The notes under the pieces were generated by a model. That model did not search any database. It was not told the origin of the DNA and saw only the letters and a list, made by a program, of their open reading frames with translations. DNA of 64,000 nucleotides from Mesobacillus jeotgali (GTDB lineage Bacteria; Bacillota; Bacilli; Bacillales; Cytobacillaceae): positions 3,408,501 through 3,472,500 of the forward strand of contig NZ_CP134494.1 of NCBI RefSeq assembly GCF_031759225.1. The letters are read 5' to 3'. A program made the translations under genes and the position numbers. Shown here piece after piece: positions 1 through 64,000 of the stretch. Numbering within the stretch: the first letter of the stretch is position 1; the number at the start of each line of letters is the position of its first letter.

Positions 1-2169
1 ACTCAAGGACTTTTCCTTGAGCCCGCCAATTGGCAGTACACGGCCCCTAAGCGTTATTTCCCCTGTCATTCCTACTTCCCTGCGAATCGGCTTTCCTGAT
101 AAAGCAGAAACGAGGGCAGTAGCAATGGTAATCCCCGCTGAAGGGCCATCTTTCGGTACAGCACCTTCAGGTACGTGGATGTGAATATCATTCTTTTCAT
201 GGAAATCAGGATCAATGTCCAGATCTTTCGCTTTTGAACGCACGTAGCTGAAAGCAGCCTGCGCGGATTCCTTCATGACATCCCCGAGTTTACCCGTGAG
301 GACAAGCTTCCCTTTTCCTGGTGACAGGGAGACTTCAATCTGGAGTGTGTCACCGCCGACTGTTGTGTAAGCGAGTCCAGTGGCAACGCCCACCTGGTCT
401 TCCAGCTCTGCCTGCCCATACCTGAATTTAGTCTTTCCGAGGAAGTCTTCAACATTCTTTTCACTGACAATCACACGCTTTTTCTCTCCGGAAACAACGA
501 TTTTCGCCGTTTTCCGGCAGATGGAAGCAAGCTGCCTCTCAAGAGAACGTACACCTGATTCACGGGTATAATAACGGATTACCTTTGTGATGGCTTCATC
601 CTTCATCTGCAGCTGTGATTTGGATAGACCATGATCCTTGATTTGTCGTGGAAGCAAATGGTCTTTGGCAATATGCAGCTTTTCCTGCTCAGTATAGCCC
701 GCAATATTGATGATTTCCATCCTGTCGAGCAATGGGCCTGGTACAGTCGAAAGATTATTGGCTGTAGCGATGAACATTACCTTTGATAAGTCATATGCCT
801 CTTCAATATAATGATCGCTGAAATTATGGTTCTGTTCCGGATCCAATACTTCAAGCATCGCAGCAGATGGATCACCGCGGAAATCACTGGACATTTTATC
901 TATTTCATCGAGAAGGAACACAGGGTTGATCGTACCTGCCTTTTTCATTCCCTGGATGACCCGTCCTGGCATAGCGCCGACATAGGTCCTTCTGTGGCCG
1001 CGGATTTCTGACTCATCACGGACTCCGCCTAAAGAAACCCTTACAAAATTACGGTTCAGGGATTTTGCAATCGACCTTGCAAGACTCGTTTTACCGACTC
1101 CTGGAGGTCCAGCGAGACAAAGGATTGGCCCCTTCAATGAGTTCGTCAGCTTCTGGACCGCCAGATACTCAAGAACCCTTTCCTTTACCTTTTCCAATCC
1201 ATAATGGTCCTTATCAAGGATTTTTTCCGCCTTGCTGATATCAAGATCATCCTCTGTCGATTTTGACCATGGCAAAGCAACAAGCCATTCGATATAGTTC
1301 CGGATTACGGCGCTTTCTGCAGATGTCGTCGGGACTTTTTCATAACGGTCAAGTTCCTTCAAGGCTGTTTCCTTCACATTTTCAGGCATGCCGGCAAGCT
1401 CGATTTTTTCGGTCAGCTCAGCAATTTCTCCTGTCTTCCCTTCCTTTTCACCAAGCTCCTTCTGGATCGCCTTCATCTGTTCACGCAAATAATATTCCTT
1501 TTGGGTACGTTCCATCGAACGCTTAACCCGCTGGCCAATCTTCTTCTCAAGGCCAAGCACTTCTTTTTCGTTATGGATGATTTCGATGACACGATTCATA
1601 CGTTCCTTGATTTCAATCGTCTCAAGAATTTCCTGTTTCTCTTTTAGCTTAAGAGGCAAATGGGACGCGATGATATCCGCCATCCTTCCTGGCTCCTCAA
1701 TGTCTGAAACAGATGCATACGTTTCCGCAGAAATCTTCTTGGACATTTTTATGTATTGTTCGAAATACTCAAGCATTGTTCTCATCAATGCTTCATCTTC
1801 GACATCCTTGGATTCATCGTCCTCGAACGTTCTTACCTTACAGGAGTAATGGTCATTCTCGTCAAAAATCTCAACGATTTCAGCTCTCGACAAGCCTTCA
1901 ACCAATACGCGGATCGTTCCGTTCGGGAGCTTCAGCATTTGCTTGACGCGAGTCAGTGTACCCATTTGGTACAAATCCTCTTCGCCTGGTTCATCTATGG
2001 ATATATCCTTTTGGGTTGTGAGATAGATCAAATGGTCATCCACCATTGCCTTCTCCAGTGCCTGTACCGATTTTTCACGCCCTACATCCAAATGCAGGAC
2101 CATCGTCGGATACACAAGTAAACCGCGCAGCGGCAGGAGAGGGACAGTGTGTTCATTTTTATTCGCCAT
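1..2169 (-). CDS. lonA: ATP-dependent protease LonA (C-terminus cut by window edge)
   Basis: AAA+ serine protease that degrades misfolded and regulatory proteins in the cytoplasm. The open frame runs from ATG at 2169 (behind GGAGGTGCAATGTC) to the window edge, 723 codons; the family is about 774 residues, so about 50 are missing. Order seen: N-terminal substrate-binding LON domain (starts [16 protein letters not shown]), coiled middle, Walker [10 protein letters not shown], Walker B FLLDEID, then the protease domain with the catalytic serine in [10 protein letters not shown]. The lysine of the Ser-Lys dyad should lie in GGLKEK at the very edge. It is separated from lonB by a terminator, so it is probably its own transcript. 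Identification is near certain; only the missing end is unseen. Confidence 0.97.
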
Positions 2170-2503
2170 GACATTGCACCTCCAACATGCATTGTATCAA
2201 ACCATAAGTATAATAATACTTTGTTGTTCAATTCTATCGTATTTATTTTCAAGTGTCTAATATCAGCACCGATAAGCCTCATTGATTAGTATCCTGATAT
2301 TCCTGTGAAAATATGTCCACTTCTGAAGTTACTTTCGATAGCAGGCAAGTTTATTTTTTGGAAGGCTCTAATATGCCTTCCCATACACCCTCTTTCCTTT
2401 CCCAGGGAAAAATAAACCCTTTTTTTCAGGTGAAGGCTTATTGAAAGGAAGTTCCTCCCGGTGCCTAGCTTAATGGTATTAGTAATGAATAAGTAAAAAA
2501 CTC
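2170..2503. other. lonB-lonA intergenic region
   Basis: No gene is visible. On the minus strand a possible sigma-A promoter for lonA can be read (TAGACA, 17 bp, TAGAAT in the part nearest lonA), but the -35 is poor. A 7-bp perfect inverted repeat GGAAGGC/GCCTTCC lies at 2360-2381 with no T-run on its 3' side in either reading, so it is not a clear terminator. Confidence 0.4.
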
Positions 2504-2535
2504 AAAAAAAGAACGCCGGCAAGCGTTCTTTTTTT
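2504..2535 (-). terminator. Terminator after lonB
   Basis: Inverted repeat GAACGC/GCGTTC at 2511-2528 with a short loop, flanked by seven A on one side and seven T on the other. It lies just past the lonB stop and works on paper in both directions; the minus-strand use (lonB) is the one the gene order calls for. Confidence 0.85.
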
Positions 2536-2541
2536 ACGATA

Positions 2542-4209
2542 TTAGCTCGTCTCTTTTTGAGTCAATTCCTCGGTTGCCTTTATGATTTGCTCTCTAGGGT
2601 GGTCTTTTACAAGGGCGACTTCAAAGACTTCACTCAGGTGGGTGACAGGAATGATCTCAATATCGGTGATTTCATTCAGGATGGTCTGGACATTTTCTTT
2701 TGGAATGATGACCTTTTTGGCACCTGCTTTTTTCGCGGCCTTCACTTTAGGGAAGACACCGCCAATCGGCTTCACATTGCCATGAATGCTGATTTCTCCT
2801 GTCATCGCGACCGTATTGTCCATCGGGATTTTATAGATGGCTGAATAAATCCCCGTCGCCATTGCGATTCCCGCAGATGGACCATCTATTGGGGTACCCC
2901 CCGGGAAGTTGACATGGATGTCGAACTCATCTGCCGGAACACCCATCGATCTGAGGACTGTGATAACATTTTCAATCGAGCCTCGTGCCATACTCTTTCG
3001 GCGTATTGATTTTCCTTGTCCGCCAATACTCTCTTCATCGACGATGCCCGTGATATTGATAGAACCTTTTTCTTTAGCTTTGATGACCGTCACTTCGATT
3101 TCAAGAAGTGCTCCTGTATTCGGGCCATATACGGCCAAGCCATTGACTAGGCCGATTGCTGATTTTTCATTAATCCGTCTTTCCATCCTTGGCGACAGCT
3201 GGCTTGAATGGACCACCCATTCAATTTCCTCTTCTTTAATGTAAGTACGTTCGTCTGTTATTGCCAATCCTGCGGCAATCTGAACCATATTAACGGCTTC
3301 ACGGCCATTTCGGGCATAATTCGATAAAATCTCAATCGCTTTTTCACTCATGGTCAACTGTACTTTTTCAGCAGCATTCCTTGCTACTTCAGAAATTTCC
3401 TCCTGGGAAAGTTCACGGAAAAACACTTCCATGCACCTCGACCTGATTGCCGGAGGAATTTCACTAGGAGTTCTCGTCGTCGCACCTACAAGACGGAAGT
3501 CTGCCGGGAGTCCGTTTTTGAAGATATCGTGGATATGGCTTGGTATTTGCGTGTTTTCTTCATTGTAATACGCACTCTCCAAGAACACTTTCCTGTCTTC
3601 CAGTACTTTTAAAAGCTTGTTCATTTGAATGGGATGCAGCTCACCAATCTCATCAATGAATAATACGCCGCCATGCGCATTGGTAACAGCACCTTGTTTC
3701 GGCTGAGGTATACCAGCCTGTCCCATCGCTCCTGCTCCTTGATAGATTGGGTCATGAACTGATCCGATCAACGGGTCGGCGATTCCTCTCTCATCAAACC
3801 TCGCCGTCGTGGCATCTAACTCAACAAATACCGAAGATTTTTTGAAGGGGGATTTTTCGTTTTGTTTCGCTTCTTCCAATACAAGCCTGGCCGCAGCTGT
3901 TTTCCCTACTCCCGGGGGGCCATAAATGATGACATGCTGCGGATTTGGCCCGCATAAAGCAGCTTTTAGTGCCTTGATTCCATCTTCCTGTCCAACAATG
4001 TCCCTGAAGCTTGAAGGCCTGACTTTTTCAGCTAGCGGTTCACTCAACGAAACCGATCTCATCTTCCTTAACTGTTCCATTTCCTTTCGGGATTCCCGAT
4101 CAATTGATACTTTTTGAGTTCGCTGATTCTTAAGTAAATTCCAGAAATACAGCCCGATGATGATTCCAAAAAACAGCTGTATGAATAAGGCGATTCCGGT
4201 CCAACTCAA
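2542..4209 (-). CDS. lonB: LonB, sporulation Lon-like ATP-dependent protease
   Basis: Membrane-tethered Lon homologue of spore formers; in B. subtilis it is made in the forespore (family knowledge). 555 residues, close to the usual ~552. One N-terminal membrane segment (about residues 5-26) replaces the LON substrate domain. Walker A GPPGVGKT lies at about 97-104, GGVLFIDEIGEL is the Walker B region, and the protease Ser sits in GTPIDGPSAGIA, with the Lys expected in the following GNVKPIGGVFPKVKAA stretch. The start is TTG, placed by GGGAGGGAATATAA. The same protein could be called a LonB/RadA-type protease; the order lonA-lonB-clpX makes lonB secure. Confidence 0.95.
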   Translation of the reverse strand: MSWTGIALFIQLFFGIIIGLYFWNLLKNQRTQKVSIDRESRKEMEQLRKMRSVSLSEPLAEKVRPSSFRDIVGQEDGIKALKAALCGPNPQHVIIYGPPGVGKTAAARLVLEEAKQNEKSPFKKSSVFVELDATTARFDERGIADPLIGSVHDPIYQGAGAMGQAGIPQPKQGAVTNAHGGVLFIDEIGELHPIQMNKLLKVLEDRKVFLESAYYNEENTQIPSHIHDIFKNGLPADFRLVGATTRTPSEIPPAIRSRCMEVFFRELSQEEISEVARNAAEKVQLTMSEKAIEILSNYARNGREAVNMVQIAAGLAITDERTYIKEEEIEWVVHSSQLSPRMERRINEKSAIGLVNGLAVYGPNTGALLEIEVTVIKAKEKGSINITGIVDEESIGGQGKSIRRKSMARGSIENVITVLRSMGVPADEFDIHVNFPGGTPIDGPSAGIAMATGIYSAIYKIPMDNTVAMTGEISIHGNVKPIGGVFPKVKAAKKAGAKKVIIPKENVQTILNEITDIEIIPVTHLSEVFEVALVKDHPREQIIKATEELTQKETS

Positions 4210-4229
4210 TTATATTCCCTCCCTAAGTT

Positions 4230-4255
4230 GATACTATTGGCTTTAACCTAGTATC
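4230..4255 (-). promoter_or_regulatory. Inverted repeat in lonB leader
   Basis: GATACTA/TAGTATC, a perfect 7-bp inverted repeat with a 12-nt spacer that can add a GG/CC pair, lies about 20 bp before the lonB start and overlaps the approach to the ribosome binding site. It could be an operator or an mRNA hairpin. There is no T-run. Confidence 0.4.
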
Positions 4256-4361
4256 TCCCTGAGAGTGTTGGAATAAACAATATTTTCAAGTGAATTTTAC
4301 CACCTGGAATGGTCCTGTTACGACAGAAAATTGACGAGTTTATCGGTATTATGTATAAAGG

Positions 4362-5248
4362 GTTGCTCATGTTCGGACAGCTTTTTTTCCTTTCCTGGTG
4401 AACCTGTCCGAAGTTGGCTCTTGTTCTGACAGCTTTTCCTCTAACACTATCAAACCTGTCCGAAGTTCGCTCTTGTTCTGACAGCTTTTCCTCTTTCTAC
4501 ACCAAACCTGTCCGAAGTTGCCCTTCCTTCAGACAGTTTTTCCTCTTTCTACACCAAACCTGTCTAAAGTTACCCCTACTTCTGACAGCTTTTAGCCTTT
4601 CATCGCCAAACCTGTCCGAAGTTGGCTCTTGTTCTGACAGCTTTTCCTCTTTTTACACCAAACCTGTCCGAAGTTGCCCTTACTTCTGACAGCTTTTCCT
4701 CTTTCTACACCAAACCTGTCCGAAGTTGCCCTTCCTTCTGACAGCTTTTCCTCTTTCTACAACAAACCTGTCTAAAGTTACCACTACTTCTGACAGCTTT
4801 TAGCCTTTCATCACCAAACCTGTCCGAAGTTGGCTCTTGTTCTGACAGCTTTTCCTCTTTTTACACCAAACCTGTCCGAAGTTGCCCTTCCTTCAGACAG
4901 TTTTTCCTCTTTCTACACCAAACCTGTCTAAAGTTACCCCTACTTCTGACAGCTTTTAGCCTTTCATCACCAAACCTGTTCGAAGTTGGCTCTTGTTCTG
5001 ACAGCTTTTCCTCTTTCTACACCAAACCTGTCTAAAGTTGCCCTTACTTCTGACAGCTTTTCACCTTTCACTATCATACCTGTCCGAAGTTGGCTCTTGT
5101 TCTGACAGCTTTTCCTCTTTCTACACCAAACCTGTCCGAAGTTGCCCTTTCTTCTTACAGCTTTTCCTCTTTCTACACCAAACCTGTCTAAAGTTGCCCT
5201 TACTTCTGACAGCTTTTCACCTTTCACTATCATACCTGTCCGAAGTTC
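4362..5248. repeat. 17-unit 52-bp tandem array of hairpin elements
   Basis: Units beginning CCTGTCCGAAGTT start at 4403, 4455, 4507, 4559 and every 52 bp to 5235 with no indel; a degraded unit precedes 4403. Each unit holds an inverted repeat CTGTC..GAA / TTC..GACAG (about 18 nt between CTGTC and GACAG) followed by CTTTTCCTCTTTCTACACCAAAC. Units fall into types that differ at the centre (GGCTCTTGTT, GCCCTTCCTT, ACCCCTACTT) and recur in order. The array fills the gap between the clpX terminator and lonB. 52 is not a multiple of 3 and no reading frame is conserved, so it is not coding. The period is too short and the units too alike for a CRISPR array. Confidence 0.97.
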
Positions 5249-5292
5249 CCCCTGGTTTCCAACAACATTAGCAACTTCAGAGCAATCTCCAC

Positions 5293-5322
5293 AAATAAAA
5301 AACCCGGTGAACAATCACCGGG
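5293..5322 (-). terminator. Terminator after clpX
   Basis: Perfect 8-bp stem CCCGGTGA/TCACCGGG (5303-5322) with an ACAA loop, followed on the minus strand by TTTTTTATTT. Confidence 0.93.
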
Positions 5323-5331
5323 ATTTGTGTA

Positions 5332-6594
5332 TTACGCTGAGTTTCTTTCGTCTTTAAGGACTGTACCGTCTTCTAGCACTAGCTTTGGAGGCATGTTGTT
5401 TTCGATTGTTTCCTTTGTGATGATGCATTTAACAATGTCTTCACGTGAAGGAAGGTCGAACATGACATCCAGCATGACGCCTTCGATGATTGAACGAAGT
5501 CCACGCGCACCTGTTTTGCGCTCAATTGCCTTCTTGGCAATTTCAATCAGGGCGTCATCTTCGAATTCAAGCTCGACATCATCCAGCTCAAGCATTTTTT
5601 GATACTGTTTTACAAGTGCGTTCTTCGGTTTTGTCAGGATTTCGACTAGCGCCTCTTCATCGAGCGGAGTCAAGCTAGCAATTACTGGTAGACGACCGAT
5701 GAATTCAGGGATCAACCCAAATTTCAGCAAGTCTTCAGGAAGCACTTTAGACAGCAATTCCTTCTTATCCAAGTCTTCCTCTTTCTTTTCAGAGCCAAAG
5801 CCAATTACTTTTTGGCCAAGGCGGCGCTTGATGATTTGCTCGATTCCGTCGAATGCTCCTCCGCAAATGAACAGGATATTCGTCGTATCGATTTGGATGA
5901 ATTCTTGATGTGGATGCTTTCGTCCACCTTGTGGCGGTACGCTCGCAACGGTTCCTTCAAGGATTTTCAATAGTGCCTGCTGTACGCCTTCACCGGAAAC
6001 ATCTCTAGTAATAGAAGGGTTTTCGGATTTTCTGGCGATTTTATCGATTTCATCGATGTAAATGATTCCTTTTTCGGCTTTCTCTACATCGTAATCAGCT
6101 GATTGGATCAGTTTTAGAAGAATGTTTTCAACGTCTTCTCCAACATAACCTGCTTCTGTCAATGACGTTGCATCCGCGATTGCGAACGGAACATTAAGAA
6201 TGCGCGCCAATGTTTGGGCAAGTAAAGTTTTACCGCTTCCTGTCGGCCCAATCATCGCAATGTTACTCTTTGACAGTTCGACATCATCGATCTTGCTGTT
6301 CGAGTTGATACGCTTATAGTGATTGTAAACGGCTACAGATAAATTTTTCTTAGCCTGGTCCTGGCCAATTACATACTCATTAAGAATATCGCGGATTTCC
6401 TGTGGCTTAGGAACATCCTTAAACTCAACTTCTTCTTCAGTGCCAAGTTCTTCTTCAACGATTTCTGTGCATAATTCAATACACTCGTCACAGATATAGA
6501 CGCCTGGCCCTGCTACCAATTTGCGGACTTGATCCTGCGTCTTGCCGCAGAAAGAACATTTGAGCTGTCCTTTTTCATCATTAAATTTGAACAA
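5332..6594 (-). CDS. clpX: ClpX, ATPase subunit of ClpXP protease
   Basis: Hexameric AAA+ unfoldase that recognises substrates and feeds them into ClpP. Zinc-binding domain with Cys13, Cys16, Cys35 and Cys38; Walker A GPTGSGKT at 116-123; Walker [12 protein letters not shown]; ClpP-docking loop region GRLPVIA-type sequence further on. I place the start at TTG 6594 ([11 protein letters not shown]), not at the upstream ATG at 6624: AAGGGGTGA lies 5 nt before the TTG, and this gives 420 residues, the family length, with the usual MFKFNxEKG beginning. tig lies upstream on the same strand behind a terminator, so clpX has its own promoter somewhere in 6630-6870. Confidence 0.96.
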
Positions 6595-6876
6595 TGCCTT
6601 CACCCCTTGAGAACTTCTAAACATATATAAAGCTGCGATTCATAAGCAAACGATAAGTTAAGTAACAGTTTTTCTGCTGCTTTCGAGCAGGTATGTATTG
6701 CATTGTATCACATTTTGCCATAGTACAGGAAATAATAACCCTCGGCGGTTTTTTTGTTCGCGCTTATGAACCGAAAAAAATATGTACTAAATCATCTTAT
6801 CCATAAATCGAGCCGTTAAATCGACTTAGAGCAAATTGCTAAAAAATTATGTATGTATATCGGTGTTAATTGTAGA

Positions 6877-6907
6877 AAACAAGGCACGATATACTCGCGC
6901 CTTGTTT
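6877..6907 (-). terminator. Terminator after tig (distal to the repeat)
   Basis: 9-bp stem AAACAAGGC/GCCTTGTTT with a 13-nt loop, read on the minus strand into TTTTCTA. It lies about 280 bp past the tig stop because a dispersed repeat sits between them. Confidence 0.75.
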
Positions 6908-6945
6908 CTATATTATAAACTAAGTATAAAATTCACTTCGAGAAA

Positions 6946-7186
6946 TGTCTAGCTGCGGCTCTTTACTCCTCGGGACGCTTGTCTAGTTTCGCCTCCTAGA
7001 AACTCCGAAACTTCAACTCCGCCGGCAGAAGCAAAAAGCGCTTCTTTGTCGGAGTCTCCAGTTTCTGCGTTTCTGGGCAGTCGGCTATACTTTTCGACTT
7101 CGGTCCTGCCAATGAAGTCAAAGAACGACTTCACTGTCAGGCCCTCCAGCGCTTGTCGGAGTTGAGCAGTCGCCTCCGCTTTTCTC
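6946..7186 (-). repeat. Dispersed intergenic element, copy 1
   Basis: About 240 bp, ending 4 bp from the tig stop. Positions 6979-7158 match 55458-55637 in the opposite orientation over 180 bp with no gap and 4 base differences. It contains small inverted repeats (GAAGTC/GACTTC, AGAAGC/GCTTCT). An 82-codon open frame crosses it, but all four differences between the copies change the amino acid (V/L, V/I, F/L, E/D), which argues against a conserved protein. It is probably a structured non-coding repeat. Confidence 0.9.
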
Positions 7187-7189
7187 TTA

Positions 7190-8479
7190 TTATGCAACAG
7201 TTTTGCTGTTTTCTACAAGGAAATCAACTGCTTTTTTCAATTGAAGGTCGCCTTTGATTCCGTCCAGGCTTCCGCCTAGTGCTGCTTGAATTTGATCAGC
7301 AGTCATATTGTACATTTCAGACATTTTTTGAAGCTCTGCATTTACTTCTTCATCTGTAACTTCGATGTTTTCAGCTTTTGCGATTGCTTCAAGAGTCAGG
7401 TTCACACGAACGCGTGTAGAAGCTTCTTCTTTCATTTGTTCGCGAAGAGCAGCTTCGTCTTGACCAGAGAACTGGTAGTATAGGTCAAGGTTCATGCCTT
7501 GCATTTGAAGGCGCTGTTCGAATTCGTTAACCATGCGGTCGATTTCAGTGTTGATCATTGATTCAGGAACTTCGATTTCAGCGTTAGCTGCTGCTTTTTC
7601 TACAACAGTGTCGCGTTCGAAATGCTCTTTTTGGTGTGCTTTATCGTGTGCAAGACGATCTTTGATCTTCGTCTTAAGCTCATCTAAAGTTTCAACTTCT
7701 TCGTCAGCGTCTTTAGCGAACTCGTCGTCTAGAGCTGGAAGTTCTTTTCCTTTAATCTCGTGAACTTTTACTTTGAAAGTTGCAGGCTTACCAGCAAGTT
7801 CAGCTGCATGGTACTCTTCAGGGAAAGTAACCTCTACATCTTTTTCTTCGCCAGTAGCTGTTCCAACTAGCTGTTCTTCGAAGCCAGGGATGAATGAACC
7901 TGAACCAAGTTCAAGTGCATAGTTTTCAGCTTTTCCGCCTTCGAAAGCTTCGCCATCAACGAATCCTTCGAAATCGATGACAACACTGTCGCCATTTTCA
8001 GCTGTGCCTTCTTCTTTAACAACAAGTTCAGCTTGCTTTTCTTGCATTGCTTTCAATTCGTTCTCTACTTCTTCATCTGTTACGTTTGTGTCGAATGCTT
8101 CTACTTCAAGTCCTTTGTACTCGCCAAGCTTCACTTCAGGCTTAACTGTAACAGTTGCCTTGATGATCAAGCTCTTGCCCTTTTCGATTTGTTCTACATC
8201 GATTTCCGGGCGGTCAACTGGTTCGATTCCAGTTTCGTCGATTGCATTTGCATATGCTTCTGGAAGAAGGATATCAATTGCATCTTGATATAAAGACTCT
8301 ACGCCGAAACGCTTTTCGAACATTTGGCGAGGCATTTTTCCTTTACGGAATCCTGGTACGTTAATTTGCTTAACGACTTTCTTGAATGCAGCGTCAAGAC
8401 CTTGGTTGACCTTTTCTGCATCAACTTCAATTGTTAGAACCGTTTGGTTCCCTTCTCTTTTTTCTACCTTTGCAGACAT
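7190..8479 (-). CDS. tig: Trigger factor
   Basis: Ribosome-associated chaperone and peptidyl-prolyl isomerase that binds nascent chains. 429 residues, family length. The N-terminal ribosome-binding domain carries the signature region [11 protein letters not shown] (near residue 41), the FKBP-like PPIase domain spans about 160-245 ([14 protein letters not shown]), and the C-terminal helical arm domain follows. ATG start behind GGAGGGAACTGT. A dispersed repeat begins 4 bp past the stop, so the usual adjacent terminator is displaced to 6877-6907. Confidence 0.97.
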
Positions 8480-8636
8480 ACAGTTCCCTCCAACAATAAT
8501 CTATTGTCATTTTCATTCGACGATGAATACTCTTGTTTACCAAGCAATATTCCAGATTAAATGTAAAATAGAATGATTTTTACATAATACAACCACTACA
8601 TTATAACACAGGATTATTTCGTTTCAACAGCCTGGA

Positions 8637-9659
8637 CTATATTATCGGGTAAGAAATTTCTTCTAGCTTCCGAATAAAGTCGAGAACATGCACTGTCTCC
8701 TCAACCGGGCTGTTGTAAATTTCAGCAAATGACTCTAGCGGGTCTTCAAATCCGTAATACTCATTGGCGATATAATGGCAGGTAGCGGCCCATGACGCAG
8801 CCTTGCCGACCGGCAATTCAAAAGGATAAACCAAAAAGAAATAGCGCTCGATTAATCTTTGGACATTTTCAAATAAAACAGGATCATCACTTTCGATTTC
8901 GTCGCTTAATAGCTGGATGACTCCACTGGTCTCGATATAATCCTTCAGTTCGGGTAATTTATCTGGACGGAAGGATGCTGCCCAACCTAATTTATGGACC
9001 GGAATATCTTCGGTGTACTCTTGTTCTTTCAATATATTTAGCAGCATGGTTTTCAAGAAAGGATGACCTTCCTCGGATGCGATATACTCCCTTACCTTTG
9101 TAATATAGGGACGGATATTTACTTTTGCGAGACTCGCAGCTACCATAACTTGATCGTTCGGATTCTTGTATTCAAACAGATTAAGTTCTTCCTCTTCAGG
9201 CTCCTCTTCAAAACTATCAAAGGGCTCCATTTTTGTTTCGCCATTCTGCATCCGCTTGGCAAATTCAAGCATAGTGATGAAATGCTCATGCTTTTCGGCC
9301 GGGATCTCCCGTTCTTCCAGAAGAGCTTCTATTGTGGTAACAATTTCTTTGTACTCATTCAACTGGACAAGGATCATGAGATACATGTCTATCACCTGTA
9401 TGTAATCACCCAGCCCTCCCCGGAGCATCTTCGCAACGACCTCCTTCGCCTGTAGCGCATTGCCGGCTTCATAATTTGCAAGAGCAAGGCCAACGAATAC
9501 GTCACTATTCTCTGGATCATGCTCCAAGGCCTGTTCAAGATACTGTATTGCATCCCTGTACTTTTTCTGTTTTAAATAATCCAGGCCCTTTTCCAACAAA
9601 CGCTTTTCCAGACCGGGAAACAGGATCACATTATCCTTGTTTGATTCCTGTTTTTTCAT
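8637..9659 (-). CDS. ysoA: TPR-repeat protein YsoA
   Basis: Cytoplasmic tetratricopeptide protein found between tig and leuD, exactly the place of B. subtilis ysoA; its biochemical role is not known to me. About 340 residues. TPR motifs are visible near residues 20-85 (LEKGLDYLKQKKYRDAIQYL, then HDPENSDVFVGLALANYEAG). An acidic stretch follows (FDSFEEEPEEEELNLFEYK), then a C-terminal helical region. I use the second ATG (MKKQESN) because AAGGCGG is only one base from the first ATG but 8 from the second. Confidence 0.85.
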   Translation of the reverse strand: MKKQESNKDNVILFPGLEKRLLEKGLDYLKQKKYRDAIQYLEQALEHDPENSDVFVGLALANYEAGNALQAKEVVAKMLRGGLGDYIQVIDMYLMILVQLNEYKEIVTTIEALLEEREIPAEKHEHFITMLEFAKRMQNGETKMEPFDSFEEEPEEEELNLFEYKNPNDQVMVAASLAKVNIRPYITKVREYIASEEGHPFLKTMLLNILKEQEYTEDIPVHKLGWAASFRPDKLPELKDYIETSGVIQLLSDEIESDDPVLFENVQRLIERYFFLVYPFELPVGKAASWAATCHYIANEYYGFEDPLESFAEIYNSPVEETVHVLDFIRKLEEISYPII

Positions 9660-9755
9660 ACACATACCGCCTTAATTTTATTAATTCACTCTATGAATTC
9701 CACATACTATTTTTCATTTGTTCAGCTTTTTTAGAAAGTTTAGCACGAATCCCTA

Positions 9756-9792
9756 AAAAAACAAAAAGATTCACAAGCATCGCCTGTGAATC
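9756..9792 (-). terminator. Terminator after leuD
   Basis: Perfect 8-bp stem GATTCACA/TGTGAATC with a 9-nt loop, followed on the minus strand by TTTTTGTTTTTTT. It ends the ilv-leu operon. Confidence 0.93.
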
Positions 9793-9799
9793 AATCGTA

Positions 9800-10396
9800 T
9801 TAAATTACTTTTTCTATATGCTTTTTCTCATATTCTCTGATACTGTCTTCCAGCTGGAGGGTGAGTTCAATCTCATCCCAGCCATTCAGCAGCATATTAT
9901 ACCAGTATGGACTGATATCAAAATTCGCCTCAAATCCCTGATTGTCATAAACCCGCTTCTGTTCCAGCGATACATTCAGTTCATACTCCTGGCCGCTTGC
10001 TTTGTCCAGCAAATAGGATACCTCTTCCAATGGCAGTTCAATCGGCAGGATTCCGTTTTTCAGACAATTCTGTTTAAAAATATCAGCAAATGACGGAGCA
10101 ATCACAACCTTGAATCCGTAATCCAGTAAAGCCCATGGCGCGTGCTCCCTGGAAGAACCGCACCCAAAATTCTCATTCGCTGCTAAAATGGATGCACCTT
10201 CGTTATCTGGATGATTGAGTTCGAATTGTTCATTAAGCTCTCCGTTTGAATGATAGCGCCAGTCATAGAACAGGTACTGGCCAAAACCCGTTTTTTCGAC
10301 TTTCTTTAGGAATTGCTTTGGAATGATTTGATCCGTGTCCACATTAGTCCTGTCCATTGCAGCGACTTTTCCCTTTAGTTCTGTAAATCCGGACAT
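9800..10396 (-). CDS. leuD: 3-isopropylmalate dehydratase small subunit
   Basis: Swivelling subunit of isopropylmalate isomerase, which with LeuC converts 2- to 3-isopropylmalate in leucine synthesis. 198 residues, family length. Visible signature: NVDTDQIIPKQFLKK near the start and GCGSSREHAPWALLDYG (about 75-91). ATG behind AAAGGAGCCTGAA. It is unusually far from leuC: 261 bp holding a hairpin, a 21-bp array and a possible promoter. Confidence 0.97.
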   Translation of the reverse strand: MSGFTELKGKVAAMDRTNVDTDQIIPKQFLKKVEKTGFGQYLFYDWRYHSNGELNEQFELNHPDNEGASILAANENFGCGSSREHAPWALLDYGFKVVIAPSFADIFKQNCLKNGILPIELPLEEVSYLLDKASGQEYELNVSLEQKRVYDNQGFEANFDISPYWYNMLLNGWDEIELTLQLEDSIREYEKKHIEKVI

Positions 10397-10417
10397 TTCA
10401 GGCTCCTTTCATGGCAA

Positions 10418-10446
10418 AATATATTTTTCTAATACTAATTCAGTAA
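10418..10446 (-). promoter_or_regulatory. Possible sigma-A promoter for leuD
   Basis: On the minus strand TTACTG (10441-10446), 17 bp, TATATT (10418-10423), about 20 bp before the leuD start. Moderate match to consensus; it follows a hairpin, so leuD may be partly uncoupled from leuC. Confidence 0.4.
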
Positions 10447-10460
10447 TTTAGTAGTAAAAT

Positions 10461-10485
10461 GACCCGAAAGATACCGTTTCGGGTC
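10461..10485 (-). terminator. Hairpin between leuC and leuD
   Basis: Perfect 9-bp stem GACCCGAAA/TTTCGGGTC with a 7-nt loop. On the minus strand it runs into ATTTTACTACT, a poor T-tract, so it may be a partial terminator or an mRNA stabiliser or processing site rather than a full stop. Confidence 0.5.
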
Positions 10486-10541
10486 TGTTTTACCGCCTAA
10501 ATTTCTTGCTGGAAAAATTATTCTCTTATTCAATCAAGATA

Positions 10542-10632
10542 ATTGCACGAAATAATCCGTTATTTGCACGCTTAAGGCTATTAATTGCACGAATATCTAC
10601 ATTAATTGCACCATCCATCGTATTAATTGCAC
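10542..10632. repeat. Five-copy 21-bp iteron-like array
   Basis: TTGCAC occurs at 10543, 10564, 10585, 10606 and 10627, exactly 21 bp apart five times, mostly within TTAATTGCAC(GAA). The bases between vary. It lies between leuC and leuD. Confidence 0.9.
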
Positions 10633-10657
10633 AATTAGCCTAAATCTGGAAAAATCA

Positions 10658-12067
10658 CTAAACCGTCATGCCGGCCATTGACCTGACATCGACAAAATGT
10701 CCATGAAGAGCGGCAGCTGCAGCCATTGCCGGGCTGACTAAGTGGGTTCGTGCTCCGGCACCCTGTCTGCCTTCAAAATTGCGGTTTGAAGTGGATGCAC
10801 AATGCTCGCCAGCTGGTACAATGTCAGCGTTCATGCTCAGGCACATGCTGCAGCCGGATTCGCGCCATTCAAATCCTGCTTCAATAAAAACCTGGGCAAT
10901 GCCTTCTGCTTCTGCCTCCTTCTTTACCTGCTGGGAACCAGGTACCACTATCGCATTGACTCCAGGGGCAACCTTTTTCCCTTTAACCACCTCTGCTGCT
11001 GCCCTGAGATCCTCTATTCTTGAATTCGTGCAGGAACCGATAAAGACTTTGGTAACATTTATATCTGTAATCAACTGACCCTCCGTCAGCCCCATATATT
11101 CAAACGCTCTTTGTACGGACTTTCTTTCTGCCTCACTTGCACATTCAGCCAGGTAAGGCACTCTGTCGTTCACCGGCGCAGTCATTGATGGGTTGGTACC
11201 CCAGCTGACCATCGGCCCAATGGAATCGCCATCCACAGTGATGGTATGGTCATACTCAGCGTCATCATCAGAGCTGAGCTGCTGCCATTCAAGAATCTTA
11301 TCGAGAAAGTCGTCTCCCTGCTCAACATATTTCCTTCCATTTAAATAGGCGAAGGTTTTGTCATCAGGGGCGACGAGTGAAGCCTTGGCTCCACCTTCAA
11401 TCGACATATTGCAGATGGTCATCCTTTCTTCCATCGACATCTTCCTGATGGCCTCGCCGCAGAATTCAATGACATAACCAGTACCGAAATTGACTCCGTA
11501 CTTACTGATAATATATAAAATAAGATCCTTGGCGCTTACCCCCGGTGCAAGCGAGCCGGTAACCTCAACTTTCAGTGTCATCGGCTTCGTCTGCCAGAGC
11601 GTTTGAGTAGCCAGCACATGCTCAACCTCACTCGTACCAATTCCGAATGCCAGGGCTCCGAACGCTCCATGCGTCGAAGTGTGGCTGTCCCCGCATACAA
11701 TCGTCTTTCCAGGCTGAGTCAGCCCCAGTTCTGGCCCGATGACATGGACAATGCCCTGTTCAGGACTGTCAAGGTCGGCCAGGGTAATGCCGAATTCAAG
11801 GCAATTATTCCTTAAAGTATCCATCTGGGTTTTGGCAACAGGGTCATTGATCTCAAGACGGTTGACGGTCGGTACATTGTGGTCCATGGTCGCAAACGTC
11901 AAATCCGGCCGTCGAACAGACCTATTTTTCAGCCTCAGCCCCGAAAAAGCCTGCGGGGAGGTTACCTCATGAACAAGATGAAGGTCGATATACATCAGGT
12001 CTGGTTTTCCTTCTTCCCGGCGCACTACATGCTTCTCCCAAATTTTTTCGATGATCGTTTTCCCCAA
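10658..12067 (-). CDS. leuC: 3-isopropylmalate dehydratase large subunit
   Basis: Aconitase-family 4Fe-4S subunit working with LeuD. 469 residues, family length ~472. Cluster cysteines are visible in [11 protein letters not shown] (about 345-355) and in [10 protein letters not shown] (about 406-415); the [12 protein letters not shown] motif lies near 130. The start is TTG, set by AAAGGGGAGGG and by alignment with the MxxxTIIEKIW beginning of the family. 84 bp downstream of leuB in the same operon. Confidence 0.97.
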
Positions 12068-12151
12068 TAATACCCTCCCCTTTTTAAATGCATTTTTATT
12101 TAAAAGTATTGCCTGCTATATAGCATCGCTGTTTCCAGTGAGATTTTTTCA

Positions 12152-13264
12152 TCATGCGTAAGCACTCATGATATTCAGAATCGCTTCATTGTCCAGCAGT
12201 GCGGCTTTGATTTCTTCGACCATTCCTTCAGTTGTTAAAAATGGTGTGCCAAATACGGCAATGTCACGGGTTCTGCTGCCAGCGTCCAGCACCTGCTGTA
12301 CCGCATTCTCGATTGCTTCGGCTTCTTCTTCAAGACCGAAGGACAGCCGGAGCATCATCGCAGCTGACAGGATCATCGCGATTGGATTAGCGGCATTCAT
12401 ACCGGCGATATCCGGTGCAGAACCATGGATTGGCTCATACAGATATGGTCCTGTAAGCGAAACGCTGGCAGATGGCAGCATGCCTAGCGAGCCGGTCAGT
12501 ACGGATGCTTCATCGCTTAAAATATCACCAAACATATTCTCTGTGACCAGCACATCGAACTGGCGCGGATTCTTGATTAGCTGCATCGCGGCATTATCGA
12601 CGAGCATATGCTCAAGCTGGACAGCTGGAAAATCCTTTGCCACTTCTTCAGCTGTTTCGCGCCACATTCGGCTCGATTCCAGAACATTTGCTTTATCCAC
12701 AGAAGTGACCTTTCCTTTTCTCATCGCAGCTAGCTCAAATGCATAGCGGATGACTCTCTCCATCTCGTTTTTCTGGTAATACAGTGTATCTACAACAGAA
12801 GCCTCGCCTTTTTTGAAAGATCTTTCACTCGGTTTTCCGAAATAGAGTCCGCCGGTCAATTCCCTGACCACTACCATGTCAGCTCCTTCAACGACTTCCT
12901 TGCGCAGCGGCGAGATCCCGGAAATACTAGAGTAGTATTGAACCGGGCGGACATTTGCATAAAGCCCGAGCTCTTTCCGGATTTTCAACAGTCCTTTTTC
13001 AGGGCGAATATGACCAGGCATCACATCCCACTTAGGGCCGCCAACAGCGCCTAACAGAACCGCATCACTTCCCTTACAAAGATCCAGGGTATGCTCCGGG
13101 AGCGGGGTTCCAAATTCATCGATTGCTGCTCCGCCGATTTCCCCATAGGTGAAATGGAACTTATGGTTGAATAGCTCGGCAACTGCCTGGAGGATGGTAA
13201 CCGCCCCCCTGCTTACTTCTTTACCTACGCCATCTCCTGGCAGGATTGCGATCCTTTTTTCCAT
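12152..13264 (-). CDS. leuB: 3-isopropylmalate dehydrogenase
   Basis: NAD-dependent oxidative decarboxylation of 3-isopropylmalate to 2-oxoisocaproate. 370 residues. IAILPGDGVGKEV at the N-terminus, the substrate and metal motif NMFGDILSDEASVLTGSLGM around 243-262, and the NAD-site stretch EPIHGSAPDIAG around 277-288 are all intact. ATG start behind GAGGCGAATGTA. It sits between leuA (33 bp) and leuC (84 bp). Confidence 0.97.
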   Translation of the reverse strand: MEKRIAILPGDGVGKEVSRGAVTILQAVAELFNHKFHFTYGEIGGAAIDEFGTPLPEHTLDLCKGSDAVLLGAVGGPKWDVMPGHIRPEKGLLKIRKELGLYANVRPVQYYSSISGISPLRKEVVEGADMVVVRELTGGLYFGKPSERSFKKGEASVVDTLYYQKNEMERVIRYAFELAAMRKGKVTSVDKANVLESSRMWRETAEEVAKDFPAVQLEHMLVDNAAMQLIKNPRQFDVLVTENMFGDILSDEASVLTGSLGMLPSASVSLTGPYLYEPIHGSAPDIAGMNAANPIAMILSAAMMLRLSFGLEEEAEAIENAVQQVLDAGSRTRDIAVFGTPFLTTEGMVEEIKAALLDNEAILNIMSAYA

Positions 13265-13297
13265 TACATTCGCCTCCGAATTCTTAAATGTATTTTT

Positions 13298-15872
<2,575 letters not shown>

Positions 15873-15991
15873 TTAATTTATAGCTGCTTCTGATACATAG
15901 CCGCTTTGCTAATCAGTTTTGCAATGAAATTTCAAATTTTTTGAGAGTTAATACTAGGTTTGAGAAATCCCAAGTTTACCGAAGTGTTCCA

Positions 15992-16507
15992 TCATACAAA
16001 GGAAAACGATTTTTGCTGGCCGGTTCGCTGGTTCCCCCTTGGGAATGCTGTCGTTCCAGTACGAGCCAGCTCTCTGATTCCATATGGTTTAATCAAATCA
16101 ATAAATGCTTCGATTTTTTCCGTTTCACCTGTCAATTGGATGATGATGCTATCCTTGCTGACATCAATCACCGAGGCCCGGAATGGTTCAATGATCGAAT
16201 AGATCTCTGCTCGATTGTGCGGCAGGACGGGCACCTTCATGAGAACGAGTTCTCGGGCGACAATCGCCTGGTCGCTGATATCCGCCACCTTTAGGACATC
16301 AATCTGTTTATTGAGCTGTTTCGTGATTTGTTCGACCATTCCGTCATTCTCCACATGGACAACACAGGTAATGCGCGAGACTCCCTCTTGTTCGGTAAGG
16401 CCAACCGATATGCTCTCAATATTGTAGTTCCTCTTAGAAAATAGATTCGTAATCCTATTAAGTACTCCTGGCCGGTTCAACACCGTCATTGTTATGATTC
16501 TTTTCAT
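15992..16507 (-). CDS. ilvN: Acetolactate synthase small (regulatory) subunit
   Basis: Regulatory partner of IlvB; binds valine through its ACT domain (about 3-77; begins [18 protein letters not shown]). 171 residues, family length. The second half is the ALS_ss_C domain. Its ATG overlaps the ilvB stop (ATGA), typical of translational coupling for a stoichiometric complex. B. subtilis workers call this gene ilvH. Confidence 0.96.
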
Positions 16508-18213
16508 TTCTTCACTCCCACCATTTCGTGGATTCCTTTCCCGGGTGCGATCATCGGGTAGACATTTTCAGCTCCATCCACCCTAAAATCGAGCAGCACC
16601 GGTTCTTTATCATGAAGGACCTTATCCAGGATCGAGTGCGCTTCTGCTTCGGTGTGGATTTCAAACCCTTTGATTCCGTAGGCTTCGGCCAGTTTTACAA
16701 AAGATGGCTGTACCGGATTTTTACTATGTGAATATCTTTCTTTATAAAAAATTTCCTGCCACTGCCTAACCATCCCGAGCGCCTTGTTATTGAATATCGC
16801 TATTTTGATAGGAAGCTGAAATTCAGCGATGACCGCGAGCTCCTGTGTTGACATTTGGAAGCCGCCATCTCCCAGCACGGCTACAACACAGGCTTTCGGG
16901 TCTGCCAGCTGTGCGCCGATACTGGCAGGGAGGCCGAACCCCATTGTCCCGAGCCCTCCTGATGTCACCCATCGATCTGAATGCTGAAGTTGATAATATT
17001 GGGCCGCCCACATCTGATGCTGGCCGACATCGGTCACGACAATCGCTTCACCCTCCGTTTTTTCGTAAAGGAGTTCCATCACCTTTTGAGGTTTAAGTAT
17101 TTCGCTGTTTTCGTAATGATAAGGAAAATCCTTTTTCCAGGCTGACAGCGTTTCTGCCCAATCTTCCTGTTCAGGCGGATTGCCTTCGAGAACTAGTAAC
17201 TGTCTTAACGCCTCTCCTGCATCGCCGACGACCGGAATTTGCGTTGGCACATTTTTACCGATTTCAGCCGGGTCGATATCAATATGGGCAACAGCAGCTT
17301 TTGGAGCGAAATGCTCCAGGTTTCCAGTCAAGCGATCATCGAATCTGGCTCCGATATTGATCAGCAGGTCACAATGATAAAGCGCCATATTGGCTGTATA
17401 GCAGCCATGCATCCCCGCCATTCCAAGGAACAGTTCATGGTTGGCCGGGAAGCCTCCCAACCCCAATAGTGTGTGGACAACATGTAGGTTTTGCTGCTCT
17501 GCATATTCTTTTAAAAGATTCGAAGCCTTTGCGTGGAGGACACCTGCCCCTGCGAGAATGACCGGCCGTTTTGCCCTGCTTACTGCTTCGGATAGTTTTC
17601 TTACCTGAAGGAAATTCGGCTCTGTCGTCGGCTGGTAACCTGGAAGGTGGATCTCCTCCTCAGCTGGTACAGCCGCTACACCCGCTGCAAGGTCTTTAGG
17701 AAAATCGATGACGACAGGACCAGGTCTTCCGCTTGTCGCGATATAAAATGCTTCCTTTATAATCCGCGGAATGTCTTTTATATCCCTTACTTGATAGTTG
17801 TACTTTGTTATTGGTGTGGTAATCCCCAGGATGTCTGCTTCCTGGAAGGCATCTGTACCAATTACCCCTGTCGCAACCTGGCCAGTGAAGACGACCAGCG
17901 GCAAGGAGTCCATCATCGCATCAGCAATGCCGGTGATGATATTGGTCGCTCCCGGTCCAGAAGTTGCGATCACCACGCCCGGTTTTCCGCTGACTCTCGC
18001 ATATCCTTCCGCTGCATGGATCCCTCCCTGTTCATGCCGTGGCAGCACATGAAGAATCTTAGAATCATAGAGTTTGTCGTAAATCGGCAGGACCGCTCCT
18101 CCTGGGTAGCCGAAAATGACTTCGACGTTTTCCTTTTCCAGAGCCTGAATCAGCAAATCTGCACCGCTAACCTCTTTCAATTTCGCCTTTGTTTCCTTCA
18201 AGGCAGCTTCCAT
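16504..18213 (-). CDS. ilvB: Acetolactate synthase large (catalytic) subunit
   Basis: ThDP- and FAD-dependent enzyme that condenses pyruvate with pyruvate or 2-oxobutyrate, the committed step of branched-chain synthesis. 569 residues. Visible: catalytic-Glu region [13 protein letters not shown] (about 34-46), the central FAD-binding region, and the ThDP motif [12 protein letters not shown]...[12 protein letters not shown] (about 440-475). ATG behind GGGAGGTTCGATAA. First gene after the Leu T-box leader, so it and the genes downstream are controlled by uncharged tRNA-Leu. Confidence 0.97.
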
Positions 18214-18253
18214 TTATCGAACCTCCCACTGTGTACTCACTTGATTTTTACAA

Positions 18254-18560
18254 AATAAAAAAGCCCATCCATCTCCATATGCCTAAGGTTGCCCTAGACA
18301 AAGGGATGGAATAGGCTTTATCTCCTTGTTCCACGGTACCACCCTTCTTCACGCATAATGCGTGCGCTCGTGACAGCCTCAGCTGCCGGTTTTGATAACA
18401 AGTGCCAAGCACTCGACCAGTTTTACTAGGATTCCTTTCAAACTGGCGCTCCAAGGTGAGTTCACTTATTGCGGCATCACCGGCTTCCAGCTACCCCGGC
18501 TCTCTGTGCATGCTGATCGCAATAAATTACTTGTCCCTGTCCTCGCTTTATCCTTATTCA
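18254..18560 (-). ncRNA. T-box leader, leucine specifier (ilvB operon)
   Basis: The T-box sequence GAAGGGTGGTACCGTGG lies at 18331-18347 (minus strand). Upstream are Stem I landmarks: the GGACAAGTA bulge region, the distal GAGAGCCGGGGT part, and the specifier loop AGTGAA-CTC-ACCTTGG, with CTC (Leu) at 18458-18460. The terminator is the imperfect AAAGCCTATTCCATC / GATGGATGGGCTT stem followed by TTTTTTATTTT (18254-18322). It sits between ilvE and ilvB, so it acts as an internal attenuator. When tRNA-Leu is uncharged, the antiterminator forms and ilvB-leuD are transcribed (family knowledge). Confidence 0.95.
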
Positions 18561-18585
18561 ATTATTGGGTTTGGCTTTTCGATTA

Positions 18586-19488
18586 TTAACTGACCTGATG
18601 CGCTTTTTCCGAATAAACCTGAATTCCGTCTGCCACTACTTTCGCCCTGAACTCACGCAGGATATTCTGCGTATGCTCTCCTGGTACTCCATCGCCGATG
18701 ACCCTTCCATCCACTTTGACGACCGCGATCACTTCTGCTGCCGTCCCTGTAAGGAATACCTCGTCGGCTGTGTATACATCATGGCGGGTAAATGGTTCCT
18801 CCTTCACCTCGTACCCAAGGTCTTTAGCAATGTCGATAACTGCATTCCTGGTGATTCCTTCTAAAGCACCTACATAACCTGGCGGTGTGAGGAATGTATT
18901 GCCTCTCACGATAAAAATATTATCAGCGGAGCCTTCTGCAACATATCCCTGATCATTCAGCATAAGTGCTTCACTTACATTTGCCAGATGAGCTTCGATT
19001 TTTACAAGAACATTATTTAAATAGTTCAGCGATTTCACTTTCGGGCTCAATACATCTGGCCGATTTCTTCTTGTCGCGACTGTTACGATTTCCAAACCTC
19101 GGTCATACAGCTCCTTCGGGAAAATAGCCAGTGGCTCTACGATGACGACCACATTCGCGTTCGGGCACTTGAAAGGATCAAGCCCTAGGTCCCCGACACC
19201 CCTGGAAACAACAATCCGGATATAAGCATCTCTCAATTGATTCCGTTGCACCGTCTCAACAACCAGGCCGGTGAACTCCTCTTTGGAGTGTGGCATATTC
19301 AGCATGATGGACTTAGCTGACCGGTAAAGTCGGTCCATATGTTCTTCCATCCTGAAAATATTGCCGCTGTATACCCGTATCCCTTCAAAAATACCGTCTC
19401 CGTATAGAAATCCATGATCATATACTGAAACTTTAGCATTTTCCTTGGTGACGAATTCCCCGTTTAAGTAAATCCATTGATCGGGCAC
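18586..19488 (-). CDS. ilvE: Branched-chain amino acid aminotransferase
   Basis: PLP fold-type IV transaminase, last step of Leu/Ile/Val synthesis. 300 residues. Visible: YDHGFLYGDGIFEGIRVY near residue 22, the PLP-lysine region SPKVKSLNYLNNV near 150, and EGSADNIFIV near 189. Start GTG 19488 (MPDQWIYLNGEF) because AAAGGAG lies 8 nt before it; the GTG 9 bp upstream overlaps the Shine-Dalgarno itself. It precedes the T-box, so its own mRNA escapes leucine-tRNA control but probably feeds the operon. D-amino acid aminotransferase is the nearest alternative; context favours IlvE. Confidence 0.93.
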   Translation of the reverse strand: MPDQWIYLNGEFVTKENAKVSVYDHGFLYGDGIFEGIRVYSGNIFRMEEHMDRLYRSAKSIMLNMPHSKEEFTGLVVETVQRNQLRDAYIRIVVSRGVGDLGLDPFKCPNANVVVIVEPLAIFPKELYDRGLEIVTVATRRNRPDVLSPKVKSLNYLNNVLVKIEAHLANVSEALMLNDQGYVAEGSADNIFIVRGNTFLTPPGYVGALEGITRNAVIDIAKDLGYEVKEEPFTRHDVYTADEVFLTGTAAEVIAVVKVDGRVIGDGVPGEHTQNILREFRAKVVADGIQVYSEKAHQVS

Positions 19489-19630
19489 AATAAACACTCC
19501 TTTAACAAATAGACGCTTTAAATTATTAAATTCATAGGTTAAAAAAATACAGTTTTACATTATCCAAAAATAAATATAAAACTATGACTCACTTTCGATG
19601 CATTCAACTTGTTTTTTTTATTTGAGGATT

Positions 19631-19659
19631 ATCTTACGCCCAATTCAAACCCTCGTCAA
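19631..19659 (-). promoter_or_regulatory. Sigma-A promoter of ilvE (and likely the ilv-leu operon)
   Basis: TTGACG at 19654-19659, 17-bp spacer, TAAGAT at 19631-19636 on the minus strand, giving a leader of about 130 nt before ilvE. I see no equally good promoter between ilvE and the T-box. Confidence 0.8.
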
Positions 19660-19672
19660 CACCCTTTTTCTA

Positions 19673-19687
19673 AATTATTTGATAATT
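19673..19687 (-). promoter_or_regulatory. CodY-like box upstream of ilvE promoter
   Basis: AATTATTTGATAATT against the CodY consensus AATTTTCWGAAAATT: 12 of 15, and a perfect palindrome of its own. It lies 14 bp upstream of the -35. CodY represses ilv-leu genes in B. subtilis (known). Confidence 0.55.
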
Positions 19688-19812
19688 TAGATTAGTTAGT
19701 TAATTTGTATCCGCTTACATTGTTGATATATTCACATTTACAAAAAATCAAATTTTTTATTCAGCCCGAGTATTTTGTCTGCCGTTCCCGAGAGTAGGCA
19801 CTACTTTTAGGC

Positions 19813-19842
19813 ATAAAAAAAAACTCACCCAAAAGGTGAGTT
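19813..19842 (-). terminator. Terminator after tRNA-Arg
   Basis: 8-bp stem AACTCACC/GGTGAGTT, loop CAAAA, then nine T on the minus strand. Confidence 0.92.
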
Positions 19843-19862
19843 AAAGTATGTAGTTTAGATGG

Positions 19863-19936
19863 CGTCCCAGGAGAGATTCGAACTCCCGACCGTACGCTTA
19901 GAAGGCGTATGCTCTATCCGGCTGAGCTACTGGGAC
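19863..19936 (-). tRNA. tRNA-Arg (anticodon UCU)
   Basis: Complete cloverleaf on the minus strand: acceptor GTCCCAG/CTGGGAC with discriminator G, D-arm GCTCAGCCGGATAGAGC, anticodon stem TACGC/GCGTA around loop CTTCTAA (anticodon TCT), and T-loop GTTCGAATC. 74 nt; CCA is not encoded. Single gene between ysnB and ilvE, followed by a terminator. Confidence 0.97.
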
Positions 19937-20058
19937 TTGGTTGTTTTTTAAAGACAAGATTTATTATATTAGCCAAATAACTAAATGTCAATAAAAAATC
20001 AAAAACTTTTTTCCGAGGGAAACCTGCTGGCTCCCCTCAGAAAAACATTATAGTAGTT

Positions 20059-20583
20059 TTAATTTGTTTTGTGAAGTGAAAACTCTTGCTTCAGCTCAGA
20101 AATCTCACCATTTCCAAAGTCATAGATCCGCAATACTGCTTTACCATTTTCCAGCTCGAGGATGGCATAACTCTTTTCAGTCCTGCCTCGTGGAAGCCTG
20201 ATGCTTCCAGGATTGATGAACAGTACATCATCCACCATTTCTGCTCCCAGCAAATGAGAATGTCCAAAGCAGACGATATCAGCCTGCAGTTCTTTTGCCT
20301 TATAGTACAAGTTTACGAGTGTAGACTTTACAGAGTAAAGATGCCCATGTGTCACGAAAATTCTAACGCCATTTATCACATGCATCTCTTCATCAGGAAA
20401 ATGGCCATAAAAGTCGCAATTTCCCTTCACCGAGCTGAAATTCACAATCGCAGCATCGCTTTCCGAAAGCTCTGAGTCTCCGCAGTGTATCATTAAGTCC
20501 ACATCATTCCCGTGCAGCTTTTCAATTCCCTCAAGCACCTCAGTTGAGCCGTGGCTGTCACTGACAATCAGCACCCTACTCAT
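20059..20583 (-). CDS. ysnB: YfcE/MJ0936-family metallophosphoesterase YsnB
   Basis: Calcineurin-like phosphodiesterase, about 174 residues. Metal ligands are visible in SDSHGS (N-terminus), HCGDSE (about 33-38), GNCD (about 54), THGH (about 79) and GHSHLLG (about 105); [13 protein letters not shown] is the family tail motif. The cellular substrate is unknown. Start ATG 20583 ([12 protein letters not shown]) behind GAGGAACGCC; the frame extends 16 codons further upstream but those lie inside ysnA. It overlaps ysnA by 8 bp in an rph-ysnA-ysnB operon like that of B. subtilis. Confidence 0.9.
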
Positions 20584-21181
20584 GGCGTTCCTCACGCTCT
20601 TTAAGGAGCTCATCCAGCTTCCTGATCGCATTGGCCCGGTGGCTGATCTTATTTTTTTCGTCTGAAGCCAATTCAGCCATCGATTTCCCTTTCGTTTCTA
20701 CTAAGAAAATGGGATCATAGCCAAAACCATTGGAACCGCGTCTCTCCTCAAGGATCCTTCCTTCACACGTCCCGAATACAGTCAATGTCTCCTTGCCAGG
20801 CTCTGCCATCGCGAGAGCACAGCAGAATCTTGCAGTTCGCTCGCTTTCCGGGACACCCTGAAGTTCATCGAGAACTTTGTCGATATTGTTTTCATCATTT
20901 TTTTCAGGACCTGCGTATCGTGCCGAATACACACCCGGCCGGCCATCTAATGCATCAATTTCAAGCCCGGAGTCATCCGCGATCACTCTCACACCAAGGG
21001 TATTAGCAATCGTCTCAGCTTTTAAGATGGCGTTCTCCTCAAAAGTTGAACCTGTTTCTTCCACATCTTCAAGCTCTGGATAATCGAGCAAAGTTTTCAC
21101 GGCAAAGCCTTTTGGCAAAAAAAGTTTCTCGAACTCCTTAGCTTTTCCGCTATTTTTTGTTGCAATTATGACTGATTCCAT
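20576..21181 (-). CDS. ysnA: XTP/dITP diphosphatase (RdgB/HAM1 family)
   Basis: House-cleaning enzyme that removes dITP, XTP and ITP. 201 residues. Family motifs: [17 protein letters not shown] at the start, [13 protein letters not shown] near 40, [24 protein letters not shown] near 66-86, and [14 protein letters not shown] near 175. Start ATG 21181 behind AGGAGAGATCTCAAA, 13 bp after the rph stop. Co-transcribed with rph and ysnB. Confidence 0.93.
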
Positions 21182-21194
21182 TTTGAGATCTCTC

Positions 21195-21950
21195 CTATCT
21201 CCGTTTTCCGCCCTCAATTTTGGCAGTCAATTCTTCTCCCAGAGCTTCCTTTTGTTTTTCGAAAAGTTCTGAGATACCATCTTGTGCAGCCTTTAAAAGA
21301 TCCTGCAGCTGGCTGTATGAAAAAGTCGCTTCTTCCCCAGTACCCTGCAGCTCAACGAATTCTCCATTGCCGGTCATGACAACATTCATATCGACATGGG
21401 CAGCAGAATCCTCGACATAATTCAAATCTACCACAGCCTCTCCGTTCTCCAAAACGCCAACACTTGTGGCAGCTAGGAAGTCTGTCACAGGATATCCAGA
21501 AAGCCTCTTTTGCTTGCTCAGCTTCTCAAGAGCCATAGCCATCGCAACAAAAGCTCCTGTAATGGAAGCAGTACGAGTGCCCCCGTCTGCCTGGATGACA
21601 TCACAATCGATCCAAACAGTACGCTCGCCAATCGCCTCAAGATTTACGACTGCGCGCAGCGCCCTTCCAATCAAACGCTGGATTTCCATCGTTCTTCCGG
21701 AAATCTTGCCTTTTGCCGCCTCACGAATGTTCCTCTGTTCTGTAGCACGCGGGAGCATCGAGTATTCCGCCGTAATCCATCCTTTACCCTCGCCGCGCAT
21801 GAAATGTGGAACACGGTCCTCTATGCTCGCAGTACAAATCACTTTCGTATCTCCCACAGAAATTAGTACTGATCCTTCTGGATGTTTCAGATAATCCGTT
21901 TCAATATGTATTGGTCTTAATTGCAATGGTTCACGCCCATCAAATCGCAT
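21195..21950 (-). CDS. rph: Ribonuclease PH
   Basis: Phosphorolytic 3'-5' exoribonuclease that trims tRNA 3' ends. 251 residues. [14 protein letters not shown] start; basic RNA-binding stretch [20 protein letters not shown] (about 69-88); phosphate-site region [21 protein letters not shown]. Start ATG 21950 behind AAGGAGGACACTTATA; an in-frame start seven codons earlier overlaps the ribosome binding site. It stands 124 bp after gerM, with two hairpins between. Confidence 0.96.
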
Positions 21951-21975
21951 TATAAGTGTCCTCCTTAGCATGATA

Positions 21976-22038
21976 AAAGGCAGGCAGCCTGCCTTTGAAC
22001 CACAATATAAATAAGAGGCAGGAAATACGCCTGCCTCT
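21976..22038 (-). terminator. Two tandem hairpins between gerM and rph
   Basis: AAAGGCAGG/CCTGCCTTT (21976-21996, CAG loop) and AGAGGCAGG/CCTGCCTCT (22014-22038, 7-nt loop). The second, just past the gerM stop, runs into TTATTTATATT on the minus strand and looks like the gerM terminator; the first has no clean T-run. The shared GGCAGG/CCTGCC arms can also pair across the two hairpins. Confidence 0.65.
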
Positions 22039-22074
22039 TTGGATGTCTTTAATTAGTATATCAAAATCCGGCTA

Positions 22075-23145
22075 TTAAAAACTACCTGTGTTTACTTTTT
22101 CAGGCCTTGTAACCGGCTCAGCGAGTTTTTCTCCCGATTCTGTAAGGACGTCAGCCTTGCCGTTCACCGTAAGGGCTACACTCTCTACACCTGTTTGTTC
22201 AGTAAGTGAAAGCACAAGCGAATTCAGCAGGTGTTCCGAGACCATTTTTTCTTCAAAGCTGCCATAAATGGATTCATTGAAGTTCAATGTCACCTTGCCA
22301 TCCTCAACCTTAGGTGCGTCAAGCAGCTTCACGCCTGACTGGAAGTCTGACAGAAGATTGGATGCATATGCCGGCCCTTCAACAAGCTCATTGACGATTG
22401 CGGTGATATTATCCTTAACAGCATTGCTGACGCGCTTCGTTACTGGCACATAATAATACGCGCCTTCTTCGCCGCCAACATAATAGACCGTGACTGCTTT
22501 CGTATTTGTGATATCAACGACATCGGAATTGTCCACATTGATGCCATCCGCACGGCTCAGCTCTCCTCCAATCGGAGTGCCGCCTACAGGCATTGCTTCA
22601 AGAGGGGTGCCATTCATCTGAAGCTTCACTTCATCGATTGTATCGAATTGTGTGAGCGTCCAAGTTACTGCCTGAAGAATCTTCTTTTCATCCTCTTTTT
22701 TATAGGATGCAAATTCCTTTGAAAAATCAACTGTCGCTGTTCCGTCCTTGATGTTCACTGTCATTTGTGTGTCAGCTGGAAGGACGGCCCTGAAGCCATT
22801 TGGAAGCATTTGTTCGACAGGTCCATTCGCAACTAGGTATTCCAGAGCCTGCTGGGCGACTCCCTCTTTTTTCGGAAGTTCCATTGTCTGTGAGACGACA
22901 TAGCCATTTTTATCGATCAAATACAATTCTGTCTGAATGGATGTTTCAACCGCTTCTTTTCCATCCTCAGCTGTTTCTGTAGTAACATTTTCATCAAGCG
23001 CCTCTCCCTCTTCCATGAACGTGACATCCTGAGGAGGATCAATTTTCTTCTTTTCCTCGCCCCCGAACAGTCCACAGCCAGATAGGAATACCGTAGTTGC
23101 CAGTGTAGCAGCTGTAACGACCACAGCCTTTTTATTTTTTGACAT
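22075..23145 (-). CDS. gerM: GerM, spore germination/sporulation lipoprotein
   Basis: Lipoprotein needed for engulfment-stage septal peptidoglycan and germination in B. subtilis (family knowledge). 356 residues. Signal peptide with lipobox LSGC (Cys24), acidic linker, then two GerMN domains: about 85-200 (TELYLIDKNGYVV...TVDFSKEFASY) and about 220-340 (AVTVYYVGGEEGAYYYVP...VTLNFNESIYG). ATG behind TTTGGAGGGATTTAT. Upstream (minus strand) AAATATCC, 14 bp, CATATTAG loosely resembles a sigma-E promoter, but the fit is poor. Confidence 0.93.
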   Translation of the reverse strand: MSKNKKAVVVTAATLATTVFLSGCGLFGGEEKKKIDPPQDVTFMEEGEALDENVTTETAEDGKEAVETSIQTELYLIDKNGYVVSQTMELPKKEGVAQQALEYLVANGPVEQMLPNGFRAVLPADTQMTVNIKDGTATVDFSKEFASYKKEDEKKILQAVTWTLTQFDTIDEVKLQMNGTPLEAMPVGGTPIGGELSRADGINVDNSDVVDITNTKAVTVYYVGGEEGAYYYVPVTKRVSNAVKDNITAIVNELVEGPAYASNLLSDFQSGVKLLDAPKVEDGKVTLNFNESIYGSFEEKMVSEHLLNSLVLSLTEQTGVESVALTVNGKADVLTESGEKLAEPVTRPEKVNTGSF

Positions 23146-23300
23146 ATAAATCCCTCCAAAGACAGTTTGTACTAATATGTATACGAGCCTCTGGATATTT
23201 TAGACCGCCTTTAAGAAGATTTTAGTAATTAAAATTGATTATAAAGAAAACAGCTCTGTTATAACCGAATGTTGATCTCACAGTGTTCGAAAAGTAAACG

Positions 23301-23490
23301 GATAAATTCCGCTTAAATTGGGAAATACCCTTATTTCCTTAAAAATAAAGGGAGGTTTTCCGTTTATTTAATCCAAATCGGTGAATATTCGTCTTAGTTA
23401 GTGCAGTTAACTGGAAATTCTCCGCTTATTTCTGCTGCAAAAGCGTCCACTATACACAATAGCCGGAAATCCTCCGTTTATGAACTCTCA
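23301..23490. repeat. Spaced short repeats between gerM and racE
   Basis: The 420-bp gap has no gene. It holds four related elements built around (GGA)xxTTCCG(C/T)TTA: CCGCTTA at 23309, CCGTTTA at 23360, CCGCTTA at 23422 and CCGTTTA at 23474, spaced 51, 62 and 52 bp, three of them preceded by GGA(A/G)(A/G)TT(C/T)TCC-like half sites. A degenerate array rather than exact copies. Confidence 0.6.
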
Positions 23491-23536
23491 TACCCACACG
23501 AAAATCAACTTTGAATGATAACAAGCCAAGAAATTT

Positions 23537-23561
23537 AAAAAAAGACCTCCGTCTCCGGAAG
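23537..23561 (-). terminator. Terminator after racE
   Basis: Stem CCTCCG/CGGAAG (one G-U pair) with a TCTC loop, followed on the minus strand by TCTTTTTTT. Confidence 0.8.
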
Positions 23562-23566
23562 CCTTG

Positions 23567-24364
23567 TTAACTCAATCTAATTTTTTCGACATGTTCAATC
23601 GGCCTCTCGAGCCACTGTGATGCTATGGATGAGAAAATCGTCCTTGAACCTGTCATGTAATAATAGTGCTCCGGAAGTTCTTCCCTGTCGGCAAACATAT
23701 CGTTATGGCCGAGAATGGTGCTCACTTCACGCGCTGTTTCCTCGCCCGAACTGATCACCTTGACTTCAGGCCCCATCACTTCTTTAATGAGCGGCTCGAG
23801 CAAAGGATAGTGGGTGCAGCCCAGGATCAATGTATCCAGCCCCTGACCCTGCAATGGCTGAAGCGTTTCGGTTACCACTTTCTTTGCAACACGGCCATCG
23901 TATTCTCCACTTTCAACAAGCGGCACGAATTTAGGGCAAGCAAGTGCTTCAATTGCAGTCCGGCGATTGATTGATTTCAATGCATGTTCATACGCACGGC
24001 TTTTCACCGTGCCTTCAGTTCCGATAATACCAATTTTATAATTCTCTGTTACCTTGATCGCTGTCCTCGCACCAGGCTGAATGACACCTAACACTGGAAT
24101 CGAGAGTTCATTCCTTATTTCGTCAAGGACGACTGCAGTCGCCGTATTGCATGCAATGACAAGCATTTTAATATTCTTTTCAAGCAGGAACCGGGTCATT
24201 TGCCAGGTGAATCTCTTTACTTCCTCAACCGGACGTGGTCCGTATGGACAGCGTGCTGTATCACCGACATAGATAATCTGTTCATACGGAAGCTGTCTCA
24301 TCACTTCCTTGGCAACCGTTAACCCACCTACTCCTGAATCAATGATTCCGATTGGTCGATTCAA
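23567..24364 (-). CDS. racE: Glutamate racemase
   Basis: Interconverts L- and D-glutamate for peptidoglycan and, in some Bacillus, poly-glutamate. 265 residues. [13 protein letters not shown] at the N-terminus, both catalytic cysteines present (Cys72 in ACNTATA, Cys184 in GCTHYPLL), [11 protein letters not shown] near 35. Start TTG behind GAGGCGAG. It follows ysmB by 10 bp, so the two form a transcript, as in B. subtilis. Confidence 0.96.
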
Positions 24365-24374
24365 AAAACTCGCC

Positions 24375-24833
24375 TCATTCTTCTCGCATTTCTTGATGTA
24401 ATTTCGCTAAGCCTTCTTTAAGGGACAATATTTCTTTACCTGAAAAGTCCTTCAATACTTCTTGAAGGTATAACTGTCGTTTCTTGATCACTTCATCGAT
24501 GATCCTTTCACCCTCGTCCAGAAGATGGATACGGACTACACGCCTGTCATTGGGATCCTTCACCCTGACGACAAGTTCATTCTTCTCCATCCTGTCTACC
24601 AGATCCGTGGTTGTACTGCAGGCAAGGAACATTTTATTGGACAGTTCCCCGATTGTCATATCCCCGTCCTCAAATAGCCATTGCAGTGCAATGAACTGGG
24701 GGGGAGTGATTGTGTAATTGCTGAGGAGCTCGCGTCCCTTTTGCTTAATGATGCCTGATATGTACCGTAAATCCTTTTCGATATCAGCTACTGTCTCCAG
24801 CCCCTGATTTTTTTCTACCCCTTCAAGTTTCAT
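24375..24833 (-). CDS. ysmB: MarR-family transcriptional regulator YsmB
   Basis: Winged-helix repressor of the MarR family, 152 residues. Helix-turn-helix region [24 protein letters not shown] (about 62-85; split helix TIGELS and [10 protein letters not shown]), then the wing with [13 protein letters not shown] (about 95-107). Effector and targets unknown. Start ATG 24833 after TTAGGAG; a TTG three codons earlier lies inside the ribosome binding site spacing. Directly upstream of racE. Confidence 0.88.
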
Positions 24834-24986
24834 CCGTAACAACTCCTAAGAATTCTTTTTCCTTTATCATAAAACTTGTTTCCAAGCTGAGAAGATTTTA
24901 TCTATTGCCCTTATTTTCTACTTTTTTCGAGCAAATTTCAAGACAGAATTAAGTTCCAGCCAGTTTTCACCCCTTTAAACATCTTA

Positions 24987-25015
24987 ACCGGCCCCCCCCA
25001 TTCGGGTCGGCCGGT
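24987..25015 (-). terminator. Hairpin after gerE
   Basis: ACCGGCC/GGCCGGT 7-bp stem with a 15-nt loop just past the gerE stop; the following minus-strand bases are TAAGATGTTTAAAG, so the T-tract is weak. Confidence 0.5.
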
Positions 25016-25020
25016 CATGA

Positions 25021-25245
25021 TTAAAGTTCTAGCTCTCCCATACGCAGGAGCTCTACAACAGCTTGGGAACGCCCCTTTACACCAAGCTTTTGCATGGCGT
25101 TTGAAATATGGTTCCGAACCGTTTTTTCGCTGATAAATAATTCACTAGCGATCTCTTTTGTTGTTTTGTCTTGTACTAACAGTTCGAAAACTTCTCTTTC
25201 GCGTTTAGTGAGTAATGGCTTGTGAGTATATTCATTTTCCTTCAA
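25021..25245 (-). CDS. gerE: GerE, late mother-cell transcription regulator
   Basis: LuxR-type helix-turn-helix protein controlling sigma-K coat genes. 74 residues, the same length I recall for B. subtilis GerE, with only the first ten residues seeming to differ. The whole protein is the HTH domain: [38 protein letters not shown], then [20 protein letters not shown]. Start TTG behind GGAGGGTTACAATAC. A sigma-K-like promoter lies upstream at 25310-25337. Confidence 0.97.
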
Positions 25246-25309
25246 GTATTGTAACCCTCCTTGCCTTCGCCAGCTGTGAACTGCGGGGTGGGTATAAATT
25301 TAGTCAAAA

Positions 25310-25337
25310 TATCATATGTGAAGGAAAGAGGTGTAGT
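25310..25337 (-). promoter_or_regulatory. Putative sigma-K promoter of gerE
   Basis: Minus strand CATATGATA (25310-25318) fits the sigma-K -10 CATAnnnTA exactly, with AC at 25336-25337, 17 bp upstream. gerE is a known sigma-K target in B. subtilis. Confidence 0.65.
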
Positions 25338-25383
25338 GACAACATTTAAGGGACTTCATGCCAATTTTTTTTAGACGTAAATC

Positions 25384-25851
25384 TTATTTAAAAACTGATT
25401 TTTTGCTTTCTGAAAATAAGTGCCTCATTTCCTCTGTCCAGGATACTCCCTTTCCTGTCCTTTTGGAAATCTGTACGATTGTCCCCCTGCCAGTCAGACA
25501 GATCGAACCATCGGCTTTTTTGACCATATAGTGCAGGTCTACTGAGGAATTTCCAATTGAGTTGGCTTTCACAAATATTCTAAGATCTTCATCAAAGAAA
25601 ATCTGGCTCAAATAATCACATTGCAGATCGGCAACGACCGGAATCGTCTCATTCTCTGGTTTAACCCAATCCTGCATGAATCCCTGGCTTTTGAAGTATT
25701 CAATCCTCGCCTGTTCAAAATATGTAAACGGTACAGTGTTATTTAAGTGCCCGAACATATCGGTTTCAGAAAACCGAACCTTCACCGGATAAAAAAATTC
25801 AAACTCCTGTTCCCAGCTTACAATCTCATTAATGTAATCCATCTTTTTCAT
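25384..25851 (-). CDS. ysmA: Hotdog-fold acyl-CoA thioesterase YsmA
   Basis: 4-hydroxybenzoyl-CoA thioesterase/YbgC-type hotdog enzyme, about 155 residues; hydrolyses acyl-CoA or acyl-ACP, exact substrate unknown. Catalytic-motif region RFSETDMFGHLNNTVPFTYFEQAR (about 29-52; key residues D, H and N in DMFGHLNN). Start ATG 25851 (MKKMDYINE) behind GGGAGGTTTCAGC; ten in-frame codons upstream overlap a FadR-like operator and are not coding. The FadR box suggests a link to fatty-acid catabolism. Confidence 0.87.
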   Translation of the reverse strand: MKKMDYINEIVSWEQEFEFFYPVKVRFSETDMFGHLNNTVPFTYFEQARIEYFKSQGFMQDWVKPENETIPVVADLQCDYLSQIFFDEDLRIFVKANSIGNSSVDLHYMVKKADGSICLTGRGTIVQISKRTGKGVSWTEEMRHLFSESKKSVFK

Positions 25852-25870
25852 GCTGAAACCTCCCGTAAAA

Positions 25871-25888
25871 TGAATGAACATTCATTCT
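25871..25888 (-). promoter_or_regulatory. FadR-like operator before ysmA
   Basis: TGAATGAACATTCATTCT: half sites GAATGA and TCATTC with the 4-bp spacer of the B. subtilis FadR consensus TGAATGAnnnnTCATTCA. It lies between a TATAAT -10 (minus strand, 25897-25903 region) and the ysmA ribosome binding site. Confidence 0.7.
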
Positions 25889-25922
25889 TTTCTCTATTAT
25901 AAATTTATTTAGTCGTTTTGGA

Positions 25923-25957
25923 AATAAAAAAGAAGGATTGGAATTACCAATCCTTCT
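25923..25957 (-). terminator. Terminator after the nuclease gene
   Basis: Perfect 11-bp stem AGAAGGATTGG/CCAATCCTTCT with an AATTA loop, then TTTTTTATTTC on the minus strand. Confidence 0.95.
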
Positions 25958-25963
25958 GATAGG

Positions 25964-28261
25964 TCAGCTAGCCTTGTCATAACCACAGGCTTTAGCATTT
26001 TTCTCGTGCCCTAAATGCCTTCCGTTATCTTCATTCTGCTTTACTGATCCTTTGTTGCCACTTGAATCCGGACACTGCCTTTGCCCATTATTCAAATGAA
26101 GTTGCACCATAACAGGATCATGATCACTTGCTCTTCCATGCTCTTCCATATATAAGGAGTTGATATTGATAATATCAGCCTCTGCTTGATCAGCAAGATG
26201 GTTAGAGACAAGGATATGATCCAATACCTGTGAATTCCCTTGATAGTTATAAGTGAACCTCTCGCCTTCTGGCAAAGTCTCGATCATATTAGTCAATTGA
26301 CCGTTCTCGAGAACCTCAATTGGCTTGGAAAATTCGAAGTCATTCAAATCACCTAGAACAACAACATTTGCTTTTGGATCTTCCGCATGTATGCCTGCAA
26401 TGAATTCATTGAGCAATTTTGCAATCTCGATTCTTTGGACTTCGCTATCTAATACTGGTGGCTGGGTAACCCCGAATAAAGGATCATCTCCGCCCTTTGA
26501 GTTAAAATGATTCGCAATCACAATTACTTCCTGTCCTTTGAATACAAACTCTGCTGCCAATGGCTTTCTAGTATCTTCAAAAATAGGATTCTGTGGATCA
26601 ATTCTTCCTGGATTCAAGGTAAGATCGCCATTTTCATAGGCAACAGCTTCTGTAGCTGTTCCTTTCGGAGCTTCTTTTAGTTGAACTCGTTCAGGGTTAT
26701 ATAGGTAACCAACGCGGATATTGCCACCAGGAGCACCACCATCCTGATTGTACTCAGGAGCAATATCAGTCCAGTTGTATGCTGGCCCGCCTTGTGCAAC
26801 AATTTCATCGATTAAAGCCTGGTAGCTTTGTGATGCATCTGCAGAACCGCTGCCAGTCTGGCCATCATTATCCTGCACCTCTACCAAACCTATGATATCT
26901 GGAGTCTTTAGATTATTGATCATTGATTCTGCAATTCTAGCAGTCTTTGATTGATCAGTTTCCGCAGAAAAGTTCTCAATATTATAGCTGGCAATGGTCA
27001 GTTTATTCTCTTTTTGATCAAAAGTGGCATAGTCTTCAACCAATTCACTTTCAATTAATTCAGGAAGAGTTTCCTGGTCAACGAGGATTTTAAAATTAGA
27101 GAAACCATAGCTCACAACACCAGTGACCAGGCCGTTAAATTGGTCGCCTGCTTTCGCTATAAAATCACGATCGATCAGCAGGAACATTCTTTCAGGATTA
27201 GAACTTTCTTCAGTTAGCAGGATACCGCCTTGTGGGCTGTAAACTTTGCCTTCGACCTTATTGGCGATGACCGGTACTTCACCATACTTTTGAGGGCCAA
27301 TTACCTGTGGGCTTTCTACTCCGATTCTCATTCCTTCTAGGCTTTCATAAAAATCAATGCCATCCTCTGATGGATCGAAGACGCTAAATTGATCGTTATC
27401 AATTACCTGCGTTGGCGGGATACGATCTTCACCAATGACAACCGGCGCTGGAAGCTCGACGCCTGTAGCAATCTTTGTCACTTCAGTAGCATTGATTTCA
27501 GTCATGGCAAGGTCGGTTTGCAGCTTTTCACTGTAACCATCAAGTACCCATTCCTTTACAAGGCCATCAATTTCAACTTGATCACCTTCAGTAAGACCAT
27601 GATTCTTTTTATATACATAGATAGCTTCAGATGTATTGGGATTGCCATCCTCTTCAGGATCCTGCATGAAGAAAGCGCTGTTACCTTCCACCTTTGTTAC
27701 AATACCCGCAACTTGAGCTACCTGCTGATCCTTGTATGGAGAAACATGGCCTTCACCCTGGATATCATGGATTTTCAGGCCAGTTACTGCCGGTGGCTCT
27801 GGTTCGCCAGGTTCACCTGGCTCCCCTCCGCTGCCGTCAGAAAACTGGATCGCTGAAGGTGACTTAAGACCCGGAACAGTGAAATACGCTTCCAATGAGC
27901 CTGTAACCTGTACTTTTTTTCCAAGGATATCCGGATTAGTCCCTAAACCGAATGTACCCCTAAAAGAGGAACTAAGTTGGACTGGCAGGATCTTTGAAGG
28001 GTCTGTTTCTTCAGGATTATCTGCCAGCGCAAAGTTATAATCATTTCCAAATGGTGCTTCATGGTCATATGAATTGGTGCTTATTGTATGTCCTACTATG
28101 TATCCTTCTACTGTACCAGTTCCACTATTATTCTCAATTGCCTGCTGGACGGTCATAACGGTTTCAGCGGATGCTTGACCACCAGAAAAAGGTATAGCAT
28201 AGCTTACTAGTAAAATAACTGCTGCCAGCCAGGAAAAAGTTTTACGCTTAAGATTTCCCAC
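25964..28261 (-). CDS. Secreted OB-fold/EEP-domain nuclease (YhcR/ExeM-like)
   Basis: Predicted extracellular DNA/RNA nuclease, 765 residues. Signal peptide 1-32 (cleavage after ASA); an N-terminal OB-like domain about 36-142; a Gly/Pro linker (EPGEPGEPEPP, 148-157); a second OB-fold nuclease-associated domain about 160-262; then an endonuclease/exonuclease/phosphatase domain about 418-722. Active-site motifs: SYNIEN (425-430), E461 in VEVQD, NHFNSKGG (584-591), GDLNDFE (637-643), ASDHDP (711-716). Start GTG behind GGAGGAGGAATAAAT. Upstream lies a class D sortase, the arrangement of B. subtilis yhcR-yhcS. The C-terminus has only CPDSSGN (730-736), reminiscent of LPDTSGN, with no hydrophobic anchor or basic tail, so it should be fully secreted. 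Not present here in B. subtilis. Confidence 0.88.
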   Translation of the reverse strand: MGNLKRKTFSWLAAVILLVSYAIPFSGGQASAETVMTVQQAIENNSGTGTVEGYIVGHTISTNSYDHEAPFGNDYNFALADNPEETDPSKILPVQLSSSFRGTFGLGTNPDILGKKVQVTGSLEAYFTVPGLKSPSAIQFSDGSGGEPGEPGEPEPPAVTGLKIHDIQGEGHVSPYKDQQVAQVAGIVTKVEGNSAFFMQDPEEDGNPNTSEAIYVYKKNHGLTEGDQVEIDGLVKEWVLDGYSEKLQTDLAMTEINATEVTKIATGVELPAPVVIGEDRIPPTQVIDNDQFSVFDPSEDGIDFYESLEGMRIGVESPQVIGPQKYGEVPVIANKVEGKVYSPQGGILLTEESSNPERMFLLIDRDFIAKAGDQFNGLVTGVVSYGFSNFKILVDQETLPELIESELVEDYATFDQKENKLTIASYNIENFSAETDQSKTARIAESMINNLKTPDIIGLVEVQDNDGQTGSGSADASQSYQALIDEIVAQGGPAYNWTDIAPEYNQDGGAPGGNIRVGYLYNPERVQLKEAPKGTATEAVAYENGDLTLNPGRIDPQNPIFEDTRKPLAAEFVFKGQEVIVIANHFNSKGGDDPLFGVTQPPVLDSEVQRIEIAKLLNEFIAGIHAEDPKANVVVLGDLNDFEFSKPIEVLENGQLTNMIETLPEGERFTYNYQGNSQVLDHILVSNHLADQAEADIININSLYMEEHGRASDHDPVMVQLHLNNGQRQCPDSSGNKGSVKQNEDNGRHLGHEKNAKACGYDKAS

Positions 28262-28390
28262 ATTTATTCCTCCTCCGTTTTTGTCGGAATTTATTGTCTT
28301 CCGTCAAGAGAAATATAACATGGTTAAATCCGCCTTTTCATAAAGTGAATGTAAGTTTTTTGTTAAAAACTGAAAAATGAATCTATAGTC

Positions 28391-28404
28391 TGTAAACGTT
28401 TTCC
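28391..28404 (-). promoter_or_regulatory. Possible cre (CcpA) site upstream of nuclease
   Basis: TGTAAACGTTTTCC against TGWNANCGNTNWCA, one mismatch at the last base. It lies about 130 bp before the nuclease start. Weak evidence on sequence alone. Confidence 0.3.
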
Positions 28405-28428
28405 TAAGAGGCAAACTTATTTACTAGA

Positions 28429-28465
28429 GAAAAAGAAAATAAGCCAGGACTATTGGCCCCGGCTT
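28429..28465 (-). terminator. Terminator after the sortase gene
   Basis: Stem AAGCCAGG/CCCGGCTT (one G-U pair) with a 9-nt loop; minus strand continues ATTTTCTTTTTC. It separates the sortase from the nuclease transcript. Confidence 0.75.
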
Positions 28466-28496
28466 ACCATTTAACTTTCTATAATATATTTTAGCT

Positions 28497-29078
28497 TTAA
28501 TCGTTATCAGATGTCCTCTTGGCATAAATAATGTATCGGTCGGGAGCATCGCCAACATAGCTGAATGGATAGCAGGTGGTTAAAACGAGCTCTTCTTCGT
28601 CGTTTTGGAGCGTAATGATACTGGTATCATCTGCGCTGACGATTTTTGTGCCAGTAATTTCATATGTATAATCGCCATAAGGCATTTTCATTGTCAGGTG
28701 ATCTCCCAATTCCAGGTCACCTGCTTTTCGGAATACTGTATCACGGTGGCCTGAGAGAACAATTTGCCCATTTTCTTCAGGGTAGAAGGAGCCTTTATAA
28801 TGGCCAACCCCCTTCTCGAGGTCGTCAGCATCCGTTCCCTCCACTATAGCCAATTCAGCTTCTATTTTTGGAATCAACAGCAATCCGGAAGCCTCTCCGG
28901 TTTCAGGCTTGAATTCTTCTTTTGAAGCTTTTGGCTTATCTTCCTTAACCAATTCTTTCGCCGCTGCAAGGGAAATCTTCTCCTGCTGTCTGATGTCCCA
29001 CAACTGAAATAATCCAATCCCAAGGACAATCACTCCACTAATGACAATCACAATTGCCAATATCTTTGTAAATTTCAT
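28497..29078 (-). CDS. Class D sortase
   Basis: Membrane transpeptidase that cleaves an LPXTG-type sorting signal and attaches the protein to the wall. 193 residues: N-terminal membrane anchor about 6-25, a charged linker, then the sortase barrel. Catalytic triad visible: His111 (LSGHRDT), Cys169 (TTCYPF), Arg181 (DRYIIYAKR). Closest remembered relative is B. subtilis YhcS (SrtD), whose substrate YhcR is a nuclease like the neighbour at 25964-28261. ATG behind AGGAGCGGTAT. It has its own terminator, so co-regulation with the nuclease is not through one mRNA. Confidence 0.92.
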   Translation of the reverse strand: MKFTKILAIVIVISGVIVLGIGLFQLWDIRQQEKISLAAAKELVKEDKPKASKEEFKPETGEASGLLLIPKIEAELAIVEGTDADDLEKGVGHYKGSFYPEENGQIVLSGHRDTVFRKAGDLELGDHLTMKMPYGDYTYEITGTKIVSADDTSIITLQNDEEELVLTTCYPFSYVGDAPDRYIIYAKRTSDND

Positions 29079-29160
29079 ATACCGCTCCTATTTATGGCTT
29101 TTAAGAAAAGTATATCAAGAGAACCAGACTGGAAAAAGCACTATTTTAGCTAAAAGGAAA

Positions 29161-29186
29161 AACCTCCTTTCCAGTGAAAGGAGGTT
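29161..29186. terminator. Terminator after sdhB (bidirectional sequence)
   Basis: Perfect 11-bp stem AACCTCCTTTC/GAAAGGAGGTT with a CAGT loop. Minus strand runs into TTTTTCCTTTT; plus strand into CGTTTTT. It ends sdhCAB. The arm carries an anti-Shine-Dalgarno-like CCTCCTTTC, presumably by chance. Confidence 0.9.
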
Positions 29187-29191
29187 CGTTT

Positions 29192-29953
29192 TTATACTTG
29201 ATCGCTTCCGAAGAAGTTTTTGAATGCCTGCAATGTTGTATCGCGGTTCAAAGCTGCGATTGATGTAGTCAATGGAATGCCTTTAGGACAAGACTGGACA
29301 CAGTTCTGTGAGTTTCCACAGTTCGCAAGTCCGCCGTCTCCCATGATTGTTTCAAGTCGCTCGCCTTTATTCAAAGCACCTGTTGGGTGGGCGTTGAAAA
29401 GACGTACCTGTGATAATGGCTGCGGCCCAATGAAATCGGACTTGTCGTTTACGTTAGGACAAGCCTCCAAGCAGACACCGCAAGTCATACACTTGGAAAG
29501 TTCATAAGCCCACTGGCGCTTTTTCTCTGGCATACGAGGTCCAGGTCCAAGATCGTAAGTGCCATCGATTGGTACCCATGCTTTAACACGCTTCAATGAA
29601 TCGAACATACGGCTGCGGTCAACCTGAAGGTCACGGACAACCGGGAATGTTCTCATAGGCTCAAGCCTGATCGGCTGCTCAAGCTGATCAACTAGCGCAG
29701 AGCATGACTGGCGCGGGCGGCCATTGATGACCATTGAACATGCACCACAAACCTCTTCAAGACAGTTCATATCCCAGGCGATAGGAGTCGTTGCTTCACC
29801 TTTTGAGTTAACAGGATTACGTCGGATTTCCATCAGTGCCGAAATGACGTTCATATTTGGACGATAATCTAATACAAACGTTTCTTCATAAGGGGCGGAA
29901 TCAGGAGTATCCTGACGGCTGATTACAAAAGTAACAGTTTTATTCTCTGACAT
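29192..29953 (-). CDS. sdhB: Succinate dehydrogenase iron-sulfur subunit
   Basis: Carries the 2Fe-2S, 4Fe-4S and 3Fe-4S clusters that pass electrons from SdhA to menaquinone via SdhC. 253 residues. 2Fe-2S cysteines in CLEEVCGACSMVINGRPRQSC (about 64-84); ferredoxin-type cysteines in CMTCGVCLEACPNV (about 157-170) and in CGNSQNCVQSCPKG (about 213-226). ATG start 6 bp after the sdhA stop. Confidence 0.97.
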   Translation of the reverse strand: MSENKTVTFVISRQDTPDSAPYEETFVLDYRPNMNVISALMEIRRNPVNSKGEATTPIAWDMNCLEEVCGACSMVINGRPRQSCSALVDQLEQPIRLEPMRTFPVVRDLQVDRSRMFDSLKRVKAWVPIDGTYDLGPGPRMPEKKRQWAYELSKCMTCGVCLEACPNVNDKSDFIGPQPLSQVRLFNAHPTGALNKGERLETIMGDGGLANCGNSQNCVQSCPKGIPLTTSIAALNRDTTLQAFKNFFGSDQV

Positions 29954-29959
29954 GCCTTA

Positions 29960-31717
29960 TTACTCCCCCTTCTTCTTAGAGTAATCGCGCTTACGCGGTT
30001 TGATTAATGAAGTATCTACTTCTTCATAATGGAATGCTGGAGCAGAGTTTGCGTCAACAAACTTCGCCATCGTAGTTTTCAAGAAATCCTCATCATTACG
30101 ATCAGGGAATTCCGGTTTATAGTGAGCCCCACGGCTTTCGTTACGGTTATAAGCACCAATTGTGATAACACGTGCAAGTTGAAGCATGTTTTGAAGCTGG
30201 CGTGTGAATACAGCACCCTGGTTGCTCCATTTTGCAGTATCGTTGATATTGATATTCTTATAGCGCTCCATCAACTCGACAATCTTCTCGTCTGTTTTCA
30301 GAAGTCTGTCATTGTAGCGAACAACAGTTACATTGTCCGTCATCCACTCGCCAAGCTCTTTGTGAAGGACATATGCATTTTCAGTGCCATCAAGTGACAT
30401 GACATTGTTCCATTTCTCCTGTTCCATCTTGACAGCGTCATCGAATAGAGCAGAAGAAACAGCGTCAGAGCTCTTCTCAAGGCCGTTGATGTAACGGATT
30501 GCATTTGGACCTGCTACCATTCCTCCATAGATTGCTGACAATAATGAGTTGGCTCCAAGACGGTTCGCACCGTGCTGTGAATAATCAACCTCACCTGCAG
30601 CAAACAAGCCAGGAATATTTGTCATTTGATCATAGTCAACCCATAGTCCACCCATAGAATAGTGAACTGCAGGGAATATTTTCATAGGAACTTTTCTTGG
30701 GTCATCGCCCATGAATTTCTCATAGATTTCAATGATACCGCCAAGCTTGATATCAAGCTCTTTAGGATCCTTATGTGATAGATCAAGATAAACCATGTTC
30801 TCACCGTTGATGCCTAGCTTCTGGCTAACGCACACGTCGAAGATTTCGCGTGTAGCGATATCACGCGGTACAAGGTTTCCATAAGCAGGATACTTCTCTT
30901 CAAGGAAGTACCATGGCTTACCATCTTTATACGTCCATACTCGTCCACCTTCACCGCGGGCAGATTCACTCATCAGGCGGAGTTTGTCATCCCCGGGGAT
31001 TGCTGTAGGGTGGATCTGGATGAATTCACCATTTGCATAGTATCCGCCCTGCTGGTAAACGATCGCAGCAGCCGAACCCGTATTGATAACAGAGTTCGTT
31101 GTTTTACCGAAAATGATACCAGGGCCGCCAGTTGCCATGATGACAGCATCAGCAGCAAATGATTTGATTTCCATAGAAGTCAGGTTCTGTGCTACGACTC
31201 CGCGGCACACGCCTTCCTCATCCTTAACTATTCCAAGGAATTCCCAGCCTTCGTACTTCGTGACCAAACCAGCCACTTCATGGCGGCGAACCTGCTCATC
31301 CAAAGCGTATAGAAGCTGTTGTCCAGTTGTCGCACCAGCAAATGCTGTACGGTGGTGCTGTGTGCCTCCAAAGCGGCGGAAATCAAGCAAACCTTCCGGC
31401 GTACGGTTGAACATGACACCCATACGGTCAAGAAGGTGGATGATTCCAGGCGCTGCTTCAGCCATCGCCTTAACTGGCGGCTGGTTCGCAAGGAAGTCCC
31501 CGCCGTATACTGTATCGTCAAAGTGCTCCCATGGAGAGTCACCTTCACCTTTTGTATTTACTGCACCATTGATTCCGCCCTGTGCACATACAGAGTGGGA
31601 ACGTTTTACCGGCACAAGAGAAAACAGTTCAACAGGAGTTCCTGTTTCTGCAACTTTAATTGTAGCCATTAAGCCAGCCAAACCGCCGCCGACTACGATC
31701 ACCTTACCTTTACTCAT
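29960..31717 (-). CDS. sdhA: Succinate dehydrogenase flavoprotein subunit
   Basis: Oxidises succinate to fumarate with covalent FAD (TCA cycle and respiratory complex II). 585 residues. FAD dinucleotide motif IVVGGGLAGLMATI-type at the N-terminus; FAD-linking His in the SHSVCAQGGINGAVN region (about 40-54); FIQIHPTAIPG near 240; catalytic Arg expected in SARGEGGRVW; HGANRLGANSLLSAIYGG near 390. Start ATG behind GGGAGTGAGTCACG. Confidence 0.97.
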   Translation of the reverse strand: MSKGKVIVVGGGLAGLMATIKVAETGTPVELFSLVPVKRSHSVCAQGGINGAVNTKGEGDSPWEHFDDTVYGGDFLANQPPVKAMAEAAPGIIHLLDRMGVMFNRTPEGLLDFRRFGGTQHHRTAFAGATTGQQLLYALDEQVRRHEVAGLVTKYEGWEFLGIVKDEEGVCRGVVAQNLTSMEIKSFAADAVIMATGGPGIIFGKTTNSVINTGSAAAIVYQQGGYYANGEFIQIHPTAIPGDDKLRLMSESARGEGGRVWTYKDGKPWYFLEEKYPAYGNLVPRDIATREIFDVCVSQKLGINGENMVYLDLSHKDPKELDIKLGGIIEIYEKFMGDDPRKVPMKIFPAVHYSMGGLWVDYDQMTNIPGLFAAGEVDYSQHGANRLGANSLLSAIYGGMVAGPNAIRYINGLEKSSDAVSSALFDDAVKMEQEKWNNVMSLDGTENAYVLHKELGEWMTDNVTVVRYNDRLLKTDEKIVELMERYKNININDTAKWSNQGAVFTRQLQNMLQLARVITIGAYNRNESRGAHYKPEFPDRNDEDFLKTTMAKFVDANSAPAFHYEEVDTSLIKPRKRDYSKKKGE

Positions 31718-31815
31718 CGTGACTCACTCCCTTAAATCCATGTCTGTCTTTCATATCCGTTCAATAGTAACTCTTTTTCCAGCATAGGCTTCGGACTGCA
31801 GCCCCTGAAAACGGC

Positions 31816-32424
31816 TTATACAAATGCCAGGATTGCGCGGACACCTACGATGGAAAGCGCAATGAAAACTCCGATCGTGACGTAAGTAGAAATAACTTGT
31901 GAACGCGGTGTTACAGTGATTCCCCAGCTAACGAAGAATGACCATAATCCGTTCGCAAAGTGGAAAGTTGTAGAGATGACACCAATTAAATAGAACCATA
32001 GCATGAATGGAGATGAAAGGATTGTCTCCATCATCTGGAAGTTAACTTCTGCACCAAATGCTGCGGCAATACGTGTTTCCCATACATGCCAAGCTACGAA
32101 AATCAATGTGATAACACCAGACACACGCTGAAGCATGAACATCCAGTTTCTGAAATAGCTATATTGGCCTATATTGTTCTTAGCCGTAAAAGCAATATAA
32201 AGACCGTAAATTGCATGGAATAATAATGGTAAGAAGATAATGAAGACTTCTAGAAAATACCTGAAAGGCAACTGCTCCATAAAATGTGCTGCGCTATTGA
32301 ATGATTCTTCTCCCCCTGTAGCGAAATGGTTGACTACAAGGTGCTGCATGAGGAAAAGACCCACTGGAATGACACCCAGTAAAGAATGCAGCCTCCGCCA
32401 ATAAAACTCTTGTCTACCTGCCAT
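31816..32424 (-). CDS. sdhC: Succinate dehydrogenase cytochrome b558 subunit
   Basis: Membrane anchor with two haem b groups and the menaquinone site. 202 residues, five hydrophobic segments (about 15-30, 58-78, 93-113, 133-155, 177-197). Several membrane His residues that can ligate haem are visible (QHLVVNHF, LLFHAIYG, VAWHVWE, TTFHFANG). First gene of sdhCAB. ATG behind AGGGGGGTATACTT, with a strong promoter upstream at 32549-32577. Confidence 0.95.
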   Translation of the reverse strand: MAGRQEFYWRRLHSLLGVIPVGLFLMQHLVVNHFATGGEESFNSAAHFMEQLPFRYFLEVFIIFLPLLFHAIYGLYIAFTAKNNIGQYSYFRNWMFMLQRVSGVITLIFVAWHVWETRIAAAFGAEVNFQMMETILSSPFMLWFYLIGVISTTFHFANGLWSFFVSWGITVTPRSQVISTYVTIGVFIALSIVGVRAILAFV

Positions 32425-32548
32425 AAGTATACCCCCCTGAAATTTGGCCGTGATGTTAAGGTTTTTCTCCCCATCCCTACTAATCTAACAGATTGATTCA
32501 ACCCAACATCAAAAAAATAAGCATTTCTTACAATTATGTGACATGTTC

Positions 32549-32577
32549 ATTTTACTCCCATCATAATAGAGCGTCAA
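32549..32577 (-). promoter_or_regulatory. Sigma-A promoter of sdhCAB
   Basis: TTGACG (32572-32577), 17-bp spacer, TAAAAT (32549-32554) on the minus strand, giving a leader of about 120 nt. The rest of the 456-bp sdhC-yslB divergent region is AT-rich; a plus-strand TATAAT at 32853-32858 is a likely yslB -10 with a poor -35. I see no gene in it. Confidence 0.8.
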
Positions 32578-32880
32578 GAAAACGGATACATAAAAATGCT
32601 TATATAAATAAAATTTTTAAAATATATTGATATTGTAAAAATCCCTCTTTCTAATTATTCCAACACAGGAAAGAGTATATTAAAATAATACTATTGCCTA
32701 TAGGAACCGACTGATTAAAAATTTCCCGATTCAATAATTTTGAATAACTCAGTTTCGGGTATGGTATAAACATGGAAAAAATTTATAGAATTTCTTATGC
32801 CATGCAAAATTTAACAACTTTTTAATTTAATGTTTTCGCGGCAAATTGTTTATAATAGAGTGATAGAAAGAGGGGAGAAC

Positions 32881-33339
32881 ATGAGTGAAATAACTACTTC
32901 TGAACAAAAAACCGAGAGCGATCCACTGGCTGTCCCTGCGTTTGGATATGAATTGATCAGGGAAGTCCTCCTGCCGGAATTGCTTGGCAAAGACACAGCA
33001 GAAATCCTTTATTGGGCTGGAAAACGCCTCGCCCGAAAATATCCATTATCAACCCTAGACGAAACCATCCGCTTTTTCCGGGATGCAGGCTGGGGCACAC
33101 TATCCATCAAAGAAGAATCCCGAAGAGAAATGGTGCTTGAACTTAGCAGCGAGCTCATTTCCTCCCGACTGAAAAACAACCCAAACACCACATTCCAGCT
33201 AGAAGCAGGTTTCATAGCCCAGCAAATGGAACACCAGAAAAAAGTAACAACCGAAGCCTTCGAACACCCCAATAAAAAATCAGCGAAAATTATGTTCACG
33301 ATCAAATGGGATAAGAGTGATCCTGTATGCGAGTTTTGA
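32881..33339 (+). CDS. yslB: YslB, DUF2507 conserved protein
   Basis: Small cytoplasmic protein of unknown role, conserved between sdh and lysC in Bacillaceae. 152 residues; no catalytic motif recognised. Family-like core VPAFGYELIREVLLPELLG (about 18-36) followed by IRFFRDAGWGTL; related in fold to V4R-type hydrocarbon-binding proteins (weakly remembered). Start ATG 32881 behind AGAGGGGAGAAC; the frame is open 17 codons further up but those cover the promoter. One of only two plus-strand genes here, divergent from sdhC. Confidence 0.85.
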   Translation: MSEITTSEQKTESDPLAVPAFGYELIREVLLPELLGKDTAEILYWAGKRLARKYPLSTLDETIRFFRDAGWGTLSIKEESRREMVLELSSELISSRLKNNPNTTFQLEAGFIAQQMEHQKKVTTEAFEHPNKKSAKIMFTIKWDKSDPVCEF

Positions 33340-33368
33340 TTCACCTACTCCGGGATTTTAGGTGACAG

Positions 33369-33398
33369 GACACAGTCAAATATTGGCTGTGTCTTTTT
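33369..33398 (+). terminator. Terminator after yslB
   Basis: 7-bp stem GACACAG/CTGTGTC, 11-nt loop, then TTTTT on the plus strand. Confidence 0.85.
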
Positions 33399-33433
33399 AC
33401 TATGCTTAAAACCCTTTTACTGCTTGGCAAGCG

Positions 33434-33545
33434 CCGAAATCGTTCACTCTCTCCGATTTCGGGCACATGTTCCTCTTTCTTCTTACCGAAATCCTCGCAT
33501 TCACCGAACTTCGGGCACATGTTCCTCTTTCTTCTTACCGAAACT
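33434..33545. repeat. Short 52-bp hairpin array between yslB and lysC
   Basis: CCGAAA(T/C)TC-type units begin at 33434, 33486 and 33538, exactly 52 bp apart. Unit 1 has a perfect inverted repeat CCGAAATC/GATTTCGG with a 13-nt loop, followed by GGCACATGTTCCTCTTTCTTCTTA. The linker shares TTCCTCTTTCT with the linker of the 52-bp array at 4362-5248, though the stems differ. No gene in this 270-bp gap. Confidence 0.8.
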
Positions 33546-33610
33546 CATCACATTCACCTAACGATAGAAAGCCTTCCCGGTACACCAGGAAAGCTTTTAC
33601 CATTCCTCTA

Positions 33611-34108
33611 TTAATTCGTCTTAACTGCTTCTGAGTATAGCTCAAATGCTTCGTGCAGTGATTCTACTGCGTTTACCATTTGTTTTTCGTCGACAACAGT
33701 TGAAACCTTGATTTCGGATGTGCTTACCATTTTCACCTGGATGCCGTTTCCTTCTAGGACTTCGAACATTTTTGCGGCCACGCCAGGGTTGGAGACCATG
33801 CCTGAACCGACGATTGACACTTTTGCGAGGCCTGTTTCGGATTCGACCGCCTGGTAGTTCAATGTTTCTTTATTGCGTTCCAATACGTCAAGCGCCTCTG
33901 ATAGGTCATTGCTCTTAATGGAGAACGAAATATTGGCTAACCCTGCTTCTGTACGGCTTTGGACGATGATGTCGACATTGATGTGGTTCTGTGCAAGTGT
34001 TGTGAATATGGTTGAAAGTCCTTTAAGTGAAGTGCTGACTCCAAGGACTGATACTCTCGTGATTTGGTCTTCAAACGCTACTCCGCGTACGATTAGATTC
34101 TGTTCCAT
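33611..34108 (-). CDS. lysC: Aspartate kinase beta subunit (in-frame internal start of lysC)
   Basis: In B. subtilis, lysC makes an alpha chain and, from an internal start in the same frame, a beta chain that is the C-terminal ACT half. Here ATG at 34106-34108 follows GAGGAGGAGAATGAA, an unusually strong ribosome binding site inside a gene, and gives 165 residues. Separate production here is inference. Confidence 0.6.
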   Translation of the reverse strand: MEQNLIVRGVAFEDQITRVSVLGVSTSLKGLSTIFTTLAQNHINVDIIVQSRTEAGLANISFSIKSNDLSEALDVLERNKETLNYQAVESETGLAKVSIVGSGMVSNPGVAAKMFEVLEGNGIQVKMVSTSEIKVSTVVDEKQMVNAVESLHEAFELYSEAVKTN

Positions 34109-34843
34109 TTCATTCTCCTCCTCGATGATCGTGCCTCTTTCTTTTTCCATGCTGGATCTTACTTCAAGTGGCAATCCATAGTTTTTCGCGAATTCCACCG
34201 CACGCGGATGGAGCACGCCTGCCCCGAGATTGGCCAACTCTAGCATTTCATCATAGGAAACGCTCAGCAGCTTCCTTGCGCTTTTCACATATCGTGGATC
34301 AGTCGTGAACACACCGGTCACATCTGTGTAGATATCGCATTTATCAGCTTTCAGTGCCGCCGCTAAAGCAACTGCCGTTGTATCTGAGCCGCCGCGGCCA
34401 AGTGTCGTAATCTCACCGTCATCCGTAACACCCTGGAATCCTGCGACAATGACTACCTTGCCAGCCTCTAAATCCCTGGCAATCCTGTCCGTTTCGATAT
34501 CGACAATCCTGGCGTTGCCGTGGACAGCTTCTGTTTTGATTCCAGCCTGCCAGCCTGTATAGGAAACGGCCTCGATGCCATTCTGCGCCAATGCCATTGA
34601 AAATAGTGCGATCGTAATTTGCTCGCCTGTTGTCAGCAGCATATCCATCTCTCTTTTTGATGGTGCGCTTGAGATATCATTCGCCATATCGACAAGATGG
34701 TCTGTCGTCTTGCCCATTGCTGATACGACTACGACCACATTATTGCCATTCTGCAATTCTTCTGCTGTCCTGCTTGCCGCGTTCCTGATCCTTTCGACAT
34801 TGCCAACCGATGTTCCACCGAATTTTTGTACAATCAATCCCAT
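33611..34843 (-). CDS. lysC: Aspartate kinase (lysine-sensitive, AK II type)
   Basis: Phosphorylates aspartate, the first step toward lysine, threonine, methionine and diaminopimelate. 410 residues. KFGGTSVG nucleotide motif at 7-14, TTLGRGGSDTTAVALA near 160-175, then two ACT domains (about 265-400). The start is ATG 34843 behind AGGGGAAACAT; 17 in-frame codons upstream have no ribosome binding site. An internal start at 34108 (MEQNLIVRG) behind GAGGAGGAGAATGAA would make the ~165-residue beta subunit known from B. subtilis LysC. Controlled by the lysine riboswitch upstream. Confidence 0.96.
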   Translation of the reverse strand: MGLIVQKFGGTSVGNVERIRNAASRTAEELQNGNNVVVVVSAMGKTTDHLVDMANDISSAPSKREMDMLLTTGEQITIALFSMALAQNGIEAVSYTGWQAGIKTEAVHGNARIVDIETDRIARDLEAGKVVIVAGFQGVTDDGEITTLGRGGSDTTAVALAAALKADKCDIYTDVTGVFTTDPRYVKSARKLLSVSYDEMLELANLGAGVLHPRAVEFAKNYGLPLEVRSSMEKERGTIIEEENEMEQNLIVRGVAFEDQITRVSVLGVSTSLKGLSTIFTTLAQNHINVDIIVQSRTEAGLANISFSIKSNDLSEALDVLERNKETLNYQAVESETGLAKVSIVGSGMVSNPGVAAKMFEVLEGNGIQVKMVSTSEIKVSTVVDEKQMVNAVESLHEAFELYSEAVKTN

Positions 34844-34937
34844 ATGTTTCCCCTGCCTCTTCATTCTGTATTTTGCCTCTAATAGAGTTTCCATGACTTC
34901 GCCGCATATGTAATTCTGTCAAAAATAGCCCTAAAAA

Positions 34938-35170
34938 ACAGAAAAAGCAATGGAAGTGGCTCCCATTGCTTGATAAACGTGTATATACGCTGCAACATGA
35001 GATAGCACTCCAAGATGGCAATCTTGACAATCCAGCGTTTGTTCAACGAAGGACCAGCGTGAAAATGGATAGGCATTTTCCCACTTCGGCGAACATTCCC
35101 TTTCAAAGCCCATCTCTGAATCCTACAATTCTCCAGACTTTTACTCTTGAAGCTCGCACCTCTATCTTCA
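34938..35170 (-). ncRNA. Lysine riboswitch (L box) of lysC
   Basis: P1 arms AGATAGAGGTGC (35155-35167) and GGAGTGCTATCTC (34999-35011) on the minus strand. The conserved core includes AGGTGCGAGCTTCAAGAGTA, GAAAGGGAATGTTCGCCGAAG and CGCTGGATTGTCAAGATTGCC-type segments. The expression platform is a terminator, AAGCAATGG/CCATTGCTT (34945-34971), followed by TTTTTCTGTTTTTT. Lysine binding favours termination (class knowledge). Confidence 0.95.
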
Positions 35171-35241
35171 CTTTAATGCTCTAAAGTGATAGCTATATGA
35201 AATTTTTATCATTATAGCATACCTAAAAATAGAATGCTACA

Positions 35242-37014
35242 TTAATTCTGTAATTTCTGAAAGAGTTCCTCTGCGACATTTGCCGGCAGACCGGCTGCGT
35301 TCAACTCTTCCACAGAGGCTTCCCTCATTTTTTTCACCGAGCCGAAATGCTTCAACAAGGCCTTCTTGCGCTTTTCGCCAATGCCTGGAATATCATCGAG
35401 TAATGACTGAAAGGCACTTTTGCCTCTAAGCTGGCGGTGGAAGGTAATCGCGAACCGGTGGACTTCGTCCTGGATTCTCTGCAGCAGGTAAAACTCCTGG
35501 CTGTTACGCGGCAGTTCGATCACCTGCAGCGGATTGCCATAGAGCAGCTGGGAGGTCCTGTGCTTGTCATCCTTGGCCAGTCCGGCGATCGGAATATCAA
35601 GTCCCAGTTCATTTTCAAGTACATCCCGTGCGGATTCGATATGTCCTTTTCCGCCATCAATGATGATCAAATCCGGCAGTGGCAGTCCCTCTCTCAAGAC
35701 ACGGGTATACCGGCGCCTTACGACTTCCCTCATTGATTCATAGTCATCCGGGCCCTTGACCGATTTAATCTTATATTTGCGATATTCTCTTTTTTCCGGC
35801 TTACCGTCGATAAAAACAATCATCGCCGATACCGGATCTGTTCCCTGAATGTTGGAGTTATCGAAAGACTCGATCCGATGAGGAGTGTAAATGCCCATTT
35901 GCTGGCCAAGATTTTCAACAGCCTTGATGGTCCGTTCCTCATCGCGCTCGATCAGCGAGAACTTTTCTTTCAGGGCGATCCCTGCATTCTTGGATGCCAG
36001 GTGGACAAGCTCCTTCTTCTTTCCGCGCTGCGGTTTTAGAACCTTTACTTCAAGCAGACCTTCTGCCAGTTCAAGATCCACGCCCTCAGGCACCAAAACT
36101 TCCTTCGGTTTGAAATGCTCGTTTTTCGAATAAAACTGCCCCAGATATGTGAGGATATCTTCTTCAGGTTCATTGTGGATCGGGAACATGGAAACTTCTC
36201 GTTCAATCAATTTTCCCTGCCGGATGAAAAAGACCTGTACACACATCCAGCCTTTGTCGAAAGCATAGCCAAACACATCTCTATCTGTAAAATCTGTCGT
36301 CGTCATCTTTTGCTTTTCCATCGTTGCCTCGATATGGGCGATTTTATCCCGAAATTCCTTCGCTCGTTCAAAATCCAGCTCTTCAGCAGCGGCAGCCATT
36401 TTAGCCGTCAAATCTTCCTTGATATCCTTGTAGCCGCCATTCAGGAACTTCGTGATCTCATCAGTGATCTGCTTATACTCATCTTTGCTGATGTCCTTGA
36501 CACAAGGCGCAAGACATTGCCCCATATGATAATAGAGGCAGACGCGGTCTGGGAGTGTCGAGCATTTCCGAAGTGGATAAATTCTGTCTAGCAGCTTCTT
36601 CGTCTCGTTCGCCGCCTGGACATTCGGATATGGCCCAAAGTATTTGCCGCTGTCCTTCTTGACCTTCCTGGTAATGATCAGCTTTGGATGCCGTTCAGCA
36701 GTCAGCTTGATGAACGGATATGATTTATCATCCTTGAGCATGATATTGTATTTCGGGTCATGCTTTTTGATTAGATTGATCTCCAGCAGCAAAGCTTCCA
36801 TATCGGAGGACGTGACGATATACTCAAAATCCTCGATTTCGTTGACGAGTCGTAGCGTTTTGCCGTCATGCGATCCTGTAAAATAAGAGCGCACCCTGTT
36901 CTTCAAAACTTTGGCTTTCCCAACGTAAATGATGGTCCCCTGCCTGTCCTTCATTAAATAACAACCAGGCTGAGCAGGGAGAAGGGCAAGCTTATTCCTG
37001 ATCTGTTCATTCAT
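35242..37014 (-). CDS. uvrC: Excinuclease ABC subunit C
   Basis: Dual nuclease of nucleotide excision repair. 590 residues. GIY-YIG domain at the N-terminus (GCYLMKD...[20 protein letters not shown], about 12-45), UVR/UvrB-binding motif near 200-235 ([18 protein letters not shown]), RNase H-like C-nuclease ([30 protein letters not shown] near 465), then tandem HhH ([20 protein letters not shown]). The start is ATG 37014, since CAGGAGGTGA lies 5 nt before it; a GTG three codons up is inside that Shine-Dalgarno. Confidence 0.96.
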
Positions 37015-37029
37015 GCCGTTCACCTCCTG

Positions 37030-38634
37030 TTACGGTGTCCATTTATATAAAATAATCTCATGATAGACTGGGTCATAAATTTCATCTGATGTGAATGTTC
37101 TTACCTTCTCGAGCTCTCCGCTTAGGTCATAACCCTGGGAACGGAATCCGTCTACAACACTGTTGGTAAGATAAACTGTCTTACCTTTATATAACCCCTT
37201 GTCATGAAGGAAATTCCTGTATGTATAGATTCGTTTATGGAGATAAGGCATTTCGAGATACTGAAGCACTCTCGTTTCTTCCCATGTATACAGGATGAAA
37301 TCCCCCGGTTGCTCCTCCAGATAATGAGCAAGCTGATAGACCGCCGGCTCGTTTGCGACCTGATTCTGTATATAACTTGAAGAGAAAATTGCCTGGGCAA
37401 TGATAACCAAAACTACGAGAAGGCTCGCGTATGTCTCTGCCCTTTTTTTAAAAAAGACAATAAGGCCAATAAACACCAGCAATAGCGCCAGCGGCAGTAT
37501 ATGCCTTGGCTTATCGATATTCTGGGCAAAAAAAGCCCAAACACTGTAAGCGAGGAGCAGTAACATCCCGAGCAGAAGAGTGTTTTTCCCTTGAACGATG
37601 TCTTTCGTCTGAAAGGTTTCTTCCCTCTTAAAAATGTTTTCCTTCTGTACAGTATTTTCCTTCTGATCCGCGTTTTTCTTCTGAAAAGTATCTTCTTTAT
37701 GAACAGTGTATTCTTTTTGAACGCTGTTTTTCTTATAATCTTTTTTATTTAATGCCGGCAAAAATAGAACTATGCCGATAACTATATATAATACCATCAA
37801 AACAGTTGTTCGTGAAAAGATTCCCCACCATAATATGTTGGTAAACAGGAATGCTTTCAGCCTGGCCAGGAAAGAGAGTTCATTTGTTGCGGAGGTACCG
37901 CCCCATTCCTGGAAATGCCCGCCGGTAAATCCAAAAGCCAACTCCAGGAAGCTGGTTAATCCTCCTTCGGAAATAACCAGGCCGCCGACCCAGATCAACT
38001 GGAACAATCCAGCAATGATCACATATTTGATTACCCCGCCAAAGGCAATCTCCTGTTTTGTATATTTTTTATACAGTAGATAAAGGATTCCGATTCCCAT
38101 TGGAATATAGCTCAGCCTGATCCCCAAAAGGATACTGAATAAAATCAGGGGAAGCAGCATCCATTTCCCTGCCGGTCTGGATTCAGCGGCTGTGATACTC
38201 CAGAAGTACCACCAAAACGCAGCAAGTGCCGCCCCCTCCGACATTGGCTGGTTCACGATGATCAGAGGATAACTGGCAGTATACAGGACAGCCGCAAGAA
38301 GTATCGCATTTGTCCTGCTTAAGCTTCTTGCCCCGATTAAATACACAGGCAGGATGGAACTGGCATACACTAACACATTGAAAAGAACCAGAGCCTGACT
38401 TGGCTGGTTGACCAAATACTTCAGGAGCATTCCGCCCAATATAAAGTAGGGATATCCCGGGAAATGCGGCTGCATTGCGCGAAGGTCAAACCTTTCCAAA
38501 GCCAGGGTAAAGTCAACTTGATCCCATGAGGCGACAAATGGATTAAGTGAGTTCAACTGGAGGACGAAAATGTAAAGGACCGCCAATGAACTCAGTCCAG
38601 GAATGACCACTCTTTTCATTTTTTCTGAATTCAT
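37030..38634 (-). CDS. Polytopic GT-C-like membrane protein with hexapeptide-repeat loop
   Basis: About 534 residues, roughly 11-12 hydrophobic segments. The first extracytoplasmic loop carries FVASWDQVDFTLALERFD and MQPHFPGYPYFI, like the acidic-loop region of GT-C (PMT/ArnT) glycosyltransferases using polyprenyl-phosphate sugars; donor and acceptor are unknown. A hydrophilic loop (about 297-352) is made of six-residue repeats such as KENTVQ, KENIFK, REETFQ, encoded by 37580-37746. The C-terminal soluble part is about 420-534. The start is uncertain: ATG 38634 or 38637, behind TTGGTG. A terminator separates it from ftr1 upstream; it abuts uvrC (15 bp). No B. subtilis counterpart at this place. 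Confidence 0.7.
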   Translation of the reverse strand: MNSEKMKRVVIPGLSSLAVLYIFVLQLNSLNPFVASWDQVDFTLALERFDLRAMQPHFPGYPYFILGGMLLKYLVNQPSQALVLFNVLVYASSILPVYLIGARSLSRTNAILLAAVLYTASYPLIIVNQPMSEGAALAAFWWYFWSITAAESRPAGKWMLLPLILFSILLGIRLSYIPMGIGILYLLYKKYTKQEIAFGGVIKYVIIAGLFQLIWVGGLVISEGGLTSFLELAFGFTGGHFQEWGGTSATNELSFLARLKAFLFTNILWWGIFSRTTVLMVLYIVIGIVLFLPALNKKDYKKNSVQKEYTVHKEDTFQKKNADQKENTVQKENIFKREETFQTKDIVQGKNTLLLGMLLLLAYSVWAFFAQNIDKPRHILPLALLLVFIGLIVFFKKRAETYASLLVVLVIIAQAIFSSSYIQNQVANEPAVYQLAHYLEEQPGDFILYTWEETRVLQYLEMPYLHKRIYTYRNFLHDKGLYKGKTVYLTNSVVDGFRSQGYDLSGELEKVRTFTSDEIYDPVYHEIILYKWTP

Positions 38635-38670
38635 CATTTTACACCAACTAACTTCCACCTTTTTTACGTA

Positions 38671-38703
38671 TGAAAAAAGTACAAGGATATTCCCTGTACT
38701 TTT
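38671..38703 (-). terminator. Terminator after ftr1
   Basis: Stem AAAAGTACA..GGA / TCC..TGTACTTTT (38675-38703) with one bulged base; minus strand ends in TTTTTTC. Confidence 0.85.
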
Positions 38704-38739
38704 CCGGAGAGAGGAGCGTAAAGCCTCGAATAGAATGGT

Positions 38740-39669
38740 CTATTTAACTTGTGGATTCAAAACTACTTTCTTATTCTCAGCAGCCTTCTTTTCAACAGCC
38801 TTTTCTTTCTTAGAGCTGCGTGATGAAGTCAGCAGGAAGATTGCAGCAAAGTATCCGATATAAGCAATGACTTCTTCAATTGAAGGCATTGATGAGTATC
38901 CGAACAGCGCCTTCAGGAATATGCCCACATCGCCTGAGATAAGCGGTGCGACGCCAGTATCACGCAGATAATGTGCATAATCGATCGGGTGTTCAGGCAA
39001 TAGCCATGTAATATCGTACACATGGTACATTACGCTGCCTATGATGTTGACATCCTGCATCATTGAGATCGCCTGAACAAGCAACCCGGCAGAAATCAGG
39101 ATGATGAATGCGCCAGTGATCTGGAAGAAGGTCTTAAGCTTAACCTTCATCGTTCCTTTGAAGAACATGTATGAAACGGCGAACGCAATCAGTGTTCCCG
39201 TGATTGCTCCCCATCCCTGCATGGCAGCACCGATGTTACCTCCAGTGATTGCTGCAAAGAAGAATACAGTCTCGATACCTTCACGCAAGACGACAAGGAA
39301 TGAATGGATGACCATGCCGACAATGTTACCAGTAGAAATGAACTTGTTCATTTTGCCTTCCATATTGCCTTTAAGATCTTTACTGTGGCTTGCCATCCAG
39401 AATACCATCTGGGTCAAGAGGACGGTCGACACAATCATGATCCCTATTTTCAGGTAAATCTCACTGCCCATCGCTGCAAATCCGGTGAATACTACCTGGA
39501 ACAGGATCGCTACCCCGATGCTTGCAAGGATTGCAAGTGCTGCCCCTAGCCATACATACTTCGTATACTTGGGATTACCTGTCCTCTTTAAGTATGTTGT
39601 GATGATTCCAATGATTAATAGCGCTTCCAATACTTCACGAAATGTGATCAGTAAAGCTTGAACTTCCAT
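38740..39669 (-). CDS. FTR1-family high-affinity iron permease (EfeU-like)
   Basis: Imports iron across the membrane; in fungi and bacteria the REXXE motifs bind Fe(III). 309 residues, seven hydrophobic segments. Both signatures are present: REVLE (11-15) and REGIE (129-133). Start ATG 39669 (MEVQALLITF) behind AGGGGAGAATCAGCG. It follows a Fur-box gene by 35 bp and shares its transcript, ending at a terminator. No EfeB peroxidase or M75-type EfeO is adjacent, so the oxidising partner is not evident. Confidence 0.92.
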   Translation of the reverse strand: MEVQALLITFREVLEALLIIGIITTYLKRTGNPKYTKYVWLGAALAILASIGVAILFQVVFTGFAAMGSEIYLKIGIMIVSTVLLTQMVFWMASHSKDLKGNMEGKMNKFISTGNIVGMVIHSFLVVLREGIETVFFFAAITGGNIGAAMQGWGAITGTLIAFAVSYMFFKGTMKVKLKTFFQITGAFIILISAGLLVQAISMMQDVNIIGSVMYHVYDITWLLPEHPIDYAHYLRDTGVAPLISGDVGIFLKALFGYSSMPSIEEVIAYIGYFAAIFLLTSSRSSKKEKAVEKKAAENKKVVLNPQVK

Positions 39670-39704
39670 CGCTGATTCTCCCCTCTCCAAGGTGTCATCT
39701 AGAT

Positions 39705-40457
39705 TTATGGTCTTCTTCTTTTTATACCAATAACAACAATCGCACCAATGACTGCAACTATCAGGATCAATGGAATCCAGTTACGGATATTCGATCGATC
39801 TGTCCAGTCCTTTTTCCCAGTGCCTTCTTGTTCTTCTGTTTCTGTAAAATGGCCTACTTCCAGGCTGGGAAGATCGAATTCGGCTTGCAAGGAATTCAGG
39901 ATTGCCTCTTTCTTTTCTTTAAAAACTTCTATATCAGAGGGCTTCTTCCCGACTCCAAAGAGTCCTGGATTTCCTAGTGCTTCTAATGCAGCATCAAAGT
40001 CGGCTTTTATTTCCTTGTCTGCTTCAGGATTATTTGCCTCAACCTTTGGTGATAACGCTTGATATGTAGCATATCCCTTCGCAAGAAGCTTCTTTGAAGT
40101 ATCATACTCCTCAAAGCTCTTCTCGATGCTTTCAAGTCTTCTCGCAACATTCAATACAAGTAGTTTTTCCATATTCTGAATCGTTGCTTCTTTATCTTCT
40201 TCATTTATACTTTCCAAGATCACTTCACCTGGCTCAGTTCCCATGTGCATATCAACTTCTTCTTTAACCGTTTCAAACAGGGATTTCGCCGCCGAGAAGT
40301 TTGGAGGGTTTTCATCCAGCTTCAACTGCATTTCCTTATAGACCTCCGCGACTTTCTCTTCATTGGGATCACCATATGAATAAGCACTGGCAGTCTGTGG
40401 AATGCCGTTAATGAGAATTAATATCAATGAAAAACAAAAAAATATAACTTTTTTCAT
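39705..40457 (-). CDS. Membrane-anchored extracytoplasmic protein of the FTR1 operon
   Basis: 250 residues: signal peptide 1-25 (cleavage near TASA), a helical acidic ectodomain rich in Glu and Lys, and one C-terminal membrane segment (about 226-244) with an RRRP tail. I do not recognise a named domain; its place before ftr1 and under a Fur box suggests an iron-binding or delivery partner like EfeO, or the N-terminal ectodomain found fused to some FTR1 permeases. ATG 40457 behind TGTAGGAGGGAAACAGCAG. Eighteen in-frame codons upstream are translated Fur box (MIIIIIII) and not coding. Confidence 0.75.
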   Translation of the reverse strand: MKKVIFFCFSLILILINGIPQTASAYSYGDPNEEKVAEVYKEMQLKLDENPPNFSAAKSLFETVKEEVDMHMGTEPGEVILESINEEDKEATIQNMEKLLVLNVARRLESIEKSFEEYDTSKKLLAKGYATYQALSPKVEANNPEADKEIKADFDAALEALGNPGLFGVGKKPSDIEVFKEKKEAILNSLQAEFDLPSLEVGHFTETEEQEGTGKKDWTDRSNIRNWIPLILIVAVIGAIVVIGIKRRRP

Positions 40458-40482
40458 CTGCTGTTTCCCTCCTACAATGATA

Positions 40483-40511
40483 ATGATAATGATTATCATT
40501 TTGATTGTCAA
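40483..40511 (-). promoter_or_regulatory. Fur-controlled promoter of the FTR1 operon
   Basis: TTGACA (40506-40511), 17 bp, TATCAT (40483-40488) on the minus strand. The spacer contains TGATAATGATTATCA (40484-40498), a perfect match to the 7-1-7 Fur consensus TGATAATnATTATCA. The -35 overlaps the stop codon of the upstream glycosyltransferase gene. Confidence 0.9.
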
Positions 40512-41287
40512 TCATATTTGATAACCGTCACTTTATTGTCACTATTTTCACTGCTTCTAAGTTGAGATTTCTTTTCTCCAGCAACTTTTGAAACCGGCCT
40601 GGCCATTTCCCGATACACGGCGGGCACGACATTCGTCATATATTTTTTGAATGAGATAAACGATGTCCCAGTTGTCCTTACTCTGTATTGTATTGGTACT
40701 TCCAGAACCCTGAATCCCTTTCTGACAAGGTTCAGCGTCAACACTTGAGCGTAATTGTAATCATGGATGATTTCGGCATGCTGTAGCACATTTCGCGAAA
40801 ACGCCCTCATCCCGGATTGGCCATCATACAGCCACTTCCTCAACAAGAATGTTTGCAGGAAGGTGAAAAAATAGTTCCCCATCCTGCGGTGAAATTTCAT
40901 CCCTTTTATACTGCCCATAAATCGGGAACCCATCGTATAATCTGCTTCCCCATTAAGGATGGGTTTGACTATGTCAGGAATCTGCCATGCCGGGTACTCT
41001 CCATCTGCATCGATCATCACCCCGACATCAGCCCCCATGAGGTAACATTCTTCTATCCCTTTACGGACCGCGGCGCCCAGGCCGCGGTTTTCTTCAAAGC
41101 TTATTATATGGTCGGCGCCAGCTTTTTTCGCTTCCGCTACAGTACCGTCCGTCGAACCATCATCTATGATCAAAACCTCCACTTTGTCCGCTCCTGCGAA
41201 ACTGCGCGGGATATTTTCAATTACTTCCGCAATGGATTCTTCTTCGTTGAAAGCTGGCAAAAATACGATAACTTTACTCACTTGCAT
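40508..41287 (-). CDS. Family 2 glycosyltransferase (DPM1/polyprenyl-phosphate type)
   Basis: 259 residues, no membrane segment. GT-A fold: VIVFLPAFNEEESI start, IIDDGSTDGT (nucleotide site, about 39-48), GVMIDADGEYP with the DxD-type motif (about 91-101), then the acceptor region DGQSGMRAFSRN. Resembles dolichol- or undecaprenyl-phosphate sugar transferases. Start ATG 41287 behind AGAAGGATGAGA, overlapping the upstream gene by 14 bp. Last gene of the four-gene cassette; its stop runs into the Fur-controlled promoter. Product sugar unknown. Confidence 0.85.
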   Translation of the reverse strand: MQVSKVIVFLPAFNEEESIAEVIENIPRSFAGADKVEVLIIDDGSTDGTVAEAKKAGADHIISFEENRGLGAAVRKGIEECYLMGADVGVMIDADGEYPAWQIPDIVKPILNGEADYTMGSRFMGSIKGMKFHRRMGNYFFTFLQTFLLRKWLYDGQSGMRAFSRNVLQHAEIIHDYNYAQVLTLNLVRKGFRVLEVPIQYRVRTTGTSFISFKKYMTNVVPAVYREMARPVSKVAGEKKSQLRSSENSDNKVTVIKYD

Positions 41288-42749
41288 TCTCATCCTTCTC
41301 TGCTTTTATTGCATCCATTAAAACCTTTCCCCTGCTGCTGGCTGGATAAGGTGCACCCATCAAGTAGGAAATCGTTGGTGCCAGTGAAACCAGGCTGTGC
41401 TTTTCCTGCACCTTATTTCCTTTGGCAATATGCGGTCCATGCATGAAAAATGGAACAAACCTTTCTCCTTCATCCAGGTGTCCGTGACCGCCGATGCCAT
41501 CAGCCTGGCCGTGGTCCGCACAGACAACAAGTGTCGTGTTCTCCATCTTCCCTTCTGCTTCCAGCCATTGAACAAACTCCTTGATCAGCGCATCAGCCTC
41601 TTCGATTTTTTCAATATAATCATCATAAAGAACGCCGCGGCTGTGGCCAACCTGATCCGTACCGATCATCTGGACGATAAATAAATCTGGATCCTGTTCA
41701 TCCATGATCTTTCTTGCCCGCGCAAGCATGTTTGTGTCCGCTTTATCCTTATGCATGACAGCAGTCACGGTCTCGACATCACTGCCCATCGCATCAACGA
41801 GGTGAGCAATGCCAAGGAGCCGCCCTCTTTTGCCCACCTTGCGAAGCGAGTCAAATATTGTTTCTGTATTAACTCCCAGCCTGTAGACCATATTCGATTT
41901 AATGCCATGTTCAAACGGATAGGTTCCAGTGAACATCGAACTAAAGCAAACAACAGTCCTAGCAGGGTATACAGTTTCCATATTCAAATACTCAGTACCA
42001 TTTTCTTTTAACTGATCGAGAAACGGTGTATTTGCTTCATAAAAGCGTTCCTTGCGCATTCCATCAATCACGATGACAATGACCTTATCCGACAGGCCAT
42101 TTTCTGGCACTTCAGGTCCAACGTCCTTCGTATAGCTTTCATATCCCTTTGGCTTCCAGTCGAATAAATATCGGTGCAGGATAAAGGCAAAAAGAAGAAC
42201 AAAGCCGTAAAATATTGCAATATCAAAGAACGGCACATTTGCATCGGCGGTTAGAGTTCTGAACGACATTTCCCAAATAGAGAGCAGCAGGAATACCTTC
42301 GGGAGCTGTTCCTGGGCATTCCCGCTGGTGGAGTCACTATTCTTCAGAACAAGCTTCCAAAATCTTGTGAAGTTAAGCCATGACGTACCGATCCTTAAGT
42401 GATAGTAAAGCGTTCCCCAGAAAAATACAGTAAAGAAAAAGTACAGTCCAGCCGCGAAAAGCAGCAAATGAACATTGAGTCCTGGCCAGATAATCACAAA
42501 AACGATGAATGGTATCCACAAATAGTTTCTCAAAAAAAGTGGAAAATCATAAATAAAATAGATAATGAATAGTGGAAGTACAGTAAGGAAGGCTAGTAAA
42601 AACTCCACCAAACTTTCAGGACTCCCAAACTCCCCAAGATGAAATAATACCATTGTGCCAACTGTGAAAATTGGCGTAAAAGGCTTCCCCTCATTTAGCA
42701 AATTCCAGCTTCGGGCCGCGAATTTCTCAAACTTTGAAGCACTTTTCAT
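41274..42749 (-). CDS. Membrane-bound type I phosphodiesterase (alkaline phosphatase superfamily)
   Basis: 491 residues. N-terminal half has about five membrane segments (about 27-195); the C-terminal half (215-490) is a nucleotide pyrophosphatase/phosphodiesterase-like domain. Metal ligands are visible: VIVIDGMRKERF (Asp), PARTVVCFSSMFTG (likely catalytic Thr), IGTDQVGHSRG (Asp, His), ADHGQADGIGGHGH (Asp, His, His). It may cleave or transfer a phospho-alcohol head group on a lipid or glycan; the orientation (domain outside) is inference. Overlaps both neighbours (4 and 14 bp). Confidence 0.82.
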   Translation of the reverse strand: MKSASKFEKFAARSWNLLNEGKPFTPIFTVGTMVLFHLGEFGSPESLVEFLLAFLTVLPLFIIYFIYDFPLFLRNYLWIPFIVFVIIWPGLNVHLLLFAAGLYFFFTVFFWGTLYYHLRIGTSWLNFTRFWKLVLKNSDSTSGNAQEQLPKVFLLLSIWEMSFRTLTADANVPFFDIAIFYGFVLLFAFILHRYLFDWKPKGYESYTKDVGPEVPENGLSDKVIVIVIDGMRKERFYEANTPFLDQLKENGTEYLNMETVYPARTVVCFSSMFTGTYPFEHGIKSNMVYRLGVNTETIFDSLRKVGKRGRLLGIAHLVDAMGSDVETVTAVMHKDKADTNMLARARKIMDEQDPDLFIVQMIGTDQVGHSRGVLYDDYIEKIEEADALIKEFVQWLEAEGKMENTTLVVCADHGQADGIGGHGHLDEGERFVPFFMHGPHIAKGNKVQEKHSLVSLAPTISYLMGAPYPASSRGKVLMDAIKAEKDENASE

Positions 42750-43666
42750 GATTCGTTGCCCCTTTCTCTAGTCCATTTTTTCAATAAATGCGCCGGTACA
42801 GGGTAAGCTGCCAATGCAATCCCTCCGACTATGAAAGAAAATAAATATTTCAACCCATGTGTGATGACCGCTGCTGAATAGGCATTCTCTGCAGCCATTC
42901 CATTTGCTCCTAACGCAAAAACCATAATGGCCTCATAGCTGGCAATCCCTCCGGGGGTGATTTGGAAAATCTGCCCGGCAACGGTAATGCTGTTTACCCA
43001 AATTGCCTGTACAAAGCTGATGATGCTGCCCCCATTCAGTACGACACCATAAATCACTGCAGCTTCCAGGATCCAGCTTATCAGGGTCAATCCAATGATC
43101 CAGATTCCACGCCAGCCTGTGAAAGCATTTTTCATGATGATTAATTGCCTCTTAAAGAAAGCTTGGAATCTATAGTAAAGAAGGACTGTGACAACAAAGC
43201 CAATTGCTCCGATCCATAACAGCAGCTTTCCATTCACAGGCAGCTTAAGAAAAGCCAAACCTGCTGAAGCCATTCCGAATAAAATGACCGTATCCATTAC
43301 CCGGAGGACAATCACAGAATTAAACGCTTCTTGTCCGGTAATGTCAGGCTCCCTTGCTTTCATGACCCCTATCCGTGCAAAATCTCCCGCTTTGACAGGG
43401 AGGAGGTGATTCAGCAATAAGCTGTAAAACAAACCGTACATGCAGGTTGAAAGCTTTACTCTATTATTCAAATAAAGCTTCCATGCAACCCCTCTTGTAA
43501 AAAAAGCGAAGAAATAACTGGTGAAAATGAACAGCAGGATCCCAGGTTTGGTTAAAATGGCATTTATTTGTCCCATGATCATGCCCGCATCAAGAAAGTA
43601 AAACGTCATAATCAGAAATGCGATGATCAGCAGTATGGAGATCAATTTCTTAAAGGAAGTCTTCAT
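42746..43666 (-). CDS. UPF0104/LPG-synthase-like membrane protein (flippase-like)
   Basis: 306 residues, about eight hydrophobic segments; matches the membrane domain of the AglD/MprF-N family (LLLNHLLPVKAGDFARIGVM near 86-105 and TPGGIASYEAIMVFALG near 240-256 are the family's typical spots). Such proteins are thought to move lipid-linked substrates. Start ATG 43666 (MKTSFKKLIS), overlapping the epimerase gene by 17 bp; the 40 in-frame codons before it belong to that gene in another frame. Confidence 0.8.
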   Translation of the reverse strand: MKTSFKKLISILLIIAFLIMTFYFLDAGMIMGQINAILTKPGILLFIFTSYFFAFFTRGVAWKLYLNNRVKLSTCMYGLFYSLLLNHLLPVKAGDFARIGVMKAREPDITGQEAFNSVIVLRVMDTVILFGMASAGLAFLKLPVNGKLLLWIGAIGFVVTVLLYYRFQAFFKRQLIIMKNAFTGWRGIWIIGLTLISWILEAAVIYGVVLNGGSIISFVQAIWVNSITVAGQIFQITPGGIASYEAIMVFALGANGMAAENAYSAAVITHGLKYLFSFIVGGIALAAYPVPAHLLKKWTRERGNES

Positions 43667-44600
43667 GTTGCTCTGCCCATGCCACAGTTTCTGCAATTCC
43701 TTTGCTAAAGTCCACCTCTGGTTCATAATCAAGCAATTCACGCGCCAGGGAAATATCAGCCCAGGTCCTATCCACGTCTCCGGCACGATTTTTTTCAGTT
43801 CTGATCTTCATATCAGGATAGTAAACCCTAAGCTCGTCCAGAAGCTGGTCCATTGAAATTGGCCTGCCTGATCCAATATTGATAATGGCGCTCTGCTTCA
43901 AATTTTTCAGAGCAAGGCCCATTCCGTTCACAATGTCACCTACATATGTATAATCACGTGAACCGCCCTGGCCAAAAATCGTAATCTCTTCATTGTTTTT
44001 CAATTTCTTAATGAAGTTGGCGATTGCCATATCCGGCCTTCCCCATGGACCGTATACCGTAAAAAATCTGAGGATCTTAACATTCATCCCATAAAGATGG
44101 CCATACACATGGCAAAAGGATTCAGCGGCGTATTTTGAAGCTGCGTAAGGTGAGATAGGTTTGCCTGCGGCCATCTCTTCCCTGAACGGTACATTCTTCA
44201 TCATTCCATACACAGAGGATGAAGAAGCAAAAATGACCTGCTTCACCCCAGCCATCCCGGCACCTTCAAGTACGTTAACAGTAGCCTTCACATCATAATC
44301 TATGTATTCCAGTGGACGAAGAATTGAATAGGCGACTCCCGGCAATGCTGCCAGATGCACAATGGCTTCCGGTGAAATTTCTTTGATGATGTTGATCGTT
44401 TCATCACGATCAAGGAGATTCGTTTGATAAAACTGAAAATCGCCAGCTTCTTTAATGACCTCTAGATGCTGTTTTTTTCTATCGACAGAATAGTAGGGAT
44501 GCAAGTTATCGATGATTGCTATTTCATGCTGCTCCTTGAGCATTTTGACAGCAAAATGGCTGCCGATGAAACCTGCTCCGCCTGTAATTAATATCTTCAA
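43650..44600 (-). CDS. NAD-dependent sugar-nucleotide epimerase (SDR family)
   Basis: Extended short-chain dehydrogenase, 316 residues, most like UDP-glucuronate/UDP-glucose 4-epimerases. GGAGFIGSH (NAD motif) at the N-terminus, SSSSVYG near 114, YAASKYAAE (catalytic Tyr and Lys) near 140, FFTVYGPWGRPDMA near 167. The start is TTG 44600 behind AGAGGTG; twelve in-frame codons upstream overlap the promoter. First gene of the glycan cassette, with an extended -10 just before it. Confidence 0.86.
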   Translation of the reverse strand: MKILITGGAGFIGSHFAVKMLKEQHEIAIIDNLHPYYSVDRKKQHLEVIKEAGDFQFYQTNLLDRDETINIIKEISPEAIVHLAALPGVAYSILRPLEYIDYDVKATVNVLEGAGMAGVKQVIFASSSSVYGMMKNVPFREEMAAGKPISPYAASKYAAESFCHVYGHLYGMNVKILRFFTVYGPWGRPDMAIANFIKKLKNNEEITIFGQGGSRDYTYVGDIVNGMGLALKNLKQSAIINIGSGRPISMDQLLDELRVYYPDMKIRTEKNRAGDVDRTWADISLARELLDYEPEVDFSKGIAETVAWAEQHEDFL

Positions 44601-44626
44601 GACCACACCTCTTTCTTCCTCAAGCC

Positions 44627-44635
44627 ATTTTATCA
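44627..44635 (-). promoter_or_regulatory. Extended -10 promoter of the glycan cassette
   Basis: TGATAAAAT on the minus strand (TGn plus TAAAAT), between the lipoprotein terminator (44663-44682) and the epimerase start. A TTGCTT 19 bp upstream is a poor -35. Confidence 0.45.
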
Positions 44636-44651
44636 TAGTATTTCATGGAGA

Positions 44652-44682
44652 AAGCAAAAATAGAGCCGCATCGCTGCGGCTC
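44652..44682 (-). terminator. Terminator after the Fur-controlled lipoprotein
   Basis: Perfect 8-bp stem GAGCCGCA/TGCGGCTC with a TCGC loop, minus strand runs into TATTTTTGC. Confidence 0.88.
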
Positions 44683-44690
44683 CCATTTTT

Positions 44691-45905
44691 TTAAAGCAAA
44701 CCATTTATTGCTGAAATTACTGCGTCGCTTTTAGCTTTTGCATCTTCCGGCTTATTTTCCGCAATCGCATTATACCATGCTTCGGCATCTGCAAAAACTG
44801 CCTGAGTTTTTTCTTCACCTAGTTTTTCAGTCATCTGGCCTTGAAGCATCTTCAGGAACATATTGCCTTCCATTGCGCCTACTTTAGCTTCTACCGCATT
44901 GCCCTCAGCAACAAGATTTGGAGCTTTTTCATAGTAGCCTTTGATTTTACCAGCGATAGCCTTTGCGAATAACGCGTTTGTCTCTGCAGCTTTGATTGTA
45001 GCAGGATCGGTCGTGTTAAGCGTGAAGAGTTTGTCTAGCTCTGCAGCAGCCGCCTCATCTCCACCGCCAAGAGATCCTTTGATTGCCTGATAAAAGCCCC
45101 ATGCTTCTGCCTGCATGATGGACAATTCTTTTGAATCTTTTCCTTCTTTCGCTCCTACTTCCATCTTCTCAGCGTATGATTTTGATGCAAGGTAGTAGCT
45201 TCTGTAGATTGATTTATCGGTCACCTGAAGGAATACCTGGAAGTCTTCTGCATTTCCTGAATTAAGGGCTTCCTCCTGTGCGCTTAATCCTGAATTGATG
45301 TTTTCCACAAGGCTTGAATCTCCGCTGAGTTCATAATAATTATCACGTTTCTCAGCAGTTGGGATGAACACTTTTTCAGCTAAGTGCTGGATTTGAACGA
45401 ATGCTAGATTCGCCTCTTCCTTTTTATCCTCTGCTAGAGCAGCAGCTGCTTCCTTTTGAAGCGCTTTTTGGTTTTGATAGAAATAAGATTGTGTTGTCTT
45501 ATCAATTAACTGAACGGAGATGATTGGCTCCATCTCGCCGTTTTTACCTGCTGCAAGCGCTGCCTGGATGGCTTGATCAAATTCAGGAGCAAGCTCTGCT
45601 ACGTCTTTTTGAAGACCTGCTTCATATTTTTCCTGGACTGTGTCCCAGTTTACTTCCTGGTCTTCCTTTGCCTTCACAAGCTCTGCCATCATGTCAGCAT
45701 AAGCTGCAGCCTGCTTTGCAGCATCCGTATCCTCTATTTTTACTTCTTTTGTTTCTTCTGTGTTTTTGTCTTCTGTTTCTTTATCAGTTTCTGCTTGTTT
45801 GTTTTCCTCTGGCTTTTCAGCTGATTCGTCTCCTCCGCAAGCAGCAAGTACTGTACTCGCCATTAAAAAACTTGCAAAAACCGCTTTTAAATGCTTCTTC
45901 TTCAT
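44691..45905 (-). CDS. Fur-controlled helical lipoprotein of unknown function
   Basis: 404 residues. Signal peptide with lipobox LAAC (Cys22), an acidic Glu/Lys/Thr linker (about 25-58), then an all-helical Ala-rich body. I do not recognise a named family; it lacks the HxxE motif of M75/EfeO. Stretch KIKGYYEKAPNLVAEGNAVE near the C-terminus weakly recalls KGYATYQALSPKVEANNPEA in the FTR1-operon protein, suggesting a shared ectodomain. Two Fur boxes in two promoters upstream point to iron uptake. ATG behind GGGGGACTTCAACA; monocistronic. Confidence 0.72.
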   Translation of the reverse strand: MKKKHLKAVFASFLMASTVLAACGGDESAEKPEENKQAETDKETEDKNTEETKEVKIEDTDAAKQAAAYADMMAELVKAKEDQEVNWDTVQEKYEAGLQKDVAELAPEFDQAIQAALAAGKNGEMEPIISVQLIDKTTQSYFYQNQKALQKEAAAALAEDKKEEANLAFVQIQHLAEKVFIPTAEKRDNYYELSGDSSLVENINSGLSAQEEALNSGNAEDFQVFLQVTDKSIYRSYYLASKSYAEKMEVGAKEGKDSKELSIMQAEAWGFYQAIKGSLGGGDEAAAAELDKLFTLNTTDPATIKAAETNALFAKAIAGKIKGYYEKAPNLVAEGNAVEAKVGAMEGNMFLKMLQGQMTEKLGEEKTQAVFADAEAWYNAIAENKPEDAKAKSDAVISAINGLL

Positions 45906-45945
45906 TGTTGAAGTCCCCCAATGTAAATGTTTTTTACGATGCTAG

Positions 45946-46010
45946 ATTATAATTGATAATGATTTTCATTGACAGTTGTTATTATAATCGAGAATGATTT
46001 TCACTGTCAA
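45946..46010 (-). promoter_or_regulatory. Duplicated Fur-controlled promoter
   Basis: Two copies, 35 bp apart, of -35, Fur box and -10. Distal: TTGACA 46005-46010, 18 bp, TATAAT 45981-45986, with Fur-like 45989-46003 (12/15). Proximal: CTGTCA 45970-45975, 18 bp, TATAAT 45946-45951, with Fur box 45954-45968 (14/15 to TGATAATnATTATCA). Each Fur box lies in the spacer. Confidence 0.85.
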
Positions 46011-46107
46011 TAATCTTTATGAGAAAACTTTGACAAAGTTTTGAACACCGCATTTATTATGTCCCAAACGGGAGAATTTCTTGATTGAATGGTGTCAAAA
46101 ACAAAAA

Positions 46108-46137
46108 AATCCCGCCATTCAAAGGAATGGCGGGATT
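46108..46137 (-). terminator. Terminator after trxA
   Basis: Perfect 13-bp stem AATCCCGCCATTC/GAATGGCGGGATT with an AAAG loop; T-runs on both strands. Confidence 0.95.
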
Positions 46138-46148
46138 TTTCTGAAGGA

Positions 46149-46463
46149 TTAGATGTGTTGCTGAAGACGTCCTGCAAGTGCTTCTTTAGGCTGGAAACCG
46201 ACTACTTTATCAACCGGTTGGCCATCTTTAAGGACAAGCAATGTCGGGATGCTCATGATGCCATATTGAGCTGCTGTTTGCTGATTGTCATCAACATCAA
46301 GCTTTACGATTTTTACTTTGTCGCCCATTTCTGAATCTAGTTCTTCAAGTACAGGAGCGATCATTTTACATGGGCCGCACCAAGGTGCCCAAAAGTCAAC
46401 AAGCACTAGGCCTGATCCTGTTTCGTTAGCAAAAGTTGCGTCAGTAGCATGTGTAATAGCCAT
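46149..46463 (-). CDS. trxA: Thioredoxin
   Basis: Cytoplasmic disulfide reductase, 104 residues. Active site WCGPC at 28-32, with [15 protein letters not shown] before it and the cis-Pro region [12 protein letters not shown] near 72-83. ATG behind TTAGGAGGCATTCAA. Own terminator; lies downstream of the etf genes, as in B. subtilis. Confidence 0.97.
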
Positions 46464-46586
46464 TTGAATGCCTCCTAAATAATCTGAATACTAACGTCAG
46501 TATATCATCGTTTACCAATTGATGCTATTTATCTGCTCTTGTTGTAATTTACCCTCTTTGCAATTGAATATTCCTGTAAAAAATGA

Positions 46587-46613
46587 AAAACGGACGTTGT
46601 TGACGTCCGTTTT
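46587..46613 (-). terminator. Terminator after etfA
   Basis: 11-bp stem AAAACGGACGT/ACGTCCGTTTT with a 5-nt loop; minus strand continues TTCATTTTTT. Confidence 0.88.
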
Positions 46614-46624
46614 CATGTGTTATT

Positions 46625-47602
46625 TTATGCATTCACTTTAAGTTTTTTGAATTCTTCAGTAAGCATTGGAATGACTTCGAATAAGTCTCCTACGATACCG
46701 TAGTCTGCAACTTTGAAAATATTTGCTTCAGGATCTTTGTTGATTGCGACAATGACCTTGGAGTTGGACATTCCGGCAAGGTGCTGGATTGCTCCTGAGA
46801 TACCCGCAGCGATATATAAGTCTGGAGTTACGACTTTACCCGTCTGTCCGATTTGCAGAGAATAATCACAGTAGTCAGCATCACATGCACCACGTGAAGC
46901 TCCTACAGCTCCGCCAAGAACGTCAGCGAGTTCCTTCAGCGGCTCGAAGCCTTCTTCGCTCTTCACACCGCGGCCGCCTGCTACGACAACTTTTGCTTCT
47001 GAAAGATCTACACCTTCAGTCGCTTTGCGGACAACATCTTTAATGATCGTTCTCAAGTCTTTGATTTCTACAGAGACTGTTGAAACCTCTCCGGATTTAC
47101 CTGCATCTTTTTCCAATGGAGCGATGTTGTTTGGACGGATTGTCGCAAACACTAGTCCATCAGTAACAATCTTCTTTTCAAAAGCTTTACCAGAATAGAT
47201 TGGACGAGTGAAAACAAGGTTGCCGCCTGCTTCTTCAACCGCTACCGCATCCGAAATCAGGCCGGAACCCAATTTGCTTGCGATTTTAGGTGCAAGGTCT
47301 TTTCCAAGTGATGTATGGCCAAAAATGATACCTTCCGGGTTTTCCTGTTCAATCACAGCCATTAATGCTTGTGAAAAACCATCTGGTGTATATTGTGCAA
47401 GCTTGGCATCTTCTACTGCCACTACTTTGTCAGCACCATACTGGTATAGATCGTTACCTAATGAACTTACAGACTCTCCGATCAATACTCCAACTACTTC
47501 TCCGCCCTCAGCTACTGTTTTTGCAGCTGCGATTGCTTCGAAGGAAACGTTTCTAAGTTGTCCGTCACGTGCTTCTCCCAATACTAATACTTTTCTCGCC
47601 AT
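46625..47602 (-). CDS. etfA: Electron transfer flavoprotein alpha subunit
   Basis: FAD-carrying subunit that takes electrons from acyl-CoA dehydrogenases to the quinone pool. 325 residues. N-terminal half is the nucleotide-fold domain; the C-terminal FAD domain has [14 protein letters not shown] near 206-219, [37 protein letters not shown] (about 252-276) and [24 protein letters not shown] start; 38 bp after etfB. Confidence 0.97.
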
Positions 47603-47640
47603 TTGATTTACCTCCTGCGTATTTATTCTTCCTTTATGTG

Positions 47641-48414
47641 TTAAACGACTTTCGCTTCAGTGTGAAGCAGGTTGACAAGTTCCTTAACCTGGTCAGCAAG
47701 TTCGCCTTGAAGGACCTTTCCTGCCTCTTTTTGCGGAGGAAGATAAATTTCGATTGTCTTTGTCTTAGCTTCTACATCGTCCTCATCCAGATCAAGATCA
47801 TCAAGTTCAAGCTCATCAAGCGGCTTTTTCTTTGCTTTCATGATTCCTGGAAGAGATGGATAGCGAGGCTCATTCAGCCCCTGTTGTGCAGTTACAAGAA
47901 CAGGAAGGCTTGTCTCAATGACTTCTGAATCCCCTTCTACGTCTCTGGTGATAGTAGCAGTAGTTCCATTGATTTCTAGTTTTGTGATCGTTGTTACATA
48001 AGGCATTCCAAGCTGTTCAGCAACACGCGGTCCTACCTGGCCTGATCCGCCATCGATTGCGACATTTCCGCCAAGGATCAAGTCTGCTTCTTTATCCTTT
48101 AGGTATTCAGCAAGGATTTTTGCAGTTGTGAACTGGTCACCATCTTCAACGTCATCCTCGATATTGATCAATACTGCTTTGTCCGCTCCCATAGCTAACG
48201 CTGTTCGCAGCTGCTTCTCTGTTTCTTCATTGCCTACAGAAACGACAGTAACTTCGCCGCCGTGAGCATCCCTTACCTGGATTGCTTCCTCAATCGCATA
48301 CTCATCATAAGGATTGATGATGAACTCAGCGCCATCTTCATTGATCTTGCCGTTTGCGATCGTGATTTTTTCTTCTGTATCGAATGTCCTTTTCATTAGA
48401 ACGTAGATATTCAT
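47641..48414 (-). CDS. etfB: Electron transfer flavoprotein beta subunit
   Basis: AMP-binding partner of EtfA; recognises dehydrogenases. 257 residues. ETF-beta signature region VLVTAQQGLNEPRYPSLPGIMKAKKKPL (about 173-200), preceded by LAMGADKAVLI and GNVAIDGGSGQVGPRVAE. Start ATG 48414 behind TTAGGAGGGGAACAA. In the fadR-fadB-etfB-etfA operon. Confidence 0.96.
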   Translation of the reverse strand: MNIYVLMKRTFDTEEKITIANGKINEDGAEFIINPYDEYAIEEAIQVRDAHGGEVTVVSVGNEETEKQLRTALAMGADKAVLINIEDDVEDGDQFTTAKILAEYLKDKEADLILGGNVAIDGGSGQVGPRVAEQLGMPYVTTITKLEINGTTATITRDVEGDSEVIETSLPVLVTAQQGLNEPRYPSLPGIMKAKKKPLDELELDDLDLDEDDVEAKTKTIEIYLPPQKEAGKVLQGELADQVKELVNLLHTEAKVV

Positions 48415-48503
48415 TTGTTCCCCTCCTAAGTATTCAAACATTTTAGCTGTTCTAAAGATTAGAAAAATTTATTTCAAAAAAATTTTGTTGCTAAAAGGTT
48501 TGC

Positions 48504-49277
48504 TTATCTGCCTTTAAAATCAGGCGACCTTTTTTCCAGGAATGCCTGGATTCCCTCCTGGCCGTCCTCAGACAGGAAGACATCGCCAAAGTACTTGGCT
48601 TCTTCCTTAACTCCTTTGTAAAAGGATTCATGCTTGGAATAGTTTAATAATTTAATAGCTGCCCCCAGGGAAACTGGACTCTTTTTTGCAATTTTCCCAG
48701 CAAGCTTGTATGCGTTTTCAAGCAACTGCTCCTCTGGGTAAGCATGGTTGGCCAATCCATACTGGACAGCTTCCACACCTGTGATCGGGTCGCTCGTAAA
48801 CAGCATTTCGGCCGCTCTTGCAACACCCACATATCGTGGCAGACGCTGGCTGCCTGCAAAGCCTGGAATCAATCCAAGCTGCAGCTCTGGCAATCCCAAT
48901 TTCGCATTTTCAGCTACCAGGCGGAAATGGCATGCCATTGCAAGCTCCAGTCCTCCACCCAATGCCGCACCGTGGATGGCAGCGATAATCGGCTTTGGAT
49001 AATGCTCCATGCGCTCGAAAAGGTCCTGGCCATACTCAGCAAGCTTGGCAAAATCTTCTCCGGTTTTAATGGTGGTGAATTCTTTGATATCCGCTCCTGC
49101 AGAGAAGAACCTTCCTTCACCATGAATTAAGACTACCCTGATTCCTTCATTCCCCTCGATTTCATCCAATACTCCTGAAAGCTCCTTCAGCAGCCCGGAT
49201 GCAAGGGCATTCGCCGGCGGACGGTCAATCGTAATCGTTGCGATCCTGTCCTCCGCAGACCATTTAAGATATTCCAC
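48504..49277 (-). CDS. fadB: Enoyl-CoA hydratase
   Basis: Crotonase-fold hydration of enoyl-CoA in beta-oxidation. 257 residues. Oxyanion-hole segments FFSAGADIKEF (about 57-67) and AAIHGAALGGGLELAMACHFR (about 99-119), and the catalytic Glu region PELQLGLIPGFAGSQRLPR near 131. Start GTG behind AAAAGGAGGGGAAAAT. Gene name follows the B. subtilis lcfA-fadR-fadB-etfB-etfA order; it is not the E. coli multifunctional FadB. Confidence 0.93.
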   Translation of the reverse strand: MEYLKWSAEDRIATITIDRPPANALASGLLKELSGVLDEIEGNEGIRVVLIHGEGRFFSAGADIKEFTTIKTGEDFAKLAEYGQDLFERMEHYPKPIIAAIHGAALGGGLELAMACHFRLVAENAKLGLPELQLGLIPGFAGSQRLPRYVGVARAAEMLFTSDPITGVEAVQYGLANHAYPEEQLLENAYKLAGKIAKKSPVSLGAAIKLLNYSKHESFYKGVKEEAKYFGDVFLSEDGQEGIQAFLEKRSPDFKGR

Positions 49278-49298
49278 ATTTTCCCCTCCTTTTACATG

Positions 49299-49346
49299 AA
49301 GGCAGGTTTCGCATCATGGATCACTCCTTTCTGCGAAACATGCCTT
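49299..49346 (-). promoter_or_regulatory. Long imperfect hairpin between fadR and fadB
   Basis: AAGGCAGGTTTCGCA and TGCGAAACATGCCTT pair over 15 bp with one mismatch. On the minus strand the 18-nt loop holds AAAGGAGTGATCCATGA, i.e. a Shine-Dalgarno and ATG. No T-run follows, so it is not a terminator. Possible mRNA stabiliser, processing site or translational control element for fadB. Confidence 0.55.
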
Positions 49347-49405
49347 TTCACCCTGCCTTTCCGCTTCCAGGCATTCGAAGTGCCGGAAAGTCGAAAAAGA
49401 CGTGA

Positions 49406-50008
49406 TTAAAGGACCGGTTTGGTGTCCTGGTAACCGCAGCCGTTGATCAGCAGCTGGTGTACCGCTTTAGCCAGGTCAGTAAGACTGTATTTCTGTTCAT
49501 TCATTACCCATGAAGTCGCAGTTTCATCTACTGTACCAAAAATCATCTGCCTTGCAAGACGCAAATCAAGGGAGCTTGAAAACTCGCCATTCTCTATGCC
49601 TTCCAAAATGATTTTGTCGATCAGCATTAAGTAGCCCTTAAGCACCTCGTTGATTTTGTGCCTGAGATCCTTATTCGACTGCCTTAGCTCCAGCTGGGTT
49701 ACAATTGCAAGATGCCGGTCATCTGATAGAATCTTGAAATGTGTTTCGACCAACATATATAATTTCTCTGTCGCTGTTTGTTTTCCTGCAATTTTTTCTT
49801 CAATACTTCCCACGAAGTAACCCATTTTCTCCTGGAACAGAGAAATCAGTATGTCTTCCTTATTCTTGAAATACAAATAAATGGTCCCATCAGCCACTCC
49901 AGCCTGCTTTGCTATTTTAGACACCTGCGCCTGGTGGTAGCCGTTTTCTGCGATAATGACCACTGCTGCGTCAATTATTTGCATATATTTCGGCCTGTTC
50001 TTCTTCAT
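49406..50008 (-). CDS. fadR: FadR, TetR-family repressor of fatty-acid degradation
   Basis: Binds TGAATGA-type operators and is released by long-chain acyl-CoA (B. subtilis FadR/YsiA). 200 residues. TetR HTH at about 9-52 (IIDAAVVIIAENGYHQAQVSKIAKQAGVADGTIYLYFKNKEDIL), then the helical ligand domain. Start ATG 50008 (MKKNRPKYMQI) behind GGGAGTGAAAGA; 27 in-frame codons upstream are leader. A FadR operator lies at its own transcription start, so it should be autoregulated. Confidence 0.95.
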   Translation of the reverse strand: MKKNRPKYMQIIDAAVVIIAENGYHQAQVSKIAKQAGVADGTIYLYFKNKEDILISLFQEKMGYFVGSIEEKIAGKQTATEKLYMLVETHFKILSDDRHLAIVTQLELRQSNKDLRHKINEVLKGYLMLIDKIILEGIENGEFSSSLDLRLARQMIFGTVDETATSWVMNEQKYSLTDLAKAVHQLLINGCGYQDTKPVL

Positions 50009-50099
50009 TTCTTTCACTCCCGCTCCAGGAAAAGCACAAGCATTAAATGCTACAGCGGCACACTCCCGTTTACGATTTTTTGTCTGCAATACTATTTAC

Positions 50100-50117
50100 T
50101 GAATGAATCGTCATTCA
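50100..50117 (-). promoter_or_regulatory. FadR operator at fadR promoter
   Basis: TGAATGAATCGTCATTCA, a full match to TGAATGAnnnnTCATTCA, placed just downstream of the -10, over the expected transcription start. Confidence 0.92.
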
Positions 50118-50124
50118 TATTTTT

Positions 50125-50153
50125 ATAATAGTATTCACTCACACTTCTGTCAA
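50125..50153 (-). promoter_or_regulatory. Sigma-A promoter of fadR-fadB-etfB-etfA
   Basis: TTGACA (50148-50153), 17 bp, TATTAT (50125-50130) on the minus strand. Confidence 0.9.
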
Positions 50154-50190
50154 GGAAATGTGTTTCATTTGGACAAGCCTTCTTATTCAA

Positions 50191-50219
50191 AAAGAAAGAG
50201 CCGATATTGGGAGCCGGCT
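50191..50219 (-). terminator. Terminator after lcfA
   Basis: AGCCG/CGGCT stem extended by A-T pairs with an 11-nt loop; minus strand continues CTTTCTTTTTG. Moderate quality. It suggests lcfA and fadR are separately transcribed here. Confidence 0.6.
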
Positions 50220-50227
50220 TTTTATAA

Positions 50228-51931
50228 TTAAGCTCGCTTCTGCTCGTCTTCCTGATTCTTTGCTTTCTCTTCATCTACCAATGCTCTTCTGAGAATTTTA
50301 CCTACCGCGGTCTTTGGAAGTTCTGTCCTGAACTCATATAATCTTGGAACCTTGTATGCTGCAAGATGTTTTCGGCAATATTCATTCAGTTCTTCTTCTG
50401 TCGCTTGGGCACCATCCTTGAGAACGATATATACTTTTACCGTTTCACCCCGATAAGGGTCCGGTATTCCTGCCGCCACTACTTCCTGAACAGCTGGATG
50501 CTCATAAAGAACTTCTTCGATCTCACGCGGATAAATATTAAAGCCTCCGGCAATGATCATGTCCTTCTTCCTGTCGACAATGTAGAAATATCCTTCCTCG
50601 TCCATATAGCCAAGGTCGCCAGTCAGCAGCCAACCATCTTTGAGCACTTGCTCTGTTTCTTCCGGCCTGTTCCAGTAGCCCTTCATTACCTGCGGACCTT
50701 TGACTGCTATCTCTCCAACTTCTCCAGGAGGCAGCGGTTCACCAGTTTCCATTGATAGAACAACAGAATCGGTATCTGGCCAAGGTACGCCAATGCTCCC
50801 TTTCACACGTTTTTTGTCCCAAAGGAAATTCGCATGAGTGACTGGGGATGATTCAGTTAGTCCATATCCTTCAACAAGCTTTCCTCCAGTGATCTGTTCA
50901 AATTTCTCCTGTACCTCGACCGGCAGTGGAGCTGAACCGCTAATACAGGAATCAATTGACGATAGATCATATTTTTTCAAGTCCGGATGATTCAGCAGAC
51001 CGATATAGATGGTAGGTGCCCCCGGAAACAGTGTAGGCTTCTGCTTCTGAATTGTCTTTAATGTGGTTTCAGGATCGAACTTCGGCAATAGGACCATTTT
51101 CGACCCTTGCATTACCGATAGTATCAGGACGGCTGTCATTCCATAGACATGGAAGAAAGGCAGGATTGCCAGGACGGTCTCTTCACCTTCTTTGCATTTG
51201 TAAAGCCATGCATTGCTCATTGCCGCATTCGCAATCAAGTTTTTATGAGTCAGCATGACCCCTTTCGGAAACCCAGTCGTTCCTCCGGTATATTGCAAAA
51301 GTGCCAGGTCTTCTTCAAAATCCATCTCATATTCTTTGATATTTCCAGCCGGATTTTTCATGATTTCGGTAAAAAGATGATTCTGGCCTTCATGCTTCAC
51401 GTTCACGATGATTCCATATTGCTTTTTCTGGATGAATGGATAGACAAGACTTTTAGGGAAAGGAAGATAGTCCTTGATAGCGGTTACAATTACATTCTCT
51501 AAATCCGTGTTTGCGATGACCTTTGATACCCTAGGGAATAAAATGTCGAGCGTGATGATGGCTTTAGCTCCAGAGTCCTTCATCTGGTATTCAAGCTCTC
51601 TCTCCATATACAGAGGGTTTGTTTGGACGACAATTCCGCCGGCCATCAGGATTGCATAGTAACTGATGATAGACTGAGGAGTATTCGGGAGCATGATCGC
51701 TACCCTGTCCCCTTTTTCGATTCCCAGTTCCTGCAAATAAGCAGCCAGCTTTTTCGCATAGTTGTAGACTTGCTTATACGTCAGTTCTTTGCCCATGAAG
51801 TGGATTGCAATCTTCTCAGGGTATTTTTCAGCAGTATGCTTCAAATAGTCCTGGACGGTTGCCTCCTTAAGTTCCAAATGAGCAGGGATTTCTGGAGGAT
51901 ATTGCGACAGCCATGGCTTTTCAACTTCCAT
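50228..51931 (-). CDS. lcfA: Long-chain fatty-acid-CoA ligase
   Basis: Activates fatty acids to acyl-CoA with ATP at the membrane. 567 residues. AMP-binding signature YTGGTTGFPKGVMLTHKNL (about 213-231), VEGYGLTESSPV near 354, TGDLGYMDEEGYFYIVDRKKDMI near 434-456, and C-terminal catalytic Lys in PKTAVGKILRR. ATG behind AAGGAGGCAACAAG. A CodY-like box lies between its promoter and ribosome binding site; I see no FadR box there, unlike B. subtilis lcfA as I remember it. Confidence 0.95.
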   Translation of the reverse strand: MEVEKPWLSQYPPEIPAHLELKEATVQDYLKHTAEKYPEKIAIHFMGKELTYKQVYNYAKKLAAYLQELGIEKGDRVAIMLPNTPQSIISYYAILMAGGIVVQTNPLYMERELEYQMKDSGAKAIITLDILFPRVSKVIANTDLENVIVTAIKDYLPFPKSLVYPFIQKKQYGIIVNVKHEGQNHLFTEIMKNPAGNIKEYEMDFEEDLALLQYTGGTTGFPKGVMLTHKNLIANAAMSNAWLYKCKEGEETVLAILPFFHVYGMTAVLILSVMQGSKMVLLPKFDPETTLKTIQKQKPTLFPGAPTIYIGLLNHPDLKKYDLSSIDSCISGSAPLPVEVQEKFEQITGGKLVEGYGLTESSPVTHANFLWDKKRVKGSIGVPWPDTDSVVLSMETGEPLPPGEVGEIAVKGPQVMKGYWNRPEETEQVLKDGWLLTGDLGYMDEEGYFYIVDRKKDMIIAGGFNIYPREIEEVLYEHPAVQEVVAAGIPDPYRGETVKVYIVLKDGAQATEEELNEYCRKHLAAYKVPRLYEFRTELPKTAVGKILRRALVDEEKAKNQEDEQKRA

Positions 51932-51951
51932 CTTGTTGCCTCCTTATTTAA

Positions 51952-51966
51952 AATTTTTTGAAAATT
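51952..51966 (-). promoter_or_regulatory. CodY-like box in the lcfA leader
   Basis: AATTTTTTGAAAATT against AATTTTCWGAAAATT: 14 of 15. It begins 20 bp before the lcfA start and lies just downstream of the promoter. Confidence 0.6.
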
Positions 51967-51975
51967 CTATCTCTC

Positions 51976-52004
51976 ATTATAATATAATGGTCTTTTTATG
52001 ACAA
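51976..52004 (-). promoter_or_regulatory. Sigma-A promoter of lcfA
   Basis: TTGTCA (51999-52004), 17 bp, TATAAT (51976-51981) on the minus strand. Confidence 0.88.
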
Positions 52005-52142
52005 TTAGAATAGTTTTTTGGAGGATTATAGGGACAAACTCCTAATTTAAGCGCCTGGGTCTGCTTCTTTCTATTTCTTCTATAATGCGAAAAATAAAAC
52101 CTATCTTTTCTAGAGTTTTTAACTTAATTGGAGGAAAAATGA

Positions 52143-52345
52143 GGCTGTTGATTTCCGTTCCAGGCGCTTCGCTTTCCGCGGGGCTGGCGGTGAGCCTCCT
52201 CACCGCCTTCGGCGTCTGCGGGGTCTCACCTGTCCAGCTGATCCCGCAGGACATTGATTCTGCTTCCTCGAACCTGCCCACGCACGAGGGAAATGCGTTA
52301 GCATTTTCGGAGGAGTCTTCGCGCCTTCCACTCCAATCAACAGGA
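52143..52345. repeat. GC-rich structured intergenic repeat
   Basis: About 200 bp of much higher GC than its flanks, with GGCGGTGAGCCTCCTCACCGCC (an 8-bp inverted repeat GGCGGTGA/TCACCGCC) and CCGCGGGG..CCCGCAGG-type complementary arms. The ends (CAGGCGCTTCGCTTTCC; GGAGTCTTCGCGCCTTCC) look like an intergenic repeat I have seen across Bacillaceae genomes, here with extra sequence inserted near 52253-52311. No credible protein. The 486-bp lcfA-yshE gap holds nothing else except promoter and terminator. Confidence 0.7.
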
Positions 52346-52383
52346 TGTATAAACGAAATTTAGCTTTAGCAAAGCAAAAAAAA

Positions 52384-52409
52384 AACCGCCAATTATATTA
52401 AGGCGGCTT
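52384..52409 (-). terminator. Terminator after the yshE small-peptide gene
   Basis: Stem AACCGCC/GGCGGCTT (core CCGCC/GGCGG) with an 11-nt loop; on the minus strand about ten T follow. Confidence 0.88.
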
Positions 52410-52417
52410 TAAATCTT

Positions 52418-52501
52418 TTATACAAAAAACATCATATAGATAATGCCGACTAACAGGAATATTCCACATAGAATCAGCAATATTTTAGCCAGTTTTTCCA
52501 C
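52418..52501 (-). CDS. 27-residue single-span membrane peptide
   Basis: GTG start at 52501 behind AGGGGGATCTAGAAGA; begins MEKLAKILLI and ends IIYMMFFV. One hydrophobic helix covers almost the whole peptide. It begins 17 bp after the yshE stop, and the shared terminator lies just past it, so it is in the yshE transcript. Sequence style is like the first helix of DUF2905 proteins, but that is a loose resemblance. Function unknown. Confidence 0.55.
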   Translation of the reverse strand: MEKLAKILLILCGIFLLVGIIYMMFFV

Positions 52502-52518
52502 TCTTCTAGATCCCCCTG

Positions 52519-52923
52519 TTAAATTCCTGCGCCGATGATATAAGACAGGCCGATTGAAATGACCATGGAGATCAGGCCTACTGCACGGTTGTCGTTTTCT
52601 ATTTCTTTATCGATATTGAACTTTGGTGTCAGGAATTCAAAGATAAAGTATCCAATCAAAAGCAGGATGAAGCCAAATACTCCCCAGCTGATCATCGTGA
52701 GCAGTGAATCATGCTGATTGATGGAATGCCGGAATATATTAGCTACACCAAAGATTTTTCCGCCAGTGGCCATCGCGACGGAAATATTGCCCTTTTTGAT
52801 TTCTTCCCAATTGCGATATTTGGTCACTAGTTCAAAAACAGCAAGGAATACAACGATACAGAGAATCGATACACTGTAATAACCAGCTGTCACTATAAAT
52901 TCATTTTCCCAAAAATGATCCAT
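52519..52923 (-). CDS. yshE: YshE, DUF350 membrane protein
   Basis: 134 residues with four hydrophobic segments (about 13-33, 50-66 weaker, 75-95, 112-132). DUF350 family; role unknown. Starts MDHFWENEF at ATG 52923 with AGGGAGAATGGGT before it; an ATG two codons upstream lies within the Shine-Dalgarno spacing. Position between mutS2 and lcfA matches B. subtilis yshE. Confidence 0.88.
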   Translation of the reverse strand: MDHFWENEFIVTAGYYSVSILCIVVFLAVFELVTKYRNWEEIKKGNISVAMATGGKIFGVANIFRHSINQHDSLLTMISWGVFGFILLLIGYFIFEFLTPKFNIDKEIENDNRAVGLISMVISIGLSYIIGAGI

Positions 52924-53037
52924 ACCCATTCTCCCTGATAAAGATTTACCCCAATGCCTATTATAAAGTGTTCACACATGAATTTGCATCTATTTAGGAT
53001 TTTTTCAAAGCCTTAATAACACTACAAAGAGCGTAAA

Positions 53038-55395
53038 CTACTTAAATTCTACTACTGTCACACCTGTTCCGCCTTCTCCTGCATCTCCGAACCTTATTTT
53101 CTTGACGGAGCGATGGTTGCGAAGGTATTCCTGGACTCCCTGTCTTAAGGCACCCGTTCCTTTTCCGTGGATGATATTGACCCTCGGATAGCCTGCCAGC
53201 AAGGCATCATCGATGTATTTCTCCACTCTCATCAGTGCATCTTCATATCGCTCACCCCTGAGGTCTAGCTCAAGGCCAACGTGGAAATCCTTGCCCTTCA
53301 CGATTGCGATTGGCTTTGTTTCAACCGGCTTCGGAGTATTGATATATTCCATATCAGACTCTTTCACCTTCATCTTGAGGATGCCGATCTGGACCTGCCA
53401 TTCTTTCGCATTAACGCGCTCGACAAGATGGCCTTTCTGGTCAAATGTCAGAACCTTGACCTCGTCCCCAGGCTTGAACTCGTGCTTTGCAGGTTTCGCT
53501 TTGCCGCTGCCTTTCTTCACCTGGCTTAGCTCAGGAGTCGCCTCGCTAAGGCGCCTTTTGGCGTCGATCAATTCATGCTCTTTGATTTCCGCTCCTTTTT
53601 CAAGCCGCAGCTTACGAAGGTCGCGGATGATTTCTTCCGCTTCTTCCTTCGCTTTTTCCACAATGGATGCTGCTTTTCCTTTTGCCTTTTCCGCTAGTTG
53701 CTCTTTCTTCTCATAATACTCGGCCATCTGTTTTTGCAGATCTTTATGCAGCTTTTCGGCATCCTTCAGCAGCTCGTGTGCCTCTTCACGTTCTCGTTCT
53801 GCCTGCTTCCGGCTGGATTCAAGGGAAGCAATCATATTTTCAACTTCATTGCTGTCGGCACTGATATAGGACCTTGCCGTATTGATGACAGATTCTCTCA
53901 AGCCGAGCCTCTTGGAGATTTCGAAGGCATTGCTTCGGCCCGGTACTCCAATCAATAATTTATAGGTCGGGCTCAGTGTTTCCACGTCAAATTCAACGCT
54001 GGCATTGATAACGCCTTCCCGGTTGTAGCCATATGCCTTTAACTCTGGATAGTGAGTAGTCGCGATCACTCTTGCCCCGCGCTGGTACACTTCGTCCAGT
54101 ATAGAGATTGCAAGGGCGGCTCCTTCCTGAGGATCCGTTCCCGCACCCAGCTCATCGAATAATACAAGGCTATTGTGGTCAACTTTTTCAAGGATTTCCA
54201 CGATATTGACCATATGGGATGAAAAAGTACTCAAACTTTGCTCGATCGATTGTTCGTCACCGATATCGGCATAAACTGATCCAAAAACAGCTACCTCAGA
54301 GCCGTCGAGAGCGGGAATCTGCAAGCCGGCCTGCGCCATCAGCGTACAAAGTCCAACTGTCTTTAAAGTCACGGTTTTACCGCCGGTATTCGGACCAGTG
54401 ATGACAATCGTCGTATAATCACTGCCTAAAGTGACGCTATTAGGGACTACTTCGTCCATCGAAATCAATGGATGCCTTGCCTGAAAAAGGTTGATACGCC
54501 CCTCATCATTGACGGTTGGCTTCGAGCCCTTGATCTTGCTACCGTATCGTGCCTTTGCAAACATGAAGTCAAGCTCACCCATGATGCTGACAATATCAAG
54601 AAGCTCATCATGATTTTCGGCAGTAAGGTCAGAAAGTTCTGCCAGGATTCTTTCGATTTCCTGCTGTTCTTTCACACGGATGCTTTGAAGTTCGTTATTC
54701 AGCTGGACGACAGATTGGGGCTCAATGAACAGCGTCTGTCCTGATGAGCTTTGGTCATGGATGATCCCGCCGTAATGCCCGCGATATTCCTGTTTTACAG
54801 GAATGACAAATCGGTCGTTCCTGATGGTGATGATGGCATCGGAGAGCATTTTGGATGCGTTGGATGAACGGATCATGCTCTCCAGCTTTTCACGAACCCT
54901 TGCTTCTCGCGTACGCATCTGCTGGCGGAGTGACCTTAGTGCTTCACTCGCTCCGTCAAGAACTTCGCCTCCCTCATCGATTGCATTTCGGATCGATTCT
55001 TCCAAATGAGCGAGCACGATGATTCCCTCGGTATAGCTCAATAAAATAGGGACTTCGGTCACGTCCTGCAAATCTTCAACAAAGCGTTTCATTTGCCTGC
55101 TTGCGTGCACGGTGCTTGCCACCTGCACTAGTTCCAGAGGACTTAGCATCCCGCCAATCTGGGCTCTTTTCACATGTGGCCTTATATCATGAATGCCGCC
55201 TAACGGTACATTCCCTTTCAATCTTAGAACTTTGGCTGCTTCATCCGTCTCTTCCTGTAAACGGGATACTTCTGCGTAATCCACCGAAGGCATCAAAGCA
55301 ATTGCTTTCTCCCGTCCTAACGAGGATGAGGCATGCTCAATCAGTTGGTTCCTGATTTTATCAAATTCAAGTGTTTTCAAAACTCGCTGCTGCAC
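53038..55395 (-). CDS. mutS2: MutS2 (MutSB) ATPase/endonuclease
   Basis: MutS-like ATPase involved in recombination control and, in recent work, ribosome rescue. 785 residues. MutS core and clamp regions, Walker A GPNTGGKT (about 332-339), Walker [18 protein letters not shown] (about 408-424), long Glu/Lys coiled coil about 510-610, and a C-terminal Smr nuclease domain ([12 protein letters not shown] near 712; [19 protein letters not shown] near 745). Start GTG behind AAGGAGGAAATTTT. A dispersed repeat lies immediately upstream. Confidence 0.96.
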
Positions 55396-55429
55396 AAAAT
55401 TTCCTCCTTCTTCTCAAGCGAAGGTTATT

Positions 55430-55794
55430 AGAAAAGCGTATGCGCCTTGGTCAGCCCCGACAAGCGCTGGAGGGCCTGACATTGAAGTCGTTCTTTGACT
55501 TCATTGGCAGGACCGAAATCGAAAAGTATAGCCGACTGCCCAGAAACGCAGAAACTGGAGACTCCGACAAAGAAGCGCTTTTTGCTTCTGCCGGCGGAGT
55601 TGAAGTTTCGGAGTTACTAGGAGGCGACACTAGACAATTCGAAAAGCGGAGGCGACTGCCCAACTCCGACAAGCGTTGGAGGGCCTGACAGTGAAGTCGC
55701 TCTTTGACTTCATTGGCAGGACCGAAACGTCTCGAGGAGTTAGGAGCCGCAGCTAGACAAGCGTCTCGAGGGGCTAGGCGCTGGATCTGGACAT
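55430..55794 (+). repeat. Dispersed intergenic element, copy 2 (with partial duplication)
   Basis: Core 55458-55637 matches copy 1 (6979-7158) over 180 bp with 4 differences, in the opposite orientation. The first module (CCGACAAGCG..GGAGGGCCTGACA..GGCAGGACCGAA) occurs again at about 55640-55727, then the element ends with AGGAGCCGCAGCTAGACA as in copy 1. The 439-bp gap between polX and mutS2 is nearly all repeat; the open frame through it is not conserved coding. Confidence 0.9.
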
Positions 55795-55834
55795 TACTCT
55801 AAGAGCATTTTATATCCCTTGTTTAGTAGTCTCT

Positions 55835-57556
55835 TTATTGATTTCGGCCATGCAGGAAATCAAGCAGTTCATTCAGTTCCAGTGCATTCAGAACGGATGA
55901 TTCCTTGATCCAGCCTTTTCTTGCGGCTGTTACGCCTATTCCCATATGCTCCAGTGTATCCACTTTATGGGCATCCGTATTGATGACAAGCTTGACTCCT
56001 TCTTCCTGTGCTTTTCTTAAATGTTGTGATGCCAGGTCAAGCCTGTTCGGATTTGCGTTCAGTTCGAGAGCTGTATTCGTTTCTTTTGCCAGCTGAATCA
56101 GCATGTCGATATCAACTGAATATCCCTCACGCCTTCCGATCAGCCTTCCAGTCGGGTGAGCAATGATATCAACATGGGCATTGACAAGCGCCGTCTTCAA
56201 ACGGTTCATGATTTTTTCGGTTGGCTGGGAAAAGGAAGAGTGAATCGATGCAATGACCAAATCAAGGTCTGCAAGCAAATCATCTTCAAAATCCAATGTA
56301 CCATCCGGCAGGATATCCATTTCAATCCCTGTCAAAATCGTGAAATCATCGAATTTCTTGTTCAGTTCCTTCACTTCTTCAATTTGCTTCCTGAGGCGTT
56401 CCGGCGTCAGACCGTTCGCTACCTTCAAATACTGGGAATGATCAGTAATCGCCATGTATTTATAGCCTCTTGCGATACAATCCCTGGCCATTTCCTCGAT
56501 TGAATGGCCGCCATCGCTCCATGTTGAATGCATATGAAGATCGCCTTTTATGGCATCCAGGGTTATGAGTTTCAGGTCTTCTTTATATAATTCGACTTCT
56601 GAGCCATCTTCCCTTAACTCAGGCGGAATGAAGGGCAGACCGAAATACTGGTAAAAGTCCTCTTCCGATTTGAAAGTGGTGATTTCACCTGTTTCTACAT
56701 TCTCTACCCCATATTCGCTGATCTTCTCTCCTTTTTCCTTCGCAAGCTGCCTCATTCTCACATTGTGATCTTTTGAGCCGGTGAAATGGTGAAGGGCAGT
56801 TGCAAATTCCTCTGGATCAACAAGACGGAAGTCAACGTTCACATCGTAATCCAGGCCAAGAGTGACCGAAACCTTCGTATCCCCCGCTGCAATTATCTCT
56901 TTGATGTTCGGCAGCTTGACCAGTTCATCCTTTACAGCCAGGGGTTTTTTCGAAGCAATGATAAAGTCCAGATCCTTGATCGTCTCTCTCATCCTGCGCA
57001 GGCTGCCAGCTTTTGAAAATTGTTCGATATCCTCTATCTTTTGAAGATATGATTCAATTAATTCCGCAACAGGAAGCATATAGGCTAGCGGCAATCTATC
57101 TGGCCTAGTGCCAAAGTTTTCGATTGCAGCCAAAATCTTTTCTTCTGATTTCTTGCCAAAGCCTGCAAGGTCACGAATTTTCCCTGTCTTTGCCGCCTCC
57201 TCAAGATCATGGATATTCTCTACACCCAATTCTTTATACAGCTTGGCAATCTTTTTGCCGCCCATTCCTGGCAGCTGAAGAAGCGGGATTAGGCCGCTCG
57301 GTACTTCTTCCTGTAATTCCTTGAGTTCGGTTGATTGGCCTGTTTCCATGAATTCCTGAATGACACCTGCTGTGCCCTTTCCGATTCCTTTTAGCTCAGT
57401 AAGCTCGCCCATCTCGGACATGCTCCGCTCATCTCCCTCAAGAGCTGCCGCAGCCTTACGGAAAGCAGAGACCTTGAATGGGTTTTCACCTTTTAATTCC
57501 ATATATATAGCAATCGTTTCAAGCAATTGTACGATATCTTTTTTATTAACAGACAT
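55835..57556 (-). CDS. polX: DNA polymerase/3'-5' exonuclease PolX
   Basis: Family X repair polymerase with a PHP nuclease domain. 573 residues. Helix-hairpin-helix motifs (LKGIGKGTAGVI near 55; LPGMGGKKIAKLYKELG near 95), nucleotidyltransferase Asp residues in the RETIKDLDFIIAS and DYDVNVDFRLV regions, and a PHP domain from about 335 (GDLHMHSTWSDGGHS; AITDHSQ; IDAHKVDT-like TDAHKVDTL near 545). Start ATG 57556 behind CAGGTGGACATC; a GTG three codons earlier lies in that Shine-Dalgarno. Confidence 0.95.
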   Translation of the reverse strand: MSVNKKDIVQLLETIAIYMELKGENPFKVSAFRKAAAALEGDERSMSEMGELTELKGIGKGTAGVIQEFMETGQSTELKELQEEVPSGLIPLLQLPGMGGKKIAKLYKELGVENIHDLEEAAKTGKIRDLAGFGKKSEEKILAAIENFGTRPDRLPLAYMLPVAELIESYLQKIEDIEQFSKAGSLRRMRETIKDLDFIIASKKPLAVKDELVKLPNIKEIIAAGDTKVSVTLGLDYDVNVDFRLVDPEEFATALHHFTGSKDHNVRMRQLAKEKGEKISEYGVENVETGEITTFKSEEDFYQYFGLPFIPPELREDGSEVELYKEDLKLITLDAIKGDLHMHSTWSDGGHSIEEMARDCIARGYKYMAITDHSQYLKVANGLTPERLRKQIEEVKELNKKFDDFTILTGIEMDILPDGTLDFEDDLLADLDLVIASIHSSFSQPTEKIMNRLKTALVNAHVDIIAHPTGRLIGRREGYSVDIDMLIQLAKETNTALELNANPNRLDLASQHLRKAQEEGVKLVINTDAHKVDTLEHMGIGVTAARKGWIKESSVLNALELNELLDFLHGRNQ

Positions 57557-57758
57557 GATGTCCACCTGCCTTTTAAATTTCTCGACCGGAATATGCCGGA
57601 CGCAGTCATTGTCTTCTATTTTATAGAAAACAAGCCCTGCTGTGAAATCAAATGAAAAATTTCGGGGTGAAGTTTTAAAACATCCTGTTATTTAGCGGTT
57701 TTCGGTATGATCATTTCTTCCGCACAATGGCCAGGCATATGAACATCCCCATGTAAAA

Positions 57759-57786
57759 GAAAAAACTTCTCCGCAACAGAGAAGTT
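57759..57786 (-). terminator. Terminator after cvpA
   Basis: Perfect 8-bp stem AACTTCTC/GAGAAGTT with a 7-nt loop, minus strand runs into TTTTTTCTTTT. The stem begins inside the cvpA stop codon. Confidence 0.9.
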
Positions 57787-58327
57787 ATGCAGCCATGTAT
57801 TCAATCCAAAGTTGTTTGATTTGCTGAGAAAATACTGGGGTATTTTTTATGATATTTTCGGCTAAAATTGAATCGTTAAGCGGCCCCTGTATTGCCTGTA
57901 TTGGCAATAAGGCAGCGATATACAGCACGATGAACAAGAGCAGGTATACTTCAACAAAACCAAGGAAACCGCCTGCCCAGACGTTCAATTGCTTAAGTAC
58001 TGGAAGGTGCGCCACAAAATCGAGCATCGAACCGATGATCTGCAGCAGGATTTTCACAGCGAAGAAGATGGCCGCAAAAGCAATTGCCCGATAATATGCA
58101 TCTTCTAAATTGGCATTCTCAAATAACAGATTCAAAGTCGAATTGCTGCCAAGGTTCGGATATGGAATCCACAAAGTCAGCTTTGGCGCCAACTGGTCAT
58201 AATATATGTAGGCCACGATGAAGGCAGCGATGAATCCAGCCAAATGGATGGTTTGCAGGATGAACCCCCTTTTCAATCCTACAATGAAGCCAATAAGCAA
58301 AATAGCTAATACAGCAAGATCAAGCAT
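57785..58327 (-). CDS. yshB: CvpA-family membrane protein YshB
   Basis: 180 residues, four hydrophobic segments (about 3-20, 26-45, 80-103, 125-150). Colicin V production/CvpA family: LAVLAILLIGFIVGLKRG start and the central VKILLQIIGSMLDFVAHLPVLKQLNVWAGGFLG are typical. Exact role unknown; the family is linked to envelope stress in other bacteria. Directly follows zapA. Confidence 0.88.
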   Translation of the reverse strand: MLDLAVLAILLIGFIVGLKRGFILQTIHLAGFIAAFIVAYIYYDQLAPKLTLWIPYPNLGSNSTLNLLFENANLEDAYYRAIAFAAIFFAVKILLQIIGSMLDFVAHLPVLKQLNVWAGGFLGFVEVYLLLFIVLYIAALLPIQAIQGPLNDSILAENIIKNTPVFSQQIKQLWIEYMAA

Positions 58328-58334
58328 GCATTTT

Positions 58335-58598
58335 TCAGTCCTTTAACCTTTTAATTTCCGCTTCGAGCGATTCAACACGATCTTTCATTTTTATGTAATC
58401 ATTAACGGCATTCACAGCAGTTAATACGGCTAATTTACTAGTATCAAGTGAAGGATTCGCTGAGCCGATCTCACGCATTTTATCGTCTACCATCGAGGCA
58501 ATGAGCCGGATATGGCTGGTGCTTTCTGAGCCGACTATTGTATACTGCTGTCCGTAAATATCGACAGTCGACCGATTTTTTTTTGTGTCTGACAACAT
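58335..58598 (-). CDS. zapA: Cell division protein ZapA
   Basis: Small FtsZ-ring stabiliser, 87 residues (family ~85). [12 protein letters not shown] globular head, [38 protein letters not shown] (central helix), then a short coiled-coil tail [16 protein letters not shown] behind GGGGGCATAA. Divergent from rnhC across about 140 bp. Confidence 0.94.
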
Positions 58599-58737
58599 TT
58601 ATGCCCCCATTCATAAGAATCCTATTTTATACTATAACATGAACGTAAAAGGCTGGGAAGTATTTGCCTGTCAGATCTATATGATTTTTGGAAGAAAATG
58701 TCTAACTTTGAAAAAGTAAAACAGGGAGTGTAGAGCA

Positions 58738-59667
58738 ATGGGAAATAGTGTCCTTCAGAAAAGTCCGGAAGAAGTCAAAAAGATGAAAGAATTTTATAGT
58801 AAATATCTAATTGATAAGCTTCCGCCTGGCAGCGTCTTTGCCGCAAAAACACCTTCCTGTGCCATCACTGCCTATAAATCAGGAAAAGTATTGTTCCAGG
58901 GTAAGGACGGAGAGGCCGAGGCAGCCAGGTGGGGAACGGCTCTGGCGCCTTCTGTTAAAAAAACAGCAGCACCGGTGCCAGGTTCCCATTTACCCAAAAA
59001 TATCAGCGATATGTCCATCATAGGTTCGGACGAGGTTGGCACAGGCGACTTTTTCGGCCCTATCACTGTTGTTGCAGCTTACGTCAGGCGGCAGGATATC
59101 CCCGTATTAAAGGAACTTGGTGTCCAGGATTCAAAAAATCTCAAGGATGACAAAATCATCGAGATTGCCAGGCAGCTTGTCACCTTTCTGCCCCACAGCC
59201 TGCTGACTCTGCATAATGAAAAGTACAACCAGATGCAGATGAAAGGCATGTCCCAGGGAAAAATGAAAGCTTTACTGCATAACCAGGCAATCAACCATGT
59301 GCTTGATAAAATTGCCCCTGAAAAGCCTGAAGCGATTTTGATCGATGAATTTGCAAAAGAGCAGATCTATTACGCCCACCTGAAAGGTCAAAGAAAGATT
59401 ATCAGGGAAAACGTGCTGTTCAGCACAAAAGCAGAAGGAATCCATCTAGGTGTCGCGGCAGCGTCGATGATCGCCCGCTACGCCTTTGTCCGCCATTTCG
59501 AAAACCTTAGCAAACGCGCAGGCTTCACGATTCCAAAAGGTGCTGGCGCAGCTGTCGATAAAGCAGCAGCACGGCTCATCCTCGATAAAGGTATAGATGT
59601 ACTGCCAGAATTCGTTAAACTTCATTTCGCCAATACGGAAAAAGCGAAGAAGATTGCGAGAATATAA
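58738..59667 (+). CDS. rnhC: Ribonuclease HIII
   Basis: Cleaves RNA in RNA-DNA hybrids. 309 residues. N-terminal TBP-like substrate-binding domain (about 1-85), then the RNase H fold with SDEVGTGDFFGP (first two acidic residues, about 100-111), QDSKNLKDDKI, ILIDEFAKEQIY and AASMIARYAF. ATG behind CAGGGAGTGTAGAGCA. Distinguished from HII by the N-terminal extension and the DEVGxGD motif. Convergent with pheT across one shared terminator. Confidence 0.96.
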   Translation: MGNSVLQKSPEEVKKMKEFYSKYLIDKLPPGSVFAAKTPSCAITAYKSGKVLFQGKDGEAEAARWGTALAPSVKKTAAPVPGSHLPKNISDMSIIGSDEVGTGDFFGPITVVAAYVRRQDIPVLKELGVQDSKNLKDDKIIEIARQLVTFLPHSLLTLHNEKYNQMQMKGMSQGKMKALLHNQAINHVLDKIAPEKPEAILIDEFAKEQIYYAHLKGQRKIIRENVLFSTKAEGIHLGVAAASMIARYAFVRHFENLSKRAGFTIPKGAGAAVDKAAARLILDKGIDVLPEFVKLHFANTEKAKKIARI

Positions 59668-59685
59668 ACGATTTGAACCATATGA

Positions 59686-59711
59686 AAAAGGCAGCCCGCG
59701 GGCTGCCTTTT
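59686..59711. terminator. Bidirectional terminator between rnhC and pheT
   Basis: Perfect 26-bp palindrome, AAAAGGCAGCCCG and its complement, with T-runs on both sides. Serves convergent rnhC (+) and pheST (-). Confidence 0.93.
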
Positions 59712-59715
59712 AAAT

Positions 59716-62130
59716 TTATCCTCTTAATACTGCCCCAGCTTTTTCTTCAAGAGCTGCAAGTACCTTATTGTGTGCTTTTGCAATGTCTTCATCTGTCAGT
59801 GTTTTTTCCGGATCGAAGTATTTCAGGGAGAATGCCAGTGATTTCTTGCCTTCTTCCATTTTCTCACCTTCGTAAAGGTCGAAAACATTTACTTCTTTTA
59901 ATAAAGATCCACCAGCTTCAGTGATGATCTTCTCCAGATCGCCGGCAGCAGTTCCTTTTTCAACAACAAGGGCAATATCCCTTGTGATGGACGGGAAGCG
60001 CGGGATTGCTGTGTACTGAAGCGGCGCTGTTTCTGCTTCTAATAATGCTTTTAGGGATAACTCGAATACATACGTTTCTTTCAGGTCAAGTGCTTTCTGC
60101 TGAGTTGGATGAACCTGGCCGATGAAACCGATGGCATTGCCATTAAGCAGAATTTCAGCGGTACGCCCTGGGTGCAATCCGTCAAGCTCAGCCTTCACGA
60201 AACCTAACTGGCGCTCGAGGCCCAGCTTTGCGAATAAGCCTTCAACGATGCCTTTAAGGACGAAGAAATCAACAGACTTCTTTTCTCCCTGCCATGGATG
60301 GCTTTCCCACAGGCCAGTAATGGCTGCAGCAAGATGTTCACGCTCTTCTGGAAGCTCTTCACTGTTGTTTTTCAGGAAAACAGCACCAGTTTCATATACA
60401 GCTACACTGTCAATCTGGCGGGCATTATTGTATTTTAATACTTCAAGCAGCTGGGGCACGATGCTCAATCGCAACAGGCTGCGATCTTCACTCATTGGCA
60501 TCGCCAGTTCAACAGGCTCGCGCTTATCCAATGCATATTGGGTTGCCTTCTCTGCACTAGTCAGGGAATACGTAACGGCCTGGTAAAGACCCGCACCTTC
60601 CATGTAGCGGCGGACAACACGGCGCTTTTTCTGGTACTCCGATAAATGCCCTGGCGTTGATGGACCTTCAGGAAGGGTTGTCGGCAGATTGTCGTATCCA
60701 TATAGACGGCCAACTTCTTCGACTAAATCCTCTTCAATCGTGATATCCCCACGGCGAGTAGGAACTGTTACTGTAATGATGTCATTATCAACAGATGTTT
60801 CGAACTTCAGGCGGGCAAAAATATCCTCAACCTGCTTCATTTCAAGGTCTGTTCCCAATACTTTATTGATCTTTCCCAGGGTGGTTGAAACAACAGCTGG
60901 CTTCACATCAAGCGAATCTGCTTCGACTTTGCCTCCAAGTACTTCTCCTCCAGCCAGTTCAATCAAAAGCTGGGCAGCGCGTTCTGCCGCTGGGCGCACT
61001 CTCGCTGGATCTACACCTTTTTCATAGCGTGAGCTTGCTTCGCTTCGTAAACCATGGTCCTTCGAAGCCTTGCGGATCGCCCCGCCTGTAAAATAAGCGG
61101 ACTCAAGCAGGACAGTCGTTGTATCGTTGCCTACCTCGGAATTCGCTCCGCCCATGACACCAGCAAGTGCCACTGGCTCTGATCCGTTCGTGATAACTAG
61201 GTGATCAGGTGTCAAAGTGCGTTTAACATCATCCAGCGTTTCGATCACTTCGCCATCTTTTGCGCGACGGACCAGGATTTCTTTTGATCCCAATTTATCG
61301 TAATCGAATGCGTGAAGCGGCTGGCCGTACTCCAATAAGATAAAGTTCGTGATATCAACTACATTATTGTGAGGGCGGATGCCTGCAGCCATCAATCTTG
61401 TTTGCAGCCAGACCGGTGAAGGACCAACCTTGACATTCTTGATTACTTTCGCAACGTATAGAGGATTATCTTCTTTCGCTTCGACATTTACGCTGATATA
61501 GTCACTAGCCTGCTCTGAAGAAGTTTCAGGCTGTGGATTAGGAAGCTTGATCTCCTTGCCAAGAATCGCTCCAACCTCATATGCAACACCAAGCATGCTC
61601 ATCGCATCAGCACGGTTTGGCGTCAAGCCAAGCTCAAGGATTTCGTCATCTCTGTTAAGGACTTCTAGCGCGTCCTGGCCGATTTCTGTGTCAGGAGTGA
61701 AATTGTAAATACCCTCAGCATACTCTTTCGGCGCAAGTTTGCCTTCAATACCAAGCTCCTGAAGCGAGCAAATCATCCCATGGGATTCCTCACCGCGAAG
61801 CTTTGCCTTTTTAATTTTGAAGTTCCCTGGTAAAACTGCACCAACTGTTGCAACTGCTACCTTCTGTCCTTTGCCGACATTTGGCGCGCCGCAGATAATC
61901 TGGACTGTCTCACCGTTTCCAAGGTCAACGAGTGTTTTGTTAAGTTTTTCTGCATTTGGGTGCTTTTCGCATTCAAGCACATGGCCGACAACTACGCCCT
62001 TCAAACCCTCATTTAATTTTTCAACGCCTTCTACTTCGATACCGCTTTTCGTGATTTTTTCAGCGAGCTCTTCAGCAGATACGCCTTCCAAATCGATATA
62101 TTCCTGCAGCCATTTATATGATACCAACAT
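59716..62130 (-). CDS. pheT: Phenylalanine-tRNA ligase beta subunit
   Basis: Class II synthetase, tRNA-binding and editing subunit. 804 residues. tRNA-binding EMAP/OB domain near 40-150 ([21 protein letters not shown]), B3/B4 editing domain (about 200-385), B5 (about 400-475), and the C-terminal ferredoxin-like anticodon-binding domain ([20 protein letters not shown], about 712-731). ATG behind TTAGGAGGGTAAAACC, 19 bp after pheS. Confidence 0.97.
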
Positions 62131-62149
62131 GGTTTTACCCTCCTAATAC

Positions 62150-63187
62150 TTATTCTTCAACTGAAAATTGCTTCAAGAAACGGACATCGTTTGTATAGAA
62201 ATGACGGATGTCATCTACTCCATACTTGAGCATCGCGATACGCTCAGGTCCCATTCCGAATGCAAATCCGGTGTATTTCTTCGAATCATAGCCGGCCATT
62301 TCCAATACGTTCGGATGGACCATCCCTGCTCCGAGGATCTCAATCCAGCCAGTTCCCTTACATACACTGCAGCCGGATCCGCCGCAGATTTTGCAGGAAA
62401 TATCCATTTCGACAGATGGCTCAGTGAAAGGGAAGAAACTTGGGCGCAGACGGATTTCGCGGTCTTCGCCAAACATTTTCTTTGCAAAAACTTCTAGTGT
62501 ACCTTTAAGATCGCTCATTCTCACGTTCTCATCGACGACAAGTCCCTCAATCTGCATGAACTGATGAGAGTGTGTCGCATCATCGTTATCACGGCGATAT
62601 ACCTTGCCCGGGCAAATGATTTTAACAGGCCCCTTTCCCTGATGCTTTTCCATCGTCCTTGCCTGAACAGGGGATGTATGTGTGCGCATCAATGTTTCTT
62701 CTGTGATATAGAAGGAATCCTGCATATCACGCGCTGGATGTCCCTTAGGAAGGTTCAATGCTTCAAAGTTATAATAGTCTTTTTCAACTTCAGGGCCTTC
62801 TTCCACTGTGTAACCCATGCCGATGAAAAGATCTTCAATTTCTTCAATGATGCTCGTAAGCGGATGATGGCTGCCAGTCTTCACAGGTCTGCCAGGAAGG
62901 GTAATATCAATTTCTTCAGCTGCCAATTGTTTTTGGACAGCTGCTTCCTCAAGCTCTTTTTGCTTCACTTCGATTTGGCCTGAAATGGCATCGCGGACTT
63001 CGTTGGCCAGGGCACCCATTTTCGGCCTTTCTTCAGCCGATAATTTGCCCATTCCTTTTAAAACTTCAGTGATTGGACCCTTCTTTCCAAGATAGGAAAC
63101 GCGAATATCATTCAATTCTTTAAGGTCAGCTGCTGCAGCCACTTTTTCAAGTGCCTCAGCCTGCAGTTCTTTTAAACGATCCTGCAT
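62150..63187 (-). CDS. pheS: Phenylalanine-tRNA ligase alpha subunit
   Basis: Catalytic subunit of PheRS. 345 residues. N-terminal coiled coil (1-85), class II motif 1 region ([21 protein letters not shown], about 108-128), motif 2 [22 protein letters not shown], CxxC-type zinc-like segment [17 protein letters not shown] (about 274-290), motif 3 [16 protein letters not shown]. Start ATG 63187 behind GAAGGAGGATTTAAC. Expression is set by the Phe T-box. Confidence 0.97.
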
Positions 63188-63220
63188 GTTAAATCCTCCT
63201 TCAATTTCTTCTTTTTTGAA

Positions 63221-63482
63221 CACAAAAAGACCTCATCCCAGATAAAGGGACGAGGTCTATGGTTTCGCGGTACCACCCTTTTTAACAGGCAATACAGTTA
63301 TGTATTACGTGTTCGCTTCATTGAGATAACGGCTTGTGCCGATGCATCTTTACGCCTTTTAAAAGCGGTCCCGATGCCAACTCTGGAGGTGAACTTCGCT
63401 TGTCTGTTCCATAAAAATGCTTCCAGTCACCGGCATTTTCTCCCTGGATGGCCATCCTCAAGCTACTTTTCTCCGTCATCGT
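63221..63482 (-). ncRNA. T-box leader, phenylalanine specifier (pheST)
   Basis: T-box AAAAGGGTGGTACCGCGAAACC at about 63259-63283 (minus strand). Stem I with AGAAAAGTA near its base and specifier loop GCGAAG-TTC-ACCTCC, TTC (Phe) at 63391-63393. Terminator: 11-bp GACCTCATCCC/GGGACGAGGTC stem (63229-63258) followed by TTTTTGTG. Confidence 0.95.
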
Positions 63483-63507
63483 TTTTGAAATATTAATTTT
63501 GCTGTTT

Positions 63508-63536
63508 ATTATATTATAATCTTGGCGCAGTATCAA
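63508..63536 (-). promoter_or_regulatory. Sigma-A promoter of pheST
   Basis: TTGATA (63531-63536), 17 bp, TATAAT (63508-63513) on the minus strand, about 20 bp before the T-box. Confidence 0.82.
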
Positions 63537-63558
63537 ATGGTTTTGAGAAAAAACGGGC

Positions 63559-64000
63559 CTATTTTGCTGTTTTCAAATAATATAGCAAGATACCTGCGGC
63601 AACTGCGACATTCAGGGACTCGCTTTGGCCATAGATTGGGATATAGAGGTTTTGCTTAGTTTTCGCCAGAAGCTCTTTGTTAACACCGCTTCCTTCATTC
63701 CCAACGAGGAGGGCGAATGCTTCGCTGCTGGATACCTCTGTATAAGCTACCCCATTTTCAAGGGCTGTTCCATAGACCGGGATGTTTTCAGCCTGAAGTT
63801 CATCGATCCACGCGGAAAGATCGCCACTTAAAACAGGCAAGTGGAAATGGCTTCCCTGCGCTGAACGCAATACTTTGGGATTATACATATCGACACTGCC
63901 TTTTCCGACAATGACTGCATCAATCCCGGCTGCATCGGCTGTCCTGATCATCGTACCGAGGTTGCCCGGATCCTGGACAGAATCGATCAGCAAATAGCTT
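63559..64000 (-). CDS. ysgA: TrmH/SpoU-family RNA 2'-O-methyltransferase YsgA (5' end beyond window)
   Basis: C-terminal 147 codons of a SPOUT methyltransferase, likely 23S rRNA 2'-O-methyltransferase. Knot motifs: LLIDSVQDPGNLGTMIRTADAAG (motif 1), LLVGNEGSGVNKELL (motif 2) and IPIYGQSESLNVAVAAGILLY (motif 3). The frame is open to the window edge, so the N-terminal substrate-binding part lies outside. In B. subtilis ysgA is next to pheS, supporting the name. Confidence 0.88.
   Translation of the reverse strand, partial: SYLLIDSVQDPGNLGTMIRTADAAGIDAVIVGKGSVDMYNPKVLRSAQGSHFHLPVLSGDLSAWIDELQAENIPVYGTALENGVAYTEVSSSEAFALLVGNEGSGVNKELLAKTKQNLYIPIYGQSESLNVAVAAGILLYYLKTAK

Follow-up and report, generated by a model that had tools for sequence, protein, structure and literature searches.

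Between the genes clpX and lonB of Mesobacillus jeotgali lies a run of 52-bp units that differ in sequence and keep their length. What is this array, and does it act as DNA, as RNA or not at all? The window analysed here is a stretch of 64,000 nucleotides from this genome, and positions in it are used for the following features.

2542..4209, minus strand: lonB-type Lon protease gene, 555 aa, downstream neighbour of the array (Pfam Lon_C, AAA)
4366..5249, minus strand: tandem array of 17 52-bp elements, GACAGGTTT-13 bp-GAAAAGCTGTC in this orientation, which is the leading strand here
5303..5322, minus strand: terminator-like hairpin with T tail, 3' of clpX, between clpX and the array (consensus scan)
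5332..6624, minus strand: clpX, 430 aa, upstream neighbour of the array (Pfam zf-C4_ClpX, AAA_2)
33404..33587, minus strand: second short period-52 array of different sequence (TRF: 33458-33562, 2 copies)

The array between clpX and lonB

All 16 steps of the array are exactly 52 bp, and positions 4366-5249 equal 17 x 52, in agreement with the 17 units and the 52-bp period described in a sequence-only reading of this DNA. That reading had also named the two neighbours correctly, as seen from the Pfam domains of both products, and its pyrimidine-rich linker on the plus strand is borne out by a purine fraction of 0.32 across the array. The program TRF reported period 52 with 80% matches and 5% indels in its own alignment, and a better match at period 156 (87%, 0% indels), indicating a higher-order repeat. 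The CTGTC/GACAG inverted repeat proposed earlier is present; however, the compact plus-strand hairpin, CTGTC-short loop-GACAG, is the join between two elements and belongs to another register. A coding role was rejected, as 52 is not divisible by three and the internal ORFs are presumably artefacts of the repeat.

The second array lies between convergent ORFs; it is pyrimidine-rich on the plus strand and purine-rich on the leading strand. The window also holds a degenerate noncoding 21/42-bp tandem repeat (10513-10643, TTAATTGCACGAAT-like) of the other constant-size class, and an ordinary lysine riboswitch (34995-35172) and T-box leaders (18299-18552 and 63243-63488).

Spacing and anatomy of the element

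The array matches at least 42 stretches at no fewer than 34 places in the 4.63-Mb genome (40 of 48 candidates scored), and TRF gave period 52 at all 34 fetched places. Together with family matches in 19 of 21 Mesobacillus genomes, all except G011 and G019, this indicates that the array is no isolated case. The core pattern GACAGGTTN{4,30}AAGCTGTC occurs 336 times genome-wide versus 0 for the reversed control pattern, with a gap of 17 bp in all but three among the matches listed. It adds copies beyond the 34 places, for example at 61,948-62,500 and 183,460-184,221. We catalogued 44 arrays, none of them inside a called gene, and scored the 33 with three or more copies of the polar motif. Three arrays (L016, L020 and L027) follow an approximately 99% identical 3-kb stretch without a called gene, probably rRNA operons.

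Spacing is nearly constant. In the 33 scored arrays, GYTGTC-GYTGTC distances of 30-75 bp are 52 bp in 354 of 364 cases (51 in three, 53 in five and 34 in two), and the first half-site is 25 bp from the second in 373 of 377 in-unit cases. Successive detected units are on average 6.57 substitutions apart (n = 348). Arbitrary unit lengths were not seen in the relatives either, as 52 bp is also the distance in 269 of the 287 spacings (range 30-75 bp) of their fetched pieces; the orthologous arrays L055 and L057 have one deviant step each (103 and 204). Thus the earlier claim that bases change without a single indel holds strictly for the window array and nearly, but not absolutely, genome-wide. 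Over 45 species pairs, which are not independent of one another, the noncoding tail beside the clpX-lonB array accumulated 1057 mismatches against 319 gap events. Judged against this ratio in adjacent noncoding DNA, length change looks strongly suppressed inside the arrays, by a factor that depends on the aligner.

Each element consists of two inverted, unequal half-sites. On the leading strand of 29 arrays, the GACAGG half-site comes first in 24, the GCTGTC half-site comes last in 28, and both hold in 23; the register of the element was set by these ends. Across the 29 array consensuses the half-site cores show little or no variation, with GACAG and CTGTC in all of them when C/T is allowed at one position. 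Several linker columns carry 0.03-0.7 bit and an A-rich pair more, at a fixed linker length. Purines make up 78.5% of the linker on the leading strand, compared with 52.6% in other, non-array noncoding DNA. The pair 5/27 is G/G in 29/29 consensuses, which gives the element a fixed asymmetry.

Such inverted half-sites would let the units fold, and array transcripts might act as repeated hairpin RNAs, either small RNAs or sponges. RNA-seq of B. coagulans indeed showed 52-nt repeats to be transcribed (PMC8161180, section 4.1). However, the arms do not stay complementary from array to array: position -1 pairs in only 10 of the 29 consensuses, -2 in 7 and -6 in 4, the 5/27 pair is G/G throughout, and no stem covariation or compensatory base change was found among these consensuses. 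In addition, a terminator precedes the window array (the scan found 2 terminator-like sites versus 0.8 expected from shuffles), the promoter-like sites inside it are two weak, repeat-borne matches on the plus strand only, and Rfam gave no match there. We therefore consider an RNA role improbable.

The sequence-only reading had noted that 52 bp is close to five helical turns, and the phasing of A/T fits this. The A/T power at 10.4 bp was reached by 6 of 5000 noncoding control sets for the main family, whose 29 consensuses are related to one another, and by 5 of 5000 for 17 other families. In an AA/TT version of the test the numbers were 0/5000 for the main family and a weak 378/5000 for the other families, in which periods of 52/8 and 52/3 outscore 10.4 bp. 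Inverted repeats at z>2 versus shuffles were found in 15 of 29 other-family units, and none in 14. Conserved half-sites, a fixed and less conserved linker, unpaired arms and the 10.4-bp A/T phasing favour a role as double-stranded DNA bound by protein over an RNA hairpin. The earlier preference for protein binding or packing over an RNA role is thus partly borne out by half-sites, arms and phasing, while the binder and any chromosome packing are putative.

Orientation, persistence and the 52-bp class

In this genome dnaA is at 334, and the GC skew changes sign somewhere within 2.26-2.42 Mb. The polar motif lies mainly on the leading strand in 33/33 scored arrays (712 versus 20 copies). This orientation holds in all 14 arrays with a lagging-strand neighbour, including both of those with two. 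Of the lagging-strand neighbours, ten were scanned: six belong to four of these 14 arrays, the other four to two other-family arrays. Each has a Pfam match over the cut-off, which marks the six as real genes. The gaps that hold the 44 arrays are co-directional in 24 cases, convergent in 10 and divergent in 6, with 4 without a call. Therefore, array orientation follows replication independently of gene strand, which also speaks against an RNA role. The sequence-only reading had missed this orientation, and likewise that the repeat class and the idea of a nucleoid protein had been published before (PMC8161180). Among the other-family arrays of this genome, 12 of 15 are purine-rich on the leading strand (four of the 15 carry the polar motif). 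Fork orientation of 52-nt repeats was not found in the literature searched, which covered the main text of PMC8161180; in that main text the terms 'orientation' and 'leading strand' have 0 occurrences.

A two-arc model, fitted to the data themselves with 150 of 157 matches listed, accounts for 126 of the 133 listed places in five relatives (G010 33/33, G008 24/24, G020 19/19, G003 25/26 and G006 25/31). Most of the six G006 places off the fit are a near-palindromic subtype with purine 0.40-0.54 and without clear direction. The array L196 of G006 (17.5 units) is clearly opposite to the fork. In the M. jeotgali genome, L041 (2.6 units, at 2,267,025 near the skew change, left out by the 140-bp length filter) would be opposite under the 2.30-Mb boundary chosen here. 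The terminus is not pinned there, because the skew values waver, being -0.012 in the region of L041 and +0.031 and -0.080 in the next samples.

The arrays turn over while their places persist. The window array and its counterpart in G006 have 17 units each without unit-by-unit correspondence. Among 20 regions of G008 and G010 chosen for positions resembling those of the M. jeotgali arrays, both flanks align to the corresponding array locus in 17, partly in one and not in two; TRF called no array in one of the 17 (L248). Copy number does vary, a point raised earlier, as orthologous arrays differ up to several fold. The clpX-lonB gap of M. boroniphilus (L059) holds an apparent decayed single-element remnant at the orthologous site. 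In the fetched piece of a very long window-family array in G003 (L214, about 2,750,163-2,753,848), 63 steps measure exactly 52 bp, and matches shifted by 416 bp point to a possible eight-unit higher-order repeat.

The 52-bp period extends beyond the window-array family. Twenty 20-kb pieces of this genome (400 kb, 8 kb masked), placed away from known arrays, gave another 12 arrays with a period of 51-53, most of them differing in sequence from the window array. In a survey in which part of the DNA had been picked for having arrays, 139 noncoding arrays with 2.5 or more copies had periods of 51-53 (98), 20-21 (27), 40-42 (5), 104 (2) or elsewhere (7); 29 at 51-53 and 25 at 20-21 lack GACAG/CTGTC. 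The 31 arrays of the coding class had period 52 in four, 20 in one and 10 in one. Family matches were found in 37 of 193 genomes of the taxonomic family and 16 of 249 of the order, own genus included. The 80 named lonB loci include five Mesobacillus-like loci (L054-L058) with the window-array family in the clpX-lonB gap; L103, L121 and L128 hold an unrelated 51-52-bp array in the gap, and L064, L065 and L099 have a 52-53-bp array after lonB. Several Neobacillus carry 21-bp arrays in the clpX-lonB gap. In another family, G339 has three period-52 arrays in 120 kb, two of them from regions picked around matches; no period-52 array was found in 100 kb each of G198 and G201. A genome of another genus (G021) holds a 28-copy period-53 array with 0% indels (L170, 1368-2875).

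Could these arrays be neutral or selfish satellites? In that case the arrays would lengthen and shorten as slippage or unequal exchange acts on the lagging-strand template, their period and direction would stem from copying together with strand mutation bias, and they would have no function. The several-fold differences in copy number, units homogenised within arrays without unit-by-unit orthology, the 156-bp higher-order repeats and a general leading-strand purine excess (0.526 in non-array noncoding DNA) all agree with this. However, the linker purine fraction of 0.785 is far above that background, the same period in unrelated sequences and near-invariant half-sites are unexpected from slippage, and the arrays persist at orthologous sites. 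We regard a neutral origin as rather unlikely.

Mobile hairpins of the REP/REPIN type, spread by a Y1 transposase (RAYT or IS200-type) on the lagging-strand template, would be another source. The half-sites, paired and inverted, are reminiscent of REP doublets; in P. fluorescens SBW25 the orientation of tandem REP arrays is forward in one replichore and reverse in the second (PMC3116915); and Y1_Tnp is found in 18 of 21 genomes of the genus. Yet the Y1 transposases do not track the arrays: G016, with 27 array matches, and G020, with 34, lack Y1_Tnp, G011 has Y1_Tnp and no array match, and the three Y1 copies (176 aa) of the M. jeotgali genome have no array-like sequence at their loci. The 17 orthologous sites among 20 regions may also speak against mobility, these regions having been chosen by position. 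A Y1 transposase origin was rejected, and this kind of spread is disfavoured as very improbable.

A proposed directional satellite and its relation to known systems

We propose that the array is a directional satellite acting at the DNA level through protein binding, a reading to which we give slightly less than an even chance. Each 52-bp element has two inverted but unequal half-sites. With a repeat every five helical turns, half-sites of the same kind would face the same side of the helix, and a protein could therefore polymerise along the array. The unequal half-sites would give the array its direction, which follows the replication fork regardless of the strand of adjacent genes. Unequal exchange would renew the units; sequence and copy number would therefore drift, while half-sites, spacing and direction would stay. 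Anatomy, spacing, direction and kept positions are seen in the arrays themselves. The putative protein may bind, polymerise and help to organise the chromosome or to sense the direction of the fork or of segregation. The recurrence of periods 51-53 in unrelated sequences appears to support such a protein-binding satellite. Counted against protein binding are L196, the six G006 places, L041, the two genomes without the family (G011 and G019), the weak AA/TT test in other families and the 14 of 29 other-family units without an inverted repeat.

A wider and more speculative reading, well short of an even chance, is that 52-bp satellites are directional chromosome marks, that is, asymmetric, helically phased sites for a putative polymerising protein with their direction bound to replication. 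They would then be a bacterial counterpart of satellite chromatin with the monomer length set by the protein; this belongs to the same joint estimate. If true, it would explain the constant length with drifting sequence, the G/G asymmetry, the gene-independent orientation and the kept positions. The polymerising reader protein, if real, would represent a novel form of bacterial chromatin that is defined by sequence.

Constant-size tandem repeats of 52 or 20-21 nt with variable sequence were published for Bacillus by Subirana and Messeguer in 2021 (PMC8161180), who called the 52-nt repeats enigmatic and without known function and proposed a polymerising or nucleoid protein, or small RNAs. Since the array is not a one-off and the class is in print, it is another case of a known kind of repeat, and it belongs to this published, unexplained class. 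Their tables list B. selenatarsenatis (= M. selenatarsenatis) with 49 repeats of 51-53 nt, common to B. boroniphilus and B. subterraneus, and for B. alkalitelluris the signal AAAGCTGTC, the same half-site as that of the window array. The likeness to the class described in PMC8161180 extends to period 51-53, noncoding location, several families per genome, 20-21-nt repeats alongside, and short shared signals with their reverse in one repeat; other noncoding lengths are rare here (7/139 outside 20-21, 40-42, 51-53 and 104). Positional conservation between B. coagulans strains was only partial in PMC8161180, whereas 17/20 position-chosen arrays are orthologous here. Replication orientation, element boundaries, the fixed asymmetry and A/T phasing were not found in its main text. 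With fork orientation, a bounded unequal element and kept positions, 'constant size, variable sequence' becomes a set of claims that can be tested, on the binder, on spacing and on the inversion of an array.

REPINs and tandem REP arrays of SBW25 are similar in their inverted half-site pairs, intergenic location and opposite orientation on the two replichores; however, they have spacings of 71, 110 and 184 bp and are RAYT-linked (PMC3116915), whereas no consistent Y1 transposase accompanies the arrays here. CRISPR arrays also have regular, partly palindromic direct repeats, but their unique spacers are absent here, as every part of the window array repeats.

The motifs SRS and KOPS, which guide SpoIIIE and FtsK, are leading-strand-skewed and directionally read. 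They share this skew with the present elements, but are dispersed single octamers instead of arrays. In 33,302 bp of array DNA the SRS octamer GAGAAGGG was found one time, versus 7 times in the 400-kb sample; it is not enriched, on few events. Eukaryotic alpha satellites combine a fixed monomer length, drifting sequence and higher-order repeats. They differ in that the window-family arrays are dispersed in short gaps, and the chromatin protein is here a putative one.
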